From a virus: DNA of 47,647 nt. This document shows positions 1 through 47,647 of this stretch, one piece after another. Under the pieces are notes generated by a model. The model saw only the letters and a list, made by a program, of their open reading frames with translations, was not told where the DNA came from and did no database searches. The stretch covers positions 1 through 47,647 of the IMG/VR virus record IMGVR_UViG_3300042356_001764; one strand, 5' to 3'. Every line of letters starts with the position of its first letter. Position 1 is the stretch's first letter. The translations under genes were made by a program, and so were the position numbers.

Positions 1-113
1 AGTGTTTTATTTCAATAGCGAATTAAGAGTATAACTTTGTATAAAAAAAATCATTTACAACATAAATTTTTAATACGCTGATTTACAACAACTTTATTTT
101 TGTTTTACAGCAT

Positions 114-151
114 AAAAAAAAATTCCCCTACCATTTCTGATAAGGGAATTT
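114..151 (-). terminator. Rho-independent terminator
   Basis: The arms AAATTCCC (120-127) and GGGAATTT (144-151) pair perfectly. Read on the minus strand the hairpin runs straight into a T-run (complement of the A-run 114-122). It sits about 25 bases after the stop of the exported-protein gene at 178-585 and therefore closes the minus-strand transcript. Read on the plus strand the hairpin is followed by a poorer T-run. Confidence 0.8.
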
Positions 152-177
152 CATTGTTTTTTGTTGATCAAATTGTC

Positions 178-585
178 CTAACTGTTGACTCGATTGTATT
201 TAGGCTCAAATATTACGTGATGGTTCCGCACGGTCGGTTTTGTTCTAATATTGAATGTTATTACGATATTGTTATTAAGAATTGAGTTATTGTTGACTCG
301 CCTATAATCGTAGCAACTGTAACATCTCACTTCATTCTTAGAAGGCAAACATAACCGCCAGACTGTAATTGGTGTCAGCGCAACCTTCTGTGATTCAAAT
401 ACGTAAATTCCGGCAATCTTGTGATTCTCTTGTGAAATAATGGCTTTGAGAGATGTTGGTGGTCTCTCTTGGCTCACCATCGAACACAAGGTTGATTTTT
501 GACACTCTTTGGCTGACGCCTCTAAGTGGTTTGAGAACATTAGCCCAGCTAACATAATCAAACAAGTGATGAAAAATTTAGACAT
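178..585 (-). CDS. Exported Cys-rich hypothetical protein
   Basis: A 135-residue protein with a clear signal peptide: Lys3, a hydrophobic core at about residues 4-18, and a plausible cleavage site after Ala-Ser-Ala (23-25). The mature part is basic and contains five cysteines (28, 34, 79, 88, 91), the last two as CYSC, so disulphides or metal binding in the periplasm are possible. I do not recognise the family. It is the last gene before a strong terminator. A secreted phage protein at an operon end could act on the host envelope (for example superinfection exclusion or lysis), but nothing in the sequence proves this. Confidence 0.7.
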   Translation of the reverse strand: MSKFFITCLIMLAGLMFSNHLEASAKECQKSTLCSMVSQERPPTSLKAIISQENHKIAGIYVFESQKVALTPITVWRLCLPSKNEVRCYSCYDYRRVNNNSILNNNIVITFNIRTKPTVRNHHVIFEPKYNRVNS

Positions 586-632
586 TTTTTATTCTTTAGA
601 TAATAAAACCTAGATGAACTATATAACTGTGT

Positions 633-788
633 TTATAAAAAAAACCTTTTGAAATCGACGCCTCTCACAACAGCTGCAGAAGTATCAACTATCACATCCA
701 AAACTTGGAAATGACCTTCCAACAAATCAACTAAGAATTCTACTCTTATGTTTTCATTTGTTGAGTCTGTAAATACGAATCTTTTTAT
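633..788 (-). CDS. Small ORF without ATG (possible ATA start or eroded gene)
   Basis: A minus-strand frame of 51 codons ending at TAA (633-635) reads like a real protein, with amphipathic acidic and basic stretches such as NIRVEFLVDLLEGHFQVLDV and a basic RGVDFKRFFL end. No ATG, GTG or TTG lies between the upstream in-frame TAA and the body. The natural start position would be ATA at 786-788 followed by Lys-Arg-Phe-Val-Phe-Thr-Asp. The spacing to the upstream gene (stop at 817) is normal for this genome. Either a rare ATA start is used, or the start codon has mutated, or there is a base error. No family recognised. Confidence 0.4.
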   Translation of the reverse strand: MKRFVFTDSTNENIRVEFLVDLLEGHFQVLDVIVDTSAAVVRGVDFKRFFL

Positions 789-816
789 ATTGTTTTATTG
801 TTTAATTGATTGTTTA

Positions 817-1677
817 TTAGAATCCTAAAGAAACAGCTTGCTCTTGTGATAACTCATACTTCTTCTTGTCATCGAGATTGCTTGCTATGAAATCAAGATT
901 TGCAATCTCAACTTTTGTTTCGATGTATTGTTCCAAGGTATCGTTATATTTACGACAAATATCAGCTTCCTCTTGACTTGAAGCATTGGTATTCCCAATG
1001 TCGCTTGATTTTGTTTCAGTCATGAACTTAGCACCATTATCAACAACATCTTGAGAGTAATAAGTCTTATTCCACATATATCTCTTATATGAAATTTGAC
1101 CAATCTTCTTCTTGAAACCTCTGTATTGATATTCTGATATTGATTCTGTTGGAACACAATCGGTCTCTTCAAGCATCTCATCCAATTTTGATTGAAGATG
1201 ATTTGCTTTTGATTCTTCTTCTTTCTTAAGAATCTCTGCTTTATCTTTGATTTGCACTCCAGTTTTCATGAGATGAATCTTACTGGAATAGCGGAATGCT
1301 TCTGATATAGCACCTTTCTCAAGGTCTGTATCTAATGATTTAGACAACTCTTCAACTGGAGTTGATTTTTTCCTTATGAATAAATTCTCTTCACCAACTT
1401 CGCTTGAAACTCTCACCAACTTCAAAGACAAAAGTTCTTCTGTTGCTTTATTATATAGTGATTCTGCTTCTGCCTTTTCTAGTTTTGAAGTCTTCTTGTT
1501 AATGTCTTCAACAAAAGCCTTAACTTGTTTTGTATTCAGAACAATAACATCGTCCGACAAAGACTTCAAGAGTGTTGCCTTATCATACAATTTCAAGTCT
1601 TCTTTGAATAAAGACTTGTTAAATGTTGATTTAGGCAAACCGTGATTTTCTATGAAAGTTGTACTATTATCAGTCAT
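817..1677 (-). CDS. Hypothetical protein, coiled-coil rich
   Basis: A 286-residue, charged, mainly helical protein without Cys clusters, membrane segments or a recognisable enzymatic motif. Lys/Glu-rich heptad-like stretches at about 40-80 and 135-170 suggest coiled coils. A tyrosine- and tryptophan-rich patch with basic residues (about 183-207) is the most distinctive part. The ATG at 1677 is preceded by an A-run and, seven bases further upstream, by a perfect 10-bp hairpin (1685-1710) that may influence its translation. Function unknown; coding is supported by length and by coherent codon use. Confidence 0.75.
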   Translation of the reverse strand: MTDNSTTFIENHGLPKSTFNKSLFKEDLKLYDKATLLKSLSDDVIVLNTKQVKAFVEDINKKTSKLEKAEAESLYNKATEELLSLKLVRVSSEVGEENLFIRKKSTPVEELSKSLDTDLEKGAISEAFRYSSKIHLMKTGVQIKDKAEILKKEEESKANHLQSKLDEMLEETDCVPTESISEYQYRGFKKKIGQISYKRYMWNKTYYSQDVVDNGAKFMTETKSSDIGNTNASSQEEADICRKYNDTLEQYIETKVEIANLDFIASNLDDKKKYELSQEQAVSLGF

Positions 1678-1682
1678 TTTTT

Positions 1683-1907
1683 TTAGGTATTAATGACTTG
1701 ATTAATACCTGATTCACCTACTTCATACCACCAGCCAAAAGTTTCACAATGGAATATCTCATTATCTATAAATTCATGGTCTTCTGTAGTCAAATCATTT
1801 TTGAATCCATATTAGGATATATCTCTGATATAGCAAAGTGTAAATCGTCACAAGTTCCTTGTAGGTATGTATTCTACAACACTACGAATATCAAAGTCTT
1901 CTGCACT
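1683..1907 (-). pseudogene. Frameshifted 3' continuation of the 1908-2303 gene
   Basis: Beyond the stop at 1908-1910 the minus strand still reads as protein, but in pieces that change frame. They are LEDCLDKV (from about 1928), then AEDFDIRSVVEYIPT, then GTCDDLHFAISEIYPNMDSK, then a 38-residue end starting NDLTTEDHEF and finishing GESGINQVINT before TAA at 1683-1685. Frame changes fall at short A-runs (for example the A5 after GATTC near 1800), typical of indels. The final stop lies five bases before the next start codon, as expected for a true gene end here. It looks like one gene broken by three to four indels, or a patch of base-call errors. Confidence 0.55.
1685..1710 (-). promoter_or_regulatory. 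Perfect 10-bp hairpin directly upstream of a start codon
   Basis: AGGTATTAAT (1685-1694) and ATTAATACCT (1701-1710) are exact reverse complements around a six-base loop. On the mRNA the stem ends seven bases before the ATG of the 817-1677 gene and overlaps the stop of the eroded reading frame upstream. It is followed by A residues rather than U residues, so it is not a terminator for this strand. It could occlude or present the ribosome start region, or mark a processing site. Confidence 0.5.
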
Positions 1908-2303
1908 TTATCTAAACAATCCTCCAAGTTTTTTGATTAAATCAATGTAGTTGTTTTTCAGCACATCGTCTCTTCTCTCCATTCTTATCTTAAAAAATCC
2001 ACCATTTCTCGCTTCTTTTGAATCACAAATAATTTCATAAACATCACTTTCAGCACAATTCTGCCACAATAAAGCGATGGTGTTAATTAGATTCTCGTCA
2101 GCTCTGGATGAATTATTTGTAGTGTGAGTGTTGAGGTGATGGTCTCTAACTTTTATATCTTTTCCAATGTTTTGTAACGACCAATTGATATAGGCTTTTG
2201 CTAATTCTGTTGTTCTTCCTGTTTGTTTGTATTGTTGAGACTCTTGGTCTATCATTCCAGTCAAGAATACAGTCAAATCTGTTGGTTGAAAGTTGTGTTT
2301 CAT
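1908..2303 (-). CDS. Hypothetical protein (probably the truncated N-terminal part of a longer gene)
   Basis: 131 residues beginning MKHNFQPTDLTVF. The mix of charged and aromatic residues and the codon choice look like a real gene, but no family is recognised. Its last residues (KKLGGLFR) come from a frame change. Dropping one A from the A-run at about 1930-1936 would continue the protein as NLEDCLDKV and on into the frameshifted remnant 1683-1907. The start lies inside the DenV-like ORF and the two frames overlap by 158 bases, unusually much for this genome. This again suggests damage or an error in this area. Confidence 0.55.
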   Translation of the reverse strand: MKHNFQPTDLTVFLTGMIDQESQQYKQTGRTTELAKAYINWSLQNIGKDIKVRDHHLNTHTTNNSSRADENLINTIALLWQNCAESDVYEIICDSKEARNGGFFKIRMERRDDVLKNNYIDLIKKLGGLFR

Positions 2304-2664
2304 ATGATTTTTGATTTTGTATTAATCTTTGTGTTATTTGAGTTAAATCTTCCTTATTAACTTTGTAATCATTAAACAATTCTGGTTTGTTTATGTAAAA
2401 TGACCAAGCATCAGAAAAATTCTGAACATTTATGTTTCTATTTAAACACTCTTCATGTATTTCCAAATATCTCTTGAATGTGTAGAATCCTTTGTCATAA
2501 AAGAATCTAACATGATTATCACCCATCTTAAATTTTCCTTGAAAAATCTGTATTCTAGACAATTTAGAAAGATTGTTTGGTATTCTTTTTATCTCTCTAT
2601 GTTCGGCTATAAGATGTGCGTTACTTAAAATCTGTGGTGGAATTCCTATGTTCACTCTTGTCAT
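2146..2664 (-). CDS. denV: T4 endonuclease V-like pyrimidine dimer DNA glycosylase
   Basis: 172 residues. The N-terminus MTRVNIGIPPQILSNAHLIA aligns with T4 endonuclease V (MTRINLTLVSELADQHLMA). After Met removal, Thr2 would be the N-terminal nucleophile, and Glu24 in the AEHRE motif matches catalytic Glu23 of T4. The block HVRFFYDKGFYTFKRYLEI matches HVTFFYDKLEFLRKRQIEL, and the AECLKRGFN-like motif is present as EECLNRNIN. The enzyme flips out cyclobutane dimers, cuts the glycosyl bond and nicks at the abasic site. T4 DenV is 138 residues. The last roughly 50 residues here overlap the next gene in another frame and do not resemble the T4 tail (WYKYYG), so the C-terminus may be abnormal. Confidence 0.85.
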   Translation of the reverse strand: MTRVNIGIPPQILSNAHLIAEHREIKRIPNNLSKLSRIQIFQGKFKMGDNHVRFFYDKGFYTFKRYLEIHEECLNRNINVQNFSDAWSFYINKPELFNDYKVNKEDLTQITQRLIQNQKSYETQLSTNRFDCILDWNDRPRVSTIQTNRKNNRISKSLYQLVVTKHWKRYKS

Positions 2665-2680
2665 AGGGGTTATAACCTTG

Positions 2681-4387
2681 CTATATGAAAGAATATTTGA
2701 ATCCTCTAATCATATGATTGGCAGCTAAACTCAACAACCAAAGACACATAGCAACGTCATCGTGCTCTATTGTTCCTTGTAATCCTTTTTCAGTGAATGC
2801 AATAGAACTCAATTCTAACGTTATCAAGTCTGCCATATCTATTGACTTTTTATCCCCTCTTGGAATTTTTATCTTGCCTCTCTCGAATAACATTGCTAAC
2901 GCTGGTAATCCTTTTTGAAAATCATTTTTGCTTTTATCTGTATTGTGAGGAAACACAGGTAGTCCATCTTTGGCTGCTTCTGTTACAAATATCCTCTGAA
3001 AATTGTTAGCCTCTTGATATATTGCGTCATGCTTGAAGTTTGAATAAATGTTTCTCAATATTGCTTTTTGCTCTTCAAAGCCTTTACCCTTGAATCTTTG
3101 AATATTTATAATCCATATATTGTCTTCATCGTCTATACCAGCTGTAATAAAAACACTGTAATCCGCAGCAACATTCGCTGATATAGCAAAGTCGCAAGCA
3201 CCAACAACTCTTTTGAACTTTATAGGAAAACTGTCTCTATTTCCAACTAGAGTGTAGTTTTGCATCCTTATGAATGCTCTCTCTATTATATCCATTGGAA
3301 ATATAGTACTATCGTTTGTTATAGGCTTACACAACAACTCTCTACTGAACACAAGATTACCTTGTGTTGACCTCTTTTCCATTAATGTCTTGTAGTTATA
3401 ACGATTTTCCCAAAGCAATTTTCCATCTGGAAAGATTGCTGGATATTCTCTTACAAACCAACCTGAAGACTTACCTTCAGGTGTAATTATCATCTTAGAC
3501 TTCAAATCTCCATGTAAATCATCAGAGTGGAATGGTGTGCCTACCACTAAAACCTGACCTCCAGGAACTATCGCATTCATAACTACTGAATGAAAGTATC
3601 TTATTGCTTTCTTTCTTTGTTCTGAAGAATACACGATATTGTCCTTATGTGGGTCATCTACTATTATAAAATGAGGGTGGGCACCACGAATTGAACTTCC
3701 AAATCCTCTGACCTTCAGAGTTGTTCCGTTCTTACAAACAATACCTTCTTTACCCCAACCTTCACTCATTGAAGTTGGCATCAACTTCTCTCTCAAAACA
3801 TCATTGTTTTCTATGGTCTCTTTTAAAACCTCTAACAAATCTTTTGCTTGTGTCATCGTGAAAGAAAACAACATGCCTTTTTTAGCTAACAAATCTTTTC
3901 TTGGTCTCTGAAGATTATTGTTTGGTCTATGTCTGTAAAACTTCCAGATTGGATATAGATTAGAGAATGCAAAACTTTTACCGTGGTCACGACTTGCCAA
4001 GACATCCAAATATTTATACCTCTGAATCAATTCAAACCACTCTACATGATGCCAATTAATCTCAAACTCTGGAACAACGGATGTTGTGAAATATAATAAA
4101 TTCTCAACTCTAAGAATCTCCTCTATTTCTTCAGTTAGTTTCTTGGTGTGATTAAGGTTGTTTATCATGAATTTCCCATCACCATAAACAACCTCAAAAA
4201 TTTCTCTCTCTATGAATTCAAACAACTTGTCTATATCATTGTAGTTTTGATTAAACAATTCATTCAAGGCTGGTCCAGACAATCCTTCTATTATTTCTTG
4301 GAATATACGGTGTGTTTCTTCCAATCTGTTAGTTGATAGAAGAAATCTGCTATTTTGCCTTATTGGTTCAAATTCATTTAGTATCAT
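2681..4387 (-). CDS. Terminase large subunit (ATPase-nuclease packaging motor)
   Basis: 568 residues, the size of T4 gp17-type terminases. Residues 131-138 (ASRDHGKS) are a variant Walker A with the conserved Arg early in the loop. FIIVDDP (240-246) is Walker B, followed by the coupling motif VVGTPF (281-286). The C-terminal half is an RNase H-like headful nuclease: Asp399 in GACDFAIS, and the late acidic cluster EHDD near the C-terminus. It would translocate DNA into the prohead and cut concatemers. No obvious small terminase is adjacent; upstream genes are a hypothetical protein and an exonuclease. The ATG is four bases from the stop of the preceding gene. Confidence 0.95.
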   Translation of the reverse strand: MILNEFEPIRQNSRFLLSTNRLEETHRIFQEIIEGLSGPALNELFNQNYNDIDKLFEFIEREIFEVVYGDGKFMINNLNHTKKLTEEIEEILRVENLLYFTTSVVPEFEINWHHVEWFELIQRYKYLDVLASRDHGKSFAFSNLYPIWKFYRHRPNNNLQRPRKDLLAKKGMLFSFTMTQAKDLLEVLKETIENNDVLREKLMPTSMSEGWGKEGIVCKNGTTLKVRGFGSSIRGAHPHFIIVDDPHKDNIVYSSEQRKKAIRYFHSVVMNAIVPGGQVLVVGTPFHSDDLHGDLKSKMIITPEGKSSGWFVREYPAIFPDGKLLWENRYNYKTLMEKRSTQGNLVFSRELLCKPITNDSTIFPMDIIERAFIRMQNYTLVGNRDSFPIKFKRVVGACDFAISANVAADYSVFITAGIDDEDNIWIINIQRFKGKGFEEQKAILRNIYSNFKHDAIYQEANNFQRIFVTEAAKDGLPVFPHNTDKSKNDFQKGLPALAMLFERGKIKIPRGDKKSIDMADLITLELSSIAFTEKGLQGTIEHDDVAMCLWLLSLAANHMIRGFKYSFI

Positions 4388-4390
4388 TTC

Positions 4391-5008
4391 CTATACAGTG
4401 CTTTCAGTTGTACTCTGTTCTTTTGTGTCTCTAATCTCCATGAATTTTTTTATACTGTTGTCATGGACTTCAATCAAACCTTTGATTTTTTCAATATCCT
4501 CAAGCCTCTTATTCTTCATGAAAGAATGGTACTCGATTTTCTGTTGTTCTGTACAAACGATTTTGAATAAGCCGTTGATTTTTTCATCTTCAATCAACAA
4601 TCCGAACAACTTCAAATTCGCAACAATATTTACAGCTGCAGGTCTGTTCATATTTTTGAAATACTTTACCATTTTCTCTATCGTAAACCAACCACCATTC
4701 CTCTTATCTGAAAAATCAGCAACTTTCATTGCTAATTCAATAGAACGTTTTTGATTTTCTTCATCTTCTATGAAAGCAGTTAACTTGTTTTCTTGCTCTT
4801 TCTTATCTTCTTGTTTTGACAAGGTAAAAATTGTTAAATCTAATTGGTTTTTATCCAAAATCATCAAATCTACTTCTTCAGATTCTTTGTACTTTTCTGA
4901 AAATTCTTTTTTCAATTCATCTGAATCAGTTCCAATGATTAAAAGTGTTTTTTGTAGAATATCTTCTACATGATTTTCTTCCTGATTTGTTTCTGTTTGT
5001 TTTTCCAT
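4391..5008 (-). CDS. Acidic hypothetical protein preceding terminase
   Basis: I start it at the ATG at 5008 (MEKQTETNQEENHVED), giving 205 residues. The longer in-frame ATG at 5065 would overlap the upstream exonuclease gene by more than 50 bases. The protein is Glu/Lys-rich. The segment at about 98-155, FSDKRNGGWFTIEKMVKYFK with a following NIVANLKLFGLL, looks like a winged-helix or HTH fold. A basic-acidic helical tail follows. Its position directly upstream of the large terminase makes a small-terminase or DNA-recognition role conceivable, but I cannot recognise the family. Confidence 0.6.
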   Translation of the reverse strand: MEKQTETNQEENHVEDILQKTLLIIGTDSDELKKEFSEKYKESEEVDLMILDKNQLDLTIFTLSKQEDKKEQENKLTAFIEDEENQKRSIELAMKVADFSDKRNGGWFTIEKMVKYFKNMNRPAAVNIVANLKLFGLLIEDEKINGLFKIVCTEQQKIEYHSFMKNKRLEDIEKIKGLIEVHDNSIKKFMEIRDTKEQSTTESTV

Positions 5009-5012
5009 GATA

Positions 5013-5690
5013 TTAAAATTGATAATGTGTTCTTTTCTTTTCTTGTTTTGGTTCTGACTCTGCAACAGATTTGTTTGATTTTGAATTGAATTTTCTTAAA
5101 TCACTCATTATTGATTTAAGTAATTTTGTTGTTGCTCTAACATCAACCATTGCGCCGTGAGCATCTAACAATTCTATATCATATCTAGAACAACATTTCT
5201 TTAAGTCAAAGCCGTTGACATCGTCAGATTTAGTTTCCAATTCCCACCTTTTTTTTGATAGTGTTAATGTATCTAATCTCTCATCAGAGACAAAATCTAA
5301 TAACCTCAGACCATGTAATTTGAATAGATATGTTAAAAATCTTATGTCAAATCCAACATTGTGTCCAGCTAATATAGGTCTTGAAGTTGGATGTTTAGAT
5401 ATTGCTGAGTCTTTGAAGAACTGACAAAGTGTTTTGACCAACTTTAAGCTGTCAACACCAGACATTATTTCTGACATTGAAACCATAGAAGACTTCAAAG
5501 CCTCTGGTGTTATAACTAATCTGTTTCCGTTTATATCATTATAAGGCTTAACAAAAGTCTCATACTCTTTGACAACTTTGAAATCTAATGTGTCGACTAA
5601 TTGTAATGCTATTTGGGTTATTGGATTCTTTTCTTCATCAAGCCCTCCAGTTTCACAATCGAATACTATTGTATAGTTTTTTAATTTCAT
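5013..5690 (-). CDS. DnaQ-type DEDDh 3'-5' exonuclease
   Basis: 225 residues with all exonuclease motifs of the DnaQ/epsilon family: ExoI FDCETGG with Asp11 and Glu13, ExoII HNVGFD with Asp115, and ExoIII DAHGAMVDVRAT with His178 and Asp183 (DEDDh type). The protein would remove mismatched 3' nucleotides. Because the window also encodes a DnaE-type polymerase alpha subunit without an internal exonuclease domain, this is the obvious proofreading partner, although the genes are more than 11 kb apart. The Lys-rich C-terminal tail (EPKQEKKRTH) has no clamp-binding consensus I can identify. Confidence 0.85.
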   Translation of the reverse strand: MKLKNYTIVFDCETGGLDEEKNPITQIALQLVDTLDFKVVKEYETFVKPYNDINGNRLVITPEALKSSMVSMSEIMSGVDSLKLVKTLCQFFKDSAISKHPTSRPILAGHNVGFDIRFLTYLFKLHGLRLLDFVSDERLDTLTLSKKRWELETKSDDVNGFDLKKCCSRYDIELLDAHGAMVDVRATTKLLKSIMSDLRKFNSKSNKSVAESEPKQEKKRTHYQF

Positions 5691-5693
5691 CTC

Positions 5694-5972
5694 TTAAACA
5701 AATTTTATGTATCCTAGTGATTGCAATTTATCCTTCAACAACTTCAATGCTTTGTCTCTACTTTCTTCAGTAGAGTATTTAAAAATGATATTTTTGAATG
5801 GTTGGTTAGATTCATCCTCATCCATTTGATTAATGGTAATGTAGTAGTATTCATCCTCACCTTTTATCTCATGACTTTTTGATATTCGCTTTATTATAAA
5901 TGGCATCAATATCTCATCCTCAAATTCTATTAAGAATAGATATTTTTTTTCCTTCTCATTCTTTTCAGCCAT
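5694..5972 (-). CDS. Small hypothetical protein
   Basis: 92 residues, highly charged, with alternating beta-like segments (KYLFLIEFEDEILMPFIIKRI, then DEYYYITINQMD, then NIIFKYST) and a C-terminal helix ending QSLGYIKFV. It resembles a small alpha/beta adaptor domain, but I do not recognise a family. It sits three bases from the stop of the upstream gene and directly before the exonuclease, so it is translated in the same operon. Confidence 0.65.
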   Translation of the reverse strand: MAEKNEKEKKYLFLIEFEDEILMPFIIKRISKSHEIKGEDEYYYITINQMDEDESNQPFKNIIFKYSTEESRDKALKLLKDKLQSLGYIKFV

Positions 5973-5974
5973 AA

Positions 5975-7159
5975 TTACTTATTTTTACGTTTCTTTTCTA
6001 ATCTATTCTGACCAATCTCAGCTTGGATTTGAGATTCTAATTTACTCTTAACATTGTCTGCCTTCTTTTCAGCTAATTTTGCCAATAACAACTCTTTAAA
6101 AACATTCACTTCTTCATTATTTTGAGATTGAATCTTATATTTTTCTTTCTCATTTTCTCTGTCTTTAGTCCTAGATTCTTGTATTTTATCAATATTATCA
6201 AAATCATAAGTCAATGTTGAAGGAAATGAACTTTCAAAATCTGCATCTGTCGCTTCACCATCTAAAAATTTGGTAAATTTTGAATAATATGAATCATTCA
6301 AACTTTTGATAAACGCTGCTGGTGATATGTTTGTTTTTGAAGCTATCCTGCCTATGATTATTTCCTTCAAAGGAATTGTTTTCAACAACTCTCTTTGTAT
6401 ATGGTGTTGAATGTTAGTTTCAATTTTCAAATCAACTGTACCGTTGATGTGTAGTTGTTCACCTTCACTTTCTTTTCTTATTTGTTCAAGAGTCTTCAGA
6501 AGCAAATTGTAATCATCTCTACCCTTGAAATTCTCATATTTTGACTTCAAATTACCGTAAAGCCAAACCAATTCTTCAAGTCTCGAAGTCTTGTTATAAA
6601 GCCTGATATCGCCAAAAGACTTTTTAAATTCTTCAATTTTTATAGCTATCAATTGAGCATTTTGTCTCTTGAAAGACAAAACGGTATCCATACTCGTCTT
6701 CATCTTCCATTCTTTGTTGATTATATCAAGAACTTCTTTTGAAGAGAACATCCTACCAAACAACTCTATCAATTCATCTTTTCTTGAATCGAGAATTGAA
6801 GTCATGGTTCCCACAAAACCATTGTGTGGGTTGATTTTGAACGCTTGTCTTTTGAATGTATTTGCTCTACCCATAACCTTAGAGTATATGGATTTCAGCT
6901 GCATTATTTGTTTCACTTCTTTCTCTGGTAAGTGTGAAATCAACTTTTCCAAGTCTAATTTCAATCTTGCCAAATCAACTTCTTTACCATCAGAAGTTTC
7001 AACTCTCCTTCTTTCATTTAAAATTGGATGAATTAGACATTTTCTCCAACTCCTATATGCATCAATATCTACAACATTGTCGTGTTCTATAGTGTTTATG
7101 AACTTTAGCTGTTCATCTTCACTCATATTGCTTGATGATTTTTGTTTATCTTCAGACAT
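5975..7159 (-). CDS. Hypothetical protein with a possible HTH segment
   Basis: 394 residues, strongly charged, with a Lys/Arg-rich C-terminus (GQNRLEKKRKNK). A segment at about 140-170 (FSSKEVLDIINKEWKMKTSM) has the spacing of a helix-turn-helix, and long helical stretches surround it. The central and C-terminal parts are coiled-coil-like (Lys/Glu/Gln heptads at about 335-390). The combination of an HTH, an oligomerising coiled coil and a basic tail two to three genes upstream of the large terminase would fit a DNA-recognition or small-terminase role, but this is inference only. The upstream gene stops three bases before its ATG. Confidence 0.65.
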   Translation of the reverse strand: MSEDKQKSSSNMSEDEQLKFINTIEHDNVVDIDAYRSWRKCLIHPILNERRRVETSDGKEVDLARLKLDLEKLISHLPEKEVKQIMQLKSIYSKVMGRANTFKRQAFKINPHNGFVGTMTSILDSRKDELIELFGRMFSSKEVLDIINKEWKMKTSMDTVLSFKRQNAQLIAIKIEEFKKSFGDIRLYNKTSRLEELVWLYGNLKSKYENFKGRDDYNLLLKTLEQIRKESEGEQLHINGTVDLKIETNIQHHIQRELLKTIPLKEIIIGRIASKTNISPAAFIKSLNDSYYSKFTKFLDGEATDADFESSFPSTLTYDFDNIDKIQESRTKDRENEKEKYKIQSQNNEEVNVFKELLLAKLAEKKADNVKSKLESQIQAEIGQNRLEKKRKNK

Positions 7160-7161
7160 AA

Positions 7162-7662
7162 TTAATTCAATATTGCTTTACTAACAAAATCAAATCTTCT
7201 AGAGTTGTATCCATGATACGGATCATTACAAACCATACCTTCAAGTTTGTAGGTCAATCTATCGTCCAATAAATTGTAATAAACATCAATTATTTTATAC
7301 TGTCTATGTCTCTCTAACCAATCTCCAAAAAAGTCTTCTGGTTTTTCACTACTGTCTATACAAAGAACATATATCCCATTGGGAATTTCTGATTTTATAT
7401 ATTCGTATAAATATTGTAAATCTAAAGATTTCTCATATGTTATTTGAAATAATTCCAGATTTGTTGTTAAAAATGAGTGTATGTCGATTATCTTATTGAA
7501 ACTGTTGAAGTTATTGAACATCAAACCAACCTTTTCATTGTCTTGTTTTTCAACTGAAGCGGTTGTTAGATTAAATTGAATCTCATTATCGTTCAACAAT
7601 TCACTCATCTCTTTCAAGAGATTTTCAAATTTTATCCTATCGTATTCGTTATCGAATGACAT
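7162..7662 (-). CDS. Hypothetical protein
   Basis: 166 residues, acidic and aromatic-rich, with no recognisable catalytic motif, cysteine cluster or membrane segment. The middle part (GIYVLCIDSSEKPEDFFGDW) and the C-terminal NDPYHGYNSRRFDF are distinctive but not diagnostic. Its start overlaps the 3' end of the next upstream gene by 14 bases, typical of translationally coupled small genes in this block. Confidence 0.6.
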   Translation of the reverse strand: MSFDNEYDRIKFENLLKEMSELLNDNEIQFNLTTASVEKQDNEKVGLMFNNFNSFNKIIDIHSFLTTNLELFQITYEKSLDLQYLYEYIKSEIPNGIYVLCIDSSEKPEDFFGDWLERHRQYKIIDVYYNLLDDRLTYKLEGMVCNDPYHGYNSRRFDFVSKAILN

Positions 7663-7996
7663 ATTGTTTTTTATTAGTTATTATGGAATGAATACCTATT
7701 GATGTTAAATAACAACAGAAAAAATCAATTTCCATTTCTTTTCTTATCAATTCCATGTCAATTTTGAATTGTTCTGAAAAATAAAGTAAATAATCAGAAC
7801 ACATAATTTGCCATTTGCCTATATTACCCTCTGGCCAAATGGCTATAAACTTGTTTGGATTTTTAACTAATTCCAAAGATATTTGTCTATCACCAGCCTT
7901 CAAAGTTGTTGTATGTTTGATACTGTGAATCTCATTCAATAGATTAATGATTCCTTTCATCTTTGGAATCTCTAAAGCCTTTATTTTTTTCATCAC
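7649..7996 (-). CDS. Hypothetical protein
   Basis: 115 residues starting MMKKIKALEIPKMKGI. An N-terminal basic helix is followed by an alpha/beta region with IAIWPEGNIGKWQIMCSDY and a C-terminal hydrophobic helix (FFCCYLTSIGIHSII). Family not recognised. The start overlaps the upstream gene by four bases (ATGA), which indicates translational coupling; its own 3' end overlaps the next gene by 14 bases. Confidence 0.55.
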   Translation of the reverse strand: MMKKIKALEIPKMKGIINLLNEIHSIKHTTTLKAGDRQISLELVKNPNKFIAIWPEGNIGKWQIMCSDYLLYFSEQFKIDMELIRKEMEIDFFCCYLTSIGIHSIITNKKQYVIR

Positions 7997-8310
7997 TTAA
8001 CAATGAACCAATTGTTTGAATCTGAAAATTTTAGCTCAACATTCAAATCTTTATTATCTTGTAACATAGAATTCCAAGTGTTGATAAGATTAACAGGAAC
8101 AAATTCTGTTCTATTTTGTACAAACTCTGTAACATCAATACCTTTGCATTCCATGTAATTTATGGGCGATGTTGATGATTTAGAAGGTGGTGTGTATGTT
8201 GTTATGCAAAACACTCTCAAATCAGTGAAAAAATCTATAATCATCAACATTGAATTTGTCTTCTTTGATATATTATACAAAGATTTGTAATTTAATTCGT
8301 GTGGTTTCAT
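7993..8310 (-). CDS. Hypothetical protein
   Basis: 105 residues starting MKPHELNYKSLYNI. The core LMIIDFFTDLRVFCITTY looks like a buried beta strand pair. A Ser/Pro-rich loop follows, then charged helices. No family recognised. The ATGA overlaps on both sides tie it to the sigma-like gene upstream and to the next small gene downstream. Confidence 0.55.
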   Translation of the reverse strand: MKPHELNYKSLYNISKKTNSMLMIIDFFTDLRVFCITTYTPPSKSSTSPINYMECKGIDVTEFVQNRTEFVPVNLINTWNSMLQDNKDLNVELKFSDSNNWFIVK

Positions 8311-8930
8311 TTTTGAATGTATTCTTGTCTTATGTCTTTAAACTTTGTTTTGATAACTTCTAGATTCTCATTGAATACTTTCTTCGATATTCTGTTTTTT
8401 ATCATAAATACATCTTGGTCTCCACCGTCATCTATCTTAAACTTCAATATTTTTCTTTGTATCTTGCTCAGATTAAACTTGTCAGAATAATAATCAAAAA
8501 ATGTCAAGTTTATGTAAGTATAAACTTCAAAATCAACATAAAAGTCATTATCTACAAAATTTATGAATTTTGATTTCAAAGTCTTCTCATACATCCTGTA
8601 AAATGCTCTTGATAAAGATTTGTTATAATAAAAATGGAATGAGTATCTTTGCTTTAAGTCAAAATTCTTCACTGTCTTGTCAAAGATTAGGAAACATTCA
8701 GATATCAAATCAATATCTTCTAAATATGGAATAGAATTTGATTTCCTACATAAAGAAAAGAAATTATTCACATTCTTTACAGTGATTTCTTTCAATACAA
8801 AAAATAATCTTTGAAGATACAATTGTTTTATTGACTCTATTTTTGTTGATCGTATGATAATCAAATATAGTATGACTTTTTTTGAACTGTACCTACAATC
8901 CTGTGCTTTGAAAAAAGATTCTATACTCAT
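8307..8930 (-). CDS. Sigma-70-like factor candidate
   Basis: 207 residues. Residues around 65-112 (EDIDLISECFLIFDKTVKNFD, then YSFHFYYNKSLSRAFYRMYEK) reproduce the sigma region 2 pattern: an acidic start, a bulky helix, Lys-x-Phe-Asp, then aromatic-Ser-Phe-x-aromatic-Tyr and a basic helix. The C-terminal part (LSKIQRKILKFKIDDGGDQD followed by ISKKVFNENLEVIKTKFKDI) is compatible with a degenerate region 4. Size is close to T4 gp55 (185 residues), the late sigma factor. This is a pattern match by eye; a profile search would be needed to confirm it. The ATG overlaps the zinc-ribbon gene upstream by four bases. Confidence 0.45.
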   Translation of the reverse strand: MSIESFFKAQDCRYSSKKVILYLIIIRSTKIESIKQLYLQRLFFVLKEITVKNVNNFFSLCRKSNSIPYLEDIDLISECFLIFDKTVKNFDLKQRYSFHFYYNKSLSRAFYRMYEKTLKSKFINFVDNDFYVDFEVYTYINLTFFDYYSDKFNLSKIQRKILKFKIDDGGDQDVFMIKNRISKKVFNENLEVIKTKFKDIRQEYIQK

Positions 8931-9250
8931 CTTCCAGTCATTCTTTTAATGTCTTGATAAAACTTTTTTGATTGCTCTTCTTTTCGTTCTCTTATCTCTT
9001 TTTTGAAATGTTCTTGTGACCTTTTTTTGAGAATTGTTCTTTTATCTGCTTCCGACAACGAATTGAATCTTAAGTAACCACTAACTTCACCTATCTCCTC
9101 AAAAACCTCTATCATATCATTACTACAAAATTCACATTTTTCTGACTTATCATCATCACTCCATTTGTATCTTTTCAAGATATTATCTTTGTTTGTACAA
9201 TTATCACAAACACAAATAAATCTTCTATTAGTCATCCAATTTGTAGCCAT
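8927..9250 (-). CDS. Small zinc-ribbon protein
   Basis: 107 residues. Two knuckles, CVCDNC (residues 13-18) and CEFC (39-42), form a CxxC...CxxC pair that should bind one Zn ion. The rest is basic and helical (EHFKKEIRERKEEQSKKF). Such mini zinc ribbons in phage often act in transcription or as nucleic-acid adaptors. The gene is translationally coupled to the sigma-like gene downstream (four-base overlap), which would fit a joint transcription role, but the function is not established by sequence. Confidence 0.6.
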   Translation of the reverse strand: MATNWMTNRRFICVCDNCTNKDNILKRYKWSDDDKSEKCEFCSNDMIEVFEEIGEVSGYLRFNSLSEADKRTILKKRSQEHFKKEIRERKEEQSKKFYQDIKRMTGR

Positions 9251-9251
9251 A

Positions 9252-9761
9252 TTATTTTAATTCTTTAATTGTTAAATTCAATATACAAATAGCATCTGCA
9301 ACATTATCATCACCACCTTCGTACCCAAACTTGTCTTGAGCAGCCTTAATCATCAAAGGTTTTCCAGCATTACCATTCCCAGTTGCAAATTTCTTTATCT
9401 CTTTTGCTGAATAACCTCTGTGCTCTATATTTTTGTTTATACAAAAAGTTTCTATTATAGCAACAAATTTAGAATGACTAATAACAGCATTAGCATGATG
9501 TCCTGAAGGTCTCTCAAATGAGATTATCTTAACACCATACTTTTCGACAATATAAGACATTTTTCTTTCAAAGTTGATGAGTTTGTAACCAAAAGTCTCA
9601 TCTCTTTTTAACTTGAAGTCCCAAAGTCCGTGTTCACCGTTTGATAAAGCCCATCCAGTCTTCTCAGCTGGGTCAATAGCTAGGATAACGTTGTCTAATA
9701 AAAACTTATTGACAGATTTTTTCCTTAGTTCCGTAAGTCTCTTTGCCTCTGCTAATTTCAT
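9252..9761 (-). CDS. RuvC-like Holliday junction resolvase
   Basis: 169 residues with the RNase H-fold acidic tetrad: Asp30 in LAIDPAEKTGWAL, Glu83 in ISFERPSG, and Asp151/152 plus Asp156 in GGDDNVADAICI. The pattern (DPxxKTGxA ... ERP ... DDxADA) is that of RuvC-type resolvases. It would cut branched recombination and replication intermediates before packaging, the job done by gp49 in T4. It lies directly downstream of the gp46-like gene, one base beyond its stop, in the recombination cluster. The first about 22 residues are a basic helix not found in RuvC; the ATG at 9761 is the only good start. Confidence 0.85.
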   Translation of the reverse strand: MKLAEAKRLTELRKKSVNKFLLDNVILAIDPAEKTGWALSNGEHGLWDFKLKRDETFGYKLINFERKMSYIVEKYGVKIISFERPSGHHANAVISHSKFVAIIETFCINKNIEHRGYSAKEIKKFATGNGNAGKPLMIKAAQDKFGYEGGDDNVADAICILNLTIKELK

Positions 9762-9762
9762 T

Positions 9763-11622
9763 TTAAACTATTTTTGATACCTTATCTTTGAATTGAATTT
9801 GTATTCTGTTCCTACAATCTAACTCACTAGCTGAATGATGCGATATTAAGATTGATGTTATGTTTGTACTGTCTAGTATCTGAGTTGTTGCTTTTCTACC
9901 TCTGTAGTCTAAAGCCTCATCAAATTTTTCATCTATGGCTAAAAAGTTTAAACCACCTGACTCGCAAGAGTTATTTATCAGTGCGTGTGTTGCTAAAACT
10001 GATGATATATTTATCCTTGCTTTTTGTCCTCCTGAATATCTATTGAATCTACCAAGGTTTGAACCGTCCTTAACAACAAAGACTTCTATTTTTTCTCTAA
10101 GTTCACCGCTTTTCAACTTGGTGAATCCATTAATCTCCAATGCTAAATTTGTATTGTACTTCTTCAAATACAAATTTGTCATACCTTCAATACTCTTAAC
10201 AACTTTATTCGCAAGATAACTTATAAATCCCTTCCTGCTAAAATGGTGTTCCCAAAAATCATATTTTCTTTTTTCTTGTTCTAACAACTCAAACAATTCT
10301 TGACTTTCTGATAATTTTTGATTTTGTTCATCTAATTTAGCTTTCAACGGCTTCAGCTGCAAATCAACAGATTGTTTTTTCAAAAGCAAATCCTTGTTTT
10401 TTAATTCAACTAACTCGCTTTTTAATTGCTTAATATCATCAATAATCTCTTGTTTTTGCTCTTGCAATTCTTTTATTGAATCTTTTATTGTTCTAATCTT
10501 AAAATCTTGAGATTTGATTGAATTTAATTGTTCGTTTTTAAGTTTTACAACCTTATTGATAGATTCAATTTCTTTCTCTATCTTTTCAATGTCTTTATCA
10601 AGTTTCAATATTTGATTCTTGATTTCAGACAGTGGTGTTTCAGTAGTGAGGCTAAAATCATGCTTACACTTTGGACAAGTTATTGAATCATCTAGCAATG
10701 ATTTATTGTGCGTTAAATTTGATTTCAACAATCTTTTATCTTTGTTTAAGATATCAATTTTTGATTCAAATTGTCTTATTTCAGACTGTAAAGATTCTTT
10801 CTTATTAGACTCAGAATTTATACCTTCTATCTCTTCTTGTTTAGACACAATCTTCTCACTCAATTCTGTACTTTTGTTCGATATATTTTCAATCCTTGAT
10901 TGAATTGATTCAATCATTAACTTGTTGTTGTCTATTTTTGTCTTTCTAACCTCATCAAAAGATTCTTTTTTCAAATGTATCTCATTTTCAATCAGTTTTA
11001 TGCTGTTATCAATCTCATTTCTTACTACAAGTAATTCCTTGTAATCTTCAGATACCTCATGAGCATCATCTTCTATTATTGAAGATATCTTCTCTATTTT
11101 AGATATGTTAGAGAATCTTGTTATAATATCTTTCTTTTCAGAATCTGTACACCCTACAAATGGTTTGCCAGCACCTTCACCAATTATAAAGTAAGTGAGT
11201 AAGTCTTTTCTATTTATACCTATCTTAGATTCAATGTAAGAATTGAATTTATTTGGGTCTGTAATGTCTTTCTTCTCAATTCCATTCTCATATAAAACAT
11301 GAACAGCTTTTTTACTTCTGTAATAAGTCCTTTGTATTTTGATTTGTTCGTTCAAAACACTGTTTGTTAGAGAACATTCTACAAAACAACTACTCATATC
11401 GTCATTTATAAAATCCTCTCTATTCACATCTCTCAGCGTTGAACCTGTATATGCCAGCACAATACCTTCTATTATCGTTGACTTACCAGAAGCATTACTA
11501 TCACACTCTTCATCGTCTTGATTCAATCCATAAATCATTGTTGATTGATTTTGCACAAACTTTATGTTTGTATCAACATGTGAAAACAAGCCTTTTATCG
11601 TTATATAATCAATATTATACAT
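9763..11622 (-). CDS. SbcC/Rad50-like recombination ATPase (T4 gp46 type)
   Basis: 619 residues. A Walker A loop at 42-49 (SNASGKST) follows an extended GLNQ... lead. Two long coiled-coil arms flank a zinc hook CPKC at 316-319. The C-terminal lobe has the ABC signature YSGGQKARI (529-537), Walker B NFLAIDE (559-565) and a switch His in ISHH (593-596). With the nuclease encoded just upstream it forms the SbcCD/Mre11-Rad50 type complex that resects DNA ends to start recombination-dependent replication. It overlaps the gp47-like gene by eight bases, as expected for a stoichiometric complex. Confidence 0.93.
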   Translation of the reverse strand: MYNIDYITIKGLFSHVDTNIKFVQNQSTMIYGLNQDDEECDSNASGKSTIIEGIVLAYTGSTLRDVNREDFINDDMSSCFVECSLTNSVLNEQIKIQRTYYRSKKAVHVLYENGIEKKDITDPNKFNSYIESKIGINRKDLLTYFIIGEGAGKPFVGCTDSEKKDIITRFSNISKIEKISSIIEDDAHEVSEDYKELLVVRNEIDNSIKLIENEIHLKKESFDEVRKTKIDNNKLMIESIQSRIENISNKSTELSEKIVSKQEEIEGINSESNKKESLQSEIRQFESKIDILNKDKRLLKSNLTHNKSLLDDSITCPKCKHDFSLTTETPLSEIKNQILKLDKDIEKIEKEIESINKVVKLKNEQLNSIKSQDFKIRTIKDSIKELQEQKQEIIDDIKQLKSELVELKNKDLLLKKQSVDLQLKPLKAKLDEQNQKLSESQELFELLEQEKRKYDFWEHHFSRKGFISYLANKVVKSIEGMTNLYLKKYNTNLALEINGFTKLKSGELREKIEVFVVKDGSNLGRFNRYSGGQKARINISSVLATHALINNSCESGGLNFLAIDEKFDEALDYRGRKATTQILDSTNITSILISHHSASELDCRNRIQIQFKDKVSKIV

Positions 11623-12667
11623 TATTCAATCCTCTTTTTAATAGTTCCTTACCATAAGAAATGTCAGTTATATTGTTTTCTTTACAATACTTGATGAAGC
11701 TTATCAATATTTTACTGTCATTGTAAACAATAACATTCCCATTCTGGACAGATTCAATATTTTTAGAAATTTCAGTGTTGACTGTCTTTATTGAAATACC
11801 AGAATCTTTGTATTTGGATTTGTTAACCTTAGAGAGAGACTCTTTAGTGCCTTTAAGAATGAATCTTATGTTGTGTTTGCTATCTTTGTATCTTTCGTAA
11901 GCCAAATCCAACTCTCTCCTAGATTCTTCATCTTCTAAATCAAATTCATGTGAATAAAACTTTGGAAACTTCAATGGGTGTGTCTTAAAAGACAAATCTG
12001 AATTCAATATTATCAACCCCTTGTCATTATCTTCTCCAAAATTATGTGGGATTGTTGAACCTATATAGTGTATGTTCCTTCCAACTTTAGACTTATTGTG
12101 ATAATGTCCTAAGAAAACCAAATCAAATTTAGAAAACTGTGATAATTTCAATTGATTCTGTACCTTTGTACCATCGTTGTTTTTGACACCAGAAACTGCT
12201 ATATGTGATAACAATACATTATCAACTGAATCATCTAAAGTCTCTACAGTTTTTTCAAGGAGTATTTGATATTCTTTGTCTTCTGGGAAATAGGGAATCA
12301 GGTGAAAAGAAATCCCTTCTAAATCTACTTGACCAACTTCTTGAAATACTCTTAAATTTTCCTGACCATTATAAACATCTAGATAAGATTGATTCGATGA
12401 TAGGTCAGTCTTATCGTGATTTCCTGCTATGGCATATATATTAAGCCGTTTCAGTATTTGTAGAAACTTTAAAAATACAACCAATGCTTTGAGATTTTGT
12501 GAATCTCTTGTTTTAAAAACATCACCAATTATGAACAAGTTATTGATATTGTTCTGGAGACAATAATCTCTTATCTGCTCAGCTATTTTGATTATCGTTT
12601 CAGAATTATCTCTCTTTCCAGTTGTTGAGATATGTATGTCTGTTATGATTGCGCAAATAGGTTTCAT
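11615..12667 (-). CDS. SbcD/Mre11-like nuclease (T4 gp47 type)
   Basis: 350 residues with the calcineurin-like metallophosphoesterase motifs in order: Asp10 and His12 (TDIHIS), IIGD (46-49), GNHD (82-85), SHIAVSG with His155, and GHYH (187-190). The C-terminal 120 residues form the capping region that contacts the Rad50-like partner. The family combines endo- and 3'-5' exonuclease activities controlled by the ATPase. It starts at the base next to the UvsX stop and is followed by the gp46-like gene, so UvsX-47-46-resolvase form a continuous recombination block. Confidence 0.93.
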   Translation of the reverse strand: MKPICAIITDIHISTTGKRDNSETIIKIAEQIRDYCLQNNINNLFIIGDVFKTRDSQNLKALVVFLKFLQILKRLNIYAIAGNHDKTDLSSNQSYLDVYNGQENLRVFQEVGQVDLEGISFHLIPYFPEDKEYQILLEKTVETLDDSVDNVLLSHIAVSGVKNNDGTKVQNQLKLSQFSKFDLVFLGHYHNKSKVGRNIHYIGSTIPHNFGEDNDKGLIILNSDLSFKTHPLKFPKFYSHEFDLEDEESRRELDLAYERYKDSKHNIRFILKGTKESLSKVNKSKYKDSGISIKTVNTEISKNIESVQNGNVIVYNDSKILISFIKYCKENNITDISYGKELLKRGLNNV

Positions 12668-13771
12668 TTATTGTGCTTTTATCTTGACATTTTTGTTATA
12701 AGACAATTCTTCGTTTTTTCTCTCACTCATAACTTGCTCGTGTGCAAGCATTATGAGTTTTTTAGTCAACACTCTTAGTAATGAATTGTGGCTTTTATAC
12801 AAAGCGTATAATTCTTTTCTTGTTGACCATTTCAATTTTCCATTCAAGAAGCTGGCACCACCAACACCATTTTTCTTGAGTAAACCTTTTTGTATTCCAA
12901 ATGCAATATCATCTGGTGATAGAACTATACCTATACCTAATGCAATCTCTATTTTAAAAGGAGTTTTTGTACCATTAAAATCATTTTTGAATGCTTTGAT
13001 TTGAGAACATTGACCAATAATCTCATCTCCAGATTTAAGGTCAGCACCTTGAAATGACCTTGCTATATCTAGTCTCAAAGATGGCATATATTCAATCCCA
13101 TTACCACCATATGACTTCTTTCCACCGTTTCCGTTTACATCATCATAGGTGTGATTTATTACAAGAAACAATATGTTTTTATCATATATCTCTCCAGTTA
13201 ACCATCTACAACCTGCTTTAAATGCTCTTGCGGTAGCAGCCATTGGTGCGGCTTTATCTTCATCTTTTTCAGAATTTGTATCAAATTTATCTTGTTCTTG
13301 TTTCGATATCAATCCGCCTAAACTGTCAAGAACAAATATGAATCTTGGCTTATATTCTATTTTGTTTGCAGCAAAAACCTCTTCAGTGTTTTTAATAGTT
13401 TGTTTCATTCTATTAAAAACCATCTCTGCGTTCTTTATTTGATGGATAATAACTTCTTCAACTGGCAATCCCATTCTCTGAGCATAAGATTTATTGTCTC
13501 TTCGCTCTGTCGTTAAAATGTTACATATTGTATTCTCAGAATTTAATATCGCATATTTCAAAACCGAAAGAGATAATGTTGTTTTACCACACCTTGATGG
13601 GCCACGCAATTCAACTATCCCAGTTGGAAAGCCAAGTGTGTTTAGTTTTAAATCTATATATGGTGAACCTGTAGAAGTCCAATAGTCTGGATTCTTGTAT
13701 GGGTCAACATCGTTGAATGTCATAACTTTGTCACTTTCAAATTTCTTTACAATTTGTTGTACTAAACTCAT
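12668..13771 (-). CDS. uvsX: UvsX/RecA-type strand-exchange recombinase
   Basis: 367 residues. The RecA core shows Walker A GPSRCGKTT (57-65), a Walker B-like strand FIFVLDSLGGL, and the loop-1 area with GGNGIEYMPSLRLDIARSF. The C-terminal segment (KSHNSLLRVLTKKLIMLAH) replaces the RecA C-domain. It forms filaments on SSB-coated ssDNA and drives strand invasion for replication restart and repair. The start lies only about 23 bases after the terminator that ends the SSB candidate transcript, so the operon 13771 to 9252 is fed either by readthrough or by a promoter inside the hairpin region; I see no clear promoter box. Confidence 0.92.
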   Translation of the reverse strand: MSLVQQIVKKFESDKVMTFNDVDPYKNPDYWTSTGSPYIDLKLNTLGFPTGIVELRGPSRCGKTTLSLSVLKYAILNSENTICNILTTERRDNKSYAQRMGLPVEEVIIHQIKNAEMVFNRMKQTIKNTEEVFAANKIEYKPRFIFVLDSLGGLISKQEQDKFDTNSEKDEDKAAPMAATARAFKAGCRWLTGEIYDKNILFLVINHTYDDVNGNGGKKSYGGNGIEYMPSLRLDIARSFQGADLKSGDEIIGQCSQIKAFKNDFNGTKTPFKIEIALGIGIVLSPDDIAFGIQKGLLKKNGVGGASFLNGKLKWSTRKELYALYKSHNSLLRVLTKKLIMLAHEQVMSERKNEELSYNKNVKIKAQ

Positions 13772-13793
13772 ATATTTTTGATTAAATTGTGTT

Positions 13794-13832
13794 AAATAAA
13801 AACAGGCTCAGACTTTATGCCTGAACCTGTTT
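13794..13832 (-). terminator. Strong terminator after the SSB candidate
   Basis: A 12-bp stem (13800-13811 with 13821-13832, one G-U pair in the RNA) and a nine-base loop are followed on the minus strand by TTTTTATTT. It lies about 35 bases beyond the stop of the SSB-candidate gene and about 23 bases before the UvsX start. It probably insulates an abundant SSB message from the recombinase operon. Confidence 0.85.
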
Positions 13833-13867
13833 AACTTTGATTGCAATTATTTTATAATCTTATTACG

Positions 13868-15124
13868 TTATTGCTTACCAGCAAGCAATTTCTTTTTCAA
13901 TGCTGCTAGTTTGTCTACTGAAGCTGCTACTTTGTCTGATTTCTGTTGTTTTTTAACAGGCTTCACTTCCTCAACTTCTTCTTCTGATTCAGAATCTTCA
14001 ATATCTTCATCTTCTTCTTCAACTTCTTCTGAATCTTCTTTCCAAACAGCCCTAATTTTTTCTCTCATATCATCGTCTGAGTCTGTCTTGAGAAGTTTAA
14101 TGTCTAACTCATTGTCGTTCTTAAATTTTATCAAATCTTTTCTCGACATTTCATCAAACTTGTCACCATCTTCTTCTTTTGATTCTTCATCTTCTTCAAT
14201 TTCAGAATCTTCTTCATCGACTTCTTCTACAACTTTCTTCTTTGAAGATTTTGTAGATTGCTTTGTTGATGTTTTAGATTCAGAATCATCAACGCCTATG
14301 ACTTGACCTCTCAATTCTTCGATAAGTTCTTGAAAATCATCATCTTCAAACACACCTATTTCTTTCTCTAAGTCATAGAGCCTCAAACCTTCGATTTGTT
14401 TTTCAAAGTCTCTTGTTGAAAAAACAAACATTTCACTCAAAGGTGTTTTGGCTAAAAAAGCCTCCATATCGTCATCCTCTAATGGTAATGGTTTATTGGA
14501 TACAGTTGTCTTGTAGTAAGCTGTTGCTGTTTTGGCTTTTGAATCATATACAACTGTAATTGGTCTCCCAGTATCTGGGTCAGTGAATGGGTCAAATGCT
14601 ATTTCCTCATCTTCACCTTCTATGAATGCTTGGTTATTCATAGCATCTCTTACAGAACGTTTAATTTCAAGTAGACCACTCAACTTCTTGTCTCCTTGGT
14701 ATAAATCAGCATAACCAACCCAAGAATTACCATAAACCAATCCCTTCATGCCATTCGTCAAATCTTTCAACTTAACAACATCTTCTGATTCTTTTGATTT
14801 TTGTAATCTTTTTGTAGCTAATTTAACATACTCTTCAACCAAATCCTTGGTCATTTTTCCGTGAATTTTAGCATTCAAAGCTGTGGTTTTGCCTAAATCA
14901 CCATTGTCTTTCTCCATTGGTAACCACACCTTACTTACAGCTGCTAAGAACTTATCATGTTCTGGATGAGCTGGCCACCACCTTATTTTGTTTTTTCCAT
15001 CAACTAAATTAACATAGTCATTTTGTCCACCTTTAGATAGGTGAGAATCTTCTTCATCTACCAACTTTCTTAATGAAGAGATTGGTGTTGGTTTGAGCAA
15101 TGCTCTTAGATTTTTTGTTGCCAT
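13868..15124 (-). CDS. Single-stranded DNA-binding protein candidate (gp32-like)
   Basis: I start it at the ATG at 15124 (MATKNLRALLKPTPIS; 418 residues) because an in-frame ATG at 15193 would run through the upstream gene. The N-terminal half contains GQNDYVNLVDGKNKIRWWPA, resembling the opening of the gp32-family OB core, though without its zinc cysteines. The C-terminal half is extremely acidic (Glu/Asp runs), as in SSB tails that recruit partners, and includes a SAP-like helical insert (MSRKDLIKFKNDNELDI) and a basic end. Position next to uvsX and a dedicated terminator fit an abundant SSB. Family assignment is by context and composition, so not certain. Confidence 0.65.
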   Translation of the reverse strand: MATKNLRALLKPTPISSLRKLVDEEDSHLSKGGQNDYVNLVDGKNKIRWWPAHPEHDKFLAAVSKVWLPMEKDNGDLGKTTALNAKIHGKMTKDLVEEYVKLATKRLQKSKESEDVVKLKDLTNGMKGLVYGNSWVGYADLYQGDKKLSGLLEIKRSVRDAMNNQAFIEGEDEEIAFDPFTDPDTGRPITVVYDSKAKTATAYYKTTVSNKPLPLEDDDMEAFLAKTPLSEMFVFSTRDFEKQIEGLRLYDLEKEIGVFEDDDFQELIEELRGQVIGVDDSESKTSTKQSTKSSKKKVVEEVDEEDSEIEEDEESKEEDGDKFDEMSRKDLIKFKNDNELDIKLLKTDSDDDMREKIRAVWKEDSEEVEEEDEDIEDSESEEEVEEVKPVKKQQKSDKVAASVDKLAALKKKLLAGKQ

Positions 15125-15126
15125 TT

Positions 15127-15360
15127 TTACTTTGATTTTTTGGTTATTTCTATTATTTGTCTTGTGTGATTTTGAAGTTGCATTATATAACATGAATCTT
15201 GTTTTTTCATGTCTTCTTGAAGATATCTTATGGTATCTTCATACGCAACATTTCTAGCTGTAATCCAAACCGAATATACAAGCAAGAAGAAAACTAATAT
15301 GTTCAATGCGAATCTTGATATTATCAACGTTGCTCTGAAAATACTCCTTAAAATATTCAT
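15127..15360 (-). CDS. Small single-pass membrane protein
   Basis: 77 residues: a short basic N-terminus (MNILRSIFRATLIISR), one transmembrane helix at about residues 12-36 (NILVFFLLVYSVWI core), then a soluble helical tail (YLQEDMKKQDSCYIMQLQNH). Predicted to be anchored in the inner membrane. No family recognised. It is sandwiched two bases from the SSB candidate and three bases from the upstream gene, so it is co-expressed with recombination proteins. A membrane tether for replication complexes or an unrelated moron are both possible. Confidence 0.6.
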   Translation of the reverse strand: MNILRSIFRATLIISRFALNILVFFLLVYSVWITARNVAYEDTIRYLQEDMKKQDSCYIMQLQNHTRQIIEITKKSK

Positions 15361-15362
15361 AA

Positions 15363-15896
15363 TTATTCAATTAATGGTTTTCTAAACAATATATCTACAC
15401 CGTTGAAATTTCTGAACTCATTCTCTATCAAGAATGATTCCATATCTCCTTGTTTGATAGTTAGTGATAACTTTACCAACAATTCTGATTTGTTTTTCAT
15501 AGCCCAAAAAACACTATTAACATAATCTCTTTCTTTTTGTACTGTGTAGTGTTTAGTTAACTTTGCTATGTAAGTAGGGTCTTTTTCAACCTCATCGTCA
15601 ATCATATCTTTCACCCACTTCTTTCCACTTTCTTCAAAACCCACCCTGAATCTGTTTCTAGATTTTTTCTCAAAAACTTTCAAATTTATTTCCGACAATC
15701 TCAATGCTTGTTCACAATCTGCTAAAAGTATCCCCATTCTATTTAAAAGCACAGGAAATGTAGATATTTCTGCAAAAATACAAGAATAATCTATCTTTAA
15801 TAAGTCTTCAACTTCAACTTCATTATCAAATTCCTTCAGTTTGAAAACTATTTGACCACCTGACCTCGTGTTTATAGTTATACCTTTGTTACTCAT
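15363..15896 (-). CDS. Hypothetical helical protein, possible UvsY-like mediator
   Basis: 177 residues. A short beta-like N-terminus (GITINTRSGGQIVFKLKEF) is followed by an all-helical body: VLLNRMGILLADCEQALR, a basic KKSRNRFRVGF segment, then DDEVEKDPTYIAKLTKHYTV and WAMKNKSELLVKLSLTI. This helix pattern (paired subunit or coiled helix, Arg/Lys-rich middle, short conserved acidic turn, last helix bearing WA-KxK) is what UvsY-type recombination mediators look like. Its position one gene away from the SSB candidate and two from uvsX agrees. There is no direct residue alignment that I can defend. Confidence 0.45.
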   Translation of the reverse strand: MSNKGITINTRSGGQIVFKLKEFDNEVEVEDLLKIDYSCIFAEISTFPVLLNRMGILLADCEQALRLSEINLKVFEKKSRNRFRVGFEESGKKWVKDMIDDEVEKDPTYIAKLTKHYTVQKERDYVNSVFWAMKNKSELLVKLSLTIKQGDMESFLIENEFRNFNGVDILFRKPLIE

Positions 15897-16159
15897 CCTT
15901 TAGGTTGATTATCAACGATTAATGATGATAGATTCACCTCTACACATCTATCAATGTAGTCTTTTGCTTTCAACAAGTCTTCTATATTGTTCGACTTGAC
16001 ACTACCAACAGATATAAACCTCTTGAGATACTTTTGAGCATTCAAAACACACCAATGGTCTCCTAGTTGTTTTGAATCACGGTAAGTTCTTGATATCAAA
16101 TCATCTTCTTTCTTGCCATATTTCTTCTCAATATCACCTCTATCGTTCATTTCAGACAT
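15893..16159 (-). CDS. DUF3310-like small helical protein
   Basis: 88 residues. The motif DHWCVLNAQKYLKRFI followed by NIEDLLKAKDYIDRCVE matches the phage DUF3310 pattern (NA-KYI-R ... EDLxKAxxYLxR), a small helical domain often called nucleotide kinase-like without biochemical proof. The start overlaps nothing important and the stop overlaps the next gene by four bases. It lies next to an HD phosphohydrolase, so a link to nucleotide metabolism is plausible but unproven. Confidence 0.55.
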   Translation of the reverse strand: MSEMNDRGDIEKKYGKKEDDLISRTYRDSKQLGDHWCVLNAQKYLKRFISVGSVKSNNIEDLLKAKDYIDRCVEVNLSSLIVDNQPKG

Positions 16160-16160
16160 A

Positions 16161-16805
16161 TTAAATTGTTATTTTCTTGTTAAAATATTGTTTTAGTTCT
16201 TCTAAAACGTTCAAATCTGCATCCTTTTTATGATAAAAAGCAATGGATATTTTCAGTTCATCTATTGATTCAAATAACTTTGATTTACATTTTGGCAAAT
16301 ATTTGTCAAAATTCTTGTTACCAAGACTCTTCTCATTGTATATATACATTATACAAGAAATCCAGTCTACTAATTTAACAAAATTCTTAACAACTTCATT
16401 CCCATAGTAATTCAAAGAGTCTATAATCATCTTATGAGATTGATTTTGTTTGTTGAAATTATTGCCTAATTCATAATTTACAAAATCATTCAACAATCTC
16501 TTCAACTCTTCTCCATTGAATACGTTGTATTTGACACTATGTAGTATATCCCCAGAGAATATCTCATCAACATCGTGTTTTGCTGCACTTCTCAATATCT
16601 TCAACTTCAAAACTGAAAGATACCATTTCTCTTCTTCACCTTCTGGAAAAATCTCTTCCAATAAAACATCTGCTATCAACATTGAAGTGTACATATGTTC
16701 TCTTAAAGATTCTTGTTGTATCCTTCTTACCCCATTCCATCTAACTGTTACATTCAATGAATCCCAATGTTCTTTTTCAAAGAAATCTATTACTAAACTA
16801 CTCAT
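16161..16805 (-). CDS. HD-domain phosphohydrolase (YfbR-like 5'-nucleotidase)
   Basis: 214 residues. The N-terminal RRIQQESLREHMYTSMLIA supplies the first HD histidine (REH), followed by AAKHDVDEIFSGDI with the His-Asp pair and the downstream Glu-Ile-Phe-Ser-Gly-Asp typical of YfbR-type deoxynucleoside 5'-monophosphatases (HDxxEVxxGD). LVDWISCIMYIYNEK supplies the last metal Asp. It would hydrolyse deoxynucleoside monophosphates and shape the dNTP pool. It overlaps the 3' end of the polymerase gene by four bases and lies near the ThyA-family gene, consistent with nucleotide metabolism. Confidence 0.75.
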   Translation of the reverse strand: MSSLVIDFFEKEHWDSLNVTVRWNGVRRIQQESLREHMYTSMLIADVLLEEIFPEGEEEKWYLSVLKLKILRSAAKHDVDEIFSGDILHSVKYNVFNGEELKRLLNDFVNYELGNNFNKQNQSHKMIIDSLNYYGNEVVKNFVKLVDWISCIMYIYNEKSLGNKNFDKYLPKCKSKLFESIDELKISIAFYHKKDADLNVLEELKQYFNKKITI

Positions 16806-19800
16806 AATTCAAATATTTCTGTAAATTCGTTTGTGTGAAAAATGTTCTTATTGCGATTGTTGAAAGTATCATACTTTATTGAAGCACTTAAAGCAATCAT
16901 CTTTCCTTTTAACTTTGGTAGCTTATCTTGCCAATTCTTGTATGTTTCGTTCCAAATATTACCTTCTAATACAAAATCATTATTATCCAACGTTATGAAG
17001 GCGAATTTGCCACGCTTACTGTCTCTCTCATAAACATCTCTCAATATACCAGCGATAAAACATTTTTGATAATCCTTTTTACCATCGAAAAAATCTTTTG
17101 GACTTGTGTAATACATTGAAAACTTCTTGCGAACTTTTTGAGACAATATTGACTCGTAATCAATGAATCCTAATCCAGTCAACTCTTTTTGTTTTATTTT
17201 CCAATAAAACTCATGGCTCACTGAATCTTGTTCTATCTTGTCCAGCAAATCGTAATTCTTTGTCAATTCTACATATTCAATTATTATCTCCAACCTCTTT
17301 GATGGATTGTCTATTGTTATTCCGTATAAGTTGTCGAAACAACCGCTTAGAATCAAACTAAAAACCTTTGCTTTATTAACTTTAGACTTTTCAACTCTAC
17401 TTATAAAATCAGATAAATTCTTGAATGGAGTTTTACTCCTATGTTGAATTATATGTTCAACAGTGTTTGACGCTAATCCTTTTATCTTAGACAAAGACCA
17501 GTATATTGAATTTGTATTCTTATCACAATCAAACACTGTTATCGACTTGTTGATATCTGGTGGAATCACCTTAATGTGTTTTGAAACTTTAAACATTTCA
17601 GACAATATGTTTGGTATGTCTTCTTCACCTGCTTTATCGAAAGCAGTTGTCCAAAATTGCAATGGGTAGTGAGCTTTTAAATACTGACACCAATAAGACA
17701 TTAAAGAATACGCTGCTGAATGGCTTTTGTTAAATCCATAAGAACTAAACATCATCAGTTTGTCCCAAACTCTATTAGATTCAACAATTGAAGATTCTTT
17801 ACTTATCTTCGATTGTAATTTTTCAGCATATAAAGAGACAAATTTGTCTTTAAATTTATTCATCGCAACCTTATCAAACTTCTTGATTTGAGTTCTAACC
17901 ATATCAGCCTCAATCAAAGTCATACCAGCAACAACCATCGCTTGCATGATTTGCTCTTGATAAACATAAAGTCCATAAGTGTGTTTTGTAACTACTTCCA
18001 TAAGTGGGTCAAAATCTGGTTTTTTTCGACCAAATTTGATGTCAGCAAAGTCTGTATGAGCATTACTCTTCATTGGTCCAGGTCTGTAAAGAGCATTCAT
18101 AGCAATTAATTCTTCAATATTATCAGGCTTAACTAGCTTTGAGTATTGCTTCAACCCATCACTACCAAACTGAAATATGTCTTCTGTATATCCCTTTTTG
18201 AATAACTTGTATGTAGCTTCGTCATCAAGTGGTAACTCTTCAAATTTTACTACATCACCATGATCTCTTTCTATCAAATTTAAAGTCATCTTGAATTTAT
18301 CAAGAGTGTTTAATGCTAATATGTCTTCTTTCAAGAATCCGGCTTTGTCAATGTACTTCCCTTCCCATTCAGAAACCAAAAATCCATCAACTTTTCTTAT
18401 TGGTAGCCAATCAAAAACAGTCATCGATTCCCCTTTTGAATTGAATTTAGGTGTTATAACAACAGCTGATGCATGTATTGATATTGCTCTTGGTTGTTTC
18501 AGAGTATATTGTATCACATCTACTACATCATTATTCTTTTGAACAAAATCTCTTATTATTTCACTCCTAACAGCATATTTAAACAAATCAGCCCATTCAT
18601 ATTCTAATTGATTTGGTATTTTGCTTGTCACGAAATTCACATGTTTAAAATCTAATCCTTTTGCTCTTGAAAAGTCTTTTAAAGCACCCTTTAATTTCAT
18701 TGTTGTGTATGCTCCAATAGAACAAGTGTTGTTAACTCCATATCTTTGAGATATATATCTCTTTACTTCATCTCTTCTATCTGATAAGAAGTCAACATCA
18801 ACATCTGGAATTTGGTCTTGTCTCCCACGTTTTTCTACCTTTATTGACTCAATTTTATTACCTTTGAATTCAACAATATCGTCTCCTACAGACAATTCTT
18901 CAACCAACTTGATTTCGTTGTTAGATAACTTAACCTCTGTTCCTTTGATTATTGATTTTTCTTTGTCTCCTAAACTCAAAACATACCACTCCTCTGGCAT
19001 CATTCTGGTCTCATTCATAAACCTTTCAAACAACAAATCATGTTTTATAGGGTCTATTGTTGTTATATCAATCAAATAAGCAACCAAACAGCCTGCAACT
19101 GAACCTCTACCTGTCCCCACGTCTATATCGTTTGATTTAGACCACTTAACAAAGTCCCAGAGTATCAAGAAATAATCGACAAAGCCTGATTTTATAATCA
19201 AATCACACTCCTTTTCAATTCTCTCAAGATATTTGTCTATATCAACATCTTTTAACTTTTTTTCTATGCCTTCTTGAATCAATTCAAAAAACAATTCATT
19301 ATTGTCTTTACCTGAATCATATTTCGGCAACTTGTGATTACCAGTATCAATCTTATAGTTACAATTATCTGATATATGAGATAGATTTTGAATCATCTTA
19401 TCAATCAATTCGTCAGGAGAAAAACTGCAATATTGTTTATCTTGATTGAATAATGCATACAGTAATTCAATACTTTCTTTACCATCTTTATAATATTGAC
19501 TCTTTGATTTTGGATTAGCAACTCTTGTTATTGAATCTATGTAGTTTTTAGCATTGTAATTGTTCCTATCTATGTAATAAGAATCGTTTATCAACACGGG
19601 TTCAATTAAATCGCAAAAATTATTGAAGTAAAATGATAATGATTCTAAATTCTTTATGTCGGTTTCATCTGAATCATACTCTACAGTGTCAATTTGATAG
19701 TATTTTTCTTCAAAAGAATCATAAGAATTCAAGTACTTAACAATTTCTTTATAATCTCTAATTTTATAAATCAAAGATTCTTTTGTAAATACAAGAATCA

Positions 19801-20488
19801 ATCCCTCAGAATAAGACAATAATTTGGATTTTTCTATGTATCTGTGTTCGTGATTGTCTACATTGATTTGTTTGTTTATCCTTAATAAATTTCTCCATCC
19901 CAACTCATTCTTGACATACAGTTTGACCTCTTCAACATGAGAATCACTCTCTTTTGAATATTGTACAGTTACCGTCTCTCCTAATATCGACTTTATTTTG
20001 AATTTTTCACAGTGAGACTGTAATGCTAGTGTACCAGCAAGTGTGTTCTTATCACATATTCCAAGGCTTTTATGTTTTAAGAAATGAGCTTTTTTAACCC
20101 AATCTTCCAAATCACCATTGCCGCTCAATATCTCATACTCTGAATGAATCCCTAGATGACAAAAACCTATATCTTCTTCAGAGAATCCTATGTTTTTTAA
20201 CATATTCATCTCAACTTCGTAAGATACCACAGAATTCTTGTCTATCTTCTTTATGATTTTTGAATAATACCAATTTAATCCAAACTGATAACAAAAGAAA
20301 TCAGGAGAAGTTTTGTCAACTCTCCTGAAATCTTCATCAGTCATTATGAAATGAAAATCTTTATTTATGATTTTACCATTATCTCCATAAATCAACAATA
20401 ATTTTCCGAAATCTTGTATTTCAAACAAGAATTCATCTATTCTTGTGATTTGTAATTTGTACTCTGTAATCCAATCAGAAAATTCCAT
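16802..20488 (-). CDS. dnaE: DNA polymerase III alpha subunit (DnaE-type)
   Basis: 1228 residues. After an unusual roughly 110-residue N-terminal extension, the PHP domain begins with HLGIHSEYEIL. The palm shows VGTGRGSVAG (457-466), the catalytic pair Asp562/Asp564 in PDVDVDF and Asp722 in KEDILALNTL. RPGP, YQEQIM and YGFNKSHSAAY follow, then a helix-hairpin-helix (KIKGLASNTVEHIIQHR) and a C-terminal OB-fold. It is the likely replicative polymerase, with proofreading from the separate DnaQ-type exonuclease. Residues 496-558 are an insertion not expected in DnaE, with Hint-like features. The ATG overlaps the stop of the ThyA-family gene (TAATG). Confidence 0.95.
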   Translation of the reverse strand: MEFSDWITEYKLQITRIDEFLFEIQDFGKLLLIYGDNGKIINKDFHFIMTDEDFRRVDKTSPDFFCYQFGLNWYYSKIIKKIDKNSVVSYEVEMNMLKNIGFSEEDIGFCHLGIHSEYEILSGNGDLEDWVKKAHFLKHKSLGICDKNTLAGTLALQSHCEKFKIKSILGETVTVQYSKESDSHVEEVKLYVKNELGWRNLLRINKQINVDNHEHRYIEKSKLLSYSEGLILVFTKESLIYKIRDYKEIVKYLNSYDSFEEKYYQIDTVEYDSDETDIKNLESLSFYFNNFCDLIEPVLINDSYYIDRNNYNAKNYIDSITRVANPKSKSQYYKDGKESIELLYALFNQDKQYCSFSPDELIDKMIQNLSHISDNCNYKIDTGNHKLPKYDSGKDNNELFFELIQEGIEKKLKDVDIDKYLERIEKECDLIIKSGFVDYFLILWDFVKWSKSNDIDVGTGRGSVAGCLVAYLIDITTIDPIKHDLLFERFMNETRMMPEEWYVLSLGDKEKSIIKGTEVKLSNNEIKLVEELSVGDDIVEFKGNKIESIKVEKRGRQDQIPDVDVDFLSDRRDEVKRYISQRYGVNNTCSIGAYTTMKLKGALKDFSRAKGLDFKHVNFVTSKIPNQLEYEWADLFKYAVRSEIIRDFVQKNNDVVDVIQYTLKQPRAISIHASAVVITPKFNSKGESMTVFDWLPIRKVDGFLVSEWEGKYIDKAGFLKEDILALNTLDKFKMTLNLIERDHGDVVKFEELPLDDEATYKLFKKGYTEDIFQFGSDGLKQYSKLVKPDNIEELIAMNALYRPGPMKSNAHTDFADIKFGRKKPDFDPLMEVVTKHTYGLYVYQEQIMQAMVVAGMTLIEADMVRTQIKKFDKVAMNKFKDKFVSLYAEKLQSKISKESSIVESNRVWDKLMMFSSYGFNKSHSAAYSLMSYWCQYLKAHYPLQFWTTAFDKAGEEDIPNILSEMFKVSKHIKVIPPDINKSITVFDCDKNTNSIYWSLSKIKGLASNTVEHIIQHRSKTPFKNLSDFISRVEKSKVNKAKVFSLILSGCFDNLYGITIDNPSKRLEIIIEYVELTKNYDLLDKIEQDSVSHEFYWKIKQKELTGLGFIDYESILSQKVRKKFSMYYTSPKDFFDGKKDYQKCFIAGILRDVYERDSKRGKFAFITLDNNDFVLEGNIWNETYKNWQDKLPKLKGKMIALSASIKYDTFNNRNKNIFHTNEFTEIFEL

Positions 20489-21708
20489 TAAAACTTACCT
20501 AAATTTTTGATTCCAATCAATGTATAATACTTATCAAACAATTCTTTTGACTTGATTCTCTTCATAAAGAAGTTTAATGATAATACAATGAAGTCAGCCT
20601 TTCTAAGAGACTCATATTTTTCAAAACAAAGAACAGATAAAATTCTGTCTATCGCTTCTGTTCGATTAACATCCTCTTTCTTGGAATTTTTATACAACAA
20701 GTAAATTTGAAGTAACATCATAACCAACGATAGGTATATTGACTTTTTTTCAATTCTTTTGGGTATCAAAAACGCTTTAGCATCATCTCCTACAATATGA
20801 CTTGTGCACTTGATTATGTAATTCAATGTGGAATCAATATCATTCAACTTCTCACCTGTATTGTCATAGAATTCTTCAAAGTTGAAATCTATCTTGACCG
20901 CTTCACTCACTTCGTATAAATCAACATTGTTTGTATTCATTTCAACATTTTCAAACATCGTCCAAGCAGTTTGATTGTCCAAATATATATGAAGACTATC
21001 GCTATTATGCGTTTGTTGTCCTAACTCAACGCCTAAAATCAATGAAATCATTTCGCTTAAAAACGAAAATTGATACAGATTTGTTGTCAATCCCCAATGT
21101 AAATCATTACTTCTGTTAGAGATTGTTGTGAATAATTTTCCACCTCTTAATTTTAAGAATACTAAATCATTGCACGGCAAATCTTTAGAGTTGACGTTTA
21201 AATCATATTCAGCATCCCAAATTTCCATTACAACTCTTCTTGAGTTAGAATCTTTGGATAACATTTGTAATGCTTCGTAGACTTGGTCTAAACCTTGAGA
21301 TGTGTGTATGTTGCTACTCTCGTATTCCATTTCTGAATTCGCACCGTAATTTCTCAACCTCCAACCATATGGTGAGTGGAAATACTTACCATTATCCGAA
21401 TAATCAGACATTCTTGAGTTGAATTGCGTTAGATATTCAACATCTCTCTTACCAGTGAAAATCCAAATAGCTTCAGCCATAAGGAAAAAAATATTCACAT
21501 CTCTCTCAAATCCACCAACACATCTCCTATATGGATTAGTTATTGATGTCTTAAAAGACATTATCTCTTTTGTTCTTCCATTTCTAGAATCGTTGTTTTC
21601 AGCCTTGAGCAACATGTGTCTGTTTAAAACAGGATACATTGAAGAAAATGTGTCACCCTTGATAGAGTCTGTATCTGGTGAGAATTTGAATTTATTATTA
21701 TCTGTCAT
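20488..21708 (-). CDS. Thymidylate synthase (ThyA) family protein
   Basis: Start taken at the ATG at 21708 (MTDNNKFKF; 406 residues), because the earlier in-frame ATG at 21741 lies in the terminator upstream. Catalytic Cys179 sits in LPCNDLVF. The dUMP phosphate site SRR is at 156-158. The nucleotide-binding NRSNDLHWGLTTNLYQF has Asp202 and Asn210, and His240/Tyr242 follow in LHIYLDN. Asn at 210 suits a uracil base; dCMP hydroxymethylases such as T4 gp42 have Asp there. So dTMP or 5-hydroxymethyl-dUMP formation is possible. About 135 extra helical residues at the C-terminus are not part of ThyA. Confidence 0.8.
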   Translation of the reverse strand: MTDNNKFKFSPDTDSIKGDTFSSMYPVLNRHMLLKAENNDSRNGRTKEIMSFKTSITNPYRRCVGGFERDVNIFFLMAEAIWIFTGKRDVEYLTQFNSRMSDYSDNGKYFHSPYGWRLRNYGANSEMEYESSNIHTSQGLDQVYEALQMLSKDSNSRRVVMEIWDAEYDLNVNSKDLPCNDLVFLKLRGGKLFTTISNRSNDLHWGLTTNLYQFSFLSEMISLILGVELGQQTHNSDSLHIYLDNQTAWTMFENVEMNTNNVDLYEVSEAVKIDFNFEEFYDNTGEKLNDIDSTLNYIIKCTSHIVGDDAKAFLIPKRIEKKSIYLSLVMMLLQIYLLYKNSKKEDVNRTEAIDRILSVLCFEKYESLRKADFIVLSLNFFMKRIKSKELFDKYYTLIGIKNLGKF

Positions 21709-21730
21709 ACTTATTATAACTTTGCTTAAA

Positions 21731-21765
21731 ATAAAAAACACCTGCTTGATTGTAAGCAGGTGTTT
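21731..21765 (-). terminator. Strong terminator after the acidic protein gene
   Basis: A perfect 12-bp stem (AAACACCTGCTT 21736-21747 with AAGCAGGTGTTT 21754-21765) and a six-base loop, followed on the minus strand by TTTTTTATTTT. It is 20 bases beyond the stop of the gene at 21785-22759 and just before the ThyA-family start. Confidence 0.88.
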
Positions 21766-21784
21766 GTTTGTATGTATTTGATTG

Positions 21785-22759
21785 TTATTTCTTGTTTGTT
21801 TGCTTGATTGATTTTTTTGCTGGAGATTTTGACTCTTTCAATGACTCTTCAAGTTTCACTCTACTCTTTCCTAACTTATCATCCATCTCACCAGCCTTTT
21901 TCAAAGAAACTTCAATGAAGTCTGTATCAGACAGAATTGCTAGTAATTCTGCTTGTGCTACTTTTCTGATACAAGGGTGTGATTCGCCACGAAACATTCC
22001 AATCTCTCTGTCTTCATAGTCTTCTCCAATCACCGTTACCAATTCTTCTGGATTCTTGAATCTGTTTGCGTAGAAGTTACCAAATAACTCACCATCAATA
22101 ATTTTCAATTCATCGAAATTCAATATTGTAGGACGGTTGTTTTTCAATGACCTGCGAATTGTGAATCCATTCTTCAAAATATCAAAAGAATACTCTTTTT
22201 CAGGGAAAAACTCCTTGAATGGCTCAAGATAAGAAAGGTGTTTCTTGTTGTTTCTTGCGTCAAATCTGTTTGAATCAGAAGAAACTGCAGCTGGTTTTGC
22301 AGTTGGTTTAACTACTTTTGATACTAGAGATGGTTTTGTTGTAGGTTTTGATGTCTTAGAAGCAACTGTAGATACCTTACCCTTTTTGATAGGTTTAACT
22401 GATTCTTCTTCATCTTCTTCTAAAGATTCTTCTTCCTCTTCTTCATCCTCATCTTCTGATGACTCTTCTTCAACTTCTTCAGCTAACTCATCGTAATCCT
22501 CTTCTTCATCATTTTCCTCAACATCTTCTTCTTCAACTTCTTCTTCATCTTCTTCAACTGAAATATCTTTTAGTTCAGACAACATGTCTAAAAGTGTGTC
22601 TACATTCTCGTCTTCGATTACTTCTCTGTCAATTTGTTCTTTTTCAAGCATCTTGATGAGTGCTTCTTTTGCCTTTTCGTAATCTTTTGATTCTTTGATT
22701 CCGAATTTCTTTAATTTCTCAACTTGAGATGGTTTTAATACTTGTGTTTTTGTTGCCAT
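21785..22759 (-). CDS. Hypothetical protein with long acidic low-complexity region
   Basis: 324 residues in three parts. An N-terminal helical SAP-like stretch (KPSQVEKLKKFGIKESKDYE) is followed by about 65 residues that are nearly all Glu/Asp (about 68-132). Then come a Lys/Pro/Ser/Thr linker (about 133-175) and a folded C-terminal domain of about 120 residues with FKEFFPEKEYSFDILKNGFT, FGNFYANRFKNPEE and a Lys-rich tail. The acidic tract could mimic DNA or recruit basic partners. A dedicated terminator implies strong, separate expression. No family recognised; a chromatin or SSB-like accessory role is only a guess. Confidence 0.65.
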   Translation of the reverse strand: MATKTQVLKPSQVEKLKKFGIKESKDYEKAKEALIKMLEKEQIDREVIEDENVDTLLDMLSELKDISVEEDEEEVEEEDVEENDEEEDYDELAEEVEEESSEDEDEEEEEESLEEDEEESVKPIKKGKVSTVASKTSKPTTKPSLVSKVVKPTAKPAAVSSDSNRFDARNNKKHLSYLEPFKEFFPEKEYSFDILKNGFTIRRSLKNNRPTILNFDELKIIDGELFGNFYANRFKNPEELVTVIGEDYEDREIGMFRGESHPCIRKVAQAELLAILSDTDFIEVSLKKAGEMDDKLGKSRVKLEESLKESKSPAKKSIKQTNKK

Positions 22760-22812
22760 GGTTGTTTGTATTTTAATTTGAATTTTTGATTATTTGTTAT
22801 AACTTTGATTTG

Positions 22813-23400
22813 CTAATCTTCGTTGTTCATGGTTTGAAAAATGACTGGATTTCTGCCAAATAAGTGATTTTTGTTTTGTTTTAAAAAATGAACTTGACTA
22901 TTTATAACACCAGAAACATCTACATTCTTGTTTCTGAATATCATTTTTAACTGCCCTATCATGTATCCTTTCAAATACATCTTGAAGACTTTCTTACTAA
23001 CATCATCTTTCATGTTTTGAAGAATATCAAAATCATTGATTGTTAGTTTGTTGTTAGTGAAGTCTATGATAGAATTATTTGCTCTACCAACATCGAAAGT
23101 GAAATCAGAATGATAAGACACACAAGACTCACGCTCAATCTTCTTTATCAGGTCTTTAATCTTGTTTATCATGCAGAACTTGAGATAATATTCTATCCTA
23201 ACAGGCTTATACAAGCCAGTTTTTTTGTACATAGCCCATTTTTTCCCATAAGAAACTATTGCACTGAGCAATTTGATATTGAGTTCTTGAATTATGTCTA
23301 TTCTCTCATAAGAGATTTTATGAGTATCGTATATCTTGTCAGCATAATAAACAGGAATATGTTGATACCTCTTGAAAAGTTTTTCGACTACTTGTCCCAT
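22813..23400 (-). CDS. Sigma-70-like factor candidate (second)
   Basis: 195 residues, basic. IDIIQELNIKLLSAIVSYGK, then VRIEYYLKFCMINKIKDLIKKI, match the sigma region 2 layout (D-IQE--IKLL-AI--Y, then Yl--I-N-I-DLIRK). The C-terminal VSKKVFKMYLKGYMIGQLKMIF, followed by VDVSGVINSQVHFLKQNK, could be region 4 (helix, turn, recognition helix). It would redirect host RNA polymerase to phage promoters, as T4 gp55 does. The assignment is by pattern only. It is the second sigma-like gene in this window; the two share no obvious block beyond region 2 pattern. Confidence 0.5.
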   Translation of the reverse strand: MGQVVEKLFKRYQHIPVYYADKIYDTHKISYERIDIIQELNIKLLSAIVSYGKKWAMYKKTGLYKPVRIEYYLKFCMINKIKDLIKKIERESCVSYHSDFTFDVGRANNSIIDFTNNKLTINDFDILQNMKDDVSKKVFKMYLKGYMIGQLKMIFRNKNVDVSGVINSQVHFLKQNKNHLFGRNPVIFQTMNNED

Positions 23401-23402
23401 AA

Positions 23403-23615
23403 TTAAACTTTCGATAATTTTTTAGACTTACGAACAATACCCACTTTTGTATTCCCAACCTTCACTATAGATAAAGTTGGGTTATTTCGTTCAAATATGA
23501 TTTGAACCAACTCGTGATGTTTTTTACCAATGAACTCTCTACCTACTGCTTTTGCTAACTCTTGATAAGTTTTACTGCCTAATGCAGTTTTACTCAATTT
23601 TGATAAATTTGCCAT
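23403..23615 (-). CDS. Small basic hypothetical protein
   Basis: 70 residues, 17 of them Lys or Arg, no acidic clusters. A helical N-terminal half (KTYQELAKAVGREFIGKKHH) and a beta-hairpin-like C-terminal half (LSIVKVGNTKVGIVRKSKKL) give a compact, probably nucleic-acid-binding protein. It precedes the sigma-like gene by two bases and may belong to transcription control. The 152 bases upstream contain no gene that I can support and no clear promoter. Confidence 0.6.
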   Translation of the reverse strand: MANLSKLSKTALGSKTYQELAKAVGREFIGKKHHELVQIIFERNNPTLSIVKVGNTKVGIVRKSKKLSKV

Positions 23616-23767
23616 AATTTGTTTGTTTTTAAATTTTTAACAAAGGCGAATTACGGTGTTTGTTTTTGTATAAAAAAATTTATTTTTGAGATTTTGTTTA
23701 AACTCTATACAGCAGAGCAAAGAAATTTTTACGACAAACAACAAATCAAAATCTACAATAATCTTAA

Positions 23768-24757
23768 TCAATTAAACTTCGGCAAAGCCACAAAATTGTC
23801 TGAAAAATAGTTGGCATCTAAATTTTTTCTTTCAAAAACTTCTATTATTTCTTTATCTGATGAATCGTTAAAATCTTTGTTATTGGTAAAAGCAATATTA
23901 ACTGATTTGAATAACTTTTTAGCTAATTGAGAATACTTTTTGACAGCTATAAAAGCATCTTTGTCAAACGCTATTGTTATATTTTCCACACCTTTAGCAG
24001 CTAGTAATCTCATTTGATACTCTGATAATTTTGAGCCGAAAGTACAGAGACATTTAATTTTTGGACTTGATACCAAATCTAACGCATGGTCAACTGAATT
24101 TTTATCAAATAACCCTTCAACTAACTTCACTTCTTTAGTTTTGTTCTTCACTACTTCATCGTATCCAAATAGCAATTTCGCAAAATCATTCTTGGAATTT
24201 ATATATCTCAATAATTTTCTAGATTCAACTATTTTTTTATCTAAAACACATCTAGCAACATAAGCCTTATTTTTGAAGTTTTGTTGTATCATTATGACAA
24301 CATAATCGCTTAGTTTTTTCTTAAGCGCTGTATAGCCTATCTCATATCGATAAAAATCAATTTCCTTGAAGCCTCTGGATTGCAAATACCCATCGCTATA
24401 AATCCTTCTGAAACCTATTGGATTGAGTATAGTTCTTGGTTCTGACATGTCAAATTCCTCATATTCTGATGATGTGAAGTTGAGGTCAAGTGTATCGCCT
24501 ACGTTTTTCTTTAAATCATATAAGTCTAATTTTCCAAATGCTTTCAGAAGTGTGTATATACCACCTTCTTCTTTACATTTTTTACAGTCAAAATTAAAAC
24601 TTTTATTATTACCTCTACCGTCTACAAGATTAGTTCTTTTTCTGACATAGAAATGTTGAGATGTTCCACAAATTGGACAATCTGAAATCCAATGTGTTTG
24701 AGTGTTTTTGGGATTTATCAGTATATTATATACCTCATCATTATCAATTATTGTCAT
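23768..24757 (-). CDS. DnaG-type primase (T4 gp61-like)
   Basis: 329 residues. The N-terminal zinc ribbon has Cys27/Cys30 (CPIC) and Cys58/Cys61 (CKKC). The TOPRIM core shows LVEGLFDKNS with Glu214, and IAFDKDAF with Asp265/Asp267. It lacks the C-terminal helicase-binding domain of bacterial DnaG and has the size of T4 gp61 (342). It would make RNA primers for lagging-strand synthesis. The start overlaps the helicase gene by 14 bases, in line with a primosome pair. Confidence 0.88.
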   Translation of the reverse strand: MTIIDNDEVYNILINPKNTQTHWISDCPICGTSQHFYVRKRTNLVDGRGNNKSFNFDCKKCKEEGGIYTLLKAFGKLDLYDLKKNVGDTLDLNFTSSEYEEFDMSEPRTILNPIGFRRIYSDGYLQSRGFKEIDFYRYEIGYTALKKKLSDYVVIMIQQNFKNKAYVARCVLDKKIVESRKLLRYINSKNDFAKLLFGYDEVVKNKTKEVKLVEGLFDKNSVDHALDLVSSPKIKCLCTFGSKLSEYQMRLLAAKGVENITIAFDKDAFIAVKKYSQLAKKLFKSVNIAFTNNKDFNDSSDKEIIEVFERKNLDANYFSDNFVALPKFN

Positions 24758-26087
24758 CTTGTCCTATCTCAGCTAAATAATTTAATGTCTTCTTTCTGTC
24801 ATAGAATCTAGCGTATGATAATGCTTGATATATAGTCATTGTTTGACCGCTTTTATATTCTCTCAGCTTGTCATTAAATAATCTAGCAATGCCTTTTCTT
24901 TGTTCATCTCTAGTTTGATTTATTGTTATCAAACCATCGAAAGGACGCAATTTACCTTTATCTTCTGATAGATTATATCTTGTAATAACAAAATCTGGGT
25001 CATTTAAACTTTTTGTATCTATTGAACTAGCTTGGGTTGCTGTATGAATCAAAACATTTTGTTCTACTGCTATGTCTTTCATTGACCTTGAAATGACTTG
25101 TTGTCTGTGCCTTTCTTCACTTGGAGAATATGTTTTACCATCACCTGAATTCAATAATTCAAGATAATCTATTATAACAACATCTATCCCACCATACATC
25201 TTCTTCATCTCAATTATCCCTTGTCTCACATCCATTATAGATTTTGAACCAAATTTCTCGAAACAGTCAATGTATACTTCACCTCTGAGTTTCTTTGTCA
25301 ATATTTGACAAGATTTGAACCTCTTTATGTCCATATTACCCATCTTCATGTCATTATACATAACTCCTGTCCAAGCAGAATCATATCTGTCTAAACATTG
25401 TTTTCTGGTTCCTTCTGCTTGAAAATGGGCTACTTTCAAATCTCGTCTAGCTGAAGCAATTCCTAAATGAATCAATAATTGACTCTTGCCAACTCCTGAA
25501 TCACCCAACCATAAAACTATCTCACCTTTCTCGAATCCACCTTGTAAATAATTATCCAACTCATCTATCGCTGTTGGGATTTTTTCTGGTTCAGCTGCTC
25601 TGGTTGCTCTATCGTTTTGTCTTACTTCAAAATTACTGAATAATGATTCATAAAAATTGTTAAGAATCTTGAAATTTGCTATCTCATCTGCCTTCGACTT
25701 CACCAAATTGAATGCTTGCTCTTTGTCACCTTTGTTGAACATGCCAGCACTATTTTCGAGTAGCTCAATATATCTTTTGTCTTTTATGAATTTTTCATAA
25801 TTCAACAATAATATTTCATAATCCTCTACATCGGTATCTATGATTTCAGCTAATACATCCAAACAAGCCTCATCTTTATGGAACTGGTTTTTGATTACAC
25901 CTATTGTTATAGGCTTCCCACTTGAAAGTTTGTACTGTCTTTGAATAGCATTCCAAACTTTCTTGTTTGATTCATCTGCTATGTAATTGGACTGTAGGAA
26001 AGGTTGTATTGTTTGAAAAAAGTTTCTGCTCTGTATACAAGCCTTGAATATTTCAACTAATATGTATTTTGATAAATCTTCTTTCAT
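24744..26087 (-). CDS. Replicative DNA helicase (DnaB / T4 gp41 family)
   Basis: 447 residues. A short N-terminal helical domain (about 1-135) is followed by the RecA-like motor with Walker A GDSGVGKS (195-202), Walker B VVIIDYLELL, the H3-type QVISRSMKDIAVEQNVLIHTATQ region with Gln as sensor, and the NQTRDEQRKG arginine-finger area. It unwinds the parental duplex 5'-3' as a hexamer and partners the primase encoded immediately downstream. The ATG at 26087 is followed upstream by 151 gene-free bases that hold a long palindrome (see 26131-26225). Confidence 0.92.
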   Translation of the reverse strand: MKEDLSKYILVEIFKACIQSRNFFQTIQPFLQSNYIADESNKKVWNAIQRQYKLSSGKPITIGVIKNQFHKDEACLDVLAEIIDTDVEDYEILLLNYEKFIKDKRYIELLENSAGMFNKGDKEQAFNLVKSKADEIANFKILNNFYESLFSNFEVRQNDRATRAAEPEKIPTAIDELDNYLQGGFEKGEIVLWLGDSGVGKSQLLIHLGIASARRDLKVAHFQAEGTRKQCLDRYDSAWTGVMYNDMKMGNMDIKRFKSCQILTKKLRGEVYIDCFEKFGSKSIMDVRQGIIEMKKMYGGIDVVIIDYLELLNSGDGKTYSPSEERHRQQVISRSMKDIAVEQNVLIHTATQASSIDTKSLNDPDFVITRYNLSEDKGKLRPFDGLITINQTRDEQRKGIARLFNDKLREYKSGQTMTIYQALSYARFYDRKKTLNYLAEIGQDDNN

Positions 26088-26130
26088 TTTTAAATTTGTT
26101 TAAGCCAACCCACAAAAAAATAAAACTATC

Positions 26131-26225
26131 CTATAACACGGGTTTGGCAAAATGCCACCAGATAGTTTGTGCCTAAATTTAAAGTTCGTGCAAGGCGGCA
26201 CTCCGCCAAGCCCGAAAACGTTATG
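26131..26225. repeat. Long imperfect palindrome, integron attC-like
   Basis: Between the helicase and the next upstream gene lies a GC-richer island in an otherwise AT-rich genome. ATAAC (26133-26137) pairs with GTTAT (26220-26224). CGGGTTTGGC (26139-26148) pairs with GCCAAGCCCG (26205-26214) with one G-T wobble. TGCC (26153-26156) pairs with GGCA (26197-26200) around a loop of about 40 bases. An AAC/GTT outer box, a short spacer with unpaired bases, an inner GC box and a variable centre are the architecture of attC recombination sites. I also cannot exclude a MITE-like repeat or an RNA structure. Nothing codes here. Confidence 0.6.
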
Positions 26226-26238
26226 TTTAATTAAAAAT

Positions 26239-26832
26239 TCATTGAATCCCTCTTAACTTTGCTAGATGAGGTATGTTTAATACCAACATCTCTTTACATT
26301 CCCTAGAATGATTGCATATTATGCAACTTGAACTCTTATTTGTGTACAAAGATGTGTTAGACACACACCATGGAAAACCAGTATTTTTATTCAAATATCT
26401 GGCTCTTTCTACTTCCTCAACTTGATTCAAACTCGTCAACATTCTTGAGTAATCTTCTTTGTTGATTTGTTTTATTACCTCATTCTTATTACTTACTTCA
26501 TTCTTAACTCTGTTAGAGTATTTGAAAAATTCGTCAGTTGACTCCCATCTTGTTATTGCTTTCTTACCAAAACACCAAGATATTGGAACATAACCTTTGA
26601 TTCTCATTGTATTGAGCCTCACCCAATACTTGAATTGATAGTTTGTGTAGCTTGTTATAAAGTCAAAATCTACTCTACCTTTAAATTTCTGTTCACAGTA
26701 TTCAATAAACTTATCTAAACACTTTTTTTCGTTGACAGTAAGAGACAGTGTGAAACTGTCAATCAATGTGTATTTTCTGATTAGATTCTCGTAAGTTATG
26801 CAAGATAATCTAAACAATTCCAAAGAATTCAT
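26239..26832 (-). CDS. Hypothetical protein with Cys-rich C-terminus
   Basis: Start taken at the ATG at 26832 (MNSLELFRLSCITYEN; 197 residues), since the earlier ATG at 26895 would overlap the upstream gene by 86 bases. Mostly helical, basic and aromatic, with IKGYVPISWCFGKKAITRW in the middle. The C-terminal part has WC, then CIICNHSREC, giving at least four clustered cysteines that could bind Zn or an Fe-S cluster. Lying between UvsW and the replicative helicase it could be a helicase loader or replication adaptor, but it does not resemble T4 gp59. Confidence 0.6.
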   Translation of the reverse strand: MNSLELFRLSCITYENLIRKYTLIDSFTLSLTVNEKKCLDKFIEYCEQKFKGRVDFDFITSYTNYQFKYWVRLNTMRIKGYVPISWCFGKKAITRWESTDEFFKYSNRVKNEVSNKNEVIKQINKEDYSRMLTSLNQVEEVERARYLNKNTGFPWCVSNTSLYTNKSSSCIICNHSRECKEMLVLNIPHLAKLRGIQ

Positions 26833-27049
26833 CGTGTTCTTTCTTATCTTTGAATTCGTAGAAAAACAAAACAACCATTTCTTCAAAATCTCCAATGTCG
26901 TTAGTTATCTCTCTTTTCACGTCTGAAAGGGGTGGTACACGATTTGAATTACAAAGTCCTATGTGCTTTGTTGTACTGTCAGAACCCTTTTTACATAACA
27001 ATGTGTACAGAAAATATCTGTAATCAATTAAACTTCTAACCTCTGTCAT
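26810..27049 (-). CDS. Small hypothetical protein
   Basis: 79 residues starting MTEVRSLIDYRYFLYTLLCK, ending in an acidic helical stretch (FYEFKDKKEHDEFFGIV). It overlaps UvsW by 14 bases upstream and the following gene by 23 bases downstream, so it is part of the same translational unit. No motif recognised; a small adaptor is possible. Confidence 0.5.
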   Translation of the reverse strand: MTEVRSLIDYRYFLYTLLCKKGSDSTTKHIGLCNSNRVPPLSDVKREITNDIGDFEEMVVLFFYEFKDKKEHDEFFGIV

Positions 27050-28604
27050 AATCTTCTAAATATTGTCTTAAATCGTCAAAATATTGTCCTAAATCTACGT
27101 CACCATTCTCATCGATATTGAGATAGATAACATCTATATTCTCCATACCACTAAACTTTTCGTAAACCTTGATTCTATTTAAACCATGCTCACTTAAATA
27201 ATTTTCTGATATGTCTATCAAATCAATTATCAATGCGTTTTTCTTATCGTTGGTAACACCCAACACCCTTCCCTTACGCTGTATAATAAGATTGTCTTCA
27301 TAACCACCATCTATATTAAACACAACTTCAACTTCAGGTAACGTGACACCCTTCTTGTAGATGTCTGAAGCTAGTAGGATTTTACCAACTCCATTTAAGA
27401 ATTTTTTCTTTGCTTCCAGTCTCTCGGTTGAGTGTGAATCACCGCTTATGAATTTATCACCACTCAATGTTGCTATCTTGTAACCGTGTTTTTTGCTGCT
27501 GAATAATCCTAGTGTTTTGAACTTCAAATTTCGTAACAACGCAAGTGTTATTAAAACAACTTGGTCACGCTTATTGTTTGAAAACATAAGCTTGTCACTA
27601 TAAAAAAAGTATTTGTTTTTTGATAATTTGACTTCTGATTCTAATTCTGCTTTTTTGCGTTGATTGACCTTGTGTTCGTAAATCAAAAGCAATGTTTTTT
27701 CTTTTGCTAAAATACCTCTCTCTTTCATCAAATCAGAATCAACCTCAAAACTGATTCCACCAAAAAATGCTTTTCTCTTGATATTGTTTATCAAATCTAA
27801 GCCACCTGACTCATCCTCATCTTTTGAATATGGGGTAGCTGATAATCCCAATAACCAATAAATATTTCTAAAATGTTTGAATAAATTGTATCTTTCTTCA
27901 CTGTTGAGTGAATCGTGAATCTCATCTATCACCACAAAATTGATTCTAGAAAGGTGTTTTTGAATTTCTTTCTTTCTTGATAATTTTGTTTTACTTGTTC
28001 TTTTGCTGAAAATGCTTTGTAAAGTCTGTATTGTGGCTACGGTGTTTTGTTTAAAAATAACCTTTTCGCCTTTTATCTGACCAATTTCTGCTTTTGGGAT
28101 TTTGAGAAAATCAGAAATATCTTTGATTGCTTGATGAAACAAATCCTCACCGTCAACAATAAACAATGTGATTGAATCTTTATACTGTTGATTAACAAGT
28201 CTTAAACATTCTGAAGCAAAGTATGTTTTTCCTGTTCTTGTTGGAAATTTCACAATCCCAGATTCATCTTTGAAGAATTGAACTACGCCTTCGACTTGAT
28301 GTTGATAAAGTGATTCTGTAAGGTTTGATGTGTTGATTTTGTGAAATTGTTTGTCAAAATCAATTTTTTTGTACTTGACGTCTTGTTCCTCTAAGGCATC
28401 TATAACAAAAGAAACCAAGCCAATTTTGATTAGCTTGGTTTTCTTGTCATAGAATCTTATTTTGCCGTCCCAATAACCACCCTGGAATGCTGATGTGAAT
28501 TCTGCGTTTGGAAAATCAAATGTCAAACAATCTCTTAAAATCTTTTCTGAGTAATTATTTCCATCATAAGAGACTTGAAATTGATTTATCTTTTTGAATA
28601 TCAT
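27036..28604 (-). CDS. uvsW: UvsW-like superfamily 2 DNA helicase
   Basis: 522 residues. Motif I PTRTGKT (121-127), motif II DEIH (227-230), motif III SATP (255-258), and C-terminal motif VI QRKGRVLG give a complete SF2 helicase with two RecA lobes. The N-terminal roughly 100 residues with WDGKIRFYDKKT match the UvsW substrate-binding domain. T4 UvsW (587 residues) remodels recombination intermediates and unwinds R-loops to switch from origin-dependent to recombination-dependent replication. It starts a new unit after the virion genes, with a candidate promoter about 50 bases upstream. Confidence 0.9.
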   Translation of the reverse strand: MIFKKINQFQVSYDGNNYSEKILRDCLTFDFPNAEFTSAFQGGYWDGKIRFYDKKTKLIKIGLVSFVIDALEEQDVKYKKIDFDKQFHKINTSNLTESLYQHQVEGVVQFFKDESGIVKFPTRTGKTYFASECLRLVNQQYKDSITLFIVDGEDLFHQAIKDISDFLKIPKAEIGQIKGEKVIFKQNTVATIQTLQSIFSKRTSKTKLSRKKEIQKHLSRINFVVIDEIHDSLNSEERYNLFKHFRNIYWLLGLSATPYSKDEDESGGLDLINNIKRKAFFGGISFEVDSDLMKERGILAKEKTLLLIYEHKVNQRKKAELESEVKLSKNKYFFYSDKLMFSNNKRDQVVLITLALLRNLKFKTLGLFSSKKHGYKIATLSGDKFISGDSHSTERLEAKKKFLNGVGKILLASDIYKKGVTLPEVEVVFNIDGGYEDNLIIQRKGRVLGVTNDKKNALIIDLIDISENYLSEHGLNRIKVYEKFSGMENIDVIYLNIDENGDVDLGQYFDDLRQYLEDYDRG

Positions 28605-28653
28605 TTGATTTTACTATTCTCTTATTTCACTTTCCACTCATATACTTCATAAA

Positions 28654-28661
28654 CAAAAGTA
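28654..28661 (-). promoter_or_regulatory. Candidate Bacteroidetes-type promoter -7 box upstream of uvsW
   Basis: TACTTTTG on the minus strand fits the Bacteroidetes primary-sigma -7 consensus TAnnTTTG. A T-rich tract (TTTT) lies about 21 bases further upstream where the -33 TTTG is expected. It is 50 bases from the uvsW ATG, in the only sizeable gap between the virion genes and the replication operon. An AT-only hairpin (ATATTTT/AAAATAT) followed by GTTTGTTTTTG between 28690 and 28726 may end the virion transcript weakly. Confidence 0.4.
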
Positions 28662-28726
28662 TTATGTTAAACTTTGTTAGTTAAAAAATCAAAGCGCAAA
28701 AACAAACATATTTTTAAAATATTTTT

Positions 28727-29530
28727 TTAAGTGTAGGAAACACACAACTCTAAATTTTCTTTCTTATTTTGAGTTTTTGATAACTGCTCTATTAACCCAT
28801 CATCAGATGAAATTGATTGAGCTGGTATCGTCCTTTGTAACCATATTCCTATACACTCTTCATTTTTTAAAGTTTCAACTAATGTGACTCTATTGTCACT
28901 ACCAAAATTAAAATTATCAGCTGTCATAACAACAGAACCATTTGTTTGATATATGAATGATTCTGTAAATGTTCCTACTTGATTTCTCTTCAACACAAAT
29001 TCACTATCTGAGACTTTCGTTGCAAAGAAAGTTGCATCTTCTGATGCTTCAACTATCTGGTCAATTAATGATGATATATTTGTTGATTCAGCTACTATAT
29101 TAATAGTTCCTTGAATAACAATTTGTTCACCGATTGTTGGTAGTGATAATACCTTTACAGTAGTTTTTGCTCTTGCAGATAATGCTTTTGCGAATATAGC
29201 GTCAAATGGAGAGTCAGATGAATTTTGTATTTTTTCAATCTTATTGTTATCAACAGCTTCAACAGCAGCAACTTTGAATGTTGCTATATTATTGTCGTCA
29301 TAAATATAATAAAGTTGTACATTAGAAACATCTTGACCGCTTGTGTTTTTTAGAAACACAGCTTTGTTATCAACTCTACCATTGAATTTAGCTGTTTCAC
29401 TAATCAAGTCGAAAAGAAAATCAACTCTACCGTTAGGTAGTTTTGTTGAAGATTTGTATCCACCTAGTGAATTTTCACCAGAAGTTTGATGAAAATCTGT
29501 TGACTGCGCTCCTGATAAGAATAGTTCCAT
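28727..29530 (-). CDS. Putative virion or tail-fibre accessory protein
   Basis: 267 residues, low in Cys, rich in Ser, Asn, Thr and Val with beta-strand alternation, typical of phage structural proteins. No family recognised. The N-terminus MELFLSGAQSTDFHQTSGEN and repeated strand-loop patterns (VFLKNTSGQDVSNVQLYYIY) suggest a beta-rich receptor or fibre component. It is the last gene of the adhesion module, seven bases after the poly-Thr protein gene, so a virion role is inferred from context. Confidence 0.55.
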   Translation of the reverse strand: MELFLSGAQSTDFHQTSGENSLGGYKSSTKLPNGRVDFLFDLISETAKFNGRVDNKAVFLKNTSGQDVSNVQLYYIYDDNNIATFKVAAVEAVDNNKIEKIQNSSDSPFDAIFAKALSARAKTTVKVLSLPTIGEQIVIQGTINIVAESTNISSLIDQIVEASEDATFFATKVSDSEFVLKRNQVGTFTESFIYQTNGSVVMTADNFNFGSDNRVTLVETLKNEECIGIWLQRTIPAQSISSDDGLIEQLSKTQNKKENLELCVSYT

Positions 29531-29536
29531 AGTTTA

Positions 29537-30382
29537 TTATATTGTTATTGTGTTACTAGAATCAACCCAATTAGACCATATATTAGTTATGTTATTCTTC
29601 AAACGGAATGATAATTTGTAAACACCTGAACCGAAATTAACATAATTTATGAATCCTATTGCTACATTTTGCGGAATCAATTCATTATTCTTATACCATC
29701 TGTATTCATAAGTTAATAAACTAGAATTATTTGTTGGTATAGACCAAGTACCAATACTATTGACAATTATTGTGTTTTCTGATGTAAGTTTAAAAATAAC
29801 TGGTTGTATTATATTGACTGGTGCGCTAATTACTGTTGTAGTTGTTGTGGTGGTTGTGGTGGTTGAAGTTGTAGTTGTTGTGGTGGTTGTAGTGGTTGTT
29901 GTAGTTGTGGTTGTCGAAGTTGTAGTTGTTGTTGTGGTGGTTGTGGTTGTTATATTAGTATCTTTCACAAAGACAATTATCACCAAATTAGCCACAGCAT
30001 CTTGAGGTACTATAATTCCTTTGATTTTATAATCAAGATTGAAAGATTCAACATTCAATGCGCTGAACTGTGAAAATAACCCTAATGAATCTTCATTAAG
30101 ATTATTAATCAATTCAAACTTCAAAGGAACGTTATTTGTTCCATCAAAATATGATAAATTAATGTCTATTCCCACAATCTCGCTTAATGATACGTTTGGT
30201 GGCAACAATTCAATAAAACTCTTCTCAAAGGGATTGTCTTTAACCAATTCAAACACAAAGGTTTGAACTTGATTATTAACTAAATTAGATTCTGAACCTT
30301 TGATTAAAGATTGAAATCTACTTTCAACAGAATTTAAATCATCTGTAATGGTTATTGTTTTTGATATTGATATATTCTTCAT
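29537..30382 (-). CDS. Poly-Thr linker protein with C-terminal Ig-like domain (fibre candidate)
   Basis: 281 residues: an N-terminal beta-rich domain (1-143), then 39 residues of Thr broken only by two Ser (145-183: 11 Thr, Ser, 16 Thr, Ser, 10 Thr), then a C-terminal domain with TYEYRWYKNNELIPQ and GVYKLSFRLKNNI strands typical of Ig/PKD-like folds. The architecture (anchor, mucin-like stalk, beta-sandwich head) suits an exposed fibre or receptor-contact protein. Thr tracts of this kind are classical O-glycosylation substrates; two glycosyltransferase-like genes lie about 3 kb upstream in the same unit. Function inferred. Confidence 0.7.
   Translation of the reverse strand: MKNISISKTITITDDLNSVESRFQSLIKGSESNLVNNQVQTFVFELVKDNPFEKSFIELLPPNVSLSEIVGIDINLSYFDGTNNVPLKFELINNLNEDSLGLFSQFSALNVESFNLDYKIKGIIVPQDAVANLVIIVFVKDTNITTTTTTTTTTTSTTTTTTTTTTTTTTTTSTTTTTTTTTTVISAPVNIIQPVIFKLTSENTIIVNSIGTWSIPTNNSSLLTYEYRWYKNNELIPQNVAIGFINYVNFGSGVYKLSFRLKNNITNIWSNWVDSSNTITI
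29834..29950 (-). repeat. Thr-codon repeat tract
   Basis: Thirty-nine consecutive codons, 37 ACN and two Ser. ACA, ACC and ACT are shuffled rather than identical. A 17-base core (ACAACAACTACAACTTC) recurs at a distance of 51 bases around the two Ser codons, which shows a past tandem duplication inside the tract. On the other strand it produces a spurious poly-Val frame. Confidence 0.9.
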
Positions 30383-30385
30383 TCC

Positions 30386-32659
30386 TTAAATATTTGAATA
30401 ATTTGTTAGTATATATATTGTTGTTTGAGTTGAAGAAAACGATGTCAAATTAGCAATGTATCTCATAGTACCATCGCTGTATATTGTCAAATTTGTGAAT
30501 ATAAACCCAACACCATTCCCAAACAATGCTATTGGAATGTTAATTTCACTAAATGGTCTGAAACCCACTGGCAATGTGGCGAAATTTTCTGCAACTAAAC
30601 CACTCGCCGTTATCACTTTAGTCAAACTCCCCTCAATCCAAATTCTACCATTATCTCTCCTAACTTTCAATCCTTCAGCTGTTGAACTCCAACCGTTTAT
30701 TAGTGTGGCTAATTGATTATTCCAGTCTGTATCAGCGTAATTTGGTTTTAATCTATCTATTATCCAATAATCAGAACCTTCTCTTGTCATCGTTATATCA
30801 AATATAACAAATGGCGCCAGTTGAACTTCTGAAAATTCAGCAATTATAGTTCCAGATTCAGAACCTAGTTTGAATTGAACTTTTTTACCATCAAAATCAA
30901 GGAAATTTGTACTCATTCTTACTTGGAAGTTGATTCTTGGTAAGAATAATGAGTTTGAGCTAGGTAAGACAAAAATAAGATTATCTGATAATGATTGATT
31001 GTTGTTATTAATTGTTACTCTATCAGAAACGGTAAGTGGGTTCAAATAAATTATGGGATTTGAATTAGTAAGTATTATAGTTTCAAATCCTATCTTCTGT
31101 CCTAGTGATACAGAATTTGGATTCTTGACCAATACAACTTTACTAGAATTAATTGTCCTAGTTTTTGTATTGTCAACTAGATTACCGTTGGTATCGAAAG
31201 CCTCTTCAGTATAGTAAATATTGGAATCTTCAATCTGATAATAATCAGAATATGCTGAATTATTCTTCAGTCTAAATTTAATTGTATATGTATTTGCCGC
31301 CTCTGAACCTTCAAATTTTATCCATGGTTCAACAGATAATAGCAATTTTCCAGAACAATCTAATATTGGAAATTCTACAGAACCGTTTTTATTTGGTTTT
31401 TCTGGTATCGGAATCGTTAATGGGAATGTTATTGGAGCATTACCACTTAATGATTCATAAAATATCTCTATCGAATCAGCATCTGGCGTAACTCTAACCT
31501 CTGATGCGTTTACAAAGTTAGACATATCTAACTTCTCTAAGATTATTTCATGTGTTGAACCAACTTGCGTGCTTGAAATTATCTTAGAATACTGTCCATT
31601 ATTCCAATAAAATCTACAACCTACAAAAGCATTGGTTGCTAGATTGGTAACGCTCTTAAACCAACCACCAGAACCAGCGTTGAATGTTATTTTATTTAAA
31701 GTTGAATTTACAGAATAAGATTTGCTTCTGAACCCCCAGCCAATCAAAACCTCGTTTCTATCTCTAATGTCACCAAACGGTAAATGTTTTACAGATTCAA
31801 CACCTAATAATTTTTTTTGTAACGAAAAATTATTTAATGATTGAATTTTTGCGATGCTATATGAAGATTGAGTTTTATAAATATCATTTCTCTTGTCTTC
31901 TATTATCAATTCGTTTGGTGACGAACCTCTCCACACTCTCGCTATATATATGTCTGAACTTTCCAATTTAACAGGCTCAACATCAGTTGTTGTTTCTACT
32001 ACATAATAAGGGTCAGGACTATTAGTCGGTAGTCCATTTAATTGACAAGAATCATATTCGTATATGTCTTTATCTTGACTAGGAACAACATATCCTGGAG
32101 TAAATGAGCCTACTACAACATATTTCAAACCACTTTCAGCAACCAAAACGTTTGACGGTACTGCCAAGGTTAAATTATTGTCATCAATTATTTGAGAAAT
32201 CTCATATTCTTGATTATTGGAAGAGTTGATAAATTTAATTTTGGTTGGAAATTTACTTGTTTGTGTTCTTAGAACTTCTGTAAATTTTGTACCAACTCCA
32301 ACAACTTCACCAATAGTGTTTACTGATACAGTGCCAATTTCTCTATATTCTTTTCTTTGTCTAATAAAAATCCAAAATTTATTAGTTTGATTTGGAATAA
32401 GCAAATTATCAACATCTGAGTCGAGTTTTATTAAATTCAGATTTGAATCTATTGCTAAACCTGATTTGATTTTTATCGTATTTGCCGAAGAACCAGCAAC
32501 AACCTTAAAATCATCAAAAACTGAAAGTGAATCATTTTTCAATATCCCGAAAGATGCAGACTGTTTTGACAATATAGATTTGTCGAATATGAATTCTTTG
32601 AGTCTATTTAACTCTTCTTTTTCTAAGAATTGGTTTGCTCCTGTTTTTAAATTAGACAT
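30386..32659 (-). CDS. Large tail fibre / baseplate-attached adhesin candidate
   Basis: 757 residues, the second-largest virion candidate here, beta-rich with many Ser/Asn/Thr/Ile and no Cys clusters. The C-terminal part (RRDNGRIWIEGSLTKV, then LPVGFRPFSEINIPIAL, then LTIYSDGTMRYI) has the pattern of fibre-tip head domains (x-LPxGFRPx ... G-x-I-x-x-DG) seen at the ends of phage tail fibres. The N-terminal helical segment (FLEKEELNRLKEFIFDKSIL) could attach to the baseplate. It overlaps the GT-like gene upstream by eight bases. Receptor binding is inferred. Confidence 0.65.
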   Translation of the reverse strand: MSNLKTGANQFLEKEELNRLKEFIFDKSILSKQSASFGILKNDSLSVFDDFKVVAGSSANTIKIKSGLAIDSNLNLIKLDSDVDNLLIPNQTNKFWIFIRQRKEYREIGTVSVNTIGEVVGVGTKFTEVLRTQTSKFPTKIKFINSSNNQEYEISQIIDDNNLTLAVPSNVLVAESGLKYVVVGSFTPGYVVPSQDKDIYEYDSCQLNGLPTNSPDPYYVVETTTDVEPVKLESSDIYIARVWRGSSPNELIIEDKRNDIYKTQSSYSIAKIQSLNNFSLQKKLLGVESVKHLPFGDIRDRNEVLIGWGFRSKSYSVNSTLNKITFNAGSGGWFKSVTNLATNAFVGCRFYWNNGQYSKIISSTQVGSTHEIILEKLDMSNFVNASEVRVTPDADSIEIFYESLSGNAPITFPLTIPIPEKPNKNGSVEFPILDCSGKLLLSVEPWIKFEGSEAANTYTIKFRLKNNSAYSDYYQIEDSNIYYTEEAFDTNGNLVDNTKTRTINSSKVVLVKNPNSVSLGQKIGFETIILTNSNPIIYLNPLTVSDRVTINNNNQSLSDNLIFVLPSSNSLFLPRINFQVRMSTNFLDFDGKKVQFKLGSESGTIIAEFSEVQLAPFVIFDITMTREGSDYWIIDRLKPNYADTDWNNQLATLINGWSSTAEGLKVRRDNGRIWIEGSLTKVITASGLVAENFATLPVGFRPFSEINIPIALFGNGVGFIFTNLTIYSDGTMRYIANLTSFSSTQTTIYILTNYSNI

Positions 32660-33608
32660 AGTTTATGTTTTTTACTTTTAAGATTGCTTCTACGTACTTT
32701 ATAGTTGAAATGTCTGTTTTGATATTGCTAAAATCATCATTGAATGGGTGTCTTGCTTGATATTTTGATTTGTAGAATACACCAATAGAATTAGAATCAA
32801 CTCCAGCATTGTGGAATATTTTACAATTGTTATATTTCTCAATAGAATCATTTGGCCAGCAAAAATCCAACTCATTATGAACTATAGTGTTTTTACCATA
32901 AAACCAAAGATTCCATAAAACTCCCCACATATCAGCACACCATTTTTGTATTGGATTGTAATCCTTAATTTGTTCTGTAGATAATTTGTTTCTTTCTTCT
33001 ATCTCATATTTGAAGAAATATTCATACAAATTAACTGAATCTTTCTCAACTTTTCTCCAAAATTCAGAATCAACCTTATTAATCAAATATTGAGCACCAC
33101 CAGAATTTTTGTTGTTTTCAATAGCTAATTTAAAATCAACATTTGTTATTTCGGACATCTTACTCAAATGATGAGTAGATTTTTCTGAAATATAATCAGC
33201 GTTTATGTAAGAGTTTGTGTCACTTAAATAACAATTTGAGTCATCTAATAGCGAGAAATCTATTTTTTTTCTGAAGATTATATCACAGTCATGATAAAAT
33301 ATTATTTTGTTGTTCAACTCAGGGAATCTTGTATAATGTTTTGCTATTATGTGAGGTCTGATAGATGGAATGTAACCTTTATTGTCTTTCACCTCATTCT
33401 TGTAATAATGAATCCCAACTTTTGGGAATTTTTTTATCAAATTTTTGACTCCTTCTGAAACATTAAAATCTCTATAGGCAAACAACACATTTATTTGTTC
33501 AGGATTGATTCCAACTTCTAAAAAGTTGATAATCATAACCTCCACTTGCCAATGGAAGTAAGTTGTGTCAGGTTGTGCGCAAATGTAAACTATTTCTTGT
33601 TCTTTCAT
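32652..33608 (-). CDS. Glycosyltransferase-like protein (GT-A fold, DxD)
   Basis: 318 residues. IVYICAQPDTTYFHWQVEVM starts a Rossmann-like fold. IIFYHDCDIIF contains the DxD metal/UDP-sugar motif (107-109), preceded by SIRPHIIAKHY. A GGAQYLIN segment and WCADMWGVLWNLW follow, typical of acceptor and donor pocket loops in GT-A enzymes. Most likely it transfers a sugar from a nucleotide donor. It is encoded between two Thr-tract fibre candidates and partially overlaps its neighbours (four and eight bases), so it belongs to this unit. Substrate unknown; modification of the fibres or of host surface glycans are the main options. Confidence 0.65.
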   Translation of the reverse strand: MKEQEIVYICAQPDTTYFHWQVEVMIINFLEVGINPEQINVLFAYRDFNVSEGVKNLIKKFPKVGIHYYKNEVKDNKGYIPSIRPHIIAKHYTRFPELNNKIIFYHDCDIIFRKKIDFSLLDDSNCYLSDTNSYINADYISEKSTHHLSKMSEITNVDFKLAIENNKNSGGAQYLINKVDSEFWRKVEKDSVNLYEYFFKYEIEERNKLSTEQIKDYNPIQKWCADMWGVLWNLWFYGKNTIVHNELDFCWPNDSIEKYNNCKIFHNAGVDSNSIGVFYKSKYQARHPFNDDFSNIKTDISTIKYVEAILKVKNINYV

Positions 33609-34375
33609 AAATATTTAGCAATAAGATTGTAAACTTCTTGATTTCTTGAAAAGAAATACATATTTTTGTAATAATGAGCTACATCAACATACTTTAAATT
33701 GGTATTACCAAAATCAGTGGATGAATTCTTGTGATTCTCGAAATTATTTGGATTGTTTATGTCACCACTTTGTTTGTGTGGAGCAACCTCATCACCCCAA
33801 TTAAAACAATAACTCTCAAAAGGTGATGTTTGTTCTATCAACATTTGCTCATCTTGTTGAATCTTAGATAGCCATCCTAAGTGCTCTGAACCAGTTTCTT
33901 TTTTGAATCCATACATTCTTATGTATGATATATCAACAATAATTGATGCTTCCATTGCGTTTTCAGCCAATTCAAAACTCTGACCACCGTTCTTAGAGAA
34001 GAATGAGTGTTTAGGCTTCCAAGCTAACTTGCCCGATTCAACTAATTTATTCATACTAAAAGACATATGATACGGCATGTATAAATCATCATCGTCCCAA
34101 CAAATATAATAATCTCCAGTTGCATAACTCAGCGCATCCTTTCTTATATCACCTATGTTCGTGTAGGGTAATTTTGATTCAGAATCAATGCTTTGATTAA
34201 TTACTGTTATATTTTTATTCAATAGTGAATCATCTAATACAAGATGTTTAGATGCTGTATTGAAGATTATCAACTCTTTGTTTTCATAATCTTGATTTAA
34301 AAACATTGACAACGACCTTTGTACGCATGTAAATCTTCCATACGTACACATTATCGCACTTATTTTCTTATTCAT
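33605..34375 (-). CDS. Family 2 glycosyltransferase
   Basis: 256 residues. ISAIMCTYGR is the typical GT2 N-terminal strand and loop. YICWDDDDLYMP (residues 90-101) holds the acidic donor-binding motif, and GDIRKDALSYATGDYYICWD is the usual GT2 lead into it. The C-terminal half with WLSKIQQDEQMLIEQTSPF likely forms the acceptor side. No membrane segment, so a cytoplasmic enzyme that would act on a protein or soluble glycan before virion assembly. It overlaps the second GT-like gene by four bases. Confidence 0.82.
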   Translation of the reverse strand: MNKKISAIMCTYGRFTCVQRSLSMFLNQDYENKELIIFNTASKHLVLDDSLLNKNITVINQSIDSESKLPYTNIGDIRKDALSYATGDYYICWDDDDLYMPYHMSFSMNKLVESGKLAWKPKHSFFSKNGGQSFELAENAMEASIIVDISYIRMYGFKKETGSEHLGWLSKIQQDEQMLIEQTSPFESYCFNWGDEVAPHKQSGDINNPNNFENHKNSSTDFGNTNLKYVDVAHYYKNMYFFSRNQEVYNLIAKYL

Positions 34376-34385
34376 ATTTCTTTAA

Positions 34386-34940
34386 TTAAGTTTTAAACCA
34401 CACAACATTTTTTACAAATACTTGATTAGGACATCCGTCTTTTGATATGGTTATAACAGTACCATCAGAATCTACAAAATTATCAAATAACATCAAATCA
34501 CCACTGAGACTTAACAAATTAGCACCATTATTTGTTGTAAATGTAAATGTAGGAACAGACAAGCAATTGAAATCACCCGTCATGCGAACTTGTGTACGTG
34601 TATTCTGTACCATTGTCAATATAACTGGACACTCTGGACAAGCAGTTGTTGTAGTGGTCGTGGTTGTCGTAGTTGAGGTTGTTGTTGTAGTGGTTAATGT
34701 TGTTGTAGACGTTGTTGTGGTTGAACTTGAAGTTGTGGTTGTAAATGTTGTTGAAGTTGTTGTAAATGTTGTTGTAGACGTTGTTGTGCTAGATGTTGTA
34801 CTAGTTGGAAATGCTGTTGTAGTTGTTGTTGTAGGCAAGGTGGTTGTTGGGGCAAAATCAATATCTGAATTTATTAATTCAACTATGATATTACAATTTA
34901 TTGGCAACAAATCTCTTCTTATTCTTTCTGTAAAATTCAT
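34386..34940 (-). CDS. Thr/Ser-rich (mucin-like) virion protein with Cys-containing C-terminal domain
   Basis: 184 residues. A 30-residue N-terminal segment (MNFTERIRRDLLPINCNIIV) is followed by a Thr/Ser/Pro tract (31-99), in which hydrophobic residues (Phe, Leu, Ala, Pro) recur, and then a beta-rich C-terminal domain with Cys101/Cys104 (CPEC), Cys126 and Cys170. It resembles an attachment protein with a stalk. It immediately follows the gpI-like baseplate gene and precedes the two glycosyltransferase genes. The Thr/Ser tract makes it a candidate acceptor for O-linked sugars. Function inferred from composition and position. Confidence 0.7.
   Translation of the reverse strand: MNFTERIRRDLLPINCNIIVELINSDIDFAPTTTLPTTTTTTAFPTSTTSSTTTSTTTFTTTSTTFTTTTSSSTTTTSTTTLTTTTTTSTTTTTTTTTTACPECPVILTMVQNTRTQVRMTGDFNCLSVPTFTFTTNNGANLLSLSGDLMLFDNFVDSDGTVITISKDGCPNQVFVKNVVWFKT
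34644..34850 (-). repeat. Thr/Ser codon repeat tract
   Basis: About 69 codons, mainly ACN and TCN/AGT, with near-repeated units encoding TTSTTTL and TTSTTTF. The DNA block AATGTTGTTGTAGACG (plus strand) appears twice, about 70 bases apart, so local duplications have built the tract while synonymous codons have diverged. Confidence 0.85.
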
Positions 34941-34941
34941 A

Positions 34942-36498
34942 TTAGGTTAATTTAGGATTGTTTTTTATAAACATATAAACCAAATTTTTCATGTTCAAAA
35001 CACCAAGACTCCATGGTAGATAAGACATCTTGAATCTTACATCAGAGATATAAAGATTCACATTTACAATGTCTCCGAATCCAACTCCAATCTTTGGAAT
35101 TATGTATTTTGCCTCTGGCTTGAATCTTAAGTGAAATCCAACATTATAAGATGTATTACAATCAGGCTCTGGTTGATTTATTTGATTAACTGGATGAATT
35201 ATACCTCTCATATATCTCCAATCTGAATTATCAAACAATGCTTCTTCTGGTAAGATGAATGCGTTTCTATCTGAACCATCAAATACAGATTCTGTATTTA
35301 TTAAATTCAAATCTTCATCATAACAATCAATACCAAAGTACATTGGAACTGAACCAATAGTCTTAAACCAGAACACTAATTCATAGTTTAATTTTGGGTC
35401 TATCAATATTTTTTTATTACCCGCAGCAGCTTTAATTACTGCTATACCTGAAAAATCACTGGTTAAACCTTCTTTAATATTCATTACGGTTTTATTGTCT
35501 CTAGTTGAGTCTACCTCGTATGTTACAGTACTATTAGTAGCTGCTATTGTTGGTATAGATGAGTTATCTGATTCAAAATCATCTTTGTAAAATTTATTCA
35601 ACAACAATTGGTCGTCTGATATACCTTTGTATAGTGGTGATGAGTTTCCAATACACCACCCTTGGTGTTTTTGCTGAACATAATTCACTATGAATTCATC
35701 TGTATCTTTTTTAGATATCAAATTCAAAAATTCACCTCTCAAGTCATTCAAAGAACCATCTCTCAAAACCTCATTTTTGTCTCTGAATATTAAATCTGTT
35801 CCTCTTCTGTAAAATAGTTCAAATCTTTTTTGAGCTATACTGATTAGTGTTTGTGAATCTTCATCACCTTGGAGAATCAAACCTTTGTTAGTTAGAAATT
35901 TGATTAACAAATCTCTATTCGAGAGTACATTTGATATATAAAGACAATGTGTGTTTAGCATAGCGAAAAACTCACATATATTCATCCAAAATTCATCGAA
36001 GTCTTTATCATAATCAACTATCTCTGAATCGTTTCTTTCAATATAATCTGGTAATATGCCTCTTTGTTTTATTTTGTCAAACAAGTTTAATGATATCTCA
36101 TTAACTATCAGATTATTACAAAAAATATCTTTGAATATTGGATTTTTAACAGCAAAATCTCCAACTAAACAAGAATCTACATTGACAGCTACAGTCAATG
36201 TTAAAGAATTAAATGTCAAATTACCAGTGTTGTCTGAACCTGCTCTTGTGTATCTGATTTCTATAAAAAACTTAACTTCAGAACAGAAGTTGAATTTACT
36301 CAAATTCTCATTATTCAGTGTGTAATAATTTGTGAATAATATCCCATCTTGACTCAATCTAAATTCTTTATTGAAATATCTCGATGAGTTTGAACCTGTA
36401 ATTGAATCAGAATAACTTGTTATGTTTACAAGTCCAGATTCAGTTATTGTTAATAATTCAGTTTTAACTTCACCTATTTGTGTTGCTGTAAAAGACAT
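34942..36498 (-). CDS. Baseplate protein, gpI-like (tail protein I) candidate
   Basis: 518 residues. The central block PDYIERNDSEIVDYDKDFDEF and FLTNKGLILQGDEDSQTLIS, with LRGEFLNLISKKDTDEF, resembles the P2 gpI / XkdU layout (LP-Y-E-D, then a central helical region). Positioned directly after gpJ in the order usual for contractile tails (gp25/W, gpJ, gpI, fibres). The C-terminal 180 residues are beta-rich and probably contact the fibres. The first 125 residues are an extra beta-rich domain. The ATG is at 36498, one base from the gpJ stop. Confidence 0.65.
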   Translation of the reverse strand: MSFTATQIGEVKTELLTITESGLVNITSYSDSITGSNSSRYFNKEFRLSQDGILFTNYYTLNNENLSKFNFCSEVKFFIEIRYTRAGSDNTGNLTFNSLTLTVAVNVDSCLVGDFAVKNPIFKDIFCNNLIVNEISLNLFDKIKQRGILPDYIERNDSEIVDYDKDFDEFWMNICEFFAMLNTHCLYISNVLSNRDLLIKFLTNKGLILQGDEDSQTLISIAQKRFELFYRRGTDLIFRDKNEVLRDGSLNDLRGEFLNLISKKDTDEFIVNYVQQKHQGWCIGNSSPLYKGISDDQLLLNKFYKDDFESDNSSIPTIAATNSTVTYEVDSTRDNKTVMNIKEGLTSDFSGIAVIKAAAGNKKILIDPKLNYELVFWFKTIGSVPMYFGIDCYDEDLNLINTESVFDGSDRNAFILPEEALFDNSDWRYMRGIIHPVNQINQPEPDCNTSYNVGFHLRFKPEAKYIIPKIGVGFGDIVNVNLYISDVRFKMSYLPWSLGVLNMKNLVYMFIKNNPKLT

Positions 36499-36499
36499 A

Positions 36500-37729
36500 C
36501 TATACGTTGCTGATTAATGTTGATTGGAATATTGAATCAGGAGTGTTTGGATAAAATACAGGATTTAATGTCCCTGACACATTGGCAATTATATTTCCTA
36601 ACAAGTCTCTCATTATGAATGAGCGAATCCTTGGTAATTTGTTTGATTGTATCAATATGTCTTGAGAAGGTGAAAAATTTTCATCTGGAACATACTTAAC
36701 ATTTTCAGTTTGTTTTGTTATAAATAACAACTCATCCCAATCAACCTTGTCTTTAAAAACATCCCAATATCTGTAATCTAGATACTTATTCATATTTATC
36801 TGAATCTCTCTTCTAGTGTCGTCAGATATCCCATTATCGAACAACTCAACTCTAAAATCTACATCTATAGGAGTGAATTCTATATTGTTTATCACGAATC
36901 CAAAATTTGAATATCTAGATACTGGAAAATTGTCGCTTAAAGATAAGACTTTTTGTAATTTTTCTTGTATTACTTGAATCTCAGGAGTTGATAAATTAGA
37001 ACCATCTACACAAATAACTCCAATAACAACTCTACCGTTTGAGTCTATACCATGGTGGAATGCTCTAAGTATTCTTGGATTTTCTTTAAACAAAAATTGT
37101 TCAAATCCAGAGAATGTGTTTCTTGACAATATGTTTGTAGCTGAAAATAGTCTGTTTCTCATATTCTCATCATTCTCTTCATCTTGTCCTCCAGTGGCAG
37201 CATATTCATTTATACAATAAATATGTCCTAACGGTACAGGATTAACAGAATTCAATGTTAAGGAATCAACGTTAGAATTTGAACCAACTGTTTGTGAAGC
37301 TACTTTGACATAAGCAAAACCGATGTTATTTGGGGGTATAGGAGTACTAGGTATTGATACAGTTTTAACAACATCGAATACAACACCGTTTTTACCAGTG
37401 AAAGTTGTCACACCTGCCGTATAAGTCGTATTTGGTTCGCCAACAACTCTAATCCAAGTTGTAGAACCATTTGCTGGAAATCTTGCTGGGAATCCTTCTC
37501 TTTCGGCTATTTCGTCTAAATATTCTCCAAAAGCAGTATCTTGAAATAATCTACTTTCGATTATAGAAATATCCTTTGTTATCTTGTTTGCTAATTTGGA
37601 ACTACCGAAAGCAATACCACGTAAAACAGAAAGATTTGACGACTTGGTTACTGAATCTGTATTATTGAAAAGATTTTCTAAAAAAATCTCTACTAATTCT
37701 GTTGTTGGAGTTATTCTTGTTTTTATCAT
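36500..37729 (-). CDS. Baseplate J-like protein (wedge, gpJ / T4 gp6 family)
   Basis: 409 residues. FGEYLDEIAEREGFPARFPA is the usual start of baseplate J proteins, followed by the beta-rich AGVTTFTGKNGVVFDVVKTV (GxxFtg-G--F) and the conserved TGGQDEENDENMRNRLFSA (GG-DeE-DE-lR-Rl). FSGFEQFLFKENPRILRAF continues the J-domain. It forms the wedge ring of the baseplate. Overlaps the upstream gp25/W-like gene by four bases. Confidence 0.88.
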   Translation of the reverse strand: MIKTRITPTTELVEIFLENLFNNTDSVTKSSNLSVLRGIAFGSSKLANKITKDISIIESRLFQDTAFGEYLDEIAEREGFPARFPANGSTTWIRVVGEPNTTYTAGVTTFTGKNGVVFDVVKTVSIPSTPIPPNNIGFAYVKVASQTVGSNSNVDSLTLNSVNPVPLGHIYCINEYAATGGQDEENDENMRNRLFSATNILSRNTFSGFEQFLFKENPRILRAFHHGIDSNGRVVIGVICVDGSNLSTPEIQVIQEKLQKVLSLSDNFPVSRYSNFGFVINNIEFTPIDVDFRVELFDNGISDDTRREIQINMNKYLDYRYWDVFKDKVDWDELLFITKQTENVKYVPDENFSPSQDILIQSNKLPRIRSFIMRDLLGNIIANVSGTLNPVFYPNTPDSIFQSTLISNV

Positions 37730-38655
37730 AATCTAATTTCTTGATTTTTTATTACATTGTTTAAAACAGTTGTTATGTTGTATTTTACGTAAATACCATC
37801 TTGTATAAATTTCATCTCTGTAACTTCAATTCCTACAAAAATATCGTCTTGAGCAAATATTTCATTGAGTTGTCTTATCAACAATGGTTTAGATAATGAG
37901 CCTATTGTCTTTCCAGCAAAATAATCAAATCCTATTTCCTCAAATTCAGGGACAGAAGATTTTTGCAAAGAACCCATTATATTGATTGTTTGTTGTAACG
38001 TTTGGTCATAGTCTAAAACTTTCAAATCATTATTGTCTGTATCCCACTCGATATGTTTTTGCAAATCTTTTCCATATATTTTCTTGCCCAATGGGTTGTC
38101 TATGACAGTAGAAACATTAGTAACACTAGAATTTGACTGAGAAGTGAATATATTAATCTCAACCCCACCTTCAATTGGCAAATCTCTTTCTTGTAGAGAA
38201 TTTTTAATCATTAAATCATTAACAACTTCTTCATCAACATCACCCATATTATATCTAACAGCTGAATCAACAGATTGATTGTTTCTCAACATGTACTTGA
38301 ATGAAGTGCCGTTGTTGTAAGACAAAGAAGTATTAACACTTCTTAACCACTTATCCAATTTCAATGTTGTACTTATTTTTGTAGATATCTCTTCTACCAT
38401 ATCAACTATTTCCCAAAATTCATATTCATTTAATTTGAACGATTTTGTCAAAAATGAATTTTGTATAACTTCACGTTGATTGTCTAATTCTTTCAGTTTT
38501 TTGAAACTTTCTTTTGGTAAAGAATCTGAATTGCCAGAGAAAAAATCATATAATGGTTGATAATGATTAGTGAAAAATTCTTGAGAAGACTTAAGAAATC
38601 TCTCAAAACTCACTCCGATTATTTTGTCAAATCTGTATATTAATCTTGGATTCAT
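37726..38655 (-). CDS. gp25/W-like baseplate wedge protein candidate
   Basis: 309 residues. The C-terminal third (TLQQTINIMGSLQKSSVPEF, then IGFDYFAGKTIGSLSKPLLI) resembles the gp25/W pattern (Q-I--lL-T--G-----PEfG---) used by wedge initiators; the N-terminal 190 residues are an unusual helical plus beta extension. Identification rests on that motif and on its place directly before gpJ, which is the canonical order in contractile tails (gp25-J-I). Confidence 0.55.
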   Translation of the reverse strand: MNPRLIYRFDKIIGVSFERFLKSSQEFFTNHYQPLYDFFSGNSDSLPKESFKKLKELDNQREVIQNSFLTKSFKLNEYEFWEIVDMVEEISTKISTTLKLDKWLRSVNTSLSYNNGTSFKYMLRNNQSVDSAVRYNMGDVDEEVVNDLMIKNSLQERDLPIEGGVEINIFTSQSNSSVTNVSTVIDNPLGKKIYGKDLQKHIEWDTDNNDLKVLDYDQTLQQTINIMGSLQKSSVPEFEEIGFDYFAGKTIGSLSKPLLIRQLNEIFAQDDIFVGIEVTEMKFIQDGIYVKYNITTVLNNVIKNQEIRL

Positions 38656-38659
38656 CTTA

Positions 38660-39388
38660 TTAGTTGAATTTCTTTGCTTTGTTTACTAAATCGTTGGTTG
38701 TTGATGTTATTGAACCAACTAACTTATTTATCGATGTTTGAGCAACTCCTAAACTCAAATTTTTCAATCTCTGAAAACGTGTTGTTTTTAATTCAGAAAT
38801 AGCAGTCATCTGTATCGTGTAATACCAAATGGCATTTTTTTGAATAGTCATATCGTATGACATCTCATTAAACTCAACCATATAAGCAGAATTAAGTGCA
38901 TAATTCAAAAAATATAATTTATACGGTAATCCAGTCTTCTTGTCTATACTTTTTGATTTTCTTAAAAGTTTCCTCATTAATTGCAGTGTTCCATAGCCAG
39001 TTTTTATTGAAGGATTGAAACTAGGTGTCAACATTTCTGTGTCGAAGAAAACAGTTGAATCTGAAACTTCTCCAGAAGTTAACAATATTCTCATTTTCCT
39101 GCCGAAAGTTCCTGATATTGATATTGATATTGGAACAAAAGTTGGATTAGATATTGTCGTAACTCCATTGAAAGTTTTCATTATATTCACTGAATTTGGT
39201 TCTCTCTCTTTTATCAATTCTGGATTAACAGGGAATATGAATAAAGAAATTAATTTATCTTTTGAATCTCTCAATTCAAAAGCACAGAGGTAGAATTCAA
39301 AATCATTTGGAAATAATGCATTTAATCCTGCTTTTCCAAGTTCAGAAAACAATCCTTTATATTTTAAATTTGTTTCTTGTAAACTCAT
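38660..39388 (-). CDS. Baseplate or tube-connector protein (XkdP/LysM-like candidate)
   Basis: 242 residues. IFPVNPELIKEREPNSVNIM, then FVPISISISGTFGRKM, fits the XkdP-type pattern of contractile-tail assembly proteins (FPVNPE-i----s ... i-i-G-fG). The C-terminal part is helical and basic (RFQRLKNLSLGVAQTSINKL). There is no peptidoglycan hydrolase motif and no LysM repeat that I can point to. Between the spike-like protein and gp25/W-like genes, as in PBSX-like tail clusters. Confidence 0.5.
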   Translation of the reverse strand: MSLQETNLKYKGLFSELGKAGLNALFPNDFEFYLCAFELRDSKDKLISLFIFPVNPELIKEREPNSVNIMKTFNGVTTISNPTFVPISISISGTFGRKMRILLTSGEVSDSTVFFDTEMLTPSFNPSIKTGYGTLQLMRKLLRKSKSIDKKTGLPYKLYFLNYALNSAYMVEFNEMSYDMTIQKNAIWYYTIQMTAISELKTTRFQRLKNLSLGVAQTSINKLVGSITSTTNDLVNKAKKFN

Positions 39389-40173
39389 GATGTTTTAACC
39401 TTTCCTTTTGTTTTTAAATATTCTGTTTCTATCACTGAAGATAATTCAGCTGCTGAAGCAATTCCTAAAGCAGAAGCACAAGCCTGAATTTGAATTACCA
39501 TTTTTCTCAATATGTTTTGTAATTCAGAATTCAATGTTATATTGTCGGTATCACCAATCAATTTCATAACTGCATCTAAATTTTCTTTGTCTATATTGAC
39601 TTCAACCCCTTCTTTTGATACACTTATAAATGAACCTGATTTATCCTTCATTTTTAATATATCAAAATTATTGATGTTGATTGAACCATTACAAGATAAA
39701 TTCAACTCACTATCTTTATTACCATCTACGGTAATATTCATCTTAACAACCTTATCTTTATTTGAGTTTATAACTATATCAAATTCACCTTCTTCAGCCT
39801 TACCAAACAAAGTTACAGTAACACCATCGTAAGTCTTTTCAGTCTTAAATGAATTTTGCTTTAAATATTGGAAACTGTCTCTTGTTTTTAAAACTCTTAA
39901 AACAAATTTATTATTGTTAAGTGGTGTTGAACAATAGATTATTTGACTACCTGTGTCTTTTTGGTTTAAAGGGAATTTTATTTGTTGTATAAGTTCTTGG
40001 TCTATTGAAACATTTCTGACAACACCTTTTAATTCATTGTCGAATACCATTAACACACCATTGGAAAAACAATAATCTATGTATTCTTCTCTGCTAATAT
40101 CAACTGGCAATATCACTGTGGCAATACTAACACCATTAAAACCTTCTATACCTACAGAATTAAACTGATTCAT
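39385..40173 (-). CDS. Baseplate spike-like protein candidate
   Basis: 262 residues. The N-terminal half is beta-rich (GVSIATVILPVDISREEYID, LMVFDNELKGVVRNVSI), suggesting an OB-like fold. The centre (KVVKMNITVDGNKDSELNLS, CNGSININNFDILKMKDKSG) shows the alternating short strand-turn pattern of beta-helical spikes. A helical tail follows. Together with its place directly downstream of the hub gene it could be the gp5/gpV-like tail tip that pierces the outer membrane. No metal-binding HxH tip is visible. Confidence 0.5.
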   Translation of the reverse strand: MNQFNSVGIEGFNGVSIATVILPVDISREEYIDYCFSNGVLMVFDNELKGVVRNVSIDQELIQQIKFPLNQKDTGSQIIYCSTPLNNNKFVLRVLKTRDSFQYLKQNSFKTEKTYDGVTVTLFGKAEEGEFDIVINSNKDKVVKMNITVDGNKDSELNLSCNGSININNFDILKMKDKSGSFISVSKEGVEVNIDKENLDAVMKLIGDTDNITLNSELQNILRKMVIQIQACASALGIASAAELSSVIETEYLKTKGKVKTS

Positions 40174-40176
40174 AAT

Positions 40177-42465
40177 TTATTGAAATTGTCTTTTTTGAAT
40201 GAAAAAATCAAATGCTCTTCTGTTTATCTTGACAGATTTTTTTGAATCAACAATACCACCTATTTTATTGAAATCTTCACTGAAGAGTGCTAGATTGAAA
40301 TACGAAATACCATCATTATCTTGTTTCGGTATATATCTACTAACCATCCCTCTGCTAACACTCAATGTTGTTACAAATTCATATCTTTGATTGTGGGTTT
40401 GTCTGTGACTTACAGCATCTATATAAAACTCCTCACTTGTTGCTCCAGAAAATAACTTTATGCCTTTTTTGTAGTTAGAATCTCCAACCACAGTTATTGT
40501 TCCAGTTCTTGTGAACGGCATATAGACATTTGATTCTATTATGTATCTAAAATCTTCTAATAAAGATAAATATTTTTCTTTGGTTTGTGTCGAATCAATA
40601 TCATATAAATCATCTAGATACTGAGAAGTTACTTCATAAGCCTTAGCACCCCAAATTTCTGCATACTCAGGAAAGAAACAAGCTGTTAAAAAGTTAGTTT
40701 GTTTGTTTTGAGTGTATAGCGACTGTGATTTTTTAAGATTATACCAAGAATATATATCTCTTGTATTCATTGATAAATTTTGACTCAATACAAACTTAGG
40801 ATTGAGTATTATTTGTGGTAATTTCTCCCAATTTTGTAAGTCAAAGGGTGGTTTTCTAACAAAAAAGAGATATTTATCATTGTATGTATCACCAAAAAAC
40901 TCAACAAAAGGTTTTTGACAAACTTTATTCACATAATTCATTAAGCTTCCTTGATAAGCCATCATATTAGGGTCAAAAACTCGCTTGGTTTTGGAGTATT
41001 CGTCTAATATCATTTTAGTTGGTTGCCATATACCAGAAGTTAGTGTTTTAACAACTCCTAATTCTTTGACTTTGTTGTTTGATTCATCTAACTCTCTAGT
41101 TATTTTGTAGAAATAAGATTTATCATCAAGATGGCGAAACAATTCATCAGGACAGACTTGTATGTTCGATATTCTGCTTATAAGAAAATTCAATAAATAT
41201 GGTATTGTATATTCCCTTTGGTCTGCCAAATCAAGTATGTAACCAACCGCTTCATTTCTTAAAAATGACTTTTCATTTATCAAATCTTGATAATTGAAAA
41301 ATATGTTAGAATTATTATCGTTATTGTAGGAATTAGCATAAAAGATAGTGTTGTCATCTATCAATAATTTCATCAAATCTCTACCAGAAGCGTTTATATT
41401 CACAACAACACCTCCAGCACCAGTGGCAAATGTTTCTTGACTACTACAATTGTCTATCAATCCAATTATATCGAAATTTCTCCCTTTTAATTTTGAAAAA
41501 GGCATTTCTAAACTGTATTCTCTTCCAGTTATTTGTTCTTCATCGAAACAAACAAACAATACGTCATTATTACTTATGACTTTTTCAAAGAAATAATTTT
41601 CGCTTTTAGTGTATGTGTCTGATTCTTGTTTTTTACCACCCACTTCAATTGTTTTGAGTTTTTTAGACTTAACATTGCTTGTGTTATCTTCATCAGATTG
41701 ACCAAATTGTTTTTTCTTTGTGAAATTCTTAGAAATATATGAACCATCTTCTTTTGAAAATTCTATATTTTTGATTTCCCAAATAAAAGTATTCTTGTTG
41801 AAGTTAGCTGTTATTGGAGGCAAACTGAATGAAAAATTCAATCCACTCATATTTGAGCTAGAGTTGAAATTCGTCAAAAATGGTGTTATATTCAACAAAG
41901 TTCCATTGGGGTCATTATTATATGACTTACTCCAAAGATAAGCAGATATTTTTTGAACTTTCTTTGTAGCATTATTGTTTGAATTATTGTCTGAAAGTAA
42001 AGTTTTTTCTACTTTTACCTTTATTTTATTCAATTCTTCATCTAAAAAACTTCTTATGTCTATATTTTTTATTTGAAAATTACCCTGTGTTTGTATTATG
42101 TTTGCAGAAAGAAGATTATAAGGTATTGATATTGTACTAGGTGAGAAAATATATATATCTAACAATTGATTAACCTGAGTAATACTTGTGAAATTTTTGA
42201 TTATCTCATATTGTTTGATAATTTTATTGTTCTTAAGGTAAATTTTATACTCTTCTGAAGAAGATAAATATTGTGAGTATTGTATTGTCTTGGTTTTAAA
42301 AAACTCAATATTTATATTGAATATATTCTCAACATTAGACAAATAAGTATCAACCCCTCCAATTGTTTTATCGTCTTTTAGATATAAATTGACTCTGTAT
42401 TTCTCAAGAAAATCTTTGAGAGTTGATATATTTTTTGATTCGTTGAATATTTCTACTAAATCCAT
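40177..42465 (-). CDS. Baseplate hub protein (gp27 / gpD / XkdQ-like)
   Basis: 762 residues. The C-terminal half has hub-like blocks: VVVNINASGRDLMKLLID (about 357-374), a central region with tower residues, and near the end SGATSEEFYIDAVSHRQTHN with TTLSVSRGMV, typical of XkdQ/gpD-type hubs (Y-ID-vsH ... y-TtL-vsRG). The N-terminal 340 residues are a poorly conserved extension with a low-complexity Asn/Ser stretch. Placed immediately after the tape-measure candidate. It would form the ring on which the tail tube starts. Confidence 0.72.
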   Translation of the reverse strand: MDLVEIFNESKNISTLKDFLEKYRVNLYLKDDKTIGGVDTYLSNVENIFNINIEFFKTKTIQYSQYLSSSEEYKIYLKNNKIIKQYEIIKNFTSITQVNQLLDIYIFSPSTISIPYNLLSANIIQTQGNFQIKNIDIRSFLDEELNKIKVKVEKTLLSDNNSNNNATKKVQKISAYLWSKSYNNDPNGTLLNITPFLTNFNSSSNMSGLNFSFSLPPITANFNKNTFIWEIKNIEFSKEDGSYISKNFTKKKQFGQSDEDNTSNVKSKKLKTIEVGGKKQESDTYTKSENYFFEKVISNNDVLFVCFDEEQITGREYSLEMPFSKLKGRNFDIIGLIDNCSSQETFATGAGGVVVNINASGRDLMKLLIDDNTIFYANSYNNDNNSNIFFNYQDLINEKSFLRNEAVGYILDLADQREYTIPYLLNFLISRISNIQVCPDELFRHLDDKSYFYKITRELDESNNKVKELGVVKTLTSGIWQPTKMILDEYSKTKRVFDPNMMAYQGSLMNYVNKVCQKPFVEFFGDTYNDKYLFFVRKPPFDLQNWEKLPQIILNPKFVLSQNLSMNTRDIYSWYNLKKSQSLYTQNKQTNFLTACFFPEYAEIWGAKAYEVTSQYLDDLYDIDSTQTKEKYLSLLEDFRYIIESNVYMPFTRTGTITVVGDSNYKKGIKLFSGATSEEFYIDAVSHRQTHNQRYEFVTTLSVSRGMVSRYIPKQDNDGISYFNLALFSEDFNKIGGIVDSKKSVKINRRAFDFFIQKRQFQ

Positions 42466-44096
42466 TATTTTCTAGGTATTGGTGGTGTTGTTGTACCACC
42501 ACTTGTTATAAATTTAATCATTGCTCTTAAACTACCTGTAAAAGCATCTAATGCTATTAAAACATCCTCACCAACATCTGCGGCTAAATTAAAGTTTTCT
42601 GCCTGATTTCTATCACCAAAAAATGTATTTTGTTGAGCTAAATTTGAATAATCATCAAATCCACCACCCATTCCAGCGTCATTGAAAAATCCTTTCTTAT
42701 ATAAAGAATCTCTCACAGATATTGGTAAATCTTTAAAATATTCATCTGCAACAAGTCTTCTTTCGATGTCTGAAGAAGTTGTTCCACTTATCAAATTCAT
42801 CAATTCTTGAGCATATTTAGTGCCATTTTCTCCATATAGTCCTTGAGAAACAACTCTATTCAACATAGATATGTCGTTTGAATATTGCGGATATGCTTTT
42901 TGAGCTGCTCGTAGAGACAATACTTGTTGAGCACCACCAGATGGATTTGATATTGATGAATTGAATGATGAGATTATCCTTGATGCTTGTGGGTTGTTGC
43001 CAGATACAGCAAGTTCTCTAGCAAAGATTGATTGTATATTAGATACAGAACTTGGGTCAACATTTTCATTTAACCCTAGAGCATTACTAACTAATTGTTG
43101 ATAAACAGACATCCTCTCCATAGATGTTGAAGTGTTGTCTTCACTGAATCTGCCAACTCCACTCAATCTTTTGAACAAGCCAAGTGTTGCGTCTGCTCCT
43201 GAACCACCTTTAAGATATCTTGATATCGAGTTCATACCACTCAAATCAGTATTATATGCTCTTTCTATCTCATAGCTTTTCAAGAAGTCAGGCATATTTG
43301 TACCGCCAGTTAATCTTGCGTATTTACCTCTCATCTCTGCTGATTGAGCAACATTAATACCTAATTTAGCCATAGATGAAGATTCAACACTTGAAGATAT
43401 ATATTCACCTAATAATCTAGGAATTATATCTTTTCCAAGTCCTCTTACAGAATTCATTGCTTTTTGAGCAGTCTCTCCATCTCTAAGAGATTTTGTCACA
43501 CCTTCATAAAGACTCTGAAGAACAAATCCAGTTAATCCATACTTTAACTTCTCTCCAGTTGTTTCGCCTCTGGAAGCGAAAGCCATTGCTGAACCGAACA
43601 TATTTCCTGGATTGAATCCAGCCATTAAACCGTAAGATTGTGTATTATTTAACATAGATTCTGAATAACCAAGAACCTTTTGTTTCATTAGTGCTCTGTA
43701 CACACTTCTCTCCTCTCTTGATTCTGTAGTATTTGACTTTAGACTATCATTCAAATTTCTCAAATTTTCTGTCAAATCATTGACTTGAAGTCTATCTTCA
43801 GAAGATTGAAATCTCAACTCTCCTAATTTGAATCTTCTTTCATTTGAGTCTATTTTGTCATCTCTCCAATCTCTTTCAATTTGGAGTCTTGAAGACTCAT
43901 AATCTCTTTGAGATTCTCTTTTTACTTTTTTAGCTTGTTCTTCTAAATCTCTTAACTTTCTTTTTTGTTCTTCAGACCACTTACCACTGTTCTTGTTGAC
44001 TTGTTCTTGAACAGTGTTCATTTCTTTAGCTATCTTAGCAAAAGATGTTCTGAAGTTTTCAGCATTATTCCCATCTATCCTTACTCTTTGTTCCAT
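42465..44096 (-). CDS. Tape-measure protein candidate
   Basis: 543 residues. The first roughly 140 residues are highly charged coiled coil (KWSEEQKRKLRDLEEQAKKV and on), followed by Gly/Ser/Ala/Met-rich helical regions (GLMAGFNPGNMFGSAMAFAS) and a Pro/Thr end (GGTTTPPIPRK). Position (between chaperones and hub) and composition are right for a tape measure. At about 0.15 nm per residue the length would give a tail near 80 nm, short for a myovirus. The stop overlaps the hub start by one base. Confidence 0.65.
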   Translation of the reverse strand: MEQRVRIDGNNAENFRTSFAKIAKEMNTVQEQVNKNSGKWSEEQKRKLRDLEEQAKKVKRESQRDYESSRLQIERDWRDDKIDSNERRFKLGELRFQSSEDRLQVNDLTENLRNLNDSLKSNTTESREERSVYRALMKQKVLGYSESMLNNTQSYGLMAGFNPGNMFGSAMAFASRGETTGEKLKYGLTGFVLQSLYEGVTKSLRDGETAQKAMNSVRGLGKDIIPRLLGEYISSSVESSSMAKLGINVAQSAEMRGKYARLTGGTNMPDFLKSYEIERAYNTDLSGMNSISRYLKGGSGADATLGLFKRLSGVGRFSEDNTSTSMERMSVYQQLVSNALGLNENVDPSSVSNIQSIFARELAVSGNNPQASRIISSFNSSISNPSGGAQQVLSLRAAQKAYPQYSNDISMLNRVVSQGLYGENGTKYAQELMNLISGTTSSDIERRLVADEYFKDLPISVRDSLYKKGFFNDAGMGGGFDDYSNLAQQNTFFGDRNQAENFNLAADVGEDVLIALDAFTGSLRAMIKFITSGGTTTPPIPRK

Positions 44097-44100
44097 AGTG

Positions 44101-44421
44101 TTATTGTGGGTCGTTAAATTGTTCCAAATCTATGTTTTCAAACTCTTCTTCAAGTTCCTTGTTCAGAGATAAGTTGTTTTGTATCTTCTCTTCGATAAGT
44201 TCCAAAATATCACTTATCTTAACCTTCTTAATCAAAGCTATTTTATTTATCCTAGACAATCTGTCTTCTTCATACTCAAATCTCATATCGAATAAATTCA
44301 CTTCGTTGTGTGAAGAAGAACCAAAAGCAATATTATGTTTTCTTCTCCACCATAAGTCGAGTGGAAATTTTCTGTTCCACTCGACTACTCTCAATCTTAT
44401 ATTTTCTGTAGAAGACTTCAT
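44101..44421 (-). CDS. Tail assembly chaperone-like protein (second ORF)
   Basis: 106 residues. WNRKFPLDLWWRRKHNIAFG followed by SSSHNEVNLFDMRFEYEEDR matches the small conserved protein (WR-KY-iPf-S--H------i--ED) found between the chaperone and tape measure in many myoviruses. It could be the gpGT-like partner. It starts three bases after the upstream stop; I see no convincing slippery heptamer between the two, so it is probably separately translated. Confidence 0.6.
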   Translation of the reverse strand: MKSSTENIRLRVVEWNRKFPLDLWWRRKHNIAFGSSSHNEVNLFDMRFEYEEDRLSRINKIALIKKVKISDILELIEEKIQNNLSLNKELEEEFENIDLEQFNDPQ

Positions 44422-44424
44422 TTA

Positions 44425-44838
44425 TTAATTGTCTTGTTCGCTTGAATCAATTGTGTCTTTTTCAATTTCATTTAAAGCATCAATGTCTTGCTCAATATCA
44501 TTCAACTCAACCATCAACTTGTCAAACCAAGGTTTGAATTCCTTCATATAGACTTTCGTCATCAACATCGCTGATTTCATATCTATGTCGGAACGATTTG
44601 AGAATTTGTTGTCTGAAAAGAATTTTGGAATCAATACAAAGAATGTGCAATACGCATCTAATTGGTCCAATGCTCTTTCTTGAGCAGTAACCCCAACTGC
44701 ATTTTTAGCCATAATTCCATACTCACCATCTGTAAGAGTTGACTTGAGTGTTTCAATGAGACCATATTGCCCCATGCTTGGGAATGGTATCAAATACTCC
44801 TTCCCTAATAATTCTACCTTTTTACTTTCAGTTGCCAT
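44425..44838 (-). CDS. Tail assembly chaperone-like protein (first ORF)
   Basis: The ATG at 44838 (MATESKKVELLGKEYLIPFP; 137 residues) is preferred. An in-frame ATG at 44883 lies inside the terminator hairpin upstream. The body (PSMGQYGLIETLKSTLTDGE, then AVGVTAQERALDQLDAYCTF, ending in an acidic tail) is of the size and composition of the gpG/XkdN-type chaperone that coats the tape measure. Located directly after the tube gene. Assignment is by position and general look. Confidence 0.55.
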   Translation of the reverse strand: MATESKKVELLGKEYLIPFPSMGQYGLIETLKSTLTDGEYGIMAKNAVGVTAQERALDQLDAYCTFFVLIPKFFSDNKFSNRSDIDMKSAMLMTKVYMKEFKPWFDKLMVELNDIEQDIDALNEIEKDTIDSSEQDN

Positions 44839-44863
44839 TGTTTTGTTTGTTTTTATTTGGTTT

Positions 44864-44905
44864 AAATAAAAAAATTGCGACAAGTTTTTAGGCTTATCGC
44901 AATTT
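44864..44905 (-). terminator. Strong terminator between tube and chaperone genes
   Basis: A 13-bp stem (AAATTGCGACAAG 44872-44884 with CTTATCGCAATTT 44893-44905, one G-U in the RNA) and an eight-base loop, followed on the minus strand by TTTTTTTATTT. It lies about 40 bases beyond the tube stop. It would attenuate transcription so that sheath and tube, needed in hundreds of copies, exceed downstream baseplate genes. Confidence 0.88.
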
Positions 44906-44946
44906 CAAGATGTTTAAGAACAATCTATTTATAACTGTTCTAATTT

Positions 44947-45423
44947 TTATTGTTCTGGATATAGGATTGGTTCAAGATATTTCATTGTCAAGTCTCTACC
45001 GCTTATTGAACCCTCTGATATATCCATAGACTCAGAATCAGCAAAACATGAATTTATTGTAGCAAATTCAACAAGTTTGCTTTTCTTAACACCATTGGGA
45101 TTCTCAGAAGCAAGTGTTCTTTTTAATATCACAACTTGAACACCGTTGTCTTGAAGCAAGACGGTGTCGACAAAGTTGGCTATGTTACCAACTTTCCTTT
45201 TCAAAGCACCTTCAATTGTTTCTTCCTTGAATTCTACTGTGTAGAAACTACAAGACAAGCTACAATCCATCGCTGTGGCTGGTAACTCTTCTGCAGTTAG
45301 ATTCCCTAGAGAACGAACTGTGCCTCTAGTGATTGTCTCTGATATTCTTATATTCTTCATCTTACCAACAGCTACACCATTTACTTTGATGATTGCCATT
45401 GGAGCGGTCATTGATTTTGACAT
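44947..45423 (-). CDS. Tail tube protein
   Basis: 158 residues. The start MSKSMTAPMAIIKVNGVAVG, followed by KNIRISETITRGTVRSLGNL and SISGRDLTMKYLEPI, shows the beta-sandwich tube pattern (i-VNG--vg-i ... i-e---r----G-l). It lies directly downstream of the sheath gene and upstream of a strong terminator, the usual tandem of contractile tails. It polymerises as hexameric rings around the tape measure. Confidence 0.82.
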   Translation of the reverse strand: MSKSMTAPMAIIKVNGVAVGKMKNIRISETITRGTVRSLGNLTAEELPATAMDCSLSCSFYTVEFKEETIEGALKRKVGNIANFVDTVLLQDNGVQVVILKRTLASENPNGVKKSKLVEFATINSCFADSESMDISEGSISGRDLTMKYLEPILYPEQ

Positions 45424-45444
45424 GTTGTTTATTTATTTAATATT

Positions 45445-47055
45445 TTAACCTGCTAAATTAACATCCAAAGCATAGCCAGTAATGAATCCATTGTTTACTG
45501 GAGAGTTTGGTATAAACTCGTAAGTGAGATAAAAACTATCTCCGTTGATAGTTGTATTCACATTCTTAAAATCAAGAATCAAATTATCAACATTGTCTGT
45601 CGCAACCTTACTGTTCAAGTAACCTCTTGCGAAAGCTGTTATAACTTCTGGAGAAGCTGACTTTGCATTCAATCCAATGAATTTAGATTTTGCAGCAATC
45701 TTCATCTCTCTATTGAGTTGAGCCTTGATTCTTTCAAGACTTATCTCATAAGATTGTCCATCAGGATTGATTAATTGACTGTTGTTTGCTTGCAATGTGT
45801 TAACAGACTGATTTATAACCCAACCTCTTTGGGCAACATCTCTGAAGTGTAACACGCCAGCGTTAAGTGCTTGAATTCTCTCAGTTTTTGTCATGTTGTG
45901 TACTGGAGAAATCATTCTTATGTCTTTGAAGGTTGCTGGAGTTTGTGGCTCTAATCCGCAAATTCTACCCAATATAGAAGCAGCTGAATATATCGAAGGT
46001 TTTGCTTTCAAACGTCCTTGACCCAACACAGAAGGTTGATACATACCACCGTGAGCTAACATCACCCTAGAAGAATTGTATGTTTGAGCAACCGCTACAG
46101 ATTGAGCAGCGAATGTTGATTTGTAAGTACCACCACCAACAATCATATACTTTTCAAATTCTGCTTCATTGAGAATATGAGTCAAGATTTTATTGTTCTC
46201 AGTGCCACCACCATTAATTTCAAACTTATCGCATAAGAAGAAAGTATTGTCCAACTCTGATATGGCACTTAGAGTTGTGTCTAAGTCAGCTGGGTTGTAG
46301 ACTTCAGTCCCACCTGACAAGGCTGTAAGAGTATTTGATGTTTTGTCTCCTGATACAAACAAACCATCAGATGTTATTGAAGAAGCAGTTAATTTGAACC
46401 AATCTGTGAATTGACTGTCTGTATTCATCCAAGTGATTGCTTGTTGGATTCCACTGAATTCAGGTGAACGTCTAACAGATTGAGACGCATTGGCTTGAAG
46501 TATGCCATCATATGGTTCACTCTCATAATCGAGACCTCTGAAATTTCCTTCAAAAAATTCAAACATATATTTGCTTGAATCTATAAGACCAGAAACCAAT
46601 CTAGCTGAATATCCTTTTCTTGTTGCTCCAGAAGAAATAACACCATTTCCAGATAATCCTTCTCTTTTGGTTTTTATAGTAATAGCACCTTTAGAAAAGG
46701 TCATTGTCAATGTTGCCGCTTCTGTTGTTGCGGCTTTTATGATAGTCAAATTGTTTATTCCACCACCGTTATTTGAAGGTGAAAACAGATAACTCGCTAA
46801 ATCCCAAAACAAACCACCACCCAAGAAATTTTTCACACTTGTTGCATCACTAAACGTGTAGATAGCATCTTTTCCAGATGAAAGTTGACCATTTATACCA
46901 GAACCACCGCCAAAAGTAGCGTTTGAACCAGTATCAATTAAACAAACATTACCGAACGACAAAGCGGCAGCAACATTAGCACCACCTCCTAATATTCTTG
47001 CAGCTACATCTGGCTCTGTATATTGTCTGCCATTGAAAGTTTTTGTTATAGACAT
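45445..47055 (-). CDS. Tail sheath protein
   Basis: 536 residues. The N-terminus MSITKTFNGRQYTEPDVAAR is that of many sheath subunits. The middle is variable and Gly/Ser-rich. The C-terminal part carries typical sheath features: ASILGRICGLEPQTPATFKD, then VLHFRDVAQRGWVINQSVNT, then RIKAQLNREMKIAAKSKFIG and FARGYLNSKVATDNVDN, ending with beta strands (FYLTYEFIPNSPVNNGFIT). Sheath rings contract and drive the tube through the host envelope. Confidence 0.9.
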   Translation of the reverse strand: MSITKTFNGRQYTEPDVAARILGGGANVAAALSFGNVCLIDTGSNATFGGGSGINGQLSSGKDAIYTFSDATSVKNFLGGGLFWDLASYLFSPSNNGGGINNLTIIKAATTEAATLTMTFSKGAITIKTKREGLSGNGVISSGATRKGYSARLVSGLIDSSKYMFEFFEGNFRGLDYESEPYDGILQANASQSVRRSPEFSGIQQAITWMNTDSQFTDWFKLTASSITSDGLFVSGDKTSNTLTALSGGTEVYNPADLDTTLSAISELDNTFFLCDKFEINGGGTENNKILTHILNEAEFEKYMIVGGGTYKSTFAAQSVAVAQTYNSSRVMLAHGGMYQPSVLGQGRLKAKPSIYSAASILGRICGLEPQTPATFKDIRMISPVHNMTKTERIQALNAGVLHFRDVAQRGWVINQSVNTLQANNSQLINPDGQSYEISLERIKAQLNREMKIAAKSKFIGLNAKSASPEVITAFARGYLNSKVATDNVDNLILDFKNVNTTINGDSFYLTYEFIPNSPVNNGFITGYALDVNLAG

Positions 47056-47063
47056 ATTTTTAT

Positions 47064-47243
47064 TTATTTAGTTGATTTTTCAATCTTTGACTTGATTTGA
47101 GGGATGTTTTGAAAAACAAACTTTTCACCGATTTCTACAGTAAATTCTTGTTCGGTCAATTCTGTATCTTTATACATTCTCTCGATAGTTTGTCTATCAG
47201 ACACACTTGGTTGATATTTGTCGCAAAATTCTGAAGCTGTCAT
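47064..47243 (-). CDS. Small hypothetical protein upstream of sheath
   Basis: 59 residues, MTASEFCDKYQPSVSDRQTI at the start and IPQIKSKIEKSTK at the end. Helical and charged with one Cys. It begins at the ATG at 47243 and ends at TAA (47064-47066), eight bases before the sheath start. No homology recognised; the regular frame and tight spacing make it a real gene candidate. A weak inverted repeat (GAAACAAT ... ATTGTTTC, 47266-47309) lies upstream. Confidence 0.55.
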   Translation of the reverse strand: MTASEFCDKYQPSVSDRQTIERMYKDTELTEQEFTVEIGEKFVFQNIPQIKSKIEKSTK

Positions 47244-47299
47244 TGTGATTGATTTTGTTTGTTAATAACTGAAACAATCAATTTTTTGATATTTGAAAA

Positions 47300-47452
47300 T
47301 TATTGTTTCACATCATTGTTTTTGTAGGCTTCTATTCTTTTTTGCAATTCAACATTAATAACCTTTAGATTGTGTTCAGCTTGTTGCATTATTTGCGCTT
47401 GCTCAGCTTGTAAAGCTAAGATTTCGATTGTTGAAAGTTGTGTTAAGTCCAT
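47300..47452 (-). CDS. Small helical (coiled-coil) protein
   Basis: 50 residues, MDLTQLSTIEILALQAEQAQ then QQAEHNLKVINVELQKRIEA. A single amphipathic coiled-coil helix rich in Gln, Ala, Leu and Glu. Its ATG overlaps the stop of the upstream gene (TAATG). Function unknown; small coiled-coil proteins in front of virion genes are common in phage of Bacteroidetes-like composition. Confidence 0.55.
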   Translation of the reverse strand: MDLTQLSTIEILALQAEQAQIMQQAEHNLKVINVELQKRIEAYKNNDVKQ

Positions 47453-47647
47453 TATGCTTTTTCTAAATTTAATTGTGATAAAATAATTTCTTCAATATAC
47501 GAATTGTCCGCTCCCCATGCTTCAAATTCATCTTCTGTTAGGTTATAATTACCTTCTGCTATTTGTTTACCTTCGGCTGTTTTTAATGCCCAATAAGTAC
47601 CAGTAGTTGTTGCATCTGTTGTAAATCCATGGACTGTTACTTGTAAC
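47452..47647 (-). CDS. Hypothetical protein, N-terminus outside the window
   Basis: The last 64 codons of a gene whose start lies beyond base 47647. Visible residues LQVTVHGFTTDATTTGTYWA, then NLTEDEFEAWGADNSYIEEI. Acidic, ending LEKA before TAA at 47452-47454. Not recognised. The composition with short strands followed by helices would fit a small structural or accessory protein. Confidence 0.55.
   Translation of the reverse strand, partial: LQVTVHGFTTDATTTGTYWALKTAEGKQIAEGNYNLTEDEFEAWGADNSYIEEIILSQLNLEKA

Follow-up and report, generated by a model that had tools for sequence, protein, structure and literature searches.

The stretch of DNA analysed here (the window) spans positions 1 to 47,647 of the IMG/VR virus record IMGVR_UViG_3300042356_001764. 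Its minus strand carries a gene cassette downstream of, and in the same operon as, a gene for a baseplate J-like protein (36500-37729), i.e. in a tail-module context. From upstream to downstream, the cassette encodes Thr/Ser-stalk protein A (34386-34940; 184 aa), a GT2 glycosyltransferase (33605-34375; 256 aa), a glycosyltransferase of the protein family phrog_4417 (32652-33608; 318 aa), a 757-aa tail-fibre-like protein (30386-32659) matching the minor tail protein family phrog_3639 at 1e-4, and Thr/Ser-tract protein B (29537-30382; 281 aa). Protein A thus lies two genes upstream of the phrog_4417 enzyme. The 757-aa protein, which separates this enzyme from downstream protein B, was absent from a previous sequence-only reading of the locus, and is 28% identical to the protein encoded 3' of phrog_4417 in Chryseobacterium phage MA9V-3. 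The four- to eight-base overlaps described in that reading exist at two junctions, GT2/phrog_4417 (4 bases) and phrog_4417/757-aa fibre (8 bases), while the remaining junctions of the cassette are gaps of 1-10 bases.

Proteins A and B are the presumed glycan acceptors. The stalk of protein A comprises 68 residues (32-99; nucleotides about 34644-34847) followed by a small C-terminal domain, and consists almost entirely of Thr and Ser, interrupted by Phe, Pro, Ala and Leu, with a longest pure run of 17. Protein B has a single unbroken Thr/Ser run of 39 residues (145-183; nucleotides about 29834-29950) between its N-terminal and C-terminal domains. The stalks had been described as almost pure Thr/Ser tracts of 39 and about 69 residues; near-purity holds, but the stalk of protein A, with its interruptions, is not strictly pure. 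Because the Thr codons inside the tracts are mixed (ACA 48, ACC 17, ACT 15, ACG 4), simple trinucleotide (microsatellite) slippage is disfavoured as their origin. The tracts are confirmed to be real, not chance.

Both enzymes had been proposed as glycosyltransferases on the basis of short motifs, and both assignments are upheld. GT2 contains the WDDDD motif, matches PF00535 at 1.5e-8 (35.2 bits against a gathering cut-off of 23.3) and has SpsA as its best PDB relative (9e-5); its AlphaFold prediction, made from two sequences, reached a pLDDT of 41, and nothing was built on that model. The second enzyme matches phrog_4417 over the full length of the profile (positions 3-292 of 293; 5.1e-74), and it gave no match in sequence searches of Pfam or the PDB. 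This family, annotated in PHROG as "unknown function", includes members labelled 'prophage pi2 protein 34' and LP65 Orf49, and is also present in phages of Enterococcus, Lactobacillus, Staphylococcus and Lactococcus. The AlphaFold model of the window protein (pLDDT 91) has a GT-A glycosyltransferase fold, and of the 183 PDB matches that a structure search with it gave (E<=0.001), the best 50 are all glycosyltransferases, with the UGGT catalytic domain, XXYLT1, Skp1 alpha-GalT, GT6 and LARGE1 as best matches. Its HDxD motif, D107-C-D109 (33282-33290, minus strand), has both Asp residues invariant among the 38 related sequences compared and is also kept in phage VPE25; C-terminal H-N-A-G/K residues are invariant in the same comparison. 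The phrog_4417 protein is a predicted GT-A glycosyltransferase with an invariant DxD, and presumably an oligo-Thr protein O-glycosyltransferase.

Neither enzyme has a membrane segment (maximum 19-residue hydropathy 1.05 and 0.83), as had been stated. This bears on the possibility that the Thr/Ser tracts serve as flexible spacers without modification and that the glycosyltransferases alter host surface glycans, in serotype conversion or superinfection exclusion. Phage glycosyltransferases that alter the host O-antigen are well established, but such a role fits poorly with soluble enzymes encoded inside a virion operon, and the neighbouring and other window proteins that were scanned include no Gtr-type flippase or bactoprenol glycosyltransferase partner. 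We consider it very unlikely. A second possibility, that the enzymes glycosylate modified bases of the phage DNA, draws on a thymidylate-synthase/CMP-hydroxymethylase-like gene (20488-21741) and a YfbR-like deoxynucleotidase in the window, as in phages with hypermodified bases. However, these genes lie about 11 kb from the glycosyltransferases, which sit in the tail operon; elsewhere phrog_4417 comes after tail or capsid genes in numerous phages, and after RiPP genes in cellular genomes, and a role in DNA modification offers no link to the co-occurrence with Thr tails described below. This explanation is extremely improbable.

To assess linkage, 59 dereplicated phage-type phrog_4417 loci were compared. 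An oligo-Thr run is present in the ORF directly upstream (-1) of phrog_4417 in 47 of 55 cases, and in the ORF directly downstream (+1) in 0 of 55, the opposite of a situation in which relatives never have such enzymes near Thr-tract genes. Across whole contigs (25-354 CDS per contig), nearly all tract genes lie at offsets -1 to -3 from the glycosyltransferase. The linkage spans phages of Bacillota and Bacteroidota, with a few phage-type loci, such as L004, having no tract nearby. The arrangement of the window, which the sequence-only reading had suggested looking for in related phages, recurs for example in the isolated relative MA9V-3, with tract gene, glycosyltransferase and fibre in the same order.

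The converse question was addressed by an unbiased scan of viral loci for poly-Thr tracts. Here a WCN x8 pattern proved too loose, as it also picks up codons for Ser and acidic tracts read in antisense, and ORF-level tests were used instead. phrog_4417 lies within two genes of 13 of 98 poly-Thr tracts versus 0 of 61 poly-Gly control loci, and is the PHROG that occurs most often in genes neighbouring poly-Thr tracts. A general association of such tracts with any glycosyltransferase found no support, GT2-type Pfam matches being found in 3/92 near genes versus 2/92 far genes; the glycosyltransferase signal around poly-Thr tracts is specific to phrog_4417. Nevertheless, phrog_4417 is missing from the surrounding stretch in 85 of 98 poly-Thr loci, and from 35 of 41 contigs searched whole. 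Since most poly-Thr loci lack it, a tract alone does not imply a phrog_4417 enzyme, and the existence of tracts without the enzyme is a point in favour of unmodified spacers.

In Bacillota phages, the oligo-Thr runs form tails (for example "...TTTTTTTTSA") at the C-termini of mutually unrelated virion proteins: major capsid, connector and major tail proteins. In one major tail protein family, Thr tail and phrog_4417 are concordant in all 43 loci (12 with both, 31 with neither), so that the tail is present in 12/12 loci with the enzyme versus 0/31 without. The tree of this family implies eight changes, always concordant, three of which are forced by well-supported branches; tail and phrog_4417 were thus gained or lost together several times independently. 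The major capsid protein likewise has a Thr tail in 4/4 loci with the enzyme versus 0/4 without, and in Lactococcus phage 1706 two unrelated proteins, the capsid protein and orf13, share the tag '...TTTTTTTTTHHD'. Modification of host surface glycans leaves unexplained why otherwise similar tail proteins gain or lose a Thr tail with the enzyme. Oligo-Thr is the sole feature common to the phrog_4417-linked proteins, which also argues against the enzyme modifying the adjacent 757-aa fibre or other virion domains, with the oligo-Thr runs serving only as docking or solubility tags. That a fibre gene lies 3' of the enzyme gene both in the window and in MA9V-3 speaks for such a role, but in Bacillota phages the gene at this position does not encode a fibre, and we regard it as unlikely.

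Taken together, the comparative tests, drawn from sequences, strongly favour virion O-glycosylation, and the cassette is very probably a phage-encoded module for it in which phrog_4417 acts on oligo-Thr(/Ser). The phrog_4417 protein would be a soluble GT-A enzyme that works in the host cytoplasm, where it would recognise oligo-Thr(/Ser) on freshly made virion proteins and move a sugar from a host nucleotide-sugar onto the hydroxyl groups of Thr. Here, its acceptors would be the stalks of the two flanking tail-operon proteins, A and B, and tail-tip proteins would thereby gain an extended, mucin-like coat of sugar that shields them and resists proteases. The original proposal of virion O-glycosylation is thus supported for phrog_4417 by genomic linkage, co-gain and co-loss with tails, and the GT-A fold, a support that does not cover GT2. 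It saw the acceptors as fibres; the tract proteins here are encoded in a virion operon and are candidate fibres, and in the wider family the predicted acceptors include capsid and tail-tube proteins. GT2, presumably an accessory or second-sugar enzyme, probably contributes an additional sugar or acts on the same acceptors, a role that we infer tentatively because the viral collection contains just one close relative of it (41%, in locus L002).

The linkage of this enzyme gene to virion proteins with long Thr tails, seen in phages of two bacterial phyla, is a strong indication that many phages deliberately add sugars to their own particles. More broadly, oligo-Thr is likely a portable glycosylation tag that one cytosolic family (phrog_4417, kin of the peptide glycosyltransferases of RiPP clusters) reads on virion proteins that are not otherwise related (capsid, connector, tail tube and tail-tip stalks). 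In phages of Bacillota and Bacteroidota, crAss-like and jumbo phages among them, this tag would be gained or lost with the enzyme. In that case, glycosylated virions would be a common, unrecognised phage trait beyond mycobacteriophages, and a widespread family of unknown function would be assigned a role together with a readable signature of its acceptors. This predicts glycosylated virion proteins in culturable phages of Lactococcus, Enterococcus, Lactobacillus and Staphylococcus, makes the purpose of glycosylation (shielding, stability or host attachment) testable by removal of a single gene, and suggests a compact enzyme-tag pair for glycoprotein production in bacteria.

Several known systems resemble this cassette in part. 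phrog_4417 shares its overall fold and DxD with retaining GT-A enzymes of the GT8/GT24/GT6 kind (UGGT, XXYLT1, Skp1 alpha-galactosyltransferase and LARGE1), but is distant from them, with 7-13% identity among the matches listed and a query-normalised TM of about 0.3-0.5. Cellular homologues occur in lanthipeptide and grasp-with-spasm RiPP clusters, and the family therefore probably acts on peptides. These long-form homologues of Pedobacter and Chitinophaga adjoin LanB, LanC-like proteins, a C39-peptidase transporter and grasp-with-spasm maturases; they differ in being about 500-700 aa long, one (L380) with a second GT-like domain (PF02709), and in lying outside virion operons, whereas the window enzyme lies in a tail operon, not a RiPP cluster. 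Within the family, the predicted acceptors vary: in Bacillota phages, capsid and tail-tube proteins carry them as short tails at the C-terminus, while in the window they form long stalks inside tail-operon proteins, and an extra GT2 is present. In L002, the GT2 relative, a GT60-like protein (PF11397) and a 2OG-Fe(II) oxygenase are encoded next to tail proteins that carry repetitive hydroxyl or proline acceptors. However, those Pro/Thr-rich proteins have PT/PA repeats, the oxygenase suggests hydroxyproline chemistry, and phrog_4417 was not seen within the L002 stretch examined.

As far as the literature searched shows, virion glycosylation by phage enzymes is established for mycobacteriophages only; a search of titles and abstract starts, in which subscription papers were mostly missing, returned no earlier account of oligo-Thr tags on virions or of glycosylation of major tail proteins. 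The two systems differ in their enzymes: the three annotated glycosyltransferases of Che8, gp108-gp110, show no profile similarity to phrog_4417 (hhalign probability 0.2% each), so homology is rejected, and their genes lie far from structural genes, whereas phrog_4417 lies inside the virion operon. In addition, the C-termini of the capsid and tail proteins of Che8 read '...NKTGS' and '...YSDGS', without oligo-Thr, and the window tracts are internal stalks in other proteins rather than capsid or tail-tube C-termini. Nevertheless, in mycobacteriophages, phage-encoded glycosyltransferases are reported to glycosylate capsid and tail-tube subunits at their C-termini (Freeman et al. 2023, Cell Host Microbe, via PMC12619734), and the same two proteins bear oligo-Thr tails in the Bacillota relatives.

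In the window, a viral contig of 47.6 kb, the cassette lies downstream of the baseplate genes and consists of five minus-strand genes. First comes a 184-aa protein whose Thr/Ser stalk spans 68 residues (34386-34940), then a GT2 glycosyltransferase (33605-34375) and a PHROG family 4417 member of 318 aa (phrog_4417; 32652-33608); a fibre-like protein of 757 aa and a 281-aa protein whose T/S run of 39 residues is unbroken (29537-30382) complete the set. The sequence-only reading, which placed almost pure Thr/Ser stalks on both sides of two glycosyltransferase (GT) genes, holds for the layout and for both gene pairs, except that the 68-residue stalk contains occasional F, P, A and L residues and that the interval also contains the fibre gene, which went unmentioned. 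By several genes, the closest isolated phage is Chryseobacterium phage MA9V-3, with identities of 33% for DNA polymerase III alpha, 37% for the baseplate J-like protein, 28% for the fibre and 40% for the phrog_4417 protein. Elsewhere in the window, a 417-aa protein (20488-21741) resembles thymidylate synthase and CMP 5-hydroxymethylase and is a possible base-modification enzyme.

The phrog_4417 protein of the window has no Pfam match and no PDB sequence match, and its relatives number 61 in viral contigs and 74 in isolate phages. Its AlphaFold model (pLDDT 91, pTM 0.90; alignment of 38 relatives) is best matched, among the matches listed, by solved structures that are all GT-A glycosyltransferases, namely the UGGT catalytic domain, WbbM, XXYLT1, Skp1 alpha-galactosyltransferase, GT6 enzymes, LARGE1 and COLGALT1, while the viral structures matching it include LP65 Orf49 (TM 0.72) and GT8 proteins. 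Invariant in the alignment are D107 and D109 (the DxD motif), H266-N267-A268-G269 and K280. Because of these structure matches and invariant residues, the protein is best read as a predicted glycosyltransferase, and the model supports the suggestion that the cassette encodes a second such enzyme.

The pairing of a GT gene with a poly-Thr gene recurs in related phages. Among 59 phage-type phrog_4417 members, dereplicated by clustering at 80% identity, an oligo-Thr run (at least 5 T, or at least 8 T/S) occurs in 47 of 55 ORFs immediately upstream and in 0 of 55 immediately downstream; ORF calling was mechanical, and there is some redundancy among the metagenomic contigs, but key counts were dereplicated. 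In 10 whole contigs (25-354 CDS each), most tract genes lie at offsets -1 to -3 from the GT; those of the window are each two genes away, one on each side. A few of the phage-type loci surveyed are without a tract. Exceptions are L004-L006, three stretches in which the gene before phrog_4417 does not look structural and there is no oligo-Thr in the vicinity. A prophage-like locus of Chitinophaga sp. YR573 (L409:7063-9038) has two tandem phrog_4417-like genes after a Thr/Ser-tract protein.

Tract sequences vary by lineage: most viral metagenome contigs, jumbo-sized ones included, have long PTTTTTTxAP-type stalks, and the tails of Bacillota phages and prophages are short and C-terminal, for example "...FGKPYPSTTTTTTTTTSA". 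Within a single Bacillota genome, the same kind of tail is found on unrelated virion proteins, namely the capsid protein (~390 aa), a protein of ~105 aa encoded immediately behind it, and the major tail protein. Lactococcus phage 1706 has "TTTTTTTTTHHD" at the end of its capsid protein and of orf13 alike. In phage VPE25 the GT follows the capsid region, and the major tail protein, five genes further on, is T-tailed.

Tail and enzyme are also inherited together. Homologues of one Bacillaceae-type major tail protein, collected by their tail-less body from viral contigs, isolates and 159 genomes, are concordant for Thr tail and downstream GT in 43 of 43 cases (12 both, 31 neither; Fisher 6.5e-11, some being near-duplicates). 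On the tree of the protein body (30 distinct rows), there are eight changes of GT state, of which well-supported branches force three, and the Thr tail follows at each change. The phylogenetic sign test alone is non-significant because only three independent pairs are fully supported; the strength of the co-inheritance is that no case is discordant. The capsid protein carries a tail in 4/4 cases with the GT and 0/4 without.

The association also emerges from the tracts themselves. In a scan of the viral collection for runs of 14 Thr codons, blind to any GT, phrog_4417 lies within two genes, mostly adjacent, at 13 of 98 loci with an in-frame poly-Thr tract, some of them on crAss-like contigs identified by a neighbouring muzzle domain, and at none of 61 in-frame poly-Gly controls. 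No other of the 164 PHROG families among poly-Thr neighbours is as common: phrog_4417 accounts for 7/92 near genes versus 0/234 far genes (Fisher p = 1.2e-4, first 80 loci), and it occurs on 6/41 whole poly-Thr contigs versus 0/40 poly-Gly contigs. Of the 58 poly-Thr loci whose visible downstream sequence extends for at least 1.2 kb, 49 have no phrog_4417 nearby; many poly-Thr proteins would therefore be modified by other enzymes or not at all. In another phage lineage, and without phrog_4417, poly-Thr tail genes are directly followed by a second recurrent GT-like family (L164:4243-5067, L167:3895-4731, L207:11612-12436). Among genes at least 4 away from the tracts, PF13640 2OG-Fe(II) oxygenases are the commonest Pfam family (8/92).

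About 20 Bacteroidota chromosomal phrog_4417 homologues are long forms, one of which (L380) has an additional second GT-like domain (PF02709). The clusters examined encode LanB dehydratase, LanC-like proteins, C39-peptidase transporters, grasp-with-spasm maturases and leader-peptide precursors, and some candidate precursors nearby, at L376 and L382, have Thr-rich stretches. Since long forms sit in such RiPP clusters, the family probably belongs with enzymes acting on ribosomal peptides. The long forms in lanthipeptide/grasp-with-spasm clusters at L373, L380, L398, L408 and other Bacteroidota loci are apparently uncharacterised RiPP glycosyltransferases.

As to reaction and site, which are inferred from the fold, motif, linkage and co-inheritance, the phrog_4417 enzyme most likely adds sugars to tract Thr hydroxyls in the cytoplasm, before assembly, with host nucleotide-sugars as the presumed source. 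GT2, for which there is less evidence than for phrog_4417, would supply a further sugar, and the simplest guess is that it elongates the stalks or modifies them in parallel. Its only close relative in the viral collection (41%), in contig L002, adjoins PT/PA-repeat tail proteins, a GlcNAc-transferase-like protein (PF11397) and a 2OG-Fe(II) oxygenase, a set that looks like a different acceptor-modification cassette. There (L002:5969-10925), tail proteins with PTPAPTP-type repeats are followed by the PF11397 protein (1e-35), a GT2, the oxygenase (PF13640, 3e-18) and a GT4-like protein, which could together form a phage hydroxyproline-glycosylation cassette. Dense O-glycans on the window's virion may lengthen the stalks, protect them and shield the surface.

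Enzymes encoded by mycobacteriophages are reported to attach glycans to capsid and tail-tube subunits at their C-termini (Freeman et al. 2023, as cited in PMC12619734). The GTs of mycobacteriophage Che8 have no detectable relationship to phrog_4417 and lie far from the structural genes; Che8 acceptors are also without oligo-Thr. Because of these differences, and since no earlier report of oligo-Thr virion tags was found in the literature searched, we regard virion glycosylation by phage enzymes as known, and a putative oligo-Thr variant, based on the widely distributed phrog_4417 family, which has no assigned function, as new.
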